Shown piece after piece: positions 1-64,000 of a DNA stretch of 64,000 bases. This stretch comes from Polytrichum commune. Its lineage: Eukaryota > Streptophyta > Polytrichopsida > Polytrichales > Polytrichaceae. The notes under the pieces are model-generated. The model was given only the letters and a program-made list of their open reading frames with translations, had not been told where the DNA came from and did not search any database. The DNA lies in NCBI GenBank assembly GCA_950295325.1, contig OX485808.1, positions 16,884,527 to 16,948,526 on the forward strand. Reading direction: 5' to 3'. Each line of letters opens with the position of its first letter. Within the stretch, counting starts at the first letter, position 1. The position numbers were made by a program, and so were the translations under genes.

Positions 1-1559
1 CCAAGTTGGAAAAACCTCCTTCCATGTTAGGTTTGTACCAACCTTCGCCGACCAAGTGCTTGGAAGATTTGGCCAATCAAGAATCCATTTTGCTACCCTT
101 AACTCAACGATTTATGTCATCAATGCAAAATCGCATGGCACATGGTTGTGGGAGTGGTATTCTTTTTTCATGCTTGTGTAAGTGGGCACATGCGTGCCAT
201 GTAACACTTCCCAAGCTTGGGTTTGCATGGATTGTCATGTATTGGCTTGCGATACTTAACATTCTTTTTTGGAGGGATAAGGCATGAATAAATAAATAAA
301 ATTATATGCACACACCCAATCTCCTTGGCAATGATGAACTCCTCGATGTGAGCCCTAGTGGACCTTGTCTTTCAGCTGGATATGAAATAGTTTACCTTGT
401 CCGGATGATGAGAATTGTATTCGAACCCAAGCGGCATACCAAGGTTCCTCTTTGTCAATCCAAACAATTGAGACCTCTCTAGTGCACAATTGTGTATGAA
501 TTCATAGCCTCTGCCAACAAATTGGGATCTTCGGTGTGTGCTGCAGCCTTCAATTTCAAAAACGCTTGGTCAAGTGTTTTATTGATGGAACCACCTTTCA
601 ACCAAGATCGGTAATTGGTAACTACATGAATGCTCGAATCATGTCATCAACGGTGGCCTTGTATCAAGAAACTCTTCTTCTTCTTCTTTTTTGGGGGGGG
701 AGGGGTGTATCCTCCTAGTCCAATGTTTAGGTTTATCTGGAACCCAAAAAGTCCAATTTTCTTTATTGCAAGCTTTTTGGTGAACAACATAGAGAGGAAG
801 ATCAAAGAAAAAAAAACCAAACAAGAGTCTCTTGTATGCAAGAAAATTATTTTGAAATTTTCTAACCTCCCTGGTCCAATGTACTAGGACTTTTTAATGG
901 GAAAAAAACTCTTGTTTATAGATAGATAGATAGATGGGATTGTTGAAGCAATCACGGAGACGCGTCGTGCGGTCACATAACCTGTGAAATGTGGATTTCT
1001 CATTGCACACATGAAATGGAGCAAGGTATCAACTTTGTGTTAGAATCATACAACTGGACCAACGAAATGAATCAAACAACTTGGCCAACGCTTCTACATA
1101 CATGTACGTGGTCGGTTCAACAATCCCATGTAGATACACGAGATTCATAATCATAGGAAAACACACATGAGTATCATTTAGTCGCCAGCAACGTCTCCTC
1201 CAAACCAATGATGCCTCTTTTCCAAGGGTCGCGAAATCGAATGATTTTTGTGGGCTTTGAATCCCATGATCATCATGTAATTGCCATTATCCCTTCGATC
1301 GGGCGTACATTGGGTGTGTGTCAGCGGCACAATGTGCACTCAATTATGTCCCCCGAGGGCTCAAAACGATTGCCAATATCATAAGCACTTTGCATGATTA
1401 TGGGTGTCCTTGGGATGACAAGCCCGTCCTTGCACACTTCCGGCACGGGCATTCTCACTCATGAAGTTCAAAAATAACAAACCCCACGGCCATTAGGTAC
1501 CTCGTTAGCATTAAGTATGTACCCTATGTGGCTCCAACGGGAGCCGGCGAGGCATGTGG
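1..1559. other. Intergenic, no gene recognised
   Basis: All reading frames are short and show no protein family. A T/C-rich run followed by a G run lies at about 670-705, and a short GATA microsatellite lies near 918-935. I see no RNA gene, transposon end or promoter that I can support. Confidence 0.6.
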
Positions 1560-1930
1560 GTGGGTGTTAGTTTGGTTCGTTTAATTGTTCGTGTTCTCCA
1601 ACTTCTATCAATTAGTTAGGTTTACATAACGAAACTCGTGTTGCATTCGCACATCTATGACGAAGCATCGGCGAGAATCGGACCTCCCTCGATTCAGATA
1701 TGATTATCGGAAGTGCATGTTTGTTGATTCCTCGACTGAATGTACTGGTCCTCCCAACCGCGTTCATTGTTGAGTGTGCAGTTTCTTTCTACTAGAATAT
1801 GAAGACGTAGTCCCGATCCCTTTTTTTTCTTCCCTAAATGTATGGTATTTATTCTTTGATTCCTCACCGAACCACACACGAATCAAATGTAGGTGTTCAA
1901 TTAAGAAAAGTGACCGACAAGCACCTACAT
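1560..1930 (+). repeat. Dispersed repeat family R1, copy 1
   Basis: This stretch matches 16,835-17,200 and 32,815-33,155 in the same orientation. Shared landmarks in order are a segment reading like TTACATAACGAAACTCG, a GGACCTCCC block, TGCATGTTTGTTGATTCCT, and a closing block with GAACCACACAC. The copies have diverged by many substitutions and small gaps, so the family is old. No coding frame is conserved among them, and no terminal repeats were found, so the transposon class is unknown. Confidence 0.65.
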
Positions 1931-1939
1931 TCAAGGATC

Positions 1940-2170
1940 GGGGAGAACCGGCAGTTGGGTACAGATGAACCGGTTGAGTTTGAGAAATAACCAGTTGAAG
2001 TTCAAGACTGCAGGAAAATCACCGATCATTCTAGAGAAATTTATAGAATATACCCCAATTTAATAAAGGAAAACCAGAGGATGTCAACATGTAACCGGTT
2101 GGACTTGCAAACACTAGGATCTCAACCGATTATGCCCAAAAATCTCCCCGATCACTGCCTACATTCCTTA
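1940..2170 (+). repeat. AACCGGTT-type repeat, single copy
   Basis: This is one unit of a ~220-bp repeat built around AACCGGTTGA and a second block like AACCGGTTGGACTTG. The same unit occurs as a tandem array at 5.6-6.8 kb, and as single or split copies near 7.4-7.8 kb, 32.5-32.65 kb (inverted), 41.69-41.88 kb (inverted) and 63.5-63.56 kb (inverted). It is non-coding. Confidence 0.7.
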
Positions 2171-2719
2171 CCTTAAATCCTATAAAGTTTGGTTGGAGAA
2201 TATCTTTGTAATGACCCAACACTTGGCGCTCCATGTAATCAGGAAACTTCTGAGGTGGAAATCACAATGCTTTATTTTATTTTATGGGATTGCAAGCTTG
2301 CTTGATTTCACTGTACGTATGACTTGCAATTGACCAGCCAACCCAATGCATGTAGACTTAGGGCCACTTCGCATGAGGCCCGTGACCATTGCATTCTAAG
2401 AACTCTCATTGGTCGAAAAGGTCGAGACCATCCAAATTCACTTCACACTTGAAGGTGAAAGCCTAAGGGCCTAAGAAATTATTATGGATGGAAAATCTAC
2501 ATGGATTCCTACATGGTAAATTATGGATAATGTTTCGTTGTTTATCGGATTTTGCGTCAGGTTCATCTCCAAGAGGAAGGTGTGACGCAAATTCTGGCAT
2601 ACCATGTCAATTAAACAATTGGTATCGCCTTTGGATGAGAGTCAAGGGCTCTCAAGATTACATGGTCACGGCCCTTGGCTAATGTGTGAAGTGACGCTTA
2701 TTTAGTCACGTTTAACATG

Positions 2720-2990
2720 ACTAGAGCTAGACACCCGCCTCTTTACATTGGGACCCCACCACTATTACCGAGGTAAAGGGGGTGTAGTAAAAACATGACT
2801 CTCATAGGTATGTGGTTTATTCAGTACAAGCGGGTCCCTCTATGGTTTAATTTGACACCTTTGATGCTAATTTTGGAATCAAAATTTTCCAAAACAAAAA
2901 TATATATGCTATAATAAAATTACATGTGTTTTCACCTAAGGTAATAGTGGTCGGGACCCGACTCGAAGAGGTGGGTGCCTAGCCCTAGCC
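2720..2990. mobile_element. MITE with long inverted repeats, Mutator-like
   Basis: The two ends are inverted repeats of about 55 bp at roughly 80% identity. The left end reads CTAGAGCTAGACACCC and the right end, reversed, reads CTAGGGCTAGGCACCC. It is flanked by GTTTAACATG (2,710-2,719) and GTTGAACATG (2,991-3,000), a 10-bp near-perfect target duplication. Long inverted repeats with a 9-10 bp duplication are typical of Mutator-like elements. At 271 bp with no ORF, it must be non-autonomous. Confidence 0.75.
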
Positions 2991-3000
2991 GTTGAACATG

Positions 3001-4496
3001 GGTCTAGCTCCCAAAAAGTCCTACATCCTTCCAAAAAAAAATCTTTAAAAAAAATCTTCCAAGTAGAAAACTTACTAATGGGAGTTTCAACCAACTTTTG
3101 AAATTAGGTTTTGAAAACATATTCATGAATGGACTCTTAATAGCAAAGTCTTGCAAAGGGGCATGAAAGTCTGTATTGGCGCATTCTTAGATGACTTTAT
3201 GGACAACTTCGTTTGTGTCCGAATTTCCAATTGAACCATTTTTGATCCATTGATAATAGTAGGTCAAGACGAGTCCCTAAGATAAACATCAAACACACAT
3301 TTGAGGAAATCAATGTTATTGCCATACAATATGCTATGTCCATAATCCTACACAAAAGAAGAATAGAAAATAATGAGCCACTGTCAACAGACACACAACC
3401 ATCATAAAAACCCCAAATACGCCAACTAGTGAATTAATAATTAGGATGAAAAGAAGAATAAATGCCCACTTAAGTTAAGGAAATATACCCAATAGCTAAG
3501 TGTCCATAGGCACCTGGCCAGTTTGGTTACTATAGTGCCCACCCCGAGAGGGGTTAGTAGTCTTGCACCATTGGTATTATGCTCTGAGGGTATAATACCA
3601 AGGGTGGGTCGAACGGGCATTCCAATCACGCTGATCACATGGTCAACGTTTCTTCTCTAGGTCAAGACGATTCCATTAAATGCTCCTAAAGACCCACAAT
3701 GCCACATAGGTATGGACTTTGGAGGTTTTCCTCGGTCATGTCCTAAACCTACAAGTTATTAAATTATAAGTAGCATTTGGTTGATGCGGCCAAGGCAAAT
3801 TGGGTTTGTATGAATTTGAGTAAAGAAGCCCAAATAATATAAGGAATACCATTAACTCAATCTTTGCGAATTGTACATTGTTGCTTGAACACATGCTGTC
3901 CCGACTTGTTGCACCCATACATATGAATCATGAATCACTTTCACTTGCACCCCACATGATGGTCCAAGCAAACCCATGCCTACCACCTCGTCATTTATAT
4001 CACTATTTTATTCTTGGAAATTAATCCTTCGTCGACCTACACAAGATATCTATACAATTCAAACAATGATTTTTTGTCGAATAGAATTCAAAATACACGC
4101 TCCACATAACAATAATAAGATCTTCAAGTGCGCTAGGCATGAGGCTATCATTGATGTAACAATCATGATGACATTGTCAAGTTGGAGAATACAACATGAT
4201 GTTTGGATACACATCTACAAAACACCTTATAATTCTTCCATAAATTATAATCCCTAAGTGTCTAAGAGGCCCAAAGTGGCATTTAGAAAACTTAAGTCAT
4301 TCGTGATGGACACTTCTTAAATTGGTTGAATACCACAATGTATATCGAGGTTTCAAGTTCAAATACATGACTTTTAAGTGCAAACATGTACTTAGTATAT
4401 TGATCACATGTGTCACGTAAGACTACATTTGTACTTTCTCCTTGACATAAGATAGCATTCCAAACAATGGATTAAACCAATTAATAATGATTATAT
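3001..4496. other. Intergenic, no gene recognised
   Basis: Only short spurious reading frames occur, and none resembles a known protein. I found no inverted-repeat ends or RNA gene here. Confidence 0.55.
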
Positions 4497-4672
4497 ATAT
4501 ATAGATAGATAGATATAGATATATATATATATCTCTCTCTATTATATATAGATATATATATCTCTCTATTATATATAGATATATATATCTCTCTATTATA
4601 TATAGATATATATATCTATATATCTATTATACATAGATATATATATCTATATATCTATATATCTATATATAT
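4497..4672. repeat. AT-rich palindromic satellite (ATATAGATATAT)
   Basis: About 175 bp of ATATAGAT, TATATCTCTC and TATTATATATAG motifs repeat with a period near 30 bp in the middle and decay to (TATC/GATA) at the edges. Because each unit is nearly self-complementary, the whole stretch could fold into hairpins. It looks like replication-slippage DNA. Confidence 0.85.
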
Positions 4673-5609
4673 GCAAAATTTAAAGACTTGGTGAAGACTT
4701 GTGGAAACGGTGTTTATAGGTCGTACAATGGGCTTCTTATACATTAATGGATAAAGCCCAAAATGTTGAGAAAACATAGTGTCAATATTCAACAAAATGT
4801 TTGACATTTGAGGCCGTTTTACACACATACCAAGAGCCCTGACCATTAAAAGCTCATGCCCTTTGAAAATCATTTAAAGATAGTATTGCGGGAAGTATAA
4901 ATTTTGATTTTGCAATTGATGGGCCCTAGAGCTTGGTGTAAAGTGGAAGTGGACCATGTTGAAGGACCGCAACATATATTTAAGTTCGGGTCCTCCACAT
5001 GGCAATATAAAATTTCTCGAAGACAATGACATTTTAATCGATTGCCACGTACCCTAACTCTTTCATTAGATCCACCTCTTTTTGATAGACCTCCCACAAT
5101 ATCCAGCAAACCTTGACTTGCCGCTATACAAAACACCACGTAAATTTTCCATCCATTCGAATTCCTCGAATCCCTTAGGCCGAGGGTAAAGTAAACTTGG
5201 ACCTTCTCCAAGTTCTAGACGAATCACATAATTCTTATATCACGGGTCAAGGGCCCTCAAGCTAGGGTATAAAGCGGCCCTTGAAACCAAGTCGAAAGTG
5301 ACTCACACGTCGAGTTTCGAAATAATGCGATGTTTAACCAACCCTTTCAATAAGAGTATTTGGTAGGGGTTCGGTAGAGGTTGGGAGGTGTGAACATTTA
5401 TGGTAAGGGATGGGCACGGTAACGTAGAGGAATAGAATAGAATATAGGGGGAAAGAATAAATACTTTGGATTGCTTGTAAACACAAGGGCCCTCGGGCCC
5501 CGGGCCCCGAGGATCGGCACTTTCGAAGGTCCATCGGATCGAGAGAGTGGGAGATGCACTTTTGAGTGGCTCCCTCGAAGTGAAGCAATGAAAGGGGGAG
5601 GGGGAGGGG
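4673..5609. other. Intergenic, no gene recognised
   Basis: There is no coding match. Segments near 4,920 and 5,250 contain GGGCCCT(C)A(A)G and GTGTAAAG/GTATAAAG motifs that recur near 2.65, 28.9 and 29.2 kb, so remnants of another dispersed repeat are likely. Its boundaries could not be fixed. Confidence 0.45.
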
Positions 5610-6800
5610 GGGGGGAGCCAACCGCCATGGGATAGTTATAGTTGAACCGGTTTAAAGTTTGAAAATTAACCGGTTGAACTTCAAGATCTCGGGAAAAATA
5701 AGCGGTGTTTTTAAAGAGGAATCTATGGAATGTACCTCGTTTTAATAAAGAGAGACCAAAAGAAGGTAACAAAATGTGACCGGTTGGAGTTGGAAATGTT
5801 AGGATTTTGACCGATCGTGCCCAAAACTATGGACGGGGAGAACCAACCGCTAGTTCGAGATGAACCGGTTGGGTTTGGAAAGCAACCGGTTGAACTTCAA
5901 GATCTTGGGAAAAATAAAGCGGTGTTTTTAGAGGAATATATGGAATATACCTCACTTTAATAAAGAGAAACCAAAAGGAGATCACAAAATGGAACCGGTT
6001 GGAGTTGGAAACACTAGGGTTTTGACCGATTATGTCCAAATACAATGAACGGGGAGGACCAACCGCTAGTTGCAGATGAACCGGTTGAAGTTCAAGACCT
6101 CTAGAAAAATAAAGCGGTGTTTTTAGAGGAATCTATGGATATACCGTAGCTCTCTAGCGGCTCCGGCACTTGTTTGCCTAATAATTGATCAAAGTGCGAA
6201 AGTAATTTAGTCAACCCATAAAATAATATTCTAAGATTCAGTTGACTCATAAAGTAATTTTAAATAATTTAGACATTTATCCAAGTCATTTTTATAATTC
6301 ATGGATGGTTTTCCTAACTTCATCCATGGCGGCTACGATGAATATCACTTGCATTATTGTGATTTTAGGCACTCTTTGAATGTTATTTCTTTTTCGGGGG
6401 GGGGGGACACTCAACAAAATGAATTTCCCATAAATTTAGGCACCTTTAGAATTAATTATTTTCTGCCCAAGTTGCTAGAGAACTACGGTACCTCAAATGG
6501 ATAAAGAGAAACCAAAAGATCACAAAATGTAACCGGGTGGACTTGGAAACATTAGGATCTCCACCGATTATGCCCAAAACAATGGACGGGGAGAACCAAC
6601 TGTTAGTTAGAGATGAATTGGTTGAGTTTGAAAAAACAACCGGTTGAAGTTCAAGACTTCAAAAACATTACTGACCGTTATAAAGGAATCTATGGAATGC
6701 ACCTCAAATCAACAAAGAAAAACCAGAAGATCACAACATGTAACCAGTTGGACTTGGAGACACTAGGATTTTGACCGATCATGCCCAAAAACAATGAACG
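5610..6800 (+). repeat. Tandem array of the AACCGGTT repeat
   Basis: Units start near 5,610, 5,834 and 6,052, with a period of about 218 bp. Each carries CGGGGAGAACCAACCGCTAG, one or two AACCGGTTGA blocks, an AAATAAAGCGGTG block, a run like TTTAATAAAGAGAAACC, and a closing ACACTAGG(G)TTTTGACCG. The third unit is split by a 345-bp MITE (6,144-6,488) and resumes at 6,491, and a further unit begins near 6,578. No ORF is conserved across units. A long G run at 5,596-5,613 marks the left edge. Confidence 0.8.
6144..6488. mobile_element. TA-type MITE inserted in the AACCGGTT array
   Basis: The inverted ends are CCGTAGCTCTCTAGC and, reversed on the right, CCGTAGTTCTCTAGC, with TA on both sides (6,142-6,143 and 6,489-6,490). 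Neighbouring tandem units give the empty site (GGAATATACCTCAC-like), so the insertion and its TA duplication can be read directly. A larger element with the same ends lies at 11,167-12,109. A TA duplication points to the Tc1/mariner superfamily. It encodes no protein. Confidence 0.75.
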
Positions 6801-6835
6801 GTGAGAATCACCCATTAAATTGTTTTCTTTAATTA

Positions 6836-7379
6836 ACTATGGGTAACCGTTTGGAGATAAGGGTTGCTATAACATTTTACCAACATTATCGCTTTTTACC
6901 AATTAAGTCATATCATATTCTTGGGTGTGCATACTAACTACACTAGTTAGTGCCACCAACTCTAATTGTCTTGCTCAATACTAATTGGAAATTGTGGTGT
7001 AGTGTCACCAACACTAACATTATTTGTCATTCCTTGTGACTTCTTTGGATGATTGTAGGTTTACAATGCTGCAATTGTTGTCACTCACCAAGTGGTTTTT
7101 CATCCACATTTCAGTCATCCATGAAAAGATTTCATCACAAGTTGCTGACAAAAGAAGCTAGGGTTTTGGCCAATGGATGAACCTGTCCATCATCGTGACA
7201 TTATTTGTTCACTTATTCAGAAGAAGAGTCATCTGAAAAGTTACCATAATGACATAAAATACCATATGACACTAAACATCATATTTACTGCAGTTATGTT
7301 ATTTGGGTACAAAATGATACTCTCAATAAAATCGTTATAACAATGCGTAACTCCAAATGGTAACCCCACACAAATAAGA
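6836..7379. mobile_element. Inverted-repeat element with a nested second MITE
   Basis: The outer ends pair as GGGTAACCGTTTGGAG on the left and, reversed on the right, GGGTTACCATTTGGAG, followed inside by a shared GTTATAAC-type block. The interior at about 7,003-7,300 is homologous, in reverse orientation, to the 31.9-32.3 kb MITE and ends in CACTAAACATCATATTT. It reads as one MITE that landed inside another. It is non-coding. Confidence 0.55.
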
Positions 7380-7526
7380 CAAAACAATGTAGTTACAAAT
7401 GAACCGGTTGAGTTTGAAAAAATACCAATTAAAGAACATACTTAAAAAAAATTACCAATCATTTTAGAAGAATACATGGAATACACCCTCAATTTATAAT
7501 GAAAAACTGAAAGATGTCAAAATGGA

Positions 7527-7750
7527 ACTACACAAAATATGATATTAAGTGTGACTTACTGTTCGGAGTTACATGTTCCTATATATTTTTACTAATAATG
7601 TACTCTTTTACCAAGTAAAGATGTTAATGTTCTATAGTGTCGAAACAACCAATTTGACCATGGTTGGTAAAAAATGAGATGCACATTACGCATTTATAAC
7701 ATTGCGTAATTCCAAGTAGTAAGTCACACTAAATATCATATTTTGTGTAG
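7527..7750. mobile_element. CACTA-like MITE inside an AACCGGTT repeat unit
   Basis: The ends are ACTACACAAAATATGATA and its reversed partner, ACTACACAAAATATGATA-like, ending at TTTTGTGTAGT. The flanks read TGGA on both sides. The flanking DNA (AAAATGGA... and ...TTGGACTTGGAAATACTAGG) is a broken AACCGGTT repeat unit, so the MITE is the younger insertion. The interior resembles 18,776-18,989. Confidence 0.65.
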
Positions 7751-10700
7751 TTGGACTTGGAAATACTAGGAATTTGACCATTGATGCCCCAAAATCCCCT
7801 TGGACACGCCTCCTTAGAACACCAAATATCGCCATTAAACATATTGGTATGTGGGCCTAAAACAACTACTTTACCTAATTAGTAGCCCACTTCTCCTTGG
7901 TCTACGAGCATGTGATTCAACATGTAATTGCTATACGGTGAGGCTGCAGTCACTTTTCCACAACTTTATGGAGCTCAAATGTTGAATATGTTAGTCATTA
8001 TTGAAGTAAAGATTTGCTTTCTTCTTGAATCATCATATATGTAGGTCTTCGGATCTATGTTGACTACCGTAGGTTGATAGCAAGTTGGGCAAATTTTGTT
8101 AAAAAAATTACTTCACTTCAAGAAGAGGGTTTAGGCAGTCCGTAAAAACGTTCATGGAAACTTAGGCAACTATGTATATGTATGTTTATTCATTTAAGCA
8201 CATAGGATATCTTACATACAAATCCATGTATTGTAACTTATTTTTCATGCATTTATGACAATTAAGTACATGATGTTAGCCTTGATGGTTTAGAGTAAGC
8301 CGTCTTAGTGCACTAATTAGGGTTGTGAACGATGCTTAAGTCGTTTTGTGCTCATCATACTAGTCGCATCCTTCAACTTGCAAATGCATGCCCATGTGCT
8401 TGGTACTCGAAATTGGGGAGGGGGGTGGGGGGCATTCTCTTTTAGAATGGCCGCCTCTTATTAAATTCCTCTACATATAAAATAAATAGATATGACCAAT
8501 ATGAATCATTGCTCACACAAATCATAGACTACATAATATTCACATGTATGAATATAATAATTCTGATTTTTTTTGGGTAGTACATTGAAATTTCCACAAT
8601 AGTTCAAAAGTTGTATCCTCATTAAATATCCTTTTGTTAGCTCTGCCAAAATCAATCACCAACTCACGGAATTTGAATGGCTTAATCAACCACCATAAAA
8701 TCTCGGTGAACCACCTCACAAACAATCGCAACTAGGTTGTTGGTGCCTATAAAAGGCCAAATCAACAGAGTGCATCACAACATCAACATGATGCCACATC
8801 TCAAGGTGTAGGTGTGTCTTCACCTGCAGGACATAAGCTTGTTGATCAGTTGATGCCACATTACTATTCTACATTAAGAAAACCATCTATTGTCTACCCC
8901 ATACAAGGATGTGCAAATAGACGTGAAGCAACCTTCCCGTGGCCTCTGGCATCACAACAAGTGACAACGGAGATGACATGATGACTTGTAACGTGGAATT
9001 AAAAACTACCACAATGTTGACTCTAGTCATTTTATTCTATTTATCTTCTTGGTCAACTGCTAAGAATTGATGGCTTCAAGAAAAGTGTATATGAGAATTT
9101 AAAAACTCAAAACCATTTACATCTTGTTAGGTGCAAGATCCAACAGTCCATAATTGTTTTTGAAGATTTTGGTTCTTTCCTTGAAGCCAATTTCTCAAAT
9201 TTCTCAAATTTAAAAATCAATCATTGTATGACCTCTGAAAAGGATGTTAGATTTCAAATCTTTTGCATAAGCTATGAACATATTTCAACAATCTTTTTTG
9301 GGACATTTAGAAAGACCAATCAATACACATAAAGAACACAATGTGTAAGCAACATACTTTTGGAGGTGAATTATGCAAAGAAAATGATTTCCTTTGGTTT
9401 TGTGTCCAAAGAAGAAAGGGTTGAATATCAAGCAAAAATTTCCTTCAAAAAGGAATATTTTTTATTTGAATATTTTATGCATGAGTTATGCACAAATTTA
9501 TGGAAGAGCACTACTAGGGCTTCATCTCAAATCTACAAATCCTACATGCATTGTGAACGCTACTCCACTGGGGTCCACACTTGTTTGAAGGGCAAGGCTT
9601 CCACCCAAAGTTACAAACTGATTTATGATTTGCGATGTCAATACATATTGATTGGTTGTTGATGGACAAGCCGAATACATAAAATGAAAATTGAGACAAG
9701 AAGTAAAATGATATGACATAACGATTGTTTATTTACTTTTTTAAGTATTTGGTAACAAGTTGTTAAAAAACCATTTATGATGGTCACCCTTATTTTTCAT
9801 TGAGAAAACATGTTAAGGTTGTCTCAGTACATCACCGAACATTATCCATTTCAAGAGATGTAGGACCCCATATCACTTTCTCGTTTATTATTTGACATGG
9901 TCAGGTTTCATTTCGACGACTTTCCATGGGATCGCCACTCATTGTACAACCAATGAGAGAATCTAGAAAACAATCATCACGGCCCTTGATCACCAGTGTA
10001 AACATGCCCTAAGAACAAACAAATCCATATATTTCTTATAGAAATGTTTTACATTATTGTGCAATGAATACGTGACCTATGAAACTCACGTGCTACTACT
10101 AGGCATGACAATAAAATATCAACCTTACTACTTATTGTACACTATCGACACTAAAACCGTGCAATTCGAAAAGAACATCATGTACAAATCACAAATGTTA
10201 TAAGGGTTTTGCCAACGACGGACACTTTATCTTGTGAAGAACAACATCTCATGTGTGAAAATTGTGAATATTGAACACCATCTATGCCTTGATTCTTTGA
10301 AATTTCACAAGCCATGATTGCACAATACCTCATGTACAACCTTGCATCATGAGGTTCTTTCTATACACAATGGACGTCTTGTGAAACTTGTGTAATTCAC
10401 ATGAAACCCACTTAGGTACACGGTCGAGTGTGACTTACAAAGTATGGACTCATAATTACCTATCCCACAAAGGCTTAAGGTAGCCGTGTGTTAATCACAT
10501 GCTTTTCTCTCTACACTCACTTCGTACATGATACAAATCTCACAATTAGTGCAAGATAATTAGCAAATCTAAATCATGTCTATAGTCATTTTTCTCATAA
10601 TCTTCGGAGCTCATGTAAGTATGTTTTCCATTATCACGTGAAGTTAGTGGTACTTATCACGTAGGTCCCCCCAATCATGTTGACTTTTGATTTTAGAATG

Positions 10701-11166
10701 GTCAGCGAATGGTTAACATAGTTTTAGGATGCATTTCAACATTTTTTTTACGTTCGTTCTTATATTCATATCTAACCACATACAATTCAAATTTAGGTAT
10801 CCTGATTGTTGTGTTGGATTTAGGCATGTCTATCTTAACTTCTAGAAAAAAAATACATTATAAGATGAGATGGCAGCTCATGGTGGCAAGCTCTCTCAAC
10901 AAGACAATTTATCAATCTCTCATTATGTTCTCATTCTCTACTTTTACTTGTGGGTATGATATCAAACGATATTTCTTGACAATGTGAATTAGGAGACAAG
11001 ACATGCTTGGTGTTTACGGAAGGTTCTTCAAAGTATTTACAAGCTCAAGTGTGTTGTGTGTGTGAAAAAATGCCAAGGTTTGAAGGTCATATCACTTTGA
11101 GCATTTGGAGGTGTTTCATGGGCAACACCTGTATTGGCACACGATTGCTTGCATAATACCTAACTA
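7751..11166. other. Intergenic, repeat fragments only
   Basis: No gene is recognised. An isolated end of the CCGTAG family sits at 8,065-8,090. A stretch at 9,380-9,600 is similar to the interior of the 11.2-12.1 kb element (shared phrases near ATGCATTGTGAACGC and CTACTAGGGCTTCA), so most of 8.07-9.7 kb may be a decayed relative of it. Reading frames here are short and unrelated to known proteins. Confidence 0.5.
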
Positions 11167-12109
11167 CCGTAGTTTAATAGCAGGTTCGGCACAAAATAAT
11201 TCTAAAAATAAATTACTAAAATTTTGGAATATTATTGGCATTTTTTGCCGAATATAAAATTAATTATTTTTCAAAATTGCCTAAAAGTAAGAAATTTTTA
11301 CTTCTCACTAGAGTTTTACTTATAATGGAAGCATATGTGAATTTTGAAGGAGAGAAGGTGCTCCTTTTGTAATCAAGCTCACGTACATTAGTCCACAAAG
11401 AATATGGGTTAAGAAGTAGCAAGACTCTAGGCGAGGCTTTTCAAATGTGTTGTACACAAATTTTTGGAGTCCAATTGAGCATAGAAGATGAAGTTTTATA
11501 GAATTTTGTCCAACTAACAAAAGTTGAGAAATCAATCCTTCTTCCACCTCCAACAAATTTTGTGTCAAAATAAGTCTTTATGCAAAAGATATGGACAAAA
11601 CATTGCAGCCGTGTAAAGATCAAAAAATTAAAATGCGTTCATAACAGTTTTTTGGAGCTCATTTGTGCATAGAAGATCAACTTTTTTGGAATTTTGTTGG
11701 TCTAAGAAAAGTTTAGAAATCAAGTAATATTTCACCTCCAACAAATTTTATGTCATTTGAAGACTCTATGCAAAAGTTATGCGTGTTATAAAAATGATGT
11801 CTAACTAGGGGCTTCACCTCAAAGTTTACATATCCCATATGCATTGTTGAACACAACTCCACTCTACTTGCATAAAGCACATAGCATTCTCAACTCTTCA
11901 CTCACATCTTACTTGTCATTCAATGCAAGAGAGATGTACAAGATTTAAGTTGAAATAGAAAATTAAAAATGAATGTAAGCCGAATTTTTAAAAATTAAAA
12001 GAGAAAATTGCCGAAAATATGAATATACTATTTTTAGGTGCCGAACCTACTTTTTGAACTTTAATTAAATATTAGGCAGCAAGTTGCCTAACCTGCTAGT
12101 AAACTACGG
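11167..12109. mobile_element. 943-bp TA-type non-autonomous transposon
   Basis: The ends are CCGTAGTTTAATAGCAGGTT and, reversed on the right, CCGTAGTTTACTAGCAGGTT, flanked by TA (11,165-11,166 and 12,110-12,111). Inside, a block at about 11,455-11,640 is repeated in tandem at about 11,645-11,800; both contain GCATAGAAGAT and CACCTCCAACAAATTTT. No transposase frame is present, so the element depended on another copy. Its ends match the smaller MITE at 6,144-6,488. Confidence 0.75.
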
Positions 12110-13683
12110 TACTACATAACCCTTAAAGGTCAAGAAGAAGTTCCATTTGCCCAAGCAACCACATGTGCCCTGACCATAGCAACGTATATGTTTACGAGAT
12201 TAACTTTCGATTTGGGAAATGTGGACATTTAAAATTTTGTGTGAACAATCCTAATTTTATAAAGAAGTTGTCTACATGATCAAATCCATCATTAAAGGTA
12301 CAAGTTTTTTTTAATAAGTTGTTGAATTGAGATAAACTTTTACGACAAATTTTGGGAGATTTCACTTGGTCCTTAAGGGGGACAAGGCCCCTTTCAATTC
12401 TAAATACAACCCCCCCCCCCCCAACCCCTATTATTCACCACTGGCCACAAACTTTGTGTTACCCAAGCCCCCTCCCCAAATACACACAAAAAACATGTGA
12501 CATATTTCTTGGACAAAGATTGAGTATCGGTATCATGCATTCACCTACATGCTAGCAAAAAAATATTATTCCCTCAAGTTTTTGCCACGTTTCGATCCTA
12601 AATTGGTTAGCACGCTCTTGAATCCCATGTGGAAACTACGATCCGGCACCAATCAAGATCAAATAGAATGCCCTCTTTGGTATATTGGTCCAACAATGGC
12701 ATCCAAGAACCGGTTTATAGCACGGCGAAGAAGCGCATAGATCAATCAATAATTTTAGCCCAAAACAAGATTATTTGAGACTACGGTGGTATGGGGGACA
12801 AGCTGGAAAAAACGGTACAAAAATGCCTCAAGTTAAAGTTCTCCTGGGACCAAGTTTCTCGTCTAAGGGTCTAAAGTTGCCCAAGAAACTCGACCTCCAG
12901 AGAACTCCCCCTTCCCCAATCAAAAAAGTGTTGCCATATTAGCAGCCGTGTTATTTTTTTTGGCATTCACGCTTGGAGTCCTTCACCCAATAAGTTTTGA
13001 CCGTATTGTAAACCATGAACCTGTGAAAAACCCATTTCATAGCCAATCATATTGCTCCATTCCCCTAAACCTCTTGACCGGTGCACTTTTCCACTACAAT
13101 CCAAACCGGCCCTAAATCCCAACGAAACGTGGAGTTCGGGACCGGTGCCCGGTGGGTTAGTTGGTCCTTTTCCGTCGGTCCGCCCGACCAAGTACGGTTC
13201 AAATATAAATATATTTGGAGTCGGGCATGGGCATGGGCCCAAGCCAACGGGCCAGTGAGTGGGCCCAAGCCCAGTCCTGGGGGTCCAGCTTTTTGACTCC
13301 GTCCAAGTGCCCGCAATTGAGAACAAAATTTGACCGGGCACGGTGGTCCTAATAACAATACGTATACGTAACGTTCGTGTCACCTTTTGAATATATACCA
13401 CATTTCATGCCCAATAACCTCACCAATTTGTCCTAGTAGTGTGGGTTCCATTTGAAGTTACATGTTGTATTTAGAATTTAAAAACTACGATAATCGTTTT
13501 CAACTTTGATTAAAGGAATATTCATCCTAATCGCATTTACTATTGTGGGTTGAAAGTTGTCATGGGTAAAAAACAATATCGTAGCCTACTAAGTTTTATG
13601 TGTGAGTTGATTTTCATGGGTTGTGAATGCATGATATTGTAGGCTCAAAAATGGGCCAAGGAAAACTTTTATGATCAAACTTA
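12110..13683. other. Intergenic, with a GC-rich island near 13.1-13.3 kb
   Basis: A C-run (about 12 C) sits near 12,410. The GC-rich stretch at 13,060-13,360 opens long frames on both strands at once, which is a composition effect. No family is recognisable in any of them. No RNA gene was seen. Confidence 0.5.
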
Positions 13684-14056
13684 GGGCCGGTTTACACTGC
13701 GGTGGAGAAGGCCTCCGGTCGGTCAAGAATGCTTGGCCAAGACATGGTTATATGAGGCAAATGGTGGATGTGCCGGAGAAGAATTAAAGGCAATAAAATA
13801 TTTTTATTGAGTTGGGCTTCTCCGGCCTCTTGAGGCCGGACAAGAAACTCCTCCTCCGGAGAAGCCCAACTCCAAAAAGTGTCGCCATGTAGGCGGCCAT
13901 GTCATTTTATCATCCATGAGGAAAGTTCACCATCATTGTGTTCTTCACCTAGTGTAAACACCCACCAGTCAAGAGTTGCATTTTCGACCAATCACAATTG
14001 AGAAACGCCCTTTTTTCATGACCGGTGGACTTCTCCACCGTAGTGTAAACCGGCCC
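13684..14056. mobile_element. Tourist-like (PIF/Harbinger) MITE
   Basis: The inverted ends read GGGCCGGTTTACACTGCGG on the left and, reversed on the right, GGGCCGGTTTACACTACGG, continuing through TGGAGAAG for about 28 bp in all. TTA lies on both sides (13,681-13,683 and 14,057-14,059). A GGG-type end with a TTA duplication is diagnostic of PIF/Harbinger MITEs. The 373-bp body is non-coding. Relatives with the same GTTTACAC ends lie at 14,670-15,286 and 43,747-44,823, with a truncated copy near 51.6 kb. Confidence 0.85.
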
Positions 14057-14669
14057 TTATTTTGGTACGTCGGACTATATAGTGGGCCACCGTAGTAAGT
14101 GTGAAAGGTGTGGTATTCACATCAAGGAATAGGAAATAATTGACTCACTTGATAAGAATGGTATTCTCAATAAACAAAACAAGTATAATAATTTGTAACT
14201 TTAAATGGGAACCCACACTAATAAAAACAAACCGGTGTTGCCTTGCTCCTCGAGCTAGGCCCCCCGTTGATCATCACTAAAGGTAGAATGGGTCTTGTAA
14301 AACATGCCCTTCCTTCTTCCCAATGTGGAGCCTTCCACACTAATTTGGGATCTTCAATTCTAATTACGGAGTCAATTCACCTTTTACAAAAATTGGATGA
14401 TTTGTGGACATGATCGTTGCAATAATTTAAATCCAAACAATTAGATCACATTTAAACTTACACGGGAGTAATCGAAATATTTTTCAAGGCCGAAAGAAGA
14501 TCCCGTGTTTGTTTGTGATTAGAGTTTTTTGGACTCCACGCTTCTCTTAACATACTATATCTACATGTTGATCATTTCTTACTTACAAACGCAAGATTAG
14601 GTCCAAGTCTTAAAGGACTTTACTTTTAAACTCAAGATCGAACTGAAGACCACCGAAGTCTCATACTAA

Positions 14670-15286
14670 GGGGTTGTTTACACCGGGGACCACGAAGTCA
14701 TCCCAAGGCCCCTTGTAAAATTTGTGATTGGTTGTTGAAGTCATCCGGGGACCACTTCAGTTTACACCAAGGAAAAAATGTTAAAGTGACCATGGAGTTT
14801 GAGGTTCCCGAAAGACATATTTTAAGGCCGACATTGTCCACTGACATAGTCCAACGAGTTTTGTGTGGGAGAGGCGAAAGTGGTGCTCTAGTAGAAAAAA
14901 AAAACAAGGGCCCATGGTAGAGAGATGTTATTATAATGATGTTTTAATTCTTTTTATTTTTTGACGGGGAGAGAAGATGAAGGCAAGAGAAGACAAGCGA
15001 ATGATCGAACTTGGTTTCTTTTTCCATTTCAAAATTGCCTTTTTTTGGACATATATTAAAAAAACCACCACATTCACTTCTTGGTGCATGTTCATTCCTC
15101 TTGGTCCACATTGGGTTTACACCTAGTGAGGGGCCCAAAGGCTTTCAAATCAATTTCTCAAGAAACCGAACTATGGAAGTTGGACCATGAAGTCGTACCA
15201 TGAGAGCTGGACCACGAAGTCATACCCTAGGAAAAGACCACCAGCGTCCCTGATCCGACTCCACGGTCCATGGTGTAAACTGACCC
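14670..15286. mobile_element. Tourist-like element, 617 bp
   Basis: The left end is GGGGTTGTTTACACCGGGG and the right end, reversed, is GGGTCAGTTTACACCATGG. Both are followed inside by a GACC(A/G)(C/T)G(A/G)AGTC block. TAA flanks both ends (14,667-14,669 and 15,287-15,289), fitting the TWA duplication of PIF/Harbinger. Short frames inside are not a transposase. A further GTGTAAAC end at about 15,480-15,500 suggests a broken third copy just downstream. Confidence 0.8.
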
Positions 15287-15919
15287 TAAGAACGACCACT
15301 TTCTTGAGTGACAACCAACAATATTTGACAAGACAATGATGTTGCGTCGGCCGTGGCCATTTTTTCCATACCTTGGACCCAGACCCTGGTGCAACCCCCG
15401 TGGGCCCCACAAACATTTTGGGCTCTCGGCCAATGGGATGGCTCGGGTGTCGTTTGGGAGTTTCTTTGGTCTTGGACCGACCCTAGTGTAAACCCACCCA
15501 TAGACCAACATGGGGTGGGCCATCACAACAAATGGCCACTCTATCTTATTGGGCCACTCTATGTAAGGTATTGGGAAGAAGCCGCGAGGAAAAGTTGGAA
15601 GTAATGGCTGACAACCCCAACACACACGATAAACAACAACAACAATAATAAGAATAAGAATAATAAGAATAATAAGTTACCATGACTGTCGTCGAGCTTG
15701 AGGACTCCCGTATCTCATACGCCTTTGAGTTTTCTCTTTATACCACGTTCACATTACAATAAGAACTTCAATTGGTACACGACTTCAATCATAGGTCTTG
15801 CTCGTAAGTGCCTAGGTCGTATTTAGAGCTAGCCGGCCACAAAGGAGTTATATGTAACCCTAGTTCACCATTCGTGGTGTTTCGTGTCACGTACACTATT
15901 TGCGAAGGGCCTAACTACA

Positions 15920-16243
15920 CTAGTTTGGTCTAATTGGTGTGGGTGGGAAATTATTGTGGTTCACATTCATATTATAGTTCATACTCTCATTTATATCATG
16001 TTGGATGAAACCTGTACTATCGTCTCAAACGCTTCACCCAGATACATTAGTTTAAATGATCTGAGTGGATAGTTGCAAACTACAGTTTGATGCAAATCTA
16101 AATTTCTTTCCAAATATGGAGACGAAAAGATCGCACTAATTTTTTACATTGAAAAATATAGGGGGCCACCTCAAACTGTAATTTAAAATAATAATGTGGG
16201 TAGTTGGGGATTATTGTGGCCCACACTAATTAGACTAAACATA
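15920..16243. mobile_element. MITE-like inverted-repeat element
   Basis: The ends pair as TTTGGTCTAATTGGTGTGGG (left) and, reversed from the right, TTTAGTCTAATTAGTGTGGG. It seems to interrupt another repeat: the left flank (GTACACTATTTGCGAAGGGCC) and right flank (AAGTGTCATGAGGTGACACTA) are parts of the element seen intact at 42,215-42,703. The exact target duplication could not be fixed. Confidence 0.5.
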
Positions 16244-16834
16244 CTCGTGCCCAAATGTTAGTAAGCACGCTTGAACGCAAAGTGTCATGAGGTGACACTA
16301 ATGGTGAAGTTGTTGGTCAATAATGTAAGCTAGCATGTGCCTCAAAATAGGGTGGTGACACTAAGTACCATGAACGGTGCAACTAGGTTGATTTCACAAA
16401 GTGGTTTTGTTTTATTTCTTGTTTTTTGTTCTTTTGGGACCGTAAGTAAATGTACTTGTGATATACTTCAAATCAAAAATCAAAAATCAAAAATCAAAAA
16501 CCAAAATCAAAATCATATGTAGCCTTTGTAGATTCTCAAATTGCAGACCAACATTGGTCCTTATTCTATCTTGTAGGGGGGGGGGGGGGGGGGAGGGTTA
16601 AGTACTCAAAACTTGAGATTCAATTGTCACCATGCAAGTTGGTAAAGCATCTAACCTCGGATATAAATATAGTATACCAAGTAAATATAATATGGTAAAC
16701 CAAGTTTGTTTCACACTCGACCCCAAATGCTTTTAGGACAACTTATACTAGCGCTTTTAAGTCCAAGGTACTATAAGGACCTTTTACCTTAAGTATGCCT
16801 AGTGTCTGACCTTGCAAGGGCATCTAAGGTACGT

Positions 16835-17200
16835 GGGTGTTATTCAATTTGTTTTTCATGTTCTTTATCTTCTACCAATTAGATTTACATAACTAAATCT
16901 TGTTTGCATTGGCAAATCAACTATGCAGCATCCAACATCAGATTGAAAACCGGACCTCCCCTTATTTAGGTTTGGTTATCTAAGGTGCATGTTTGTTGAT
17001 TCCTTAGCTTACCTACATAAGTCTTCCCAATTGTTATCACTTTTAGGTGTGGAGTTGTTGATTAAATTTGAAGACATACTCAAATATGTTTTACGCATTT
17101 GTCTTTTGGTGTTTGTTCTATGATCCTCATTGAACCACACACTATTCAAATTATATATACAGTGATGAAGAAAGTAACATAATAACACCTACATCCCTTA
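16835..17200 (+). repeat. Dispersed repeat family R1, copy 2
   Basis: Homologous to 1,560-1,930 and 32,815-33,155, sharing TTACATAACTAAATCTTG, GCATGTTTGTTGATTCCT and GAACCACACAC landmarks. A run of 18 G lies upstream at 16,577-16,594. It is diverged and non-coding. Confidence 0.6.
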
Positions 17201-18117
17201 TATTTGAGTGGTGTATGGGTGTGAATCTAAGTCTTGACCCCAAAAAACACATGTTGAAAAGAGATTGGACCACGTCTTGAAATTTTTGTTAGCCCATATT
17301 AGACACAATAGTCAACATAAATTGGGGGCAGGGAGGACCTATATATGGTCAATTAAAAACACATAGGACCTTCACTTTGACAATGGATGAGATATTCATA
17401 TAAACCCCAAAACTTGTGAGGAAAGTGACTACGTATGCAGTTGGATTTGCTAATCATCTCACTAATTGTGTGATTCATATCTTACAAGAAGTGGTGCAAA
17501 GAGAGCATTTTCCACTCAAAGAAGTATGGTCAAGAGGACTCTTATATCAAGTTTGAAGTCTCTAATAATGAGTTGGATACATGTTGTGGCGAAGGCTTAA
17601 GATGGTAGAAATTATATGGGAAATAAATACCAAACAAATCCCTTTGTGAGGAATGGGATTATGCAATCACGATACATGAGTGGTTCACTTATTAGCTAGG
17701 CTTACACAAACTTTGGCGAAGAGTGCTACACTAAATATGGCATTTAGTGTCAAGAACCCATTTACAATCTAGTTTGACATTGAAAACACTTGATGCATGG
17801 ATGCAAATTTTGTTGGCGGATACTCTTATTGATGAAATCGACTGGGATGATGTCATATTGTTATGGAGAAATATGTTGGACCAATGAGTCAACCCTCTTG
17901 AATGATATGGTAATATAATATAAATGTAATTTTCTAAATCTTAAACTAGTCCTCCACCTTTGATTTTTGGGCCGATATTTAATATCATCACAAGCTTGTA
18001 CACTCTCTTTGTTTTCCTACTACCAACAACTTATGGTTGGATGCTTACCTTTTACAAGAAGCTACATGGAGAAGTGAATGTCAACAAATTGGTTCTTCAA
18101 TGTTTGTTGTTGGTTTA

Positions 18118-18157
<40 letters not shown>

Positions 18158-18775
18158 CAATAAAATTCAAGTTTATAGCAAAACATGTGCACGTAATTGA
18201 TGAATTTACACAAGACCTTTGACTTTACTCCTCACGTAACGTCCGGAACAAGTTCATGAGTCCGATTCTCGACACCGCCTTTAGTGAGGCATGCGTATAA
18301 TAACATGTTAATAATAAATGATTGAAAGCAAAGGATGGAGGTCGAGTCGTGAAAGGTACCTCAAGGGGAACTAAAAGACAAACACAAGCCATTGCGTTGG
18401 GTTCCGTGGCATCCATGGCAACTTAATAAGCTCGTAGCAATAAGATACCTAGAGTACTCATCACCCCCCACGTGAGACAAAATTAGTTAATTACATTTTT
18501 GTCAAATGAAAATTGAAATCCTACATCCAAATTAGGGCATATGAACCATATGGCGGGATCCCAGGGTGCCATCGGTCCCTGGCTCTTGCGTAAACTCTGT
18601 AGCATTGCCAATATAACCCCAATTCTTTCTACAAAGGCGGCAATTGACTGCTCACATCATGAGCTACACGAGGACATTCATATCAAAAAATAAAAAATAA
18701 GAATGATGATGCAATTAGTCATTTTTAGGGGTATCATGCTCTTGGACATAGTCTTCGGACTGCCAACCATGACCA
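17201..18775. other. Intergenic, no gene recognised
   Basis: A (GT)n(AT)n microsatellite lies at 18,119-18,157. Two short open stretches at about 17,423-17,557 and 17,787-17,888 look faintly protein-like but match no family I can name, and stops surround them. Confidence 0.5.
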
Positions 18776-18989
18776 CACTAAATATTGTCTATAGTGTCAC
18801 TTACTATTTGAAATTACACGATGCTATATATATTTTGTTATAGATGTAAATATTTACCAAGTAGAAATGTTAATGTTCTATAATGTCCAAAGAACCAATT
18901 TGACCTTGTTGGCAAATAAAGGAGATCACATAATAGTTATAGAATTGTCTAATTCCAAATAGGAATGACATTAAATGCAATATTTAGTG
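18776..18989. mobile_element. CACTA-like MITE with CCA target duplication
   Basis: Inverted ends of about 40 bp: CACTAAATATTGTCTATAG on the left and, reversed on the right, CACTAAATATTGCATTTAA, followed inside by a TATTTG(G)AATTA block. CCA flanks both sides (18,773-18,775 and 18,990-18,992). CACTA ends with a 3-bp duplication match the CACTA (En/Spm) superfamily. The 214-bp body is non-coding. Relatives lie near 7.5, 30.4, 31.9 and 33.2 kb. Confidence 0.75.
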
Positions 18990-19833
18990 CCACTAATCCT
19001 AAATCATTTGTGTCGATTGTGTAGTAAAACGACCCTTAATACGTACCACTTTTTGTTGCACAATTCTTTCTTTCTTTCTTTCTTTCCCTTTTAACGAATA
19101 CTTGCATAAATATCTTACTACCGTAGTCAATCCACACACAAGATTTCCACTCATCAACACCTCAATGAAACTCATGAATGGGTGGAAGAGGCTTCCGCCA
19201 TGTACCTCATACTCTTATGACACGTCTTTGAGTTTTTGAGGGAGTTGATCATAAACCTATTCAATGCACCCATTCATTGCTTATGTTATTTTTGTTTTGT
19301 TTTTATTTTCCCCATAACCTAATCATTCATCCGTTACTGTCATTCACCGCCTTTGCCTCATCATTCTCAAGCCGACATCCTCATCCACATGCAATGATTT
19401 CCTAGTATGTGCCGTCTATAATCTAAATCTATTCAATACTTATCCTATTGGATTTATGTTCGTCATCCACACTTGAATGGTGTTGTATTCAACATCCAAT
19501 TGTGCAATTTGTACCAAAGCTTTAAAATTTTGGGCTTATTATAAAAAGTGCAATCATAAGTTTGTTGTTCATAACATTACTAAGCAGATAGACGATGGTC
19601 TATTTCCAAAGAAACAACAAGCGATTTTTCAAAAAAAACTTTGACAAATCATAGTTGCTTGTTGGAAACTGTACAATACACATCCGAAGTGCTCCCCATA
19701 AACAAGGAATCCCGGAATTAAAGGAGAATTTTGTTTGCATGATGTCTAGTCCCATGGAACACAACTTAGAAGCTAAAAATTTGTTATGTTTGTTTGATGT
19801 CTTTCCTATAATCCCTCACAACATGGACATATA

Positions 19834-21241
19834 CATTGACTCTCAAAACTGAGTCAATTAGCAAGACATCAAATTTCAGGAAGCCATATTTGGAAGAGTA
19901 TTGATCTTTTGACAAACTGTAAATTTGGTCACATGCACAACCAAGTTGGCTATCATACTTTCAAATTTTAGCTTGTGCACTATAGCAATGAGAGAGAAAT
20001 TGCATTTCCAATGAGCTTAGATTTATTGACTCAATTTTGGAATTTTTTTCATCACTCACCTTCAATTGCAAAAATAAGTTCACAACACCACCCATGGTTT
20101 TACCTCTAACTTTCGGTTAGTAGTGTGGTCTCTTGGGACATTTTTCTTTTACAATTGTGAAGGTTCTCTTTGCCCATTAGAGCATTACCAGAAGGACAAG
20201 AGATTGAATGCTATAGCCATGACTAGATAACGTTGTAGACGTGAGGAATGCTTTGAGTGAGCACTTGAATATGGTAGTGAGCACCAACACAGTGAGGCGT
20301 GCACTTCATGAAGCATGTATTGGGTCATCAGAAAAGCAAAAGAAGTCGTTGCTCACGGCTAAGAATGTCTATTACAAGTTGGAATTTGCTCAACATCCTC
20401 AAGATTAGACTATCCATGATTGGTATAGGGTGATTTTTGATGATGAGACTAAGATCAACCGATTTGAGTTTAATGGTCGCGCTTGGTGTTGGGTGAGAAA
20501 TGGAGAACCTTAACTACAAGCTCATCGTGTGAGTCAAACAGTTAAACATGGAGGTGGTGAAATTTTGTGTGGGGATGAATGACTTCCCATGACATGGGTT
20601 ACATGTGCAAGGTAGAGGGAAGATGCACAAACTTTGTATATTAGCATTCTTCAAGATGGGGTCATGAAGACAATTGAATGATACCGATTCAACCCTTCTT
20701 ATGTCATATTTTAGCATGATAATGATCCTAAACATACTACAAAATCAGTCAAGTAGTGGTTGTCAAAGCGAAATTTTGATGTACTTACTTGGCCTCCTCA
20801 ATCACTTGTCCTAAACCCAATGAAGCATATGTGGGCACTTGTGAAACAAAAATCAAATGAGTATCCAACGCCAAGGAAATGAATGCTTCAATTATGGGAG
20901 CATCTGCAAGCTTCTTTCCATTTCATCACTCCTTCGCAATGTCAAAAGTTCTATCATAGAATGCACAAGCTAATCCCAATTGTTTTAGCTTTTAAAGGAC
21001 GGTGGAAAAATTATTGAACTATAGTTAGATCTAGGTCACAAACCGAGTCAATGTATATATCTCTTCAAATCATTGGTTGTCCATGTGTAATTTAGCAATA
21101 GACATGACACATTGAAAATCGTGTACTATACCATGACTATTAACTTACACAAATAAAATTTTGTATGTTCTTTTCATTTACCTGGCATTATGTGTGAAAA
21201 ATTGATGTGGTGAGTCATCGACTCAGTTTTGAGAGTCAACA
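19834..21241 (+). mobile_element. Complete but dead Tc1-type transposon
   Basis: Inverted ends TTGACTCTCAAAACTGAGTC are exact on both sides (at 19,836 and, reversed, ending at 21,239) and are flanked by TA (19,832-19,833 and 21,242-21,243). The element is 1.4 kb, the usual Tc1 size. It carries one degenerate Tc1 transposase frame on the plus strand. The region between the left end and the transposase (19,860-20,260) shows no clear DNA-binding domain, so the N-terminal part is eroded or unrecognisable. Plant mariner elements normally belong to the DD39D or pogo groups, which makes a DD34E element notable. Confidence 0.85.
20270..21017 (+). pseudogene. Tc1/mariner (DD34E) transposase pseudogene
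   Basis: In life this enzyme cuts the transposon ends and joins them to a TA target. The plus-strand translation keeps the family order: an HTH-proximal segment (TNTVRRALHEACIGS), the first catalytic Asp in IFDDETK (20,442-20,444), VKHGGGEI, the second Asp in HDNDPKHT (20,718-20,720), WPPQSLVLNPMKHMW, then YPTP and the end FKGRWKNY. The third catalytic position, 34 residues after the second Asp, should be Glu in NPxEH but is Lys (20,823-20,825). At least eight in-frame stops, two of them flanking the HDND motif, interrupt the frame. It resembles fungal and oomycete Tc1 enzymes more than plant mariners, from memory of the families only. Confidence 0.85.
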
Positions 21242-21905
21242 TATGACACTTCCTATTATATTAGGTCATTTCTATTTGAAATTCCCAATGGATATAAGAA
21301 TTGAGTCAAAGTTGTGTTTGAGATCTCACATCCTAGTGTAGGATTGCAACATGCTTGAGTTGTATGGATGAATACGTTGATAGAATTGCAAATGTGGGTA
21401 CATGATTATGACACCAATATCCAAACAAATATTTTCCTTCTTTGTAGTTTAGTTTCTTTTGTCTTCGAACTTAGGTCAATGTATTCTAGAAACGTGTCAC
21501 TTCCGCTCATCCTCCCTCCCAAGCCTGGTTTGAGGTAATCAGGTGGTTGTGTGTTGTACATTTACATTCAATGATATTACCTTTCATTTCAACAAACCAT
21601 TTAAAGAATCCCAATATTATGATCAATAAATTAAAAATATTATCAAAAAATAGTAGCTTAAATAAACGTGAAAATTAGATTACTACTTCATTTTCATGAA
21701 ATTCCAATATTTTTAACATCCAAATACACACCGAGGATTCACATATCACTCATGAAAATTAGACAAATGAAAATTGTATGAGCATACCCATTCTTAGAAT
21801 TTTGTTAGCCAAAAGTTTAGACTGTACAAGATATAAAAACCCTCCTTTTATTTTAAATATGAGTTCTATGGTCATGGGTGTATTGGTCTGTCTCTAGCAC
21901 ACTTA

Positions 21906-22063
21906 TAGCCCACCCACACTTACTGGTGCGGGCCACCAGTGAACGGTTCTTACCAACATTGGTTACATCTAGTGGCTCTCATTGGCTAAACCAACTCTAA
22001 AAGTGGCCCCTGCCAGTAGAAACTGTTTACTGGTGGCCCGCATCAGTAAGTGTGGGTGGGCTA
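21906..22063. mobile_element. Short MITE with near-perfect inverted ends
   Basis: The ends are about 38 bp and almost identical when reversed, opening TAGCCCACCCACACTTACTG. TTA flanks both sides (21,903-21,905 and 22,064-22,066). At 158 bp, the two arms make up about half the element. A TTA duplication again suggests PIF/Harbinger, but the ends differ from the GGGCCGG family nearby. High arm identity implies a fairly recent insertion. Confidence 0.8.
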
Positions 22064-22066
22064 TTA

Positions 22067-24029
22067 GTCTCTTTCAATCACGGCTCCTTTTGGGGTCCTA
22101 GTGCCTTGATTGTATTTGTATTTTCTTCAATACAGTAGAAACCCGTGTGATCAAATGAACAAAACAAAATACTTCTTTTGATAAGATGACTTCACATGAG
22201 TGCAAACTCAATATTTTGACGAAGGTTCCAAGCTAGTTCATGAACCTTCCAACAAATGTTACCACAACATTTTATCAATTTCATGAACCTTCTAGATTAG
22301 TTCAGGGTTCTTCTAAACCGACTTGACATGTGGCACACCTCAATTTCATGATATTTCTATCAACTTCATGAATCTTTTATAACCAATTTCATGGTTCTTT
22401 CCTCACTTGTGGTTTTTGTGTGCTCAACTTCTTGCCTCCTTGTTTCACATTCTTTGTCTTCTCGGTGTTCGTTGGTTCCTCTTTGTTATGTGTCTAGCCT
22501 TGATGTCGAAATTTCCTTGGTCTTTCATTAAATTACCCCAAAGCCAGAAGCAAGTAGTATCGGTTCTTCTATGGTCTTTGATTACTATACATCGAAAACA
22601 AGCAACACAAACCCAATGTAGTTGGAGTGTGCAATCTCATGGATTGAGAGTGTAGTGTGGATGTGGATCTGACTGTGTGAAGAGTGTGGTGTCAAGTCGT
22701 GTGGCGTGGGGAGTGATTAGGAGAATCCTATACATGATGTGATGTTCTTTGTGAATTGAAGCTCTACGTCTCATGAAATTGATTTTGTGAAGCTGTGAAT
22801 ATAGGTACCAAATCATGAAATTGTTCACAACATGGAGTGAAATTGGTTGAAAGTTATAGTTGAATCGGTTGTCTATGTAGTGAACTTAATTCGCGATTCC
22901 AATGAAATTGGTAGAACCTATTGCTAGAATAGTTTATTAAATCACGAAAGTGAGTTTGCACTTCTGTAAAATCATCTTACCAAAGGAGTAAACAAACTAG
23001 AACAAACATGTGTTCCCAAAATATGATATAGAGACATGAGTTGGTGTAAGTTAGAAAGCAATGCACATTCACCACTAGAGCTAAAATGTTCACATTTGTA
23101 CTAAATTATTGGGATGGACTTACAGATTGTGAAATGTAGTGATAGGCCTACAAGACTCTCTATCTCATCTTCATACATTGTCAGGATGTAGTTTCCATGC
23201 GGGATACAAGTGAGTCTTAGTGAATCTGAGCATGACACATGGCAAAATTTGACTAGGAGAGGGGGGTAATTTTGTGTCGGAAGAGAGAGCCCTCTACGAT
23301 AGATGGGACTTCTAGAGTGAAGTAGGTAACTTATGGAGGCCAATGTTGTGTACCCGAGCCATCTTTTGCAAGGGCATTGAAGATAATGTCTCCCAAACTG
23401 CCCATAAAACAAATCATAAACCATGTGTCTGCTCGTGGAAGCATAAATGTGCCATGGGCCTAGATTCTAGAGGCCATGTGAGACAATATTTGAAGGGAGA
23501 GCGCCTGCATCAACTATATATATATTATTAATCAATGGCTTTTGATTTACACACGGCACCCATGAAAGAAATTGAACAATTATTTCGAGGAATGCGTGGA
23601 CTTACTAGACTTTGGATGGCAATAGTATGGATGAATGGAGATGTACATACGCAATGATGAAACTTGGATGAAGTAGAGTCAACGAGGAGCGAAAACTTGA
23701 AGTGGAGCCAAGGGGGGGGGGTTACATGCATTTTTAAAACTTTATTTTATTTCCGGACTCCTTTATTTCGTGCCAAATTCCTTCAAAAGTTCACCATGTG
23801 AATGGATATGGTACCACCTTTCCCAAGGCGACTACGGAGCTGACCTTATAACATGGCTTGAATGTCTAAAGGAATCCGATGACTCGAGTATATACCTGAA
23901 GTTGTCAATCACACTCAAACTCATGACATTTGTAAGCTTCTTATTGGGCACCTTGTGGACGAGGAATCAAAAGCCCTTTGCAAGGAGGGCGGTTGCCCAA
24001 TTCCATGTGGATTCTAGTTTCAAGTCCAA
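22067..24029. other. Intergenic, no gene recognised
   Basis: No coding family, transposon ends or RNA gene were identified. Phrases such as TTCATGAACCTTC repeat loosely at 22.2-22.4 kb. A G run lies at 23,711-23,720. Confidence 0.5.
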
Positions 24030-24285
24030 GACGACCCTTAACTACCGGGTGATAGTGGAGAGGTACCCATTTCCAAATGAACTGGTTGGCAGTTCGATTC
24101 CCGCAGTGAATTCTTCTCTCTACTTGAGGGGGGGGGGAACCAGCTAGGTAGGTAGGAAGCCAAGAGCCTACCATTGTAAGGTAGGCAGTAAACCCCACCC
24201 TGCACCAAAAGGATTCTGGAGCAGGGTAGGGCCAACGGGCTCAAATTCATGTCGGATTGCCCGACGTTGGTTATTTATTTATTAA
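24030..24285 (+). mobile_element. SINE-like element (tRNA-type promoter)
   Basis: A sequence close to a RNA polymerase III B box (GCAGTTCGATTCCCGC, about 24,088-24,104) lies about 35 bp after an A-box-like TGATAGTGGAGAGG. The body ends in a TTATTTATTTATTAAA tail (24,271-24,286), as SINEs often do. A G-run (9 G) interrupts the middle. Open frames over this stretch are incidental. No target duplication was fixed. Confidence 0.5.
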
Positions 24286-24335
24286 ACTATTGAGTTTGGT
24301 GTACTCGTGTTTAAGTTTACTTGAAATATAATATA

Positions 24336-24627
24336 CTACACTGAATAGTCCTATTAGTGTGGGTGGAAATAATTAATTCGGGCCATCATTATTTTGCTAG
24401 TCAAGGTGGAATTAACGTGGGTCAAAGACCCCAAGCCTTCTCCTAAGTCTTCATAAAGATTCCAGACCAACACATTGAATGTTAGGTTTAAGGAAAAACC
24501 AACACAAATAAAACAATTACCCAAACTTTTTTAAAAGAGAATGTGGGTCATGTTATTTTTCATTATAAGAATTAATAGGGGCTTTAGAAAATTACCATGG
24601 TCCATTGTAATAGGATTATTTAGTATA
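24336..24627. mobile_element. MITE-like inverted-repeat element
   Basis: The ends pair as TACACTGAATAGTCCTATTA and, reversed on the right, TATACTAAATAATCCTATTA. The first 40 bp (AGTGTGGGTGG) resemble the 15.9 and 29.7 kb elements. The target duplication is unclear. It is non-coding. Confidence 0.5.
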
Positions 24628-24639
24628 GCTTGTCTAAGT

Positions 24640-26790
24640 TACATGTCTAGGTAGAAGGGTTAGCATACTTGGGTCTTAACAAATGTTATGTTGGTGTACA
24701 TCATAAGGTCTTTTATATAGCAGACAATGGCAAATATCTTAAGTTGTAAGTCATCAACATAACGAAGACACGGGAAGGAAAATTTTAATCCTACAACGAG
24801 ATTTTGGGAAGATCTAAATGTCACAAAGTTGAAGTCATGTAAGTTGGCTAAACCACTGAAAATAATGTTAATTTTGATTCTAGAGGACTCCATGCCATCC
24901 ATAGAATTGGATGCAACCCATGAATTACAAAGACCATAAATGCTTAAAAGACTACATACATACATACATACATACACACACATTTGATTTTTAAAACTTT
25001 TTTTCAGAGGTGGTCATGGTTCATTGACATGGTAATGGATGTCTCTCATATTAAAGTTGAATGCCCATCTTTAAAACATGTTTGATTTGGATTGATGCAC
25101 AAACTGGTAAAGATGGTGGACACTTCACCCACGAGCAAGAAAATGCGACCCCTTGCATGACTCATGTGACCTTCTATGAGCATCAAGATAGATAGATAGA
25201 AACTCCGACCCCTTTCAAGCAAGGGGCCGGCATGAATAAAGTGTCCGTTCGTAATGCCAATGACCCGATGCCCACCGGACAAGGGGACATTGGGACAAAT
25301 ACTACTCTCCCCTTTCGAGGATGGACACTATAGTGACACACTATACAAGTTCCTAGCTAGCCACTAGTGCCTTGAAGATACTGGACATGGTATCCCCCCA
25401 AAGGGCTTTGAGGTACACATACAACAAGATCCAAGGACCCCCCACCATAGTTGGGTGGACTAAGGTGGTGAGCACCACGCCGGCATCTATGAGCATCAAA
25501 TTTAATAAGGACATCGTTCTCCTTCCAATCAAAGCGAACTTCAACAAGACTTGCACCTACCTGTTATTGAAACATGTAAAAACCCTTGGACCATTGGAGA
25601 CACTTAAGGGTAAGACACACTACTGTTCAGGCGATGCTCATCATAAATTCATCCAGAAAACAAAAAAGAAAACTCCAACACCATGCATTCTCGCCCGGGA
25701 TTACAACCTGACTTAAGATAAGAATGCCCATCGTGTTTGTACGATAACAAGTCTCCTTAGAGTTATGAGATATCTTGTCGTACAACTGCAGTTGTGTTTC
25801 TTATTGAGGCCTGATTCGGTTACTTATCTCAATCGAACACCTATATTTGAGTGGCGATGGATAGTGTGGGCCATGCTAGAGACAACACTTCGTGTACGGA
25901 TCGCCTCTTGTCGAGTAGAAACCTTATACTAGGGGCGTCGAGGGTAAACTAATTTCACGGCCAATGAGAACCACATTTCATGGGTGTTTTGTGAGGCTTT
26001 GCCTGAACTTTACAGTTATGGCAGCTTCCCAGGGAATATTATGTTGGGTCATTTATGAGCTTCCACATGTATGCCAGCTCATCTCCGCTCAAAGGAAGGC
26101 CACTATCTTATACAAGAGTACGCCTCATTCATGAGTCATGGTCCGAAACATAAAAGCCATGAAATAGTATAGTATGCGGCCTGGATGCAGTGGTGCTCAA
26201 GATCGAAGCCTTCAATGCCCTTCAAACGCGATTTCGGCCCCTTCAAAATAAGTTATCCCTCTCTCAAAACGAGCCTTCAAAACGCAACCCCAAATTGGAA
26301 ACGAAGACGTCGCTTGAAGTCCTCAATGTAATATGCCCACCATGAGAACCAACGAGCGTAGGGCACTGCCACTACAAGAAGTGGAGTTAGATGGTTGTTT
26401 CTTGATTCTTCACATTATGCTGGAAACATGTACCATATGATTCATGCACGAGTTTCGTATGAGTTTTGTATTTCATTTCTATGTTCTTAGATTGATGTCT
26501 TGGATTTGAACCAACCCTTCAACTGAGGAGCTAAAATTTGAGAGCCCTTCAAAACGACACTCGTATGAGGGCTTTCAATCTTGAACACTGCCTGGATGAT
26601 ATTATTTTCAAGTTTATTTGACACCCATAAGTAGCTTTAGTTTGGTTTACTTGAGGTGATTTAGTAAAGACAAATTGACAACAAAACCTTGATGGGGGGG
26701 GGGGGAGAGGGTCAAGTTTTTGTTTTTTTTTATGTTGAATGAATAAGAAGTTGAATGTGAATTATACGTGAGGCGACAATTCACACCACC
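24640..26790. other. Intergenic, no gene recognised
   Basis: A CATA microsatellite lies at about 24,955-24,982. A 114-codon plus-strand frame at 25,372-25,716 has no recognisable domain and no support from neighbours. I call nothing here as a gene. Confidence 0.45.
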
Positions 26791-26804
26791 CCAATGTTAC
26801 TTAC

Positions 26805-27130
26805 CGTACCTTGAATCATAGACTTGCCATTGGAACTAGACAATGGTTGACTATCCCAATCACTAGAGATCATAACAAATTATGTCCATGTTGCTCTTAT
26901 AATGTGGTTGAAAATGAGGCTTGTTTTGTGCTGGAATGTCCCCCTATATAACTCCATTAGAGATAAGTTTCAATTGCTATTTGAGAATGTGGTGTTAGGG
27001 ATTATTAAATCTTTCTTTCAATTAGACCATCAAGCGATATGAACCTCTATCTCAACAAAGGCTTCCGCACTCCACCACTCTAGGGAATTAGTCAGCTTGA
27101 CACCATCTTGGTGTCCTTTTAGTCCCACGG
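26805..27130 (+). pseudogene. Fragment of a LINE-type retrotransposon tail
   Basis: The translation reads LAIGTRQWLTIP, then a zinc-knuckle-like CPCC...VENEACFVLECP, which is the usual C-terminal C-x2-C-x(n)-H/C tail found after the RT domain of many LINEs. After a one-base frame change at about 26,945 it continues YNSIRDKFQLLFENVVLG. No RT domain is present upstream, so only a 5'-truncated tail survives. A poly-G run and a T-rich stretch precede it (26,694-26,730). Confidence 0.45.
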
Positions 27131-27933
27131 GTTCCTTGGCTTTAAAGTCAATTTCATTTCATTCCTCACCATGTTGTTGTTGAGTTCAAACATCATGTGA
27201 AAAGGCCCAACTCCAAACTCTTTTTTTCCAAACACAAATTTTTGTTTGGCAGACTCACATGAGCTTGGGAGACTATACGGGTAGTGGGCGAAGATGGAGG
27301 CAACAACAATCCGTGCACTCCATTCAAGAATTACTATTGTTTTGTGCCAAATTGACCAAAGAAACATGAATTCTTTGCGGGAGCACCCCCCCCCCCTCCA
27401 CACACACACACACTAATACACACTAATGGCCAATTGAAGAACTAACATTCGTTAGCAAACATTCAATAAGAGAATAATCCAACACCAAAATGAGTTAAAT
27501 CAAGAACCGAGAAGACACATCCACTTGAAGGGAAGGCGGATGTAAACTAATATCGTATCAAGTTTATATGTGTGATTTTATAACATTCTTCAAGGGGGGG
27601 GGGGTTAGGGATTTGTTTTCTATGCCCGGCAAGCCTCCTACCCCACGCCCACCCAAACACATGTTATCCTAATGTTGTTCCTTGTAACAAACCTAGCCAA
27701 CTCGGTTGCATACACAACTCATTGATAAGTTTAGGCCTTGATGCCAATGTGTAACATGCTCGGAAGTTAAATTTAAGCACACATTACCGCATACGACGGT
27801 CACACTAGCCTTGCACCATGTTAGAACCGAGATGGTTTTAAACCTATACTTGCACATCATGGAAAAAGTGTAGGCATCTTTGCCCCTAGGTGCTAGCCTC
27901 ATTGCACTCCGCCTAGGGGCTAAAATAATGTGT

Positions 27934-27978
<45 letters not shown>

Positions 27979-29658
27979 AGGTGGAACAAAGGAGGTGCAT
28001 TTTTTCCGTCAAGTAGAGCGAAGCAGTGTGTATTTTTGACAAAGTTTTTGCAAGTTTTTGACATTTGGCACGAAACACTTGCACAAAAATAAACTGCACG
28101 TCAATTGACACACACAATTTAGATTTTGACATGTGGTGTGACTTGTGAAGAAAAAAACCACATGTCAATTGACACTGTAGTGATTGAGATGACACATACT
28201 ACTAGGCATGTGACATTTTCGAAGAAAATGTAGATGTCCATTGACATTCATTTTCGTTTTGTACGATGTCACGTGACACTTTGTATTTGAAGCTGAACAT
28301 CAAGTGAAACTTGTCAAACATACATACTGGAGCAAAGATTTCACAGCTGGGAATCAAACCACCAACCACCCGGTCGTTTAATGTCATCTAATTAGACGAG
28401 TTCCGCCCGTTGCCCAGTTAATCAAACAAAGATGAGAATTCTACAACACTAAATGCTAAAGAAGAAGACAACAACAAGAATAGAACAAGAATAAATCCAA
28501 AGAAACAACACGCCCACTTGAAGGGGGGCCACCTTTTTGTTTTGTTCTAGTGCACATTAATTTGGTATGCTACTACTATTATACATCCACATCCTTTTCA
28601 TCCGTCGGCGAAAATGTAGGCTAGATAATTTAGATGTTGGGATAAATGAGGCCAAAATTAGGCTAGGCTCCTTTCCCCAAGTCATGAGCTAGCCCCCAAA
28701 TGATGAGCCCCCCCTTAGCCGCCTCCTTAATGGCTAATAAATGCTGGCAGTAGGAAATAATAATAAATAATAAAGTGGTAGTGTACACACAAACTGAGAA
28801 CGACTCCCTAGGCAGTATGTATACAAGGGCCACATCACACACGGGCCAAGAGCCGTGACCATGAAATTGTGAGAGCCCGAGAGAAAGTGTCCCAAGGCAC
28901 CTCCACAATCATCCAGTGTGGTCACGGGCCCTCAAGTGTTGTGTGAAGTCATATGTGACCGGGCCCTCAACCAAATGCTATTTCAATTCATTTCTTCTCA
29001 TGCGGGTCCTCACACATGATAGAATAAAATAAACCATCGGTTGTGAGTGTTCGGAGTGCCATGGTCTCCCAGTTTTGTATTAAGCCTATCTCCAAAAGGT
29101 GGTTTTAGAAAATAAATCAAGTGACCATGAAACATGATCCATTTGATGCCACGTAGGACTCCATGTGGACTTTACATGCATCTTGCATTCACATACTCCG
29201 TTGGTCCCTCAAGCGTAGTGTGAAAGTGAACTTGGACCGGCTCCTCCTTTTTCCACCAATGAGAGTGCTTGAAGTGTTTTGGTCACGGGCACTAGGTGGC
29301 CCTAAGCCGTGGCCTACAATTACAACTAGTAATAGTAGAGTGCGTAAAACGGTTAATTTAATTTCCATTCGTAGCTTAAATTGGCAAATCCGAGACCAAG
29401 GTAGGAAATGCCAGGTGGCAACTAGGACCTAGTCCAGGTGAGGGTGATGATGATGAGCTGGATGGAATGTTGTACAAGTTAACTATATGTAGTCAAATAT
29501 AGTCGTTTATATAATTTGAGAATATGCTTCCAATTGTCAAAACAAACCATCATGCCCAATGGAGACTTGCCACGTGGTCAAACGCCACGTGGACGTCCTC
29601 TTTCACCTCCTTTTGGGGTGCAGCAGCACCCAAGCTAAGTTACATATGCTGCAGTGAA
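27131..29658. other. Intergenic, homopolymer-rich
   Basis: A run of 43 T lies at 27,935-27,977, a G run at 27,593-27,603, and a C/CA run at about 27,387-27,412. Phrases like GGTCACGGGCCCTCAAG near 28,920 and 29,280 recur near 2.66 kb in the other orientation and are relics of a dispersed repeat. No gene is recognised. Confidence 0.5.
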
Positions 29659-29862
29659 TTGTCCTCTTTGGTGTGGGTTACCATTTGGAGGTAATTTTTT
29701 TAAAAATCAACATTATCCTTTTTAACCAAGTAAGTTATCTCATGTTCTTTATGTGCATTCTAACTATTTATGTAGCTTGAGTAAAAAAAAATCCATACTA
29801 TGTTCAGTAAGATGTTATAAACATGTGTAATTCCAAATGGTAACCCACACTAAATAGGACAG
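29659..29862. mobile_element. MITE with GTGTGGGTTACCATTTGG ends
   Basis: The left end reads TTGTCCTCTTTGGTGTGGGT and the right end, reversed, reads CTGTCCTATTTAGTGTGGGT; both continue TACCATTTGGA. The interior shares a TTTTTAACCAAGTAAGTTATCTCATGTTCTT-like block with 6,885-6,925. About 204 bp, non-coding. Confidence 0.65.
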
Positions 29863-30360
29863 TTGAAAGTGGTCGCGGGTTGAGTTCCTTCTTGGGAGGA
29901 AGCTTGAAAGAATATAAATATAAGTATAAAAGGGACAAGCATCCCGAGCGTCGCCATGTGTCGAATACATGCCACACGCAAAAGTTGTGGCATTGGTGTA
30001 TTCTTGTTTGTACATGATCCTCAAAAATACTTTTCAAGTGGGAAAAGTTGTACGAAAGTTCCTATTCAGGTTTATGTTGTCTGTCACTTGTCACCACAAC
30101 CATCGTTTATGGTATTCATATCATGCGCACACTATGACCAGTGACTGGCCTGCACCAATGGGAGGGTTTCCATCTTGATAGGAGTTCTTGTATTGTATGC
30201 ATTGGTGAAACTACAGTATGCTTCATCCAATGAGGTTATCGTGAGTAGGATGGAAAATCTTTATTGGAAGTAGGAAATTTTGGAAAGAGATGCACTTTCC
30301 CTATCAAGAGGGGCTACCTCTTGCTGCCTAGGACCAACGACTAGGTCCTAGTGTGGGCAT

Positions 30361-30530
30361 GATATTAGTGTCATTTAATATTTGGAATTACTGTAGGTTT
30401 CAAAAAAGTTACCAACAAAAATTAAGTAGGTTGTTTCAACATCATCCAACATAAATGACTTTGCTTGATAGAAACATACATTCTTATTACAAAAAGTATC
30501 GTGTAACTCCGTACAGTAAGTGACACTACT
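30361..30530. mobile_element. CACTA-like MITE, degraded
   Basis: Opens AGTGTCATTTAATATTTGGAA and closes GTGTAACTCCGTACAGTAAG then TGACACTAC, the same arms as 18,776-18,989 with more changes. It directly abuts the next element. Confidence 0.5.
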
Positions 30531-31075
30531 ACCATGAACGGTATTTAGTATCACATGCGTAATACTTTCACTTACTCTATTTTGAGGCGTATGCTAGGCT
30601 ACATTGATGATTAACAACCTCACCATAGGTGTTACACCATGGCACTTGGCGTTCAAGTGTGCTTACTGATATCTTGGCATGAGTATGTTCAATAGTGTTA
30701 CGAGGTGCATGCCTGTGTTGCACAATGGTTTACAAGTTGACTAAAGTGTACACAAATGACACTTGCCATAAGTATGTTCAAAAATATCTTCCTCTTGCAC
30801 ACTAAAATGTACACGCATGACACTTGCCATTAGTACACTCCAAAATATCTTCTCCCTTGCATACTAAAACGCAAGACTATCATATAAAGCATCCCAATGT
30901 GCTTCTCTAGATGACATAATGTAAATATTTTTCACTTAAAGAAGCTACTTATGGTGACAAATGGAGTTGTATTAGCAATTAACAGCCATGACACTTTCAA
31001 GCCTTAAGGCATCTAGTTTAGGCCCTTGGCATATAGTGTACGTGACACTAAGTACCATGAACAATGTAGTGAACT
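30531..31075 (-). mobile_element. Copy of the 42.2-kb MITE, inverted
   Basis: Reversed, it opens CACTACATTGTTCATGGTAC and contains CGTACACTATATGCCAAGGG and GCATGCACCTCGTAACACTA, matching 42,215-42,703 and 49,676-50,150. Both ends carry GTGACACTA...TACCATGAAC. It is non-coding. Confidence 0.6.
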
Positions 31076-31764
31076 TCTAAGATAGACATATCTAATTCCA
31101 ACGTAGTGACAATTATGTCACTAATGTCTGAGTGGAATGTAATTAGATGTATATCAAAGAATGGACACCAAAAGGACATGTTTGATAAAAAGATTGGACT
31201 TCTTGCTCAAAATATGCATTCTCTTACTCCCAAACTTGATGGAGCGACCCAATACGGTTAAGGCCCAAATTGATTTCCCTCCCCCTTTTCCCCTTCCCCT
31301 TGTAGTGGGAGATGGCTAACCAACTTATGTAACTCCCCATGCACCGAGTTGTTATGTAACTTACGGTGGGAGTTAGTGCCGCTTTGATCATGCATAAATG
31401 GGGTCCTTAATGATGGCGTTAAGTGTGTGAGGCCCCGAATTATGATGACACATAATTAGGAGGTTGTTGGCCATGCATGAAGCCTATAGAAAGTGGTGCA
31501 CCCTCGACGGATCTCGGTTGGGATCCTCATATCAAATCAACGGCTACTGTACACTCTACTAATCGGGCGGGATCGCCCCAAATAACATCCCTTAATGCAT
31601 CCGATCAAAAAGAATATATATATATATATAAAATTCACCCCCAATAAGAATGTTGGTGTTTATTTTGGACACCCAAACTGAATTGCGAAACATAAATAGC
31701 CTTGCGCTTGTTTCCGGGTCCTACTCGTCCTCCATGCGAGGATCCCCACATGGAAGAATGGGGG

Positions 31765-32400
31765 CTATCCTTTATATCCAAGGCAAATCCAAGCTCCCGA
31801 GTTAGGAAACGTAAAAGAAAGCGGAAAGAAAAGTAGCTTTTGCCAAAGGAAAACAACATAGGTCTTGATGGAAACGGAGAAGCCGGCGCGGGGTCTAGAG
31901 AGAGAACACACTACAATGAATATTGTGTTTAGTGTCATATGGTATTTTATGTCACCGTGGTAGCTTTTCGAATGACACTTGTTATCCAAATGCCAATTTT
32001 GTAACAAAGATTGGTTTATTGGCACATTTAGTGGCATATTGGCACATCCTTACATTTTTGCAATGAAAAGTTGTCATGTGTGTTCGAAATATGGATAAGA
32101 AACCACTCGGTAAGTGACAGCAATTGCAACATTGTGAATGTATAATGCCCAAAGTGTTTTTTAGTTTTTTTACAGAAGGAATGACAAATAATGTTAGGTT
32201 TACATTTAGTGTTGGTGACAATAGACGGGTGGTTTACTTTAGTATTGAGTTAGAGAAAAACAAATAGAATTGGTGACACTAGATACAATATTTAGTGTAT
32301 TATTGGCCAGATTACCACTGTGCCCATGGCTAAGGTCTAGTAGTTTCCTAGATGGTGTAATGCAAATGTACGACTGAGGTAGATGTTGAAGTTTGCAATG
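31765..32400 (+). repeat. Duplicated segment, copy A (interrupted by a MITE)
   Basis: It matches 33,412-33,690: both share TATATCCAAG, CCAAATTCCCAAGTTAGGAA-like, GAAACGGAGAA, GGTCTAGAGA, GAACACACTA, and then TAACCACTGTG-like and TTTGCAATGTTGTAG blocks. Here a ~390-bp MITE sits between the GAACACACTA and GGCCAGATTACCACTGTG halves, while copy B has them joined. (AT)n lies just upstream at 31,612-31,631. Confidence 0.65.
31906..32298. mobile_element. CACTA-like MITE within duplicated segment A
   Basis: The left arm is TACAATGAATATTGTGTTTA and the right arm, reversed, is TACACTAAATATTGTATCTA, both followed by GTGTCA. The empty site is readable in copy B at about 33,592-33,606. The interior matches 7,003-7,300 in reverse orientation. 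Confidence 0.65.
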
Positions 32401-32499
32401 TTGTAGTTTCTACTAGCAAGGGGAGTTTGGATGGCGGACAGATAGCGTGTTTCCGGGATCTCTTTGGCCTTCATGTGAGGACTCCGGTCACAAGAGAGA

Positions 32500-32690
32500 T
32501 TTTGAGCGAATTGGTTAAGATCCAAGTGTTTCCAAGTCCACCCGATTACATATTTGATATATTCTATAATCTCTTTAAAAAGGATTGAAAATTTAGCCCA
32601 AAGTCTTGAATTTGAACTAGTTATTTCTCAAACTCATGCCCCAATCACATCAAACTATCTGTCTGGTTTTAGCTGTGGAATCGTTGGGGA
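32500..32690 (-). repeat. AACCGGTT-type repeat, degraded
   Basis: Reversed copy of the unit at 5.8 kb, recognisable by GTTTCCAAGTCCACCCGATTAC and the TTGAATTTGAACTAGTTATT block. The AACCGGTT cores are mutated. Confidence 0.55.
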
Positions 32691-32814
32691 TTATGTTGAG
32701 AAATAGATTTTGGCCCACCACTTTTCACATTGTTATAGTCGGAGATGCTGATGGATGATGCTAGAAGTGGATGGTGTGATCAATCCCTCAACTAGCTCAT
32801 CCATAAGATTTGTG

Positions 32815-33155
32815 AGTGTTATTTGGTGTGTCTTTCATATTCTTTCATTTATATTGCTTAGAACTCCACAATGAAACTCGTGTTGCATTGGCAAATCTAT
32901 GATGACGCATCATCATATATCGTGTTGACAATCGGACCCCACTTGATTAAGTTATGGTCATCAATTGTTGATTTCTTGAGTGAATACATATAGGTCCTCT
33001 CAATTATGTTCATTATCTGAGTGTGGAGTCTGAAGACATGATCCGATGTCTTTTAAACATGTGCTTTTATGGTCTTTGTTCCTTGATCCTAACCTAACCA
33101 CATACCAATCAAATACATGGGTCCAATCAAGAAAAGTAACCAAATATCACCCGCA
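32815..33155 (+). repeat. Dispersed repeat family R1, copy 3
   Basis: Shares ATGAAACTCGTGTTGCATTG, ATCGGACCCC and TAACCACATACCAATCAAAT with copies 1 and 2. It ends where a CACTA-like MITE begins. Confidence 0.6.
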
Positions 33156-33161
33156 TACCCT

Positions 33162-33389
33162 CACTGCACTAAATATTGTAATTGGTATCACTCACTATTT
33201 GAAATTACGCAATGCTATATCTATTCACTATATATCTCATATTTAACCAACACTTGTCAAATTGATTGTTGGACAATATAGAACATTAATAAATTTACTT
33301 GGTAAAAAGGTACATCAATAATGAAAAGATATAGCATCGTGTAACTCCAAATAGTAAGCGACACTTAAAACATCCTATTTAGTGTAGTG
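33162..33389. mobile_element. CACTA-like MITE
   Basis: The left arm is CACTGCACTAAATATTG and the right arm, reversed, is CACTACACTAAATAGGAT; both are followed by a TATTTG(G)A(A/G)TTAC and ATGCTATATCT block. Flanking triplets are CCT and CTT, a possible decayed duplication. 228 bp, non-coding. Confidence 0.65.
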
Positions 33390-33411
33390 CTTGGATCTCT
33401 CCAGAAGGGGG

Positions 33412-33690
33412 GCTATATATCCAAGTCAAATCCAAATTCCCAAGTTAGGAAAACCGCCCAACAGAAGATCTCAACAGTAATAGCAATCGATGTAAAAGGT
33501 AAAAGTAAGACTACGTGTAAAGAAAAGTAGTGCTTAAAAGAAAAAGTAGCGGACTGAGAAGAAACGGAGAAACCGTCGGGTCTAGAGAACACACTAGCTG
33601 GCCGGATAACCACTGTGCGCAAGGGGTAAGATCTAGCCGATTCCTAGATGATGCAACACAGATGTATCCCTAGGTAAGATTTTGGGTTTT
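33412..33690 (+). repeat. Duplicated segment, copy B (uninterrupted)
   Basis: Partner of 31,765-32,400 without the MITE. It leads directly into the GC-richer region upstream of RopGEF, so copy A may be a displaced duplicate of RopGEF upstream DNA. Confidence 0.6.
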
Positions 33691-34095
33691 GCAATGTTGT
33701 AGGTGGAGCTTGGCCGATGGAGGAGAGAAAGAGAGCCGTAGCGGTGATCATCCGCGGTGATCTTGTGGAGCTTCGGGGGCGAGAAAAATTTGCGGAGTTC
33801 AGGTTTGAGGTTCAGTGTAGTGGAGCCATGAGGCGCCGAGAATTACTTGCAAAACGACGGCTGGGAGGCCGCGTGCGGTGGTGAAATGAAGGCGGACGGT
33901 AAGTTAGTGGTAGCGTTTTGGTAGTGGATTCGAGTTGGACTGGAGGAGCTTGCCGGGAACAGCTGAGAAGCGGCCGAAATAGAGGCGAGGAAGTAGAGGT
34001 GATGGCAGGATTGATGATGGTGATGAGCTGAGGAGAATACAGCTGATAGGCGGTGAGCGAAAAGAGTTTCCATCAAGAAGGGTAGGATAGGGGGG

Positions 34096-34815
34096 GAGCT
34101 CCGGGCCTGATTTTATTGCGGAGCCCGGTTTCTGATTTTGCGTTGTCGCAAGTTCCGGATTTTTTTGGAAAACGACGAATGAAAGGCCGCGGGGAGCGGG
34201 AAGTTGAATGTTAACGGTAGCAAGTAGCGTTTTGTCAGGTGGAGGTTGCAGAGAGGATTCAAGTGTGGCGAAGAATGTGAAGCGGAAGTTTGTTAAGGAG
34301 CTGAACAGCTTACATGTGGAGCTCTGGGCTTGATTCGTTTCATGGACTCTGTTTCTGGTTTTGCGTAGTCACAAGCTTCTGGAAGGTTTGTTGCAAATCG
34401 ACCGATGGAAGGCCGCGGGAGGCGGGTAGTTGAATGTTAACGGTAGCAAGTAGACTTTTGTCAGGTTGAAGGTTGCAGAGGATTCAAAGTGTTGGTGAAG
34501 AATGTGAAGCGGAAGCTTGTTTAGGAGCCGGAAGGAGCTGTTGAAAGAGCTGAACAGCTTAAGCGGAGCTCCGGGCCTGATTGGTTTTGCGGAGCCCGTT
34601 TCCGGTTATGCCTAGTCACAAGCTTCTCGAATTTATTTCCCAAACGACGAATGGAAGGCTCGCGGGGAGCGGGAAGTTGAATGTTCACGGCAGCAAAGTA
34701 GCCTTTTGTTAGGTGGAGGTCGCAGAGGATTCAAGTGTGGCAAAGAATGTGAAGCGAAAGTTTGTTTAGGAGCCGGAAGCATCTCTTGAAAGAGCTCAAC
34801 CGCTTAAGCAGGGGC
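34096..34815 (+). repeat. Three tandem ~225-247-bp units upstream of RopGEF
   Basis: Units begin at 34,096, 34,319 and 34,566, each opening GAGCTC(C/T)GGGC(C/T)TGATT, then ...GAATG(A/G)AAGG-like, AAGTTGAATGTT, GGTAGCAAGTAG and AGAATGTGAAGCGGAAG. A more diverged relative lies at about 33,780-33,950. Local GC content is higher than in the surrounding DNA. They lie about 1.6-2.3 kb upstream of the RopGEF start codon and could be promoter-proximal or transcribed. Confidence 0.75.
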
Positions 34816-36407
34816 CGAAATAGAGGTGAGGGTACAGACGTGAGGAAATAGAGGCGACGTGAGAGGTTGGCAGTGGACACCGAGCGTTCGTGGAAAGATA
34901 GCAGGGGAGAGACAGAGCTTCAAACCTACGGGGGCAGATATTTCACTTCTTTTTTCTTCCTCCAGAACTCCGGAGGTTTATTTTTATATATCCAATTTAT
35001 TCTTCCACCTCTCAGTCCACCTTCGGCTTTGTCTTGGCTGATGCGACGACTTCAAAGTGAGCTTGCACATCGACTCACTAAAATTGCTCTGACTCATCTT
35101 AGCTGTGTTATTGTTCGTGTTCGGAATGCACTTACGGCGACCGAATGATAGCGAGGGCGATCACGCGTAATTTCTACTTCCAATGCAGAGAAATGCATTG
35201 ATATGTGCCTAGTTCTTTGGTGCTCACTTCATCGTGGCTGGCTAGCTGGCAGGTTACTTCTGACACACTGCACTGCGTTTAAATTTCAATGGTGCATATC
35301 CCATGTATGTAGCGCTGCAGAAGGCGATCGAAGCTTCTCTTCTATGGGAAGGGTGTCCATTCAACGTTCTGGACAGCTTCTCACACAAACAAGGATACTT
35401 GGAGTTTGTCGCAAAGACCACTTGCGAAGTTCTCATCCCAAAAGATTACTTACGTAGGAGAGTAACTTTAAGTTAGGGGCACCTGCCGTGCTTCAAAACT
35501 CTTAAACAAACGCAGAGGAGCTCAGTGGACTTCCCTTCTAGTTGCGGCAGTGACGCAAATGTTCCTGATGATTGACACTGTAAAATTATGGGAAGATATG
35601 GCGTTGATATGGCGCTTGCCAGGACTGTGAGGAACATGATGGCGACCATGGAAGGGGTGGGAATGGGAAATAGGTAGGGATGGAACAGGGAGGTCCACAC
35701 GAAGAAGCTAAAGCAATAGAAGAAGCAGAATCAGTGGGATGCATTGGTGTAAGTCGACGAGGCGGCCCTCCGTTAATTGGTTACACGTTATTGCGACTCT
35801 TCAGAAATATTACATGGTCTAAGGGGCTGCGGATTTGGCATCGCTTGGCAACGCCAGTTTACCAGCATCATCGACCATCCGGTACTCCTCTTTACTTTTC
35901 CGACGGCAAGGTTGTGCGGTGCTGCGCTACTTTTTGTAAGTACGTCCCTCAAGGTCCACCTCCACTGTTTCCGAGCTATATTGGCTTTACCGGCCTCTTT
36001 TTCTCGCCCGACATCCTCCTGATTAATCTTTAATCTGTGTGCCTGTCTGAACCAGTCATGGCTGGATCTCCTGTCCTTTCATCTTCGTTTTGTCTCTTAA
36101 GTGCTTCGTGTGTGCCACTGTGAAAATCTGTTCTTCTAATATCCTGGGCTAAATTAGTAAGGGTCTCCTTCATCTGTTGACTGCTTTGTGTCCATTCTCT
36201 GAAGGTGAATGTCTTGGTCAAAAATATGATGGGTATCAGTTTTAGCCCGTTGAGTACGGTCTGCGTATATGATGGTCATGAGGTAGCTGTGTGTGCAGCA
36301 TAATTTGTTCGGAGTTCATTGACATATTGAGATACGTCACATGATTTCAGACAATTTCTTACATTTTCCTGCCCTGTGGTGTTGGCTGTCCAGATTTTGT
36401 GCCAAAG
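34816..36407 (+). other. RopGEF upstream region / probable 5' UTR
   Basis: About 1.6 kb without a recognisable protein. The reading frame of RopGEF exon 1 is open back to 36,345. A splice-acceptor-like GATTTCAG ends at 36,350, so a 5'-UTR intron is plausible. A 117-codon frame at 35,680-36,033 matches nothing and is treated as non-coding. A pyrimidine-rich tract lies at 34,950-35,030. Confidence 0.4.
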
Positions 36408-39400
36408 ATGAAAGGACTACGGGGTACTTCGATGACTGGGTCAGGAAGAGTAGCTACGGATGTCGGATCCGAGGATAGATTTGAGATTCGAAGCATGGAT
36501 GGAACGAGTTCATGCCTCAGTATGGAGGGTCTTAGCTTAGACTTGATTGGTGACGGGGATATGAGTTGTAGTGTGACACATGGAGATGACGGAGCCAGCA
36601 GCTCAGATGGTTCCTCTCCCTTGGGCTGGCCTTTGGCGCGAAGGGATAGGTTGAGTTCAGCTCCTTCTCCTTCTTCATCAAATTTAACAAGCGTAAGCAA
36701 AAATTTTATGTGGGAAGAGAAAAGGGAGAAGCGGGAAACAGGACTCTCAGGTTGGCCATTTTACATTTTTTAACGTTTTCGTTCGTATTGCTAGTAGGAA
36801 AAGGGCCCTTCCGGGCGTGCTTCTGGTGAAGAAAAAAAGTCCACGTTGCAATAATATTTGCAAGTATGACATGTCTCATTGTCCTAACTTGTTTCGCTCC
36901 ATACTACTTTTCACAAGGATGAGCTAGGATTGTCAGTAATTGTAAGCGATGGCTCTTCATATCAATCATTTCTTTAAGATCTAAATCGTCAAATTTTTGT
37001 CAACCTACAGAAGTGGAGATGATGAAGGAAAGGTTTGCAAAGCTGCTGCTTGGAGAGGACATGTCTGGTGGTGGTAAAGGGGTGTGCACTGCGTTAGCTA
37101 TCTCTAATGCTATTACTAATCTTTCAGGTATAAAGCAAAGCTTCCTGCGGTCGAGTTGTGAATAATGAAAGTGCACGCAGTATTGATTATTTAGTCCTCT
37201 TCACTCCCATGGTGTGCCCTAGAAGGAAGTGATCATGGTTATGGACTGCTGAATTTGATTGGTTCCTTTTTATTGATGCTGCAGCGTCAGTGTTTGGGGA
37301 ATTATGGAGGTTAGAGCCACTCTCTGTGGAGCGGCGGACTATGTGGAGACGAGAGATGGAATGGCTTCTCTCTGTGAGTGATCATATTGTGGAGTTGGTA
37401 CCTTCTTGGCAAAGATATCCAGACGGTAGCACTTTGGAGGTGTGTACTATGGTCCTAGCTACTGTGCCCTGATTGTAGATCTTTTTGCAAATGGTTGATC
37501 CATTTCTGTAGAATTCAATAGCGCAGTCAACCTCGATTATTGTTCACTGGATGATCTTATTTAAAACGCTTTGATCCATTAGAATAGTTCCTTTCCAATG
37601 AAGCATGATGGGTATCTAATGGGAGGGGGGGGGGGGGGAGGGGGGGAGAGATATCAAAGTTGACATCTATTGCGAAGTATCATGAATTCAGTTGGCATGT
37701 ATTTATAATTTCTGTGCTCTTGTTTGAAAAGCCTCTTCTGGGCATATCATACAATTTTCTGGTTAATATCTAGTGAAAAATCTTGCAGTTTGTTGAGTTG
37801 TGCAATTTGGACGCAGGTTATGGTGAGCAGACCCCGATCAGATCTTAACATCAATTTGCCAGCTCTCCGAAAGCTGGACAGCATGCTCCTTGTAAGCCTC
37901 ATCTTCTTGTGTAGCTTTTGTTATCTTGGTATCCACCCTACCGAGGACTCCAGATATTTCCTAATTATCCTTTTTATACTATTATTACTTTCCGAAATTG
38001 CTGCTTGGGCATCGAGGTTGAATGTGGCAATGAGGATACACAGTTTCTCTCCTGCTAGGCATGATATTCAACCCGAAAGAACAGCAATTCCCCCTAGGAA
38101 TTTTTGTCCAGTTCCGAGTAGCTGGTCATGATTACGAACCCAGAAGACAAATATGAAAAGTTGGAAATGAGGACAAGCCATTAGCTGAATAAGTACTGCA
38201 GGGCCCTGTTCACAGAGTTCATTATTTTCTATAATCCATATTTTGTCCATGAAGTACTGGCTCTGTCTTGATGGTTCAGTTTGCAAAGAACAAATAAAGA
38301 GCTCATTGTCTATCTCCTTTCTCGTAGGTTTCTCTACGGATGCTGGTGAACAGAAGCGTGCATTTATTCTAGAACTTATCTTCACAGACACTTGATGCAC
38401 AGGAACTAGTCCTCCAGTGTGAAGAAGCACCTGCTTTCTCCACTGGGCTGACCTCTTTTGAACACGTGATTGTGGTTTTGCAGGACTCGTTAGAGAGTTA
38501 TCATGACACAGACTTTTGGTACGTGGACCGTGGTATTGCAGTAGCTGAGATAGACAGCAGAGGTGTGAGGCACTCCATGCAGCGACAAGAAGAGAAATGG
38601 TGGCTGCCAACCCCAAAAGTTCCTCCTAATGGTCTTTCTGAAAATTCAAAGAAACATCTTCATAACCAACGGGATGCCACAAGTCAAATTCTTAAAGCAG
38701 CCATGGCAATCAATGCTCAAACCTTGCTTGAAATGGAGGCCCCTAGCATGTATTTTGACTCTCTTCCAAAGGTATTACTTATATGAAATTTCTCGCTCAT
38801 TCGTCAACATAGTTGCTGGAAATGATGCTTCTGAAAAACAATTCCTCTTTCTATTACCTAGGGGGTTGGATATACATTATAGATGCCACTTGCATATCCA
38901 ACTAGATAGAAAGAAAATGATTCTTGACCTTCTAATTTTTTTGTAAAGTGACTCTACTGTCACATCCTTCATCGCTGTTGTACTCTTCCTATTCGTAGGT
39001 GCTAAGACTGAGCGATTAGTGTCCAGAAGATTCTCTTTCTGAGTGGTTGAAAATATTTTGTATGAAAGGTTCTCCTTCTAACAAGTGACTCCGTGCCCAA
39101 TAATATACCCGTCTACTCACTGTAGTGATTCCACAGGCTTTTCTTTATTTTCTAATGTTCTGAAGACTCCGCCATTTGTTTCTCTTCAACAAATAGTTTT
39201 GATTGTAGTTCTTAGGTGCTTTTAGGAGCGTCTTCCTTTTTTATCACAGCATCATACTCGGTGACTTACGTAGATTTTATTATATTCCGTGTTGCAGAAT
39301 GGCAGGGCATGTCTTGGGGATGCACTTTACCGAGCTATTGCCTCAGAACACTTCTCTCCAGACCGACTTGTTTCGGAACTGGACATTGCTGATGAACATA

Positions 39401-40456
39401 ATATACTAGAGCTAGCAAATCGGCTGGAATCTGCTGTACTTCTGTGGCGACGGAGAGGTCAAACAAAGACCACACAGGTGACCCCGAGAGAGAAATTCAA
39501 TGCCAAAAGTTCATGGGGGAAAATGAAAGATCTGGTGGGAGATATGGACAGGAGGGGATTGTTCGCGAATAGAGCAGAGAGTCTACTTGTGCGGCTAAAA
39601 CAGCTTGTCCCAGGGATGGCACAGACAATGTTGGACACAAACAAAATTCAGTTCAACAGGGTAGGTTTCTTTCTGGGCCCTGGAACCTTGATTTTGCAAA
39701 TATAGCTGAATTGTAGATGATAATTTGTGCAGCTGGTAATGTCTGCCTTTCAGTTTCTCTTCGATGCTAACACACAGTCCCCCATGTTCCTAGTTTCCTG
39801 TTAACTTATGACGATCACCTTAAGGCAGCGAGAACCATGCTGTCTGCCTTTCTCTAGCAAATGGGTGGCTGAAGTAGAGATTTCAATTATACTATCAAAG
39901 CTGCTATAAAATAGCTTCAAGTGGTGCAAGTGGTTCTAAGTTTCAGCTGGTGGCTGTGCAGGATGTGGGACAGTCAATTTTGGAGAGCTATTCTCGAGTG
40001 CTAGAGAGTTTAGCATTCAACATCATGGCACGCATCGATGATGTACTCTATGCTGATGATATGGTGAAGAAGACGTTGGCACCTCAAGTACCCTTGGGTC
40101 GTGAGCGTTCCATCTCAAAACGCATGTATTCCAGCCGGAAAAGGTCAAATGGGTCTATGCATTTCACCGCCCTGAGCACACCCTATGTGACACCGTTCAT
40201 CTCCCCTGATAATTCCCCATCTCCGAGTCCTCTAAGAACAACGCCCTGCTCTCCTCGGGAATATGCAAAGCCAGGACCCATTCTAGTCCCTTCCCTAGGT
40301 AGAGCTCTGTCAGACTACCTAGACTTAACAGAAGGGGATGCTGAGCAGGAACAAGAGGCACAACGGAAGTTCTCAGCAGAGGCTGCAAGGCCTTGGACTT
40401 ATGCGGGACACCTCGAGAACAGCAATGCTCTACACAGCCCACCAGGGCGCGACTAG
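36408..40456 (+). CDS. ROPGEF: RopGEF (PRONE-domain exchange factor), 7 coding exons
   Basis: RopGEFs load GTP onto ROP/RAC GTPases at the plasma membrane and steer polar growth, often downstream of receptor kinases. Exons: 36,408-36,750; 37,011-37,127; 37,285-37,439; 37,817-37,891; 38,484-38,771; 39,298-39,660; 39,962-40,456. Every intron is GT-AG and phases join without a shift, giving 611 residues, a normal family length. The N-terminal ~114 residues are Ser-rich and variable. PRONE spans about 115-485: [53 protein letters not shown], the WW loop [15 protein letters not shown] needed for nucleotide release, and [16 protein letters not shown]. The Ser/Pro-rich C tail ends in a conserved PWTYAGHLE...PGRD block, the regulatory tail of the family. 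Exon 5 as spliced lacks about three residues usual before DS-L/F. The start ATG is the first in frame; a longer N-terminus via an upstream exon is possible. Confidence 0.92.
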
Positions 40457-41269
40457 ATGTAGTTGGAGATTTTGGGGAGTTTCAGTTTGTCCTTTGTACA
40501 TTACCAATTCATCCGTCACTTCCAGAAGGCCAACTTTGAGGATGTATATCTGGCTGTTCCTTGCCTGGATGCTCACCCCTACGATTCTTGTTAGGGTCAT
40601 ACACAGGAGTTAGGTCTCCGTTTTCTGCTCACAGCATGTATATCTGCGCTCATCCTCTTTTAGGAAGCCGTGGGATGTTTTGAGTCATTTGTAGCATCCT
40701 ATTTATCTAGTCAATTCGAATCTGGCTAGGGTTAGAATCATCTGCACCCGCAGGCAACAGGTGCAGCAGTGTGCTACCTTACATGTTGTTTGCAAACTCT
40801 GCAACAATTTGGGCTCGACCGGTCAATGATATGTGGGTGCACTGAAAAATATGATTGTGTGCGTGCAGTTTACTTCATACATGGTTCAATACATTTCTGA
40901 GATTATGGTGAACTTTTTTATAATGTCTTGTCATGTCGTGTTGGACTCTGTTGCTAAGGTCCTGCCATGGGCAAACGAATACTTGAGTCAAGGAGTAACA
41001 ACCAACAGGCCAAGGACTACCTACTGACCAATCTGTCTATTACAATCGGTGATGTTTGTCTGGCTGTCTTGTTTCAGATCTCTCATCCGACGCACCTGTT
41101 CAAAGCCTGCACCGTGGCAGGGACTCTATTGATATGCAATTGAGAGGGGAGATCACTCACAATGCATCTTCTATTTGAAATCTCGAGGGATTTAAGACAC
41201 TCTCAGGCGTGCAAGTTGCAAGTATCAAAAACCTTAGTGTCACTTTGGTGTCCTATAAACTGCAGAATT
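40457..41269 (+). other. RopGEF 3' flank
   Basis: Probable 3' UTR followed by intergenic DNA. No clear AATAAA polyadenylation signal was singled out and no other gene is recognised. A 64-codon frame at 40,833-41,027 has no family match. Confidence 0.4.
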
Positions 41270-41289
41270 GTGATTGACCCTATTCTGCA

Positions 41290-41680
41290 GTAGAATCAGC
41301 TGAGCCAAGTCCAAGTTTTGGAAAACTTCGGTTTAGAAATCTTTGGTGTTGCCAAGATTTAACCTAACTCAATTTACGTGCGATGGAATGTCTTCAACAT
41401 TTGGTGGTCGAGGGTTGTGAAATTTTGGAGAAGCTCCAAGTGTGTTGAAGAGGAGTGCATGCCCAGACTCCATTATCTCAAACTTGGTGCAAACTATGTA
41501 TTTGAGAGTGCACCCACAATTTGGCGGTGCACAAAGTGGGTATGTGTGGAAATTTCTCGTTGTCTAAAGTTATTGCTTAAATGCATGGATGTTGAAGCCT
41601 GTGAAAAGTTGGAATTTCTAGCAATTAAGGGGTCATGTGAGATGAGTCAGGGAGGTTTTGGGCATTATCAGTTAAAATCC
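41290..41680 (+). pseudogene. LRR-like fragment of a resistance-type gene
   Basis: Two overlapping frames carry leucine-rich-repeat-like text: MECLQHLVVEGCEILEKLQ from 41,383, then after a frame change near 41,440 MPRLHYLKLGANY and CEKLEFLAIKG. The L-x2-L-x-(V/L)-x-x-C/N spacing is that of plant NLR leucine-rich repeats. There is no start codon, no NB-ARC in front and the frame is broken, so this is a relic. It lies upstream of the truncated TIR-NB-ARC gene, which lacks exactly this kind of domain. It could be a displaced piece of a sister gene. Confidence 0.5.
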
Positions 41681-41689
41681 TAGTGTTTC

Positions 41690-41885
41690 CAAGTACAGCC
41701 GGTTACATGTTGTGATCTTTTGGTTTTTGCTTCATTAATTCAAGATACATTCTATAGATTGCTCTAAAGTGATTGGTAATTTTCTTGAAGTGTTGAACTT
41801 CAACTGGTTATTTCTCAACCTCAACCGGTTCATCCGAAACTAGCGGTCGGCTCTCCCCATTCATTGCTTCAAAAGCAGCATTGAC
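41690..41885 (-). repeat. AACCGGTT-type repeat, inverted copy
   Basis: Reversed unit with CTAGTGTTTCCAAGTACAGC, CAACTGGTTATTTCTCAA, CAACCGGTTCATC and GGTCGGCTCTCCCCATTCAT, matching the 5.8-kb array. It separates the LRR relic from duplication copy 1. Confidence 0.75.
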
Positions 41886-41941
41886 CTAAAACTTGCAAGT
41901 GCTGGACATGGTGTTTTGAAACTTCATGATTGGCAATCAAT

Positions 41942-44706
41942 GACTTGTGAAAGTGTGAAAGAGAGTGGGTTGGCATGAAGGATCTAATTCTGAATACAAG
42001 TTGGCTTTCAACAAGGATCCCAATGAAACACATCTTAGAAAGAAGCATAGGGGGTCGCTATCGCATGTGGTTCAGTATGGGAGGAATTTGACACAAATCT
42101 TTCTTTATACAATCTTTCCTAGAAGAGCTTTAAAGTTCTGGAAAATTTGAGTGGGCTTGAAGAACTTTTAAAATAATTAAAATAATAATAATTGGGATGT
42201 GCAAATTCATTGTTTATGATGTTTAGTGTCATGTACACTATTTGCAAAGGGCCTAAGCTAGATGCCTAGAGGTCTCAAAGTGTTAGGCTTGCTAATTGCC
42301 AATATGATTCCATTTGTCAACATAAAAGTAGCTTATGGTGAAAAGATATCTATATCATGATATATGGAGGGGCACATTGGGATACGTCAAATGACAATCT
42401 TGCGTTTTAGAATGTGAGGAGAAGATATTTTTGAGGGTACTAATGGCAAAGTGTCATGCGTTTACATTTTTAGTGTGCAAAGAGGAAGACATTTGTGTGC
42501 ACTTTTTAGTCAACTTGTAGACCATTGTGACACATAGGCATGCACCTCATGACACTACTCAGGCCAAGATATTAGTAAACGTACTTGAAGGCCAAGTGTC
42601 ATGAGTTGACATTTATGGTGAAGTTGATCAATATAGTAACCTAGCGTACGCTTGAAAATATGGTAAGTGACACTATTAAACACCAAATACCATAGATGGT
42701 GTAGTGGATTCAGGTATACTTTGCTTGGAAGGTTTCACAATTCTTAGAAAGCTCACAATAGCACATGGCAATGTGCATACTATCACCATCATTGGGGTCT
42801 GGACTTTGGAATGCCATAGCGATTTCGACATAAATTGGATAAGCTCCGAAATTGAAGGAAATGTTTGGAATTATTTAAATTTCAAAATAAAATTTGTACA
42901 TAAAAGCTTCCAAAAAAGTTTAACTTTCTGTTGAGCCTTGGTAATTTTTTCATTAAAGGCCAAAAAGGGCGCATCCCGCTTGAACACAAAGTGTATTTTG
43001 GGAGCAACATGTCCCATCTCATTGTGTTGATTTTGTGCAATTTTTGTTTCTCTAATGAGTCGCTAAGAATTACACAAGTATTCATACACATTCCACCCAA
43101 TTAAGTGCGATTGACTGTAATTAAGTCTAATTAATTCTGATTAATCCTAATTAAGCCCAAGTATGCATACCAAATTAAGTAAGCCTGATTAGTAATAAAA
43201 TGTAATTACTGGAATTAAATAAAATTAATTCGAGTAATTACATCGATTAATTAATTAATTCCAGTAAGTACATTTTATAATTAATTGTGTATGAATACTT
43301 GTGAAAGTAGACGGAATTACATAAAGTAGTATAAAATATACATAGTAAATCAACACACTAAATTGAAGTGTCATTTCAGAATGACAAAGACAATTTCAAA
43401 TGGTAAGTCATAAAAATTATAACCTCAATGTTAATGAGGATTTTGTAATTTTTTTTGACCTCCAAATTAATTACGTGCTTCATTAATGGTTTCACTTCTG
43501 GAATGAAATCCCAAACAATTGCTTATTTATTGATTGGAAGTGCACATATATATTGGATTTTAGACCCTGAGGGTGAAGTGCACTCAATATGGGATTTGTA
43601 ATCAAACGGCCTTCAAAAATGCAAGGGAAATGTTTTTTTCGAAGTTAGGTGGGGCGGGCAGCAATTTTCGGTCGGGTTCAGAAATTTTCCTAGAGGGCTG
43701 CCCCAACCGGGATCTGACAACCCCCATAGTTCGTAGGGGGGACTTAGGGCCGGTTTACACTATGGACCATGAAGTCGGACCATGGAAGATGGCCTTTGTC
43801 AATGGTCCGAGTTCATGGTCCCACTCCATAAAAAAATTAGTATTGAGAGCCTTGGGGCCCTCACTAGGTGTAAACCGAATGTGCACCAAGAAGAATGACC
43901 ATGTACCAAAAAGTGAAGGTGTTGATTTTTTAAACACATGCCCCAAAAGGGCAATTTTGAAAAAAATACACGGTCGACCATTCTCTTACCTTCTCTTTGG
44001 CTTCACTTGTCTTCACTTCTTGCTAAATGTGTTGAGGATATGGCTTGCAAATCTTCTCACAAAAAAATTCATAAAAAAATGAGCAATTTAATTTGTACAT
44101 GTTCAATGTAATTTACATGTGACATGTACCTTGTGTTGTCACTACACTAAATAGGATATATATAGTGTTTGATTATATTTAATTTTGTTACCACCCTACC
44201 TTGCTCAACACTAAAGTTCAATTCTTTGATAATTAGTGTTAGAAGATTTCCCACTGCGGTTTTTTTGACCACCCTCATCTATAGTCATTAAACGACTACA
44301 TATTTTTCTTTTTCTTTTTGCAACTGCAATTTTAGAAAAAATTGGGCGTGTAATATACCGTTGGAATATTACAACGGTATATTACAAGCCCCCAAATTCT
44401 AGACATTATAGTTGGTAGAGCAAAAAAAACATCTGCACTAAAATTCTTGAGTTTTAGATGTCCCACGTTGTTTGGTGAAACACGTGGGAGCCGGTTTAAA
44501 GGGTAGAGCACGGTAGTAAAGGTATGACTCATGGGCTATAATGTGATTGAGGCACATAGAGGGTAGATCCATATAAAAAATTAGTAGAATTGCATTTCTT
44601 TGCCATGGGCCCTTGCCTTTTCCTATCAGACCACCTCTCTTGCCTCTCTCACCGCAAAACCTGTTGGACCAATTCAGTGCATTTATTAGGCCTTAAAAAT
44701 TATATT
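41942..44706 (+). repeat. Large direct duplication, copy 1 (2.77 kb)
   Basis: From GACTTGTGAAAGTGTGAAAG to TTAGGCCTTAAAAATTATATT this segment is nearly identical to 49,406-52,587, differing by scattered substitutions, small indels and a 449-bp insertion in the second copy. It contains a MITE of the 30.5-kb family (42,215-42,703), AT-rich DNA with TTAATTAATTAATT, and most of a Tourist-like element. It encodes no recognisable gene; frames conserved between copies are by descent only. Confidence 0.9.
42215..42703 (+). mobile_element. MITE of the 30.5-kb family, in duplication copy 1
   Basis: Opens TTTAGTGTCATGTACACTAT and ends ACCATAGATGGTGTAGTG, with GTGACACTATT near the right end. Its inverted homologue is at 30,531-31,075 and its sister in copy 2 is at about 49,676-50,150. 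It is non-coding. Confidence 0.55.
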
Positions 44707-44823
44707 TTGGGGACCTCAACCTTCATGGTCCCTTTGACATTTTTTCCTTAGTGTAAACCTAAGCCAATCAGATGCCTTGTAGAGACCTGGTCCAACGTCA
44801 TGGTCCAGAGCGTAAACCGGCCC
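43747..44823 (+). mobile_element. Tourist-like element, 1.08 kb, non-autonomous
   Basis: The left end is GGGCCGGTTTACACTATGGA (TTA before it) and the right end, reversed, is GGGCCGGTTTACGCTCTGGA (GTA after it). CATGGTCC-type arms follow on both sides. It belongs to the family of 13,684-14,056. The copy 1 boundary of the large duplication (44,706) falls inside this element, so the duplicated copy at 51.6 kb lacks its right end. The interior has an inverted pair, CCACGTTGTTTGGTGAAACA near CACGTGGG, but no transposase. Confidence 0.75.
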
Positions 44824-44944
44824 GTAATGTCCGCCGGGTTCTCCTGGGGTTCTGCTGTGATTCTTCTGGGGACTTGCTGCGAGGCTTCTGGAGTTTGGCA
44901 AAACTGCTGGTACTGTTGTTTTTGGCAAAACTGGTGGTACTGTG

Positions 44945-45336
44945 TTTTTGGTATGACGATTACTCGTTTGATATACTGGTGGTATCTGCCTGTGGCTTCA
45001 TATTTTCCTACATAAGATTCCAAGAGATCGTGGGAATTATAAGTTAGTGCAGTGTTCGTAATGTATTTCCGTCGTCCTCCTTAGATCTGGACGGCACTGA
45101 AGGTGTGCGGAGGATCTGTGAAGAGAGCGTTTCTGGCGTTTTTGGGTGTGACGATTACTCGTTTGATATACTGGTGGTATCTGCCTGTGGCTTCATATTT
45201 TCCTACATAAGATTGCAAGAGATCGTGGGAATTATAAGTTAGTGCAGTGTTCGTCATGTATTTCCGTCGTCCTCCTTAGATCAGGCCGGCAGTGAAGGTG
45301 TGGCGGAGGATTTGTGAAGAGAGCGTTTCTGGCGTT
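44945..45336 (+). repeat. Tandem duplication, two 195-bp units
   Basis: Both units contain ACGATTACTCGTTTGATATA, CTGTGGCTTCATATTTTCC, GTGGGAATTATAAGTTAGTG and GAGAGCGTTTCTGGCGTT, starting 195 bp apart with few differences. They lie 1.3-1.7 kb upstream of the TIR exon, in what is probably that gene's 5' region. They are non-coding as far as I can see. Confidence 0.85.
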
Positions 45337-46577
45337 GAGATGATTGGGAAGTAAAAGTTAGTACCAATTAGAAGACGATACTCTAGGAACCAAGTGCAGG
45401 TTGCAGAGCCAGACGTTTTTCCTGATTTGCCAAGTCGGGAAGTGTTGAGAGCTCCAAGGCTGTGTGGTTCTTGTTTGGTATTACGAAGGTACTTGTCGAG
45501 ATTATGGCATTATGGTTCAGGTTCCTCAGGATGTGTGTAGTATACTAGGTGTTTGGCTGGGTTTGTCGGTGTGAAGGGACAATTAGCAGAGGGAAATCTT
45601 GAATTAGTTCTTGGAAGGTGGTCCTTCAAAACTTTGTTAGAGTGTAAGTTGATAGATTTGTACGATGCTGGCAACATTTGATATCCTCTTAAACTCTTAA
45701 GGGGTTCGGAAATTTAATTCTCGCGTTGCGGAGGTAAAATTTCAGGGTTATCACGTGCGAGTTGTTTGTTGGAGTTGCTAGATCACTGTAATGGAGGGGG
45801 ATGTGGAGGGTGTGTTTTGAAGTTCACTAGCTTATAGAGGCACGGGGTTTGGCTGGATGGATGCAGGGGGTGAAGCCTGGGCCTTTGGTGAACACGAAAG
45901 AGTGAGATCTTGAAGCCGGCCGTGCAGGATCTCTGGTGAGCTCGTTAGGGTTTCGTTTGGTTCACGGCGAGAGGGGGTGTGCATCATTTGAGCTTGGTGT
46001 AAGAAGTCGAGCATGGTGATCATAGCAGAGTCGGAGGACAGGGCTGGCCGCGAAAGGTGGGTGCAACTTGTGAGTAGATAGTGTGTAGACAGGTTATAGT
46101 TGACATCTTCTGACTTACACTGGCAACCCTTCTTCATATCGCCCCGTCGCCAAATCAGAGCCTTAAGTTCATCAGGTCGGGCTGTATCTAATACAGAGAT
46201 AAGAGGTGCTACTGCTGAAAGTGGTGCATCTACCCTGATCCTAGATGTTGGAAGAGAGGTGATGATTTATAGGGCCTCTGTGTTGATTCATGTATCTATG
46301 AATATGATTGATAACCAATAATTGTGATAGATCATCTGGATTGAGTACAGAGGAGTGCAGTGGGCAAAATTTACTCGCTTCTGCGCGTTGCAGTAGACCC
46401 AGCACGAACATGACGTTTTCCTTCGGTTTCATTGAGTACAATACCGGAGATGGATGCGATTGGTTTAGTTTTGTTGTAAATTGCACATGAGAAGCTTAGG
46501 CCGTTGTTAAATTGTCAACCCATGCAGCCTCTTCGTTGTCGTAGTTCACATTTTCGTGTCCACTTGTTGATGAATAG
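45337..46577 (+). other. Upstream region of the TIR-NB-ARC gene
   Basis: No protein family is recognised on either strand. This stretch may hold the promoter, 5' UTR and a first coding exon supplying the missing start codon of the TIR exon. A 101-codon minus-strand frame at 45,832-46,137 has no match. Confidence 0.4.
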
Positions 46578-49414
46578 ATTTGTAAGGATTTACCACAAAT
46601 CTCCAGGAATAACTGGTTTGGTTGTTGGCGAGCCCATTACAGGACGTCGCCACTCCAGTCCAAGCATGAGGTTTTCTTGAGTCATAGTGGAGCGCAGAAG
46701 GACTTCGTACACCAACTTAGCCTGGACTTAGAACGAGAGGGCTACTTCCCTTACTTCGATAAATTGTCCGATTGTCTACCCAAGGGAGAGAGATATCCAA
46801 ATCTCATTTTCGAAGCGGCTGAGCAATGCAGTATGGCAGTGGTTGTCTTGTCACCAGAATACATGACTGCAAAATGGCCTATGATGGAGTTAAACGCATT
46901 CTATATGGCTCAATCTTCGACGAGACCGGAGTTAATACAATTTCCGGTCTTCTACAAGTTGCAGCCTGGGGACTTGAGTGATAAGAGCAAATTAGATGCA
47001 TGGGAGGAGGAATGGAAGAAGCATGAGAAAGAAGATACGTCTGGCAGGATTGATATAGAATCATGGAGGAAGGCTGTTCGGTACCTCCGTGGTATAAATG
47101 GTTTAAGATTTTCAGATTTTGGGAATTCTGAGGTATCGTATAGAGAAAGACTTGTGGAAGAGATTTATGGCAAACTAAAACCATGCTTGGGATATGATCT
47201 TTCACGTATTCAAGGGTGCAATCGGCTTTGTGAGGTATGTAACGCATGCACATGACTTGAGGAAGCAATTTATATGTTTCTTTTAGTTGCATGATGTTTC
47301 CTTCTGCTTTGAAGTTTCAGAGGCGAAGCGATGCTTGGGTATATTTCTCATTATACAGATTGGCGATATTGGTGATATAGGACGGTGAATCAAGCAGATC
47401 AATGTGCATTTACATTGAAGGACTCCGTTGCATAATGAGTAAACATGAAGATGTTGTATCGATTCGTGCATGATTGTGCGTGAGATGTTAAAACTTCTGG
47501 TATTACTGATTTCTGGAAGACTTATTCCTTCTGTATCCATCACTATGGCAGATTGTCGAGGGAATGTTTGAGGCTACTACCAATGGTAATGCACAAGGTG
47601 TGCAAATGCTGGGATTATATGGCATGTGCGGTGTGGGAAAGACAACGATGTGTAAAGCCCTTTGCAATCACTTTCAAAACCGATTTCAAGGAAGGGTGTG
47701 CCATGTGGAGCTTGGACCACGTGAGAAGTATCTGGACTTGCAAAAGAAGGTCCTGAAGAATCTCACAAATTTAGAGGATCAGGCATTGCAGGACATTACG
47801 GATTCAAATCAGGTAGGTTGCCAGATTTTGCGGTGGCAAATTTGTAGAAGAAAATTGAAAATATATCTGGGAGTCGTAATGCCAGGTTGCTACGGCCAAC
47901 CAGCCACATACCGGTTCAAGTTCTCCTGCAAGCGGCACTTCCTCCCTGTGATTCACATGGTCAAATGGACGAATAATCAATCAGTTAATTACTTGCTAAG
48001 TGTGCAATTCTATTAACCTTGTTTTTTTGAAATGCTATTAAAAATTGTTACGAATAGATGAGTAAGAAGTTAAATTTGTTCACGGGACGCAGTATAGAGG
48101 TTACATTATGGTGAAGATGGGGTTGAATGGACAGCATGGAATCTAGTGCGGAGGTTACATAAAGAACAAAGGGTTTTGAATAGTAGACTAATTGACCAAA
48201 TTTCTGTAGACCTAAGTGAAGTGGTACTACCATTAGTGAGGTGTAGGGAATTTGGAACACCACTTGGCAGCGTGTAAGAGACGGCATTGAGAAAGGGGAT
48301 AGTTATACGCTAACCCTTGACTCCAGGTGATGGTTACATTATGGAGGCATCTACAATGATATGAGATTTAATGGAAGTCCAACAATATGGTGGTGGAATA
48401 GGCCACCAAAGTTGTGGTGCTAGGAAAGATCCCCCAAGGGTGTGCGGCAGTTTGGCCGTGGGTAATTTGTGAATTTGTCAGCCGGACTCAGTTGAGAGTT
48501 GGGTCCTGCCAATTTAGTTAATTTTCTCTGGGATAGGAACCATGAAAGGAATGCAGCTAGTAGTTGGGACTACTTGTGCCAAGTGTTTAGAGCTCTAACA
48601 CGATGAACACATGATGGGGCACAATTCCACTTGAAGGCAGTCTGTGGTTGAAGCTGGTTGTGTATGACAAATCAGGGGAGTTTCATTCTTGAATTTGAAC
48701 TCATACTAGACAAATATGTTATCATGTACATAACATGTTATTATCAAACATATATGTACCTTTAAGAAAAGTTTGTTGCATCACGGAAGCCTCCAAGAGT
48801 AAATCCTAGTTTGGGGTGTGGTTTGCTCCGAATCTAATAGGTACTCCTGGATATGGGACAATAACGAACCAAGTCTTGGTTGTTCGTTATTACAGGCCCA
48901 GTTGCAGATGAAGAGACGGATGGGAGGACAAGATGTGTTCTTAGCTGTGGATAACGTGGAGAATGCTGAACATTCTCAAGAACAAGCGCGAGATTTGCTC
49001 AAAAGCACCTTCAGTGCGGGAAGCAAGCTGCTGGTCACAGGTAGAAGCTCTTCAACTGTGAGGGATGTGCTTCGACAGGATGAGAAAAAATTCTGTAAGC
49101 CTTTTCCAAACGTGAATGCTACTGAAGCTTTATCAATATTTCTGGACAAAGCAGCCCCTGGAAGGTCCATTGCATCACTTTCAGCAGAGGAGATATCTGT
49201 TGTGGTGGAATGCGTGAAGGAGGCGTGCTTTTTAGGAAAGTATCATCCGTCCGCCCTAAGAGCGTTGGGTTCTGATTACAATAAGGTGGATGCTCGAAAT
49301 CCCTTGCGTTGGCAGAGTCACCTGAATGACATCCATAAGCTTCGACCATGTGGAGAATCTGAATCTGGAACTATCTTTCAGATACTTGGGTTGGGGTTTG
49401 ACAAGGACTTGTGA
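46578..49414 (+). CDS. Truncated TIR-NB-ARC immune receptor (no LRR)
   Basis: TIR-NB-ARC-LRR proteins are intracellular immune receptors; their TIR domain cleaves NAD+ once the NB-ARC switch is activated. Exons: TIR exon ending 47,234 (open from 46,578; KHEVFLSHSGAQKDF starts at 46,662), 47,552-47,812, and 48,896-49,414; introns are GT-AG and all phase 0. The TIR keeps the catalytic Glu in KWPMMELNAF (46,887-46,889). The P-loop is GMCGVGKTT (47,621-47,647), kinase-2 is FLAVDNV with the usual second Asp replaced by Asn, RNBS-B is GSKLLVTGRS, and a GLPL-like HPSALRALG follows. The frame then stops a few codons after IFQILGLGFDK, within the ARC2 region: no MHD motif and no LRR. The stop lies in the large duplicated segment that starts at 49,406, so the 3' end of the gene has been replaced. 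No start ATG lies in the TIR exon; an upstream exon (acceptor candidate TTACAG at 46,642) is needed. It may act as a TN-type protein or be dead. Confidence 0.85.
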
Positions 49415-50751
49415 AAGTGTGAAAGAGAGTGGGTTGGAATGAAGGATCTAATTCTGAATGCAAGTTGGCTTTGAACAAGGATCCCAATGAAACACATCCT
49501 AAATAGAAGCATTGGGGGTTGCCATCGCATGCAGTTCAGTATGGGAGGAATTTGACACACATCTTTCTTTATACAATCATTCCTAGAAGAGCTTTGAAGT
49601 TCTGGAAAATTTGAGTGGACTTGAAGAACTTTTAAAATAATTAAAATAATAATAATTGGGATGTGCAACTTCATTGTTTAGTGTCATGGACACTATTTGC
49701 AAAGGGCCTAAGCTAATGCCATAGAGGTCTCAAAGTGTTAGGCTTGCTAATTGCCAATGTGATTCCATTTGTCAACATAAGTAGCTTCTGGTGAAAAGAT
49801 ATCTATATCATGATATATAGAGGAGCACATTGGGATATGTGAAATGACAATCTTGCGTTTTAGAATGTGAGGAGAAGATATTTTTGAGGGTACTAATGGC
49901 AAGTGTCATGCGTTTACATTTTTAGTGTGCAAAGAGGAAGACATTTGTGTACACTTGTAGACCACTGTGACACATAGGCATGCACCTCATGACACTACTC
50001 AGGCCAAGATATTAGTAAACGTACTTAAATGCCAAGTGTCATGAGTTGACATCTATGGTAAAGTTGTTGATCAGTATAGTAACCTAGGGTACACCTGAAA
50101 ATATGGTAAGTGACACTATTACACACCAAATACCATAGATGGTGTAGTGGATTCAGGTATACTTTGCTTGGAAGGTTTCACAATTCTTAGAAAGCTCACA
50201 ATAGCACATGGCAATGTGCATACTATCACCATCATTGGGGTCTGGACTTTGGATTGCCATAGCGATTTCGACATAAATTGGATAACCTCCGAAATTGAAG
50301 GAAATGTTTGGAATTATTTAATTTTCAAAATAACATTTGTACATAAAAGCTTTCAAAAAACTTTAACTTTCTGTTGGGACTTGGTAATTTTTTCATTAAA
50401 GGCCAAAAAGGGCGCATCCCGCTTGAACACTAAGTGTATTTTGGGAGCAACATGTCCCATTTCATTGTGTTGATTTTGTTTCTGGAATGAGTCGCCAAGA
50501 ATCACACAAGTATTCATACACATTCAAACCAATTAAGTGCGATTGACTATAATTAATTCTAATTAATTCTGATTAATCCTAATTAAGACCAAGTATGCAT
50601 ACCAAATCAAGTAAGCCTAGTTAGTAATAAAATGTAATTACTGGAATTAAATAAAATTAATTCTAGTAATTACATCGATTAATTAATTAATTCCAGTAAG
50701 TACATTTTATCATTAATTGCATATGAATACTTGTGAAAGTAGACGGAATTA

Positions 50752-51200
50752 CAGTCCACCCTCTATAAATGTTACACCTATAAGTGTTAACCCTCTCTAA
50801 ATGTTGATTTTCTTCTACTCCCCACATATTGCACACTATAAATGTTAAATGTGTTAATTGTTAACAAAATGGTATTCCCTTCTTTGTAAATTTGACTGTA
50901 TAAATGTTAACGAATGAAATACAAACATAATATTGATGATAAAAACTACACATCCAGTTACATTCCTCTCTCTCTCTTGCAAGTGATTTGTAAACTTGAT
51001 ATTGAATAAAGTTTTGATTGGGTTTGCAATTTTATGAATGGTATTCTCTCACAAGGACTCTTAACAATTGCTTATATTTATAAATGTTAAGATTTGTATA
51101 TTGCTCAAAAAAGTAATTTTATAATTGTTAATTGTTAACACCTCTATAAATGTTAACTTTGATCCACTCCCGAGGGTTAACATATATAGAGGGTAGATTG
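50752..51200. mobile_element. Emigrant/pogo-type MITE with exact empty site
   Basis: The ends are CAGTCCACCCTCTATAAATG and, reversed, CAATCTACCCTCTATATATG, each followed by TTA. TA flanks both sides (50,750-50,751 and 51,201-51,202). Duplication copy 1 shows the unfilled site (GGAATTACATAAAG at 43,314-43,327). The end sequence and TA duplication match the pogo/Emigrant group of Tc1/mariner (CAGT...ACCTCTATAAAT). The 449-bp interior repeats TATAAATGTTAA several times and encodes nothing. Confidence 0.9.
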
Positions 51201-51628
51201 TACATAAAATATTATAAAATATACATAGTAAATCAGCACACTAAATTGAAGTGTCATTTCAGAATGACAAAGACAATTTCAAATGGTAAGTCATAAAAAT
51301 TATAACCTCAATGTTAATGAGGATTTTGTAAAATTTTTGACCTCCAAGTTAATTACGTGCTTCATTAATGGTTTCACTTCTGGAATGAAATCCCAAACAA
51401 TTGCTTATTTATTGATTGGAAGTGCACATATATATTGGATTTTAAACCTTGAGGGTGAAGTGCACTCAATATGGGATTTGTAATCAAACGGCCTTCAAAA
51501 ATGCAAGGGCAATGTTTTTTTCGAAGTTAGGTGGGGCGGGCAGCAATTTTCGGTCGGGTTCAGAAATTTTCCTAGAGGGCTGCCCCAACCGGGATCTGAC
51601 AACCCCCATAGTTCGTAGGGGGGACTTA

Positions 51629-52587
51629 GGGCCGGTTTACACTATGGACCATGAAGTCGGACCATAGAAGATGGCCTTTGTCAATGGTCCGAGTTCATGG
51701 TCCGACTCCATAGAAAAATTAGTATTGAGAGCCTTGGGCCCATCACTAGGTGTAAACCGAATGTGCACCAAGAAGAATGACCATGTACCAAAAAGTGAAG
51801 GTGTTGATTTTTTAAACACATGCCCCAAAAGGGCAATTTTGAAAAAAATTCACGGTCGACCATTCTCTTACCTTCTCTTTGGCTTCACTTGTCTTCACTT
51901 CTTGCTAAATGTGTTGAGGATATGGCTTGCAAATCTTCTCACAAAAAAATTCATAAAAAAATGAGCAATTTAATTTGTACATGTTCAATGTAATTTACAT
52001 GTGACATGTACCTTGTGTTGTCACTACACTAAATAGGATATATATAGTGTTTGATTATATTTAATTTTGTTACCACCCTACCTTGCTCAACACTAAAGTT
52101 CAATTCTTTGATAATTAGTGTTAGAAGATTTCCCACTGCGGTTTTTTTGACCACCCTCATCTATAGTCATTAAACGACTACATATTTTTCTTTTTCTTTT
52201 TGCAACTGCAATTTTAGAAAAAATTGGGCGTGTAATATACCGTTGGAATATTACAACGGTATATTACAAGCCCCCAAATTCTAGACATTATAGTTGGTAG
52301 AGCAAAAAAAACATCTGCACTAAAATTCTTGAGTTTTAGATGTCCCACGTTGTTTGGTGAAACACGTGGGAGCCGGTTTAAGGGGTAGAGCACGGTAGTA
52401 AAGGTATGACTCATGGGCTATAATGTGATTGAGGCACATAGAGGGTAGATTCATTAAAAAATTAGTAGAATTGCATTTCTTTGCCATGGGCCCTTGCCTT
52501 TTCCTATCAGACCACCTCTCTTGCCTCTCTCACCGCAAAACCCGTTGGACCATGCCAATGCATTTATTAGGCCTTAAAAATTATATT
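51629..52587 (+). mobile_element. Tourist-like element, right end missing
   Basis: Same as 43,747-44,706, opening GGGCCGGTTTACACTATGGA after TTA, but cut off at the duplication boundary before the right inverted end. This shows the element was already present before the segment was copied. Confidence 0.8.
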
Positions 52588-54442
52588 CGAGGAGAAGTCT
52601 ATGGGAGGCGAACCAGGGTTCTGACCTCTCGAGAGGCCACGTCGCCAATTCGAAACCTTGAAAACATCGTAAATCTACCAATCCTAGTATCTTTGTATTG
52701 CCGTCATTTTTTGTCTTCCCTGTTTGTTGCTTCGCCTACGGCTCCCTCTTCGGAATCGTTTCTTTCCTTCGCTCCGCATGACTCATCGGAATCTTGTTTC
52801 GTTGTTGTGTTTCGTTTTTCATCAAGGTTTGCAAAATCGAGCGACCCTACTTCGGCTGCCACATTTGCAATTTCCCCTACCTAGATTTTTGCAGTGTTTT
52901 GAGCTCTTGAAGGTCTACATGTGAGACCTGTCTCCATTTATATACAATGGATTTCATGTTGCTAATTATCTTCTTGCACATATACTGCAGGTGCCACTAG
53001 GATTGGCGATACAGTAGTGTGGACTTATGCATTCTTACTTACAGAGACCAAAGATTATACTTATAAGAACTGTGACATCAACTTGCGCAATAACTCTACA
53101 ACTATATTAACACCATCATGTCAGAAACATATGACAAGGATGATGAGTCGCCGAACAGATACTTCTAATGCCGTAGAGTCTGCAGCTTGGTTGTGGGTTC
53201 CTTATCCATTTCAATGTGGGGTCCCTACTTTTCATTGGCATACTGTAGTGATTATGATTGTGACATCAATTATCGCCACAGTAGATTCGGTACAGTTCTC
53301 TTATTCTGCCATTCTTGGAGTCTGATGCCTTTCTCTGTATTGGTAACAAACTTAGGTTTGGGATATGATGTTGGTTTTGAAATCACTCCAGGGAAGAAGA
53401 GGAAAACAAGTTTCAGAGGCCTTAATGTGTAGCTTTAATGTTTAACCATATGTCACTCAGGAGGAAAGCCTAATTAATTGTGCAAACATTATCTGATAAT
53501 GAGCGGTATCTTTCAAATTCAATTGATGCTATAGGTCTCGGCTTCTTTAGCTTTCTTATGTATGGTGTGCAGAATGTCCAATACGAAAACATCGAAGCCA
53601 CACTACCAGCTTGGAAAGCCAAGACATTGCTTAAGACGGTCGTCTCTGGAGATTTGGCGCCACACCAAATGTTCTGTTTTTACAATGAATTTGGATCACC
53701 GACATCACAACATAGTCCGATCTGTTCGAAGATCGCGCAGAATTTATATTGCGTGCAATGAAGGAATAAAACATGCAGATGCATATCGATACAGTGGCCC
53801 CTATTCCCCCAACTGCAAATTCAATCTTTAGTGTGGGGTCCGATAATGCGCCGGTTCTAGTTCCTACATGAACTTTTCATCACAAAAATGGGAAGCGCGG
53901 TCCTTGATCGTCTACACTATAACCTATATGTACACCTCGTTTATCACGTCTATAATTTTGTATTTATGACTCATCGTTACATTGGATATAATTTTTAATA
54001 CTCACTACATTGCATAATTCATGTTAGGGACAATGGACGAGTGTTCGTAACCAAACGATATGGCCACACATGTGACTACATCAATACGCATGGTCCCCAT
54101 CTCTCAAGATGAGGGGCGACGCTAGACTATACGTTTTATTTACACAACATTTCCATATCGATGTTGTGTATATGACTACTTGAAAATATCTAGCTCTTAG
54201 GAAGGAGAAACAACTAATACGTATGTACCAATCGGAGTCCTTGCGAACACTCAAATTGCCATAACTCCTAGCTCACATATCTAGTTGAGGTGTTCTTGAG
54301 CTTTATGAAATCACCACGCCATAAGCTACGCATAGCTCATGGCCCTACCCTCGTGCATCCTAGTCTCCGTGGGTGGGATGCGATCCGAACGCCCGGGGCC
54401 CTTGCCCACACTAGGATCACTTGGGCCCTCTTACCAACGTCG
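52588..54442. other. Intergenic, no gene recognised
   Basis: Frames of 66-151 codons at 52.4-53.8 kb show no known domain. A GTGACATCAA phrase occurs twice (53,071 and 53,260). The stretch lies between the duplication and the retrotransposon's 3' end. I could not find the missing LRR region of the immune-receptor gene here. Confidence 0.45.
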
Positions 54443-54548
54443 TGTCGTGTAAATAGCGATCGTGTGTCACTGCAGCTCGAGTACCAACCACCACTAACAA
54501 ACAACACTAAAACATATCCAAGTCACACATAAACAACACACCTCGACA
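54443..54548 (-). repeat. Second partial LTR start (106-bp direct repeat)
   Basis: These 106 bp repeat 54,885-54,990 with two mismatches. On the minus strand both open TGTCGAGGTGTGTTG. The spacing is 442 bp, so on the element strand a full-length LTR-like unit is followed by the first 106 bp of another. This looks like a broken tandem LTR. Confidence 0.75.
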
Positions 54549-54990
54549 GAGAAGGAAGAGAGTAGAACACTCGTAATAGCTCTAAATCTCTCTTCAAATG
54601 CACACAATTAGTCAAGCTATCTCTCACTCCACCAAGGGAGAATCCAAGAGTGTAAGTAGAGGGAGAAGAACTCAAGATTTATTGCAAAATCATGCAATCT
54701 ACACCTCACACAAGCTCTCTCCACACACTAACTCACAAGACTTGACTTGGCAAGAATGCCAAGCCAAGGAGGAGGCTCCTCACTTAGGAGCCTTCCTCTC
54801 CACATCTAGATTCATCCATCCAAATCTAGATGGATGAAATCCAACGGATAAGGTGCGGCCGTCGACGCCGCATACCGTGACAGCTGTCGTGTAAATAGCG
54901 ATCGTGTGTCACTGCAGCTCGAGTACCAACCACCACTAACAAATAACACTAAAACATAGCCAAGTCACACATAAACAACACACCTCGACA
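54549..54990 (-). mobile_element. 3' LTR of the gypsy element (442 bp, likely)
   Basis: On the minus strand it begins with TG immediately after a purine tract, as a 3' LTR should. It contains GCAATAAATC (54,675-54,684), a plausible polyadenylation signal, and pairs of CATCTAGATTTGGATG and AAGGCTCCTAAGTGAGGAG that could fold. A classical CA end could not be assigned. No matching 5' LTR is visible before the window ends at 64,000. Confidence 0.6.
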
Positions 54991-55003
54991 TGCCCCCCCT
55001 CAG
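54991..55003 (-). promoter_or_regulatory. Polypurine tract of the retrotransposon
   Basis: On the minus strand GCTGAGGGGGGGCA sits directly before the TGTCGAGG LTR start. Such a purine tract primes plus-strand DNA synthesis in LTR retrotransposons. Its place between the polyprotein end (55,275) and the LTR fits. Confidence 0.7.
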
Positions 55004-55274
55004 CTGACTAGGGAGTCCCGCCAAGCAGCTAGGACCAATGCCAATCTAAAGGGCATGGATAATAAAAGATTGCTCCGCAACTAACTAGTGTGGTAAACGT
55101 TATTCCAAGGAATTGTAGGCTGGGTGCAAGGTGAGCCCCATCCTTAATCGCCTCTGATATTTGGCCATCAGATCCCCAAGAATTAAATCCACCGCCTCAT
55201 GTTGATTGCGTCTCTAAGCCATAACTCCTCATTTTCCATTTGGGCAGACACAAGATGATGAAAACCACACATGA

Positions 55275-55454
55275 TCATTGAGTACGATTGGTGGAAGCAC
55301 CAAGTACTGAAGATCCTCGACAGCGAGGACAACTCCACTATCCAGATGGTAGAGAAGCCAAGGGTGGCCTCAAGCATGCCATGTGTCAACCGCGTTGACA
55401 CTGATCACACAAGAGCATAGTAGCCGCTCCTTTCTTCTCTCCACACACAAAACA
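55275..55454 (-). pseudogene. PHD zinc finger at the integrase C-terminus
   Basis: Downstream of the integrase the frame reads CFVC (first Cys codon 55,454-55,452), LLCDQC, a stop, HMAC, a stop, then WSCPRC (last Cys codon 55,322-55,320). The spacing is C-x2-C-x11-C-x2-C-x4-H-x2-C-x14-C-x2-C, the C4HC3 signature of a PHD finger, with the characteristic Trp two residues before the seventh ligand. All eight metal ligands remain; only two stops (55,386 and 55,338) break it. PHD fingers bind histone H3 tails, so this may have guided integration to marked chromatin, the role played by chromodomains in chromoviruses. The protein ends at the TGA at 55,275. Confidence 0.8.
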
Positions 55455-56620
55455 TGGAAGACCCTCTGGCACGACAGCCAGTTCAGGATGAACTGTACCC
55501 TCAATAGGTAGATAACATGGGGCACAGTTTTTGGAATACTCGCGACATTCCCTGCCATCATTGCCTTCCAACAACAACAAAGCACTCGGCAACACCTCCT
55601 TCACCCGAAGGATAGTGCGCCCCGCCCTGACATCCAATATCGTAGGCGCCTCACGTTGAAGATAAACATAATCCCCTTGCCAAAATCTCCGCAACTGAGG
55701 TCGGTAAGCACCACTGCGAATACGTGCATAACGCAATGTGTCACGGTGCTGAGCAATGGACAAATTCTCCATGGCCATAGGCATGGCTCTCTGGAAGAAT
55801 TGAGCCCGCTCCTGCAAACACTTTGCCCAAATGTTTGGGTCATCCAAGTCCACAACAGGAGCTAATTTTTCCCGAATAAAACTTGGGAGAGTAGGCTCAC
55901 GTCTATACAATAACTGATACGGGCTGTAGGATATAAAAGAGGTCTGCCTACTAAATCGATAGCCCATAGCAATCCAAGGCAACATAAGGTCCCAATCTCG
56001 GTGGCTTCCCCGAAGTAATCCATACTTCCTCAAGCCACGCTTGGTTGTTTGAACAACCCGTTCAGCCAAGCCATCTGCCTCCGGATAATCCCGAGAGGTG
56101 GTACGGTGATCTATGAGCGCCTTAGTGCACAACTCTTCAAAAGCACTAAGGAACTAGCTCCCTTCCTTGGTCTGTCAACACCTCAGCCGGTGCTCCAAAA
56201 CGTGCTAACACACGATCCAAAAAGGCGGCCGCGGCCAACTCTGCAGAGTTTTGGGATAGAGCAACAAGCTCAATCCACTTGCTAAAATGCTCCACCATCA
56301 CCAAAACGTACTTTGCTCCACGTGGTGTAACCACCAACGGCCCTGCAAAGTCCAGCGACCAACGGTAGCCCAATCCCATGATAGGTAAGGGCTGTAACTC
56401 TGAGGTGATAAGGTGTTAAAGCTAGACTTGACCCGGTGACAAACTTCACACCTCCTGACATAGGCAGCCACCTGCTGATACATGCCAGTCCACCAATATT
56501 GGCCACGCAACATCGAATGTGTCCTGCGTATGCCAAAATGGCTAAGTTCCTCGTGCACTTGTCGCACTAAGGAGGCTCTCTGATCCGGCCTAGGAACAAT
56601 ACGCCTTGTCCCATCCGGCC
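55455..56620 (-). pseudogene. Ty3/gypsy integrase, frameshifted
   Basis: Integrase joins the reverse-transcribed DNA to the host chromosome. The N-terminal HHCC zinc site is seen as HEELSH...RRTHSML...CEVC (His codon 56,555; Cys pair near 56,450-56,439). The catalytic core has Asp in RWSLDFAGPL, Asp in VLTDQGRE and Glu in ADGLAERVVQ, i.e. DDE retained. The frame changes near 56,390 (before MGLGYRWSLD) and near 56,140 (after GRELVP). The C-terminal part has the usual Y-R-P-Q-L and GDYVYLQ segments and leads without a gap into the PHD finger. There is no chromodomain. Confidence 0.85.
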
Positions 56621-56899
56621 ACAATCGAAATAACAAACCGTTCTCCCAACGGAACCTTGTTATTCGATGTCCAATCCTATCCCTTTCCATTGCCGAAACA
56701 TACAAAGGAAAGGTACCCTGTTGAAGCTTATGCAATACGGGAAGATCCTCCCATATATCCGCAATAGCTTGAGGCCGATCAGTCTCATCATCCGAGCCCT
56801 GTATCGGAATCTCAACAGATGCACCAGAAAATAAAGTGAGGTAAGCAGCCGCGTGCCAACCTGGAACCGCCTCTCGATCACAATCTCCATGCCACCTGG

Positions 56900-58427
56900 C
56901 CCCGGTCAAGTCCTCATCTGAAGGACTTGGATTGCGTGAGAGTCCATCTGCATCCATGTTGGTAATCCCAGCACGGTGTACCACCTCAAAGTCATACTCC
57001 TGGAGCAACAAAGCCCACATGGCAAGCCTGCCAGTAAACTTATCCGACTTCATGAGCCACCGTAACGGCTGATGGTCAGTCACTAAAGTAAAGTGCTGAC
57101 CATAAAGATACGGCCGAAAATGAGCAATAGCTCATACCGCCGCCAATGCTTCTCCCTCGTAGGATGAATAATTAGCCTCCGCCGTGTTATTGCTTCGCGA
57201 AGCGTAAGCAACAACATACTCCCGGCCAAAATCATCCTTCTGAGTGAGAACTGCTCCCAAACCCAATGAACTCCAATCCGTATGCAACTGGAAAGATTTG
57301 GAGACATCTGGACGTCGAAGCACTAGAGCCGTACCCAATTTCTGCTTCAATGTCTCAAACGCCTGTTGTTGCTCACGACCCCAAATCCACGGTTGGTCCT
57401 TGCTCGTAAGAATGGTGAGAGGCTTGGCGATCAAGCTAAAGTTCTTGACGAATCGCCGATAGTAATTCGCCAAGCCCAAGAAAGCACGAAGTCTCGGCAC
57501 ATCAACCGGTGCCGGAATCTTCTGCAAGGCGTCCACCTTAGCTTGTTGTACACCAAGACCTCATGGAACAATCATATGTCCCAGATATGCCAGCCGGTCA
57601 TGGAAAAACTTGCACTTGCCGTGGTGCAAGAGCAATCCCCATCGCTGCAACCGTTCAAAAACGGCCTGCAGATGCCTCACATGCTCCTGTGGTGTTGTGC
57701 TGATGATTATCACATCGTCTATGTAACACCGAGCAAAGGGTAAGCCAGAGAGAACCTGATCCATCACCCGCTGAAACTCAGCGGGTGCATTCTTCAAGCC
57801 AAATGGAAGAAACTTCCAATGATAAAGTTGATCTTTCCCATCTTGATCAACTCCCCAGAATGCGGTTTTCACTCGATCTCCCGCAAGTAATGGGAGTTGG
57901 TGATAGCCGAATCTCAAGTTTAGGGTACTAAAGACTCGAGAAAATCCGATGGCATCGAACAACTCCTCGGGGATTGGCATGGGATACCGATCCGACTTGG
58001 TCTTCCGATTACCTGGACGGTAATCCCCGCACATCCTCTTCTCCGTCCAATTGCCAAAGATTTCATTCTTCGATGGCATCACCGTAGCACAAGCATACTC
58101 TTCGTTGGAAAGTTCGATTAGTTTTGTTGCCAAGAGCTCTCGACAACGGGCCTGAACGCCAATCCGCTCGGAAACACTGAGTCTATAAGGTCTCCGAAAA
58201 ATGGGATGGTCGTCCTCCAACTGAATGTGGATGGGTTTTCCTTTATAACCTTCAAGATCCTGAAGGCTAAAAGCAAAACACTTACGGTACGAGCGAATAA
58301 ATGCTCGTACTTTCTGTGCCTCAGCACCAGTGAGATGAGGGCCCAATTCCAATGGCCAATCATCAAACTCTGTGGTCTCCCTTTCCACTAGAAGAGAGCC
58401 ACCTGGTGCTGGCACGGACTCTAACTG
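56900..58427 (-). pseudogene. Reverse transcriptase and RNase H
   Basis: RT copies the element RNA into DNA and RNase H removes the template. RT text in order: PIHIQLEDDHPIFRRPYRL, RMCGDYRPGN, FSTLNLRFGYHQ, FLPFGLKNAPAEFQ, YIDDVIII (57,725 down), LAYLGHMIVP. Motif A normally has Asp in L-D-L-R but has Asn here (codon 57,920-57,918), which should abolish catalysis; the YIDD Asp pair is intact. A TGA (57,561) splits RT from its thumb (LRAFLGLANYYRRFV). RNase H follows with FQLHTDWSSLGLGAVL and VTDHQPLRWLM, split by a second TGA at 57,132 where the family has Trp. Confidence 0.9.
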
Positions 58428-58739
58428 CTAATGAAAGGAGGGGACATTAACCATGCCCCCAAACTCCGTGCTAGCAATAGAGTCCATCCCCTCTTCATCA
58501 CCACCAATATGTGATGATGAAGCCACCACCGGAGGTGAAGAAACCAAAGCAATATAAACTCGTTGAGCTCGGAGCTCCTCCATTACCTGCTGCTCGAATC
58601 GAAAAATTCGTTCGGCTCCTTCAACCCTGACATCAATTCCCTCCTCCATGGATGTGGACCGTTGTGCCCCCTGACCAGAATCCTCTGCCCCCAGAGACAA
58701 TAATTGGTCACCATGATGCCATTGCAATGCAAGGCATAA

Positions 58740-59700
58740 ACTAACAGTCCACACCATGGTATGGAGATCCATGGCTTGGCCCAATACGAAGCTTCGTTGG
58801 CCCTCAGAAAGGCCAGGAGCTGCGGTGGTACCAGTGCGGAAGCCCATGGCACGCTCTTGTTCATCAGCCAAGGGATCGGTGTGGGTTTTGGTTTTAGCAT
58901 CCCACACCATACCCGGCTCCTGATCGCGGAAGGCGAATGATTGTGGAAACGTCATAAAGGTGGGAAATGCCCTCCGTGGTGCCCCCACTTTGTTGACCAA
59001 TGCCAACGGGGGTAAATCATCTCGACCAACCGGCAAAGAGGTCCGGTTTGGATCCAAGATGTCATCCATCTTCTGATCCAAAGGTGGAGGCACTGCAGAA
59101 AATGCTGCAGCTAAAGTAGATGACGGTGCGAGGTTGGTCCAAATCCACCGAGGCCGGTGGACATAAGAACCAATGCTCGCGGCATTTACAAAAATGGAAT
59201 CTCCAAGGTGTTGACGAACATAATGATCGCCTTCCAACACCTTATCCCGAGAGTCTCCCAACAATGGAACATTCTCGAAGATATACCCTGGAGGGGTACG
59301 TTGGTGGGAAAACCACCACTACATGAGGCGGATGAGGTCCCAAAATAGACTAGACCTGGGATCCTCTAGACCTCGGCCGGCTCCAGCACGTGAATGGCCC
59401 TGGCATGGCCATCCCGCAATTACCATATCCACCGAACCCAAGTGTCGTAAGTCGGCATCACTAATGAGTGTGACATCACGAGGGAGACGTGAAAAACACC
59501 CACGAATGGCAGTTGGAGGTAATTGGTGGGGGTATAATACCATCAATTGGTGAAAATGGTGACGAGCCACACGGGTGGACATTTGAGAGTTGTCCACATA
59601 GACATACCGTCTAACTGTGAGGCCAGCCTCTAATACGGCTGCTAAGCCCGTGCCGATGCCCCCAAACAGTTCGACCAAAGTAATCCCCGCGTCTGGCGGC
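58740..59700 (-). pseudogene. C5-cytosine DNA methyltransferase domain in the retrotransposon
   Basis: The family transfers a methyl group from S-adenosylmethionine to carbon 5 of cytosine. Between protease and RT the frame shows, in canonical order, motif I VELFGGIGTG (AdoMet binding, 59,669-59,646), motif IV GWPCQGHS with the catalytic Cys (codon 59,405-59,403), motif VI ENVP (59,276-59,265), motif VIII YVHRPRWIW, a target-recognition stretch, motif IX-like EQERAMGF and motif X SFVLGQAMDL (ending near 58,758). Order I to X rules out the permuted DRM layout; the short ENV and RPRWIW blocks recall DNMT3-like or bacterial-type enzymes, and which subfamily is not decided here. One TAG (59,319) interrupts between motifs IV and VI. 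The domain is in the same frame as RT, so it was part of the polyprotein. Confidence 0.88.
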
Positions 59701-60059
59701 TGCCATAAAATGGGATGTGCCAATGCTGAGAGGGCATCCGGTATGACCGGTGTCCGAGGAGTGAGAGAGTGAACAATATCCTCACACCTCCGGAATAGTT
59801 CGGCGGAATTACGCCAAGGAGGAAGGGGATCCTTGGGATGGCGCATGAATGCATACTTAGGTGTCATATCCCGTGGATCGTCTGTATTCCCCATGAATGC
59901 CAATGACTCTTCCAACAATGCGGAACCATAAGGCAATGTGTCCACAATAGCACCACATCCAAAAACCATGGATAATGGTGCTATGGTCGCGGCCGCCGCG
60001 AAAGCCACAGGAATAAGTTCCCTGCGGCCATCCCCAGCCGACCAACCTGGTCGGATCCA

Positions 60060-60440
60060 TGCCCCCTCTGTCCAGTTGTCCAAACCAAAACCAAAAGGGT
60101 AAAGTGCTTGGTGACCAACTAAAATGTCATAGTTGGTCGCATCCGTCACCGCACACCTAAGAAGAAGAGGTGCGGGTGATATTGTGATATTGTGCGGAGT
60201 GAGAAAGTGAACAATATCCTTACACCTCCGGGTGGATCTTCAGGCTTCACTCGGAAGCTAAGTTGTAATGGCTCCCGAGTATAACCCGTGGCCCGCTCCA
60301 CGTGACCAATGGATGTGACAATGGTGAATGGACAGGGAGCCAAATCCTCGGCCGCCAACCCCAACTCTTGGGCAAGCCTCTTGCCGATCATAACTGGTTG
60401 TGCCCCTGAATCCATCATCACACAACGGGGAGCAACCCGA
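60060..60440 (-). pseudogene. Retroviral-type aspartic protease, split by an insertion
   Basis: The protease cuts the polyprotein into its working parts. The active-site triad is DSG in CVMMDSGAQPVMIG (60,412-60,404), followed by the flap region ending RVKPEDPP. The usual last strand, TDATNYDILVGHQ, appears from 60,149 down in another frame. About 85 bp of extra DNA between them cause the shift. That insert includes a 36-bp near-copy of 59,757-59,793. Confidence 0.8.
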
Positions 60441-61132
60441 GTAGCATTGCTCCCAGTGCGACTGACCACCAAAATGCCGGTATCATTCACCATACGCACA
60501 ACGCCGGGTCGAATGCCGCGGTGCTCGCGGGCAGGTCTAGCAACGACATCAGACAGATAAGCTGCTCCCGCGGATACTGGTGAATCATAAGACGTGGTCG
60601 GTGCCTTGTCATCTAAGGTGTGTGCGTCAAAAGACGCAATGGTCTCTGCCGCAAGTCTCGCTCGCCGTTTGGTCACCTCCTCATGATCTTCAGAAGCAGG
60701 GATGTCCGTAGTAGCTTGAGCCACGGTCTGAGAAGGTAAGGATGCCTTCCCTTCCAAAATCCTACCTGCTAAGTGAAAAACCTTAGCAGGTTGGAACTCT
60801 GGCGACGACCACTCCATTGCCGTGAACAAAGGTGTGTGCAACACCTTGGATGCCAATGTGTACGCCATGTCGGTCGCTGAATGTGAAACCTCATTGTTCG
60901 GATGACGACCACTGACAGATTGGACGGCATCGGCCAATCCAAAAGATAATGGTAGTCATGCCTGACCAATTTGGTCCGCGGGCGTATTGTCCCGAGCTCG
61001 CGAGCTTGCCACATACTCATTTGTGGTCGAAGGTATGGCTTGTGACACGGCTTAAATACGTGTCACGGCTGCGGAACTCACCACCTCGCCCGAGGCTCCG
61101 AACATATAGTAATCCGACGTGGAAGAACTAGC

Positions 61133-62566
61133 CTAAGCTCTGGAGGAAGACGGTGAGGCCAAAATTTGGCCGGATGACGTTAAGCTTTTGAACCTCTCCT
61201 CCATGGCTCCAATCTTCGCCTCCAACGTCTTCTCCCGGTCAGAAGGATGTTTCTCAGGATGGAGAGCAAAGCAGTTCTCGACCACGTGATTGTTCCGCCC
61301 ACAATGAGAATACTTCAACTGCTTGGGTAACTGATTATCCGTTGTCCCCTTCGCCGAGCCCTTAGCGGGAACAAATGGTTTCCGCTTCGGAATAGTGACG
61401 GTTTGGGCTTGCCTTTGCTTCGAAGGACAGTCCTTCTTAGCGTGGTCGGCCTGCCCACAAGACCAACAATACATGGTCTTGTCTACCTCAGCCTCCGCCA
61501 ATCCCGCAGCCGCAACCGGAACTCTTTGGGATTTGCTAGAATCTACTAGCAGGGACACCAAATCAGTGGCATCATGCTGACACAATGCACGATCACACTG
61601 CTCGACAATGGCGAAAGCCTCTGCAAGTGTCGCCCGACCACCATAATCCATGATGATCCTGGGCAGCACTAAGTCAATGAGGCGTTTGTCAATCTTGGAC
61701 AAAAATACCTTCACCAACTGGCTCTCTGCGAAAATACCTCCAAATTCTCTTGCAAACCTCGCCAACCTCGTGTACATGGTACGAGGTGTGTCCTCTTTCT
61801 CCCGTCGAAAATCCTGGATCCGCTGCATTTGATCTCGGCGGAAACCTCCATATTCCTCCTCCAAATGGAGTTGGAATTCATGCAGAGGATCAAATTCAAG
61901 CGGAGCCCCTAAAGAGGCTAATGCTGCCTGGGTAGCCTGGGCATACCGAGAGAGTGGAAGACTCGGACTCGACATACTCGCAGATGCGGATGTGGGAGCC
62001 TGATCTTTAGGCCCACTGGGAAAACTCCCCTCCACATCCACTACAACGACGCCCTCGGCTTGCTCTGGCTTCACCACAGAAGCGGCCAATAAAGTAGAAG
62101 ATGCGCCTTCCTTTAATGCGGAAACAAGCTCCACCCGAGTCTCCCAGTATCGCTCCACCTAGCGCAACACCATCCAATAAGCATCCCTCCATTGCTCATA
62201 AGTCTGGAGCGCCTCATGCTCCAAATGTGGAGGTAGTAACTCAAACGCATACCAGTCATTGAAACTGGTATTGCGTTGACGCTTCTCCCTCATCCATGTC
62301 CTGAACCGAATTTTCCAATCTTGCAGGGAAATGGTCCCTGCTCGACCGGAAAATCGGTGACGGATGCCGCCTCGCGTTTCCTCCTCCATCTCGTCAAAGG
62401 ATCCCACCCAAATGACGTGAGACCGAGTAGCAATCTCCCACGCCGAAATAGGCTGAAAAGCCTCGTCGGGTGCTACCACAGGTTCACTGTCCAAAAGGTC
62501 CGAAGATCGACCTTACGATGATGCCGGAGACGGAGAACGATAATGTTGGCTCCGAGTTGTAACCAT
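61133..62566 (-). pseudogene. Gag capsid/nucleocapsid
   Basis: Gag packages element RNA. The frame starts at ATG 62,566 (MVTTRSQHYRSPSPAS), meets TAA at 62,513 and TAG at 62,159, and then stays open to 61,133. The capsid-like helical region includes LHEFQLHLEEEYGGFRRDQ and LVKVFLSKIDKRLIDLVLP. A CCHC zinc knuckle, CWSCGQADHAKKDC, lies at 61,468-61,427. A second knuckle at 61,312-61,271 has Tyr in place of the first Cys (YSHCGRNNHVVENC). From 61,132 to 60,440 the same frame continues through three more stops into the protease, so gag and pol were one frame. Confidence 0.85.
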
Positions 62567-63470
62567 AAACCCGCAATGGATTTGGTCATTGGAGCCAACA
62601 ACCTAAACTAATGTGGTATTAGGGTAAAGGCAACCTGTACCTACAACCACCACCAAATTTTATGGTCTGCTGGTCATCAATCCAGCCTCACCATAAGGGA
62701 ATACAAACACTGCCCACTTGGTGCACACACAAGGGTCTCGTCGATCATTACTCCGACCTCACCCCCACAATACCCTATCACAAACTAGGACAACACAAAA
62801 TGGGGCAATGTTGGAAGACTCCAACACAACAACCCGCAACGGGGGAAGGTACCACAACAAAATACAATGAACAATGCAATAACCGCACTGGATCCTCTTC
62901 TCCAAAATAACACTTAAACAAAAATTGAAAGCGACCATGACCAACCGGCACCCGCCTACGGTTGGTGGTAAAAAAAGAAGAGCCCCTGTTGCTTAAGAAA
63001 AGAAATTGTATAAGCACATCGCTCATCTAATCTACAACATAAAATCCTCTCCTCTCTGAAGTCCCTGGAATCTGTGTTTCTCAACACAATTCGCTCTTAA
63101 CAATTATCTTGTTAAGTCGAATGGGGATTCTATGTGCCAATTTGCTTTACCCCTAGGCAATTCCTCAACAATCTATTAAACCTATCCCCAAAAAATCCCA
63201 ACACAATCCCTCAAAAGAAATCCCAAGTATTTTTAATATTTCATAAGAGCTTAGGTTTTCTTCTTTGTGTCCTTGATTAATGAGCCCAAGAAATTAACCT
63301 CTTAGAGAGAAGAGAAAAAAATAGAAGTTGAAAGGAAACATAAACTAATTACTTAATTAATTTAATTAAAATTAAATAATTAAAATAAAATATCCGGTTT
63401 TAATTGTTAAATTAAATTAAATTAAATTAAGTCCGATTTTAATTCATTAACGTATTGATTAATTAAAACA
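62567..63470 (-). other. Retrotransposon leader region, 5' LTR not identified
   Basis: Directly upstream of gag on the minus strand. I could not identify a primer binding site or a match to the 54,549-54,990 LTR. AT-rich TTAATTAA-type DNA begins near 63,340. Confidence 0.4.
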
Positions 63471-64000
63471 AAAACAAAAACAAAAACAAAATAAAATAAA
63501 CCACAACCGGTTGGACTTCATGCATTCGGAAATCAACCGATTACGCCCACAAATCTCTCCAATCATAACTCAAGTCTGCAGGCAGCAGACGGTAGACGTA
63601 GACAACAAAAAACGAAAAAAAATTTAAAGTTTGCAGACAGACGCCTGCAACCGCATACAGACGCCGACAGATGCCGACGCCGGCAGTTGCAGGCAGCCTG
63701 CAGACCAGGGCCAGGGGCCAGGCTGCAGAGGGAGGCAAGCTGCCTCCCTCTTCTTTACAATTTTTTTTAAAATTTTTTTTTTGGTCAAAAATTGATCCTT
63801 CTTGAGAATCAAGAATGCCTCCTCCACCTCCTACTTCACAAATTCATGCTTGTAGGCAACTCATAACAAGAAATTCCGTGTAGTATTGAGAAATTTCTCA
63901 CCACAATTCAAAATGATGTGCACACATCACAAGCACACCTTTTTCCTCCTTGTTTCTCCGCGAATCCGCAATGTTTGTCTTCCTCCACTCCAAAATCTCG
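63471..64000. repeat. AACCGGTT repeat fragment and low-complexity DNA
   Basis: An AAAAC run (63,467-63,490) precedes an inverted AACCGGTT unit piece (CAACCGGTTGGACTTCATGC, about 63,505-63,560), a (GCAGACAG)-rich stretch at 63,570-63,730 and a T-rich run. No gene is recognised. Confidence 0.5.

Follow-up and report, generated by a model that had tools for sequence, protein, structure and literature searches.

The window, i.e. the whole stretch of 64,000 nucleotides of Polytrichum commune DNA under study, carries at its right end a retroelement of 9.98 kb on the minus strand, with Gag, protease (PR) and a C5-cytosine methyltransferase (MTase) in a first open reading frame (ORF1) and reverse transcriptase (RT), RNase H, integrase (IN) and a PHD finger in a second one (ORF2). 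The element extends from position 54443 past the right end of the window, and its 5' repeat (A1) lies outside. On the plus strand, the window contains RopGEF exons (PRONE; three pieces at 37.7-40.5 kb, 37709-40453, with E-values down to 1e-37) and a TIR domain with the start of an NB-ARC domain (46.6-48.0 kb, 46578-48013), as in a resistance gene of the TIR-NB-ARC type. Both neighbours had been named in the sequence-only reading, an earlier interpretation of this DNA made without database searches, and both were recovered.

All features of the element are located on the minus strand. The Gag region at the start of ORF1 (61412-62569) matches Gag of a host-genome copy with 58% identity (tblastn, E=1.8e-141) and is broken by a stop in the window. 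The zinc-knuckle (CCHC) region of Gag (61241-61480) was detected by tblastn and with PF00098 at E=0.007, below Pfam's cut-off. The aspartic protease (60006-60496) was found in two tblastn pieces, between which the frame breaks (between 60167 and 60248), and with PF13650 at E=0.0023, also below the cut-off. A 36-bp direct repeat, 94% identical, is present at 59758-59793 and 60196-60231; its second copy lies at the protease frame break. The DNMT3-like MTase domain (58722-59726) forms the C-terminal end of ORF1. It matches PF00145 with E=3.4e-10 (1.2e-12 with its single internal stop written as X), has DRM and DNMT3A matches in PDB, and is 61% identical (tblastn) to the MTase of a host-genome copy of subfamily A, described below. 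The five C5-MTase motifs quoted in the sequence-only reading were all located, in canonical order: FGGIGTG (59646-59666), GWPCQ (59400-59414), ENVP (59265-59276), RPRW (59145-59156) and LGQAMDL (58764-58784). A premature TAG (59319-59321), with no CARYYA after it, lies between the PCQ and ENVP motifs.

The boundary between ORF1 and ORF2 is a TAG (58428-58430) followed by CAGTTA; these nine nucleotides (58422-58430) have the form of the type I leaky-stop motif UAG-CARYYA, and the MTase and RT frames are equal. ORF2 contains RT (57528-58247; PF00078, E=6.2e-26), with a TGA at 57561-57563, and RNase H (56988-57392; PF17919, PF17917), with a TGA at 57132-57134. Integrase follows at 55542-56597 with its H2C2 zinc-binding part (PF17921, E=7.3e-19), its rve core (PF00665, E=3.8e-12) and the region after it. 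The PHD finger at the integrase C-terminus (55308-55466) is 79% identical (tblastn) to its counterpart, matches PF00628 with E=0.059 in the window piece and contains two stops. A tract of seven G (54993-54999), PPT-like, lies just 5' of repeat B1 (54885-54990), and 5-7 G are found at the equal place in six four-repeat copies. Repeat A2 (54549-54883), 99.7% identical to A1 outside the window, and repeat B2 (54443-54548), the 3' end of the element (...CA), complete the unit. The flank CGAC (54439-54442) is the 3' side of a degenerate 4-bp target-site duplication, of which the 5' side, CGCC, lies outside the window; three of the four letters are alike.

With Gag and its zinc knuckle upstream of the MTase and RT-RNase H-integrase downstream, the capsid and integrase genes lie on either side as had been read, and the domain order confirms a gypsy-type element with a cytosine MTase of its own. 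The further claim that the MTase is situated between protease and RT and in frame with RT stands as to position and shared frame, but the TAG at 58428-58430 splits the ORFs, here and in 22 of 22 copies. The anatomy of the element can be regarded as solid.

The window copy is dead: it has a TAG in the MTase, two TGA in RT and RNase H and a frame break in the protease. Its changes were scored over 8231 columns against the state common to at least four of the five other subfamily copies, which gave 206 C-to-T or G-to-A changes versus 65 reverse transitions, and 111 transversions. The C-to-T rate is highest at CHG (0.077), followed by CG (0.045) and CHH (0.043). This excess is as expected if the window copy had been methylated and had then decayed, and methylation would thus have given it no protection.

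The host genome was searched over 407.8 Mb in 64 contigs. The genome-wide PF00145 search proposed in the sequence-only reading gave at least 123 places (123 of 352 candidates scored), and a search with the C-terminal half of the MTase at least 147 (147 of 507 candidates scored); together they gave at least 214 different places, spread over seven contigs 42-78 Mb in size. These include at least one host DRM gene (L094, C2:4702100-4706100), which consists of two or more open pieces and whose motifs are in rearranged order; with the PRONE exons and the TIR and NB-ARC domains of the window, it marks the host as a plant. At 21 of the 147 scored places the match is free of stops and lies in an open frame of 1356-1386 aa. 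Two MTase places, C3:7302612-7303382 (-) and C3:7318780-7319550 (+), lie 16 kb apart on opposite strands; their scores, the lengths of their frames and their stop patterns are the same, which would fit an inverted duplication.

Twenty places were taken with their flanks. They were compared together with the window copy and with L001, a 9285-bp contig filed under a cyanobacterial MAG that is almost wholly retroelement and whose ends overlap inside Gag. L001, like P0004, a protein of an Obscuribacterales MAG by name, is probably plant DNA binned with bacteria, and it was probably assembled as a circle or across repeats. In these 22 rows, Gag, MTase, RT, RNase H and IN are all found 22 times, protease 21 times and PHD 20 times; the 20 places had the best PF00145 scores, so that the MTase is present in all of them by selection. 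Stops or breaks occur somewhere in most rows. Two subfamilies were distinguished, A (ORF1 1386 aa, ORF2 1047 aa) and B (ORF1 1366 aa, ORF2 1048 aa), and the window copy belongs to B. MTase-bearing elements are therefore an amplified family in a land plant, of which the window copy is one decayed member. The idea that one dead element had recently received a host gene by a single insertion was rejected on the at least 214 places (one or more being host DRM), the intact frames and the relatives in land plants and algae; recent capture of a host gene is also opposed by purifying selection on the MTase and by the different, rearranged motif order of the host DRM.

The element does not end in ordinary LTRs. 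Far-apart direct repeats were found by self-comparison in just 4 of 21 stretches and proved to be parts of split repeats. Repeat A at the 5' end measures 334 bp in subfamily B and 435 bp in A, and the 3' end has the order B (106-107 bp), A, B, the integrated unit being A1-coding-B1-A2-B2. All four repeats are present in 6 of 21 host-genome copies including the window copy, and the 3' B-A-B in eight more; the remaining seven run past the fetched stretch, are altered, or show just one B and no A2 (L080, L077, L068). In the six four-repeat copies A1 and A2 are 94.4 to 100% identical. Outside A1 (TG...) and the last B (...CA), exact 4-bp duplications were found in five of the six four-repeat copies and in L080, which is A-coding-B, i.e. 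in six of seven copies, the seventh being the window copy with three of four letters. The sequence of the B1/A2 joint is the palindrome GACA-GC-TGTC. This repeat structure suggests that circular DNA may be opened by the integrase at the B/A palindrome, a circle with one B-A joint giving A-coding-B and a two-copy circle giving A-coding-B-A-B; loss of A2-B2 by recombination between B1 and B2 would equally yield A-coding-B. PR, RT, RNase H and DDE integrase are found in gypsy order (protease below Pfam's cut-off), and the ends are A1 and B1-A2-B2 rather than identical LTRs; the element was therefore named gypsy-type with split repeats, an assignment that rests on domain order. In one open copy, Pfam detected no tyrosine recombinase domain in either ORF; rve was present. 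By these features and its 4-bp duplications the element differs from DIRS elements, which carry a tyrosine recombinase and are not known to make target duplications.

Relatives of the MTase were collected in three overlapping searches, which gave at least 102, at least 37 and at least 105 proteins, mostly metagenomic. The named hosts among the matches listed are Marchantia polymorpha, Sphagnum fallax, Closterium (two strains) and the Chlorophyta Haematococcus lacustris and Monoraphidium neglectum; among these named hosts there is no vascular plant, most rows carrying no name. With its host-genome copies and its Marchantia and Sphagnum relatives, the lineage is established in land plants, as the sequence-only reading had suggested. 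That the window MTase came from bacteria or viruses was rejected: viral contigs gave 52 loci with 25-58% identity over parts of the domain, and six of seven genome contigs matched with 31-50% over parts, L001 (65%) being the sole close one. A plasmid search gave one match, a Wolbachia plasmid with 32% identity to the RNase H/integrase part.

Two layouts occur among the relatives. The first, PR-MT-RT-RH-IN(-PHD), includes the named land plants. The second, algal layout, RT-RH-MT-IN-PHD, accounts for 61 of 125 proteins, and its named plant hosts are chlorophytes. In the algal-layout elements (P0135 and most of P0143-P0224) the MTase is thus located between RNase H and integrase. In an RT tree the two layouts separate cleanly (99). 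A careful MTase tree was calculated from 39 rows chosen from 128, with DNMT3A and two DRMs as outside enzymes, none of them a green-plant host DNMT3. The MTase phylogeny, which had also been proposed in the sequence-only reading, groups the element MTases together against DNMT3A and the two DRMs (100/99), a separation whose scope is set by those outside enzymes. The algal layout forms one clade (100/99), which the best tree places within the other elements; the PR-MT-RT layout is not one clade there, its monophyly not being rejected (p-AU 0.47). In a quick tree with phage outgroups the PR-MT-RT layout is one side of a branch with support 69.

The two positions of the MTase and the clean separation of the layouts in the RT tree could also mean that DNMT3 genes were captured from the hosts separately by PR-MT-RT and by RH-MT-IN elements, and independent acquisitions have been argued between dinoflagellates and charophytes (PMC5890265). 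Given the thin outgroup of the MTase tree, several captures from related hosts may be considered. The element MTases nevertheless fall on one side versus DNMT3A and the two DRMs, with the algal layout nested in the best tree, and independent captures appear rather unlikely, though they are the strongest of the alternatives. Among 13 rows of the land-plant-type group RT and MTase distances are correlated (r=0.937; none of 2000 permutations as high), among 26 of the 69 algal-layout rows hardly at all (r=0.118; 456 of 2000 permutations). The latter value speaks against strict co-inheritance of MTase and RT in that group, where a domain exchange between elements is possible.

The family profile of 20 members matches, in PDB, DNMT3A (8e-21), DRM (2.9e-9), M.HhaI (2.6e-8) and DNMT2 (3.6e-5). 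The window MTase alone has tobacco DRM (2.8e-9, in two pieces with swapped order) slightly above DNMT3A (5e-8). Plant DRM and animal DNMT3A are the closest solved enzymes, but DRM has a rearranged motif order, as does the host DRM, and the element MTase the canonical one. On this order and on its best profile match, DNMT3A, the element MTase is classified as DNMT3-type, with catalysis predicted. A Pfam search up to E=0.1 found no PWWP, ADD or UBA domain in ORF1 or ORF2 of a single open copy. Alignment A1, whose 20 rows are mostly close to full length, shows no variation at Q120, E162 and G197, and at least 90% of its rows agree at P118, C119, N163, R202 and R204.

Median dN/dS values were calculated leaving out pairs too short or with uncomputable (saturated) dS. 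Between subfamilies A and B they amount to 0.134 for the MTase (75 of 88 pairs), 0.106 for Gag (27), 0.115 for protease (18), 0.037 for RT (55), 0.042 for IN (83) and 0.120 for PHD (70). At near-saturated synonymous sites, these values indicate that the MTase is under purifying selection between A and B. RT and IN have A-B values three to four times lower. Within subfamily A the MTase value is 0.564 (55 pairs), the highest of all domains, followed by PHD (0.497), protease (0.494), RNase H (0.368), RT (0.323), IN (0.294) and Gag (0.268). The MTase is thus less constrained, and the young subfamily A copies are, judged from these ratios, mostly decaying, with the MTase as their least constrained domain.

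Such relaxed values would also be seen if the MTase had been caught once and survived fused to Gag-PR as a passenger without a role in DNA methylation, perhaps as a structural or nucleic-acid-binding piece of Gag; activity of a gypsy-type MTase is unproven in the published work (PMC5890265). The catalytic-motif positions, however, are kept in alignment A1, and the A-B ratio of the MTase is far below 1 and near that of protease, and this explanation is considered unlikely, more so than independent captures.

ORF1 and ORF2 share the frame and are separated by one TAG in 22 of 22 rows (20 copies, window and L001), and the hexamer after this TAG is CAATCA, CAATTA or CAGTTA, all CARYYA, in every row. 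Conservation of the TAG assigns the MTase to the Gag-side ORF1 and not to Pol. CARYYA follows none of the 76 premature in-frame stops in the domains of the 21 host-genome copies (window included), used as control, and its codon-aligned background in two copies is 6 of 2432 and 7 of 2413 positions. The median dS separating subfamily A, subfamily B and L001 is about 1.5 to 3; at this near-saturated synonymous distance UAG-CARYYA has been kept and is not merely recent inheritance. UAG-CARYYA is the type I readthrough signal of tobamoviruses (PMC5382211, PMC4132726). The likeness consists of the nine-nucleotide consensus at a boundary before the polymerase. Unlike in tobamoviruses, the motif here belongs to a retroelement and separates the Gag-PR-MTase ORF from RT, with readthrough predicted from its sequence. 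The boundary UAG is probably a leaky stop.

Relatives were compared as proteins, in which the stop codon itself is not visible. Gag-PR-MT proteins make up 23 of 125 relatives (P0105-P0229). Past the MTase match, the 15 close relatives P0105-P0119 continue for another 39-122 aa and then end; the five Marchantia proteins P0121, P0122, P0123, P0127 and P0129 likewise end shortly after the MTase. Contrary to this, in four Marchantia proteins (P0125, P0126, P0132, P0133) and one from Sphagnum (P0141) the chain continues beyond the MTase into parts of RT, RNase H or IN, through either splicing in the gene models or the lack of a stop there. Some metagenomic relatives (P0130, P0131, P0134) have a single ORF from protease to integrase, and the stop may therefore be a later addition. 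If splicing accounts for the five joined proteins, the UAG could be a plain stop, with ORF2 expressed from spliced or internally started RNA; this is improbable, since all 22 copies, which represent three lineages with nearly saturated synonymous divergence, keep the shared frame, exactly one stop and CARYYA.

DNMT-bearing retrotransposons have been described in dinoflagellates and in Klebsormidium nitens (PMC5890265), and these streptophyte and dinoflagellate elements are taken up again in PMC12344493. KnitGypsy-Dnmt3 of K. nitens (PMC5890265) is the closest described relative, in agreement with the link to Klebsormidium drawn in the sequence-only reading; the likeness is by published description and not by sequence, no K. 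nitens protein by name being among the matches listed in the three relative searches. In both elements a gypsy-type coding region encloses a DNMT3-type domain without introns or motif rearrangement, the repeats are arranged A-coding-B-A-B as in DIRS (legends of Fig. 4 and Fig. 1e of that paper), and the MTase is under purifying selection. The MTase of KnitGypsy-Dnmt3 is reported inside the Pol ORF, whereas that of the moss element ends ORF1 before UAG-CARYYA. Neither PHD nor readthrough, target site, Marchantia or moss is mentioned in the main text of PMC5890265. SymbioDIRS-Dnmt3 of dinoflagellates (PMC5890265) likewise has a DNMT3-type domain, split repeats and two domain orders, but it has a tyrosine recombinase where the moss element has a DDE (rve) integrase and 4-bp target duplications. 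According to the same paper, CG methylation was seen in yeast with DNMT3-type domains from DIRS elements of dinoflagellates, none was seen there with the Klebsormidium domain, a negative result that its authors call inconclusive, and the K. nitens methylome looked plant-like. The Marchantia methylome paper (PMC5784723) lists five DNA methyltransferases and, in the passages concerned, no element-borne one.

A published statement holds such transposons to be absent from land plants, with vascular plants as the example. For bryophytes, it is contradicted by the Marchantia, Sphagnum and host-genome copies. Among the matches listed in the open literature, none described DNMT-bearing retrotransposons from a moss or a liverwort, subscription papers and preprints being mostly outside this search. 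DNMT-bearing retroelements as such are thus known; what appears to be new is their occurrence in land plants, the Gag-side MTase behind a leaky-type stop, the PHD integrase and the target duplications at split repeats.

The integrase ends in the PHD finger, which matches PF00628 with E=2.4e-10 in an open host-genome copy. Its best PDB matches are CHD4, PHF12, DPF2, PHF21A, KMT2 proteins, ATXR5, KDM5 and UHRF1. Several of these PHD fingers read histone H3 unmethylated at K4. Histone binding by the PHD finger of the element may be inferred from this likeness.

Taken jointly, the data are explained best by a DNMT3-type MTase long held in a gypsy-type family, combined with its production at Gag dose, methylation of the element's own cDNA and steering by the PHD finger, a reading favoured somewhat beyond an even chance. 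Most ribosomes would stop at the UAG and yield Gag-PR-MTase, and a few would read through, adding RT-IN-PHD. With the MTase on the Gag side of the leaky-type stop, it would be made at Gag dose, and RT and integrase at a few percent, so that each particle would contain many copies of the MTase and few of RT. The MTase would then methylate the double-stranded cDNA (or circle) of the element before integration. The integrase would open circular DNA at the B/A joint GACA-GC-TGTC, and the PHD finger, most like readers of H3 unmethylated at K4, would steer it to unmarked chromatin. A new copy would arrive already methylated in quiet chromatin, with less damage to the host, hidden incoming DNA, or both. 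That the MTase is instead directed at host DNA or competitors, silencing rival elements or reshaping the host methylome, would agree with the many copies, with a Gag-side MTase that could be abundant and with what is discussed for Symbiodinium (PMC5890265), but is improbable in view of the plant-like methylome of K. nitens (PMC5890265).

Own-cDNA methylation with PHD steering can be extended, tentatively and with less confidence than the joint explanation itself, to a green-plant-wide lineage older than land plants. Its members would be reader-writers with a Gag-dose DNMT3 and a PHD finger and would insert pre-silenced from a circle; bryophytes would have kept the lineage, and vascular plants may have lost it. 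DNA methylation is a main weapon of plants against transposons, and here a transposon family carries this weapon, under selection and in many copies. A leaky stop would set the MTase at Gag dose, whereby its role in the particle becomes a concrete idea. With Marchantia, a tractable model plant, the question why a transposon would methylate DNA becomes testable.
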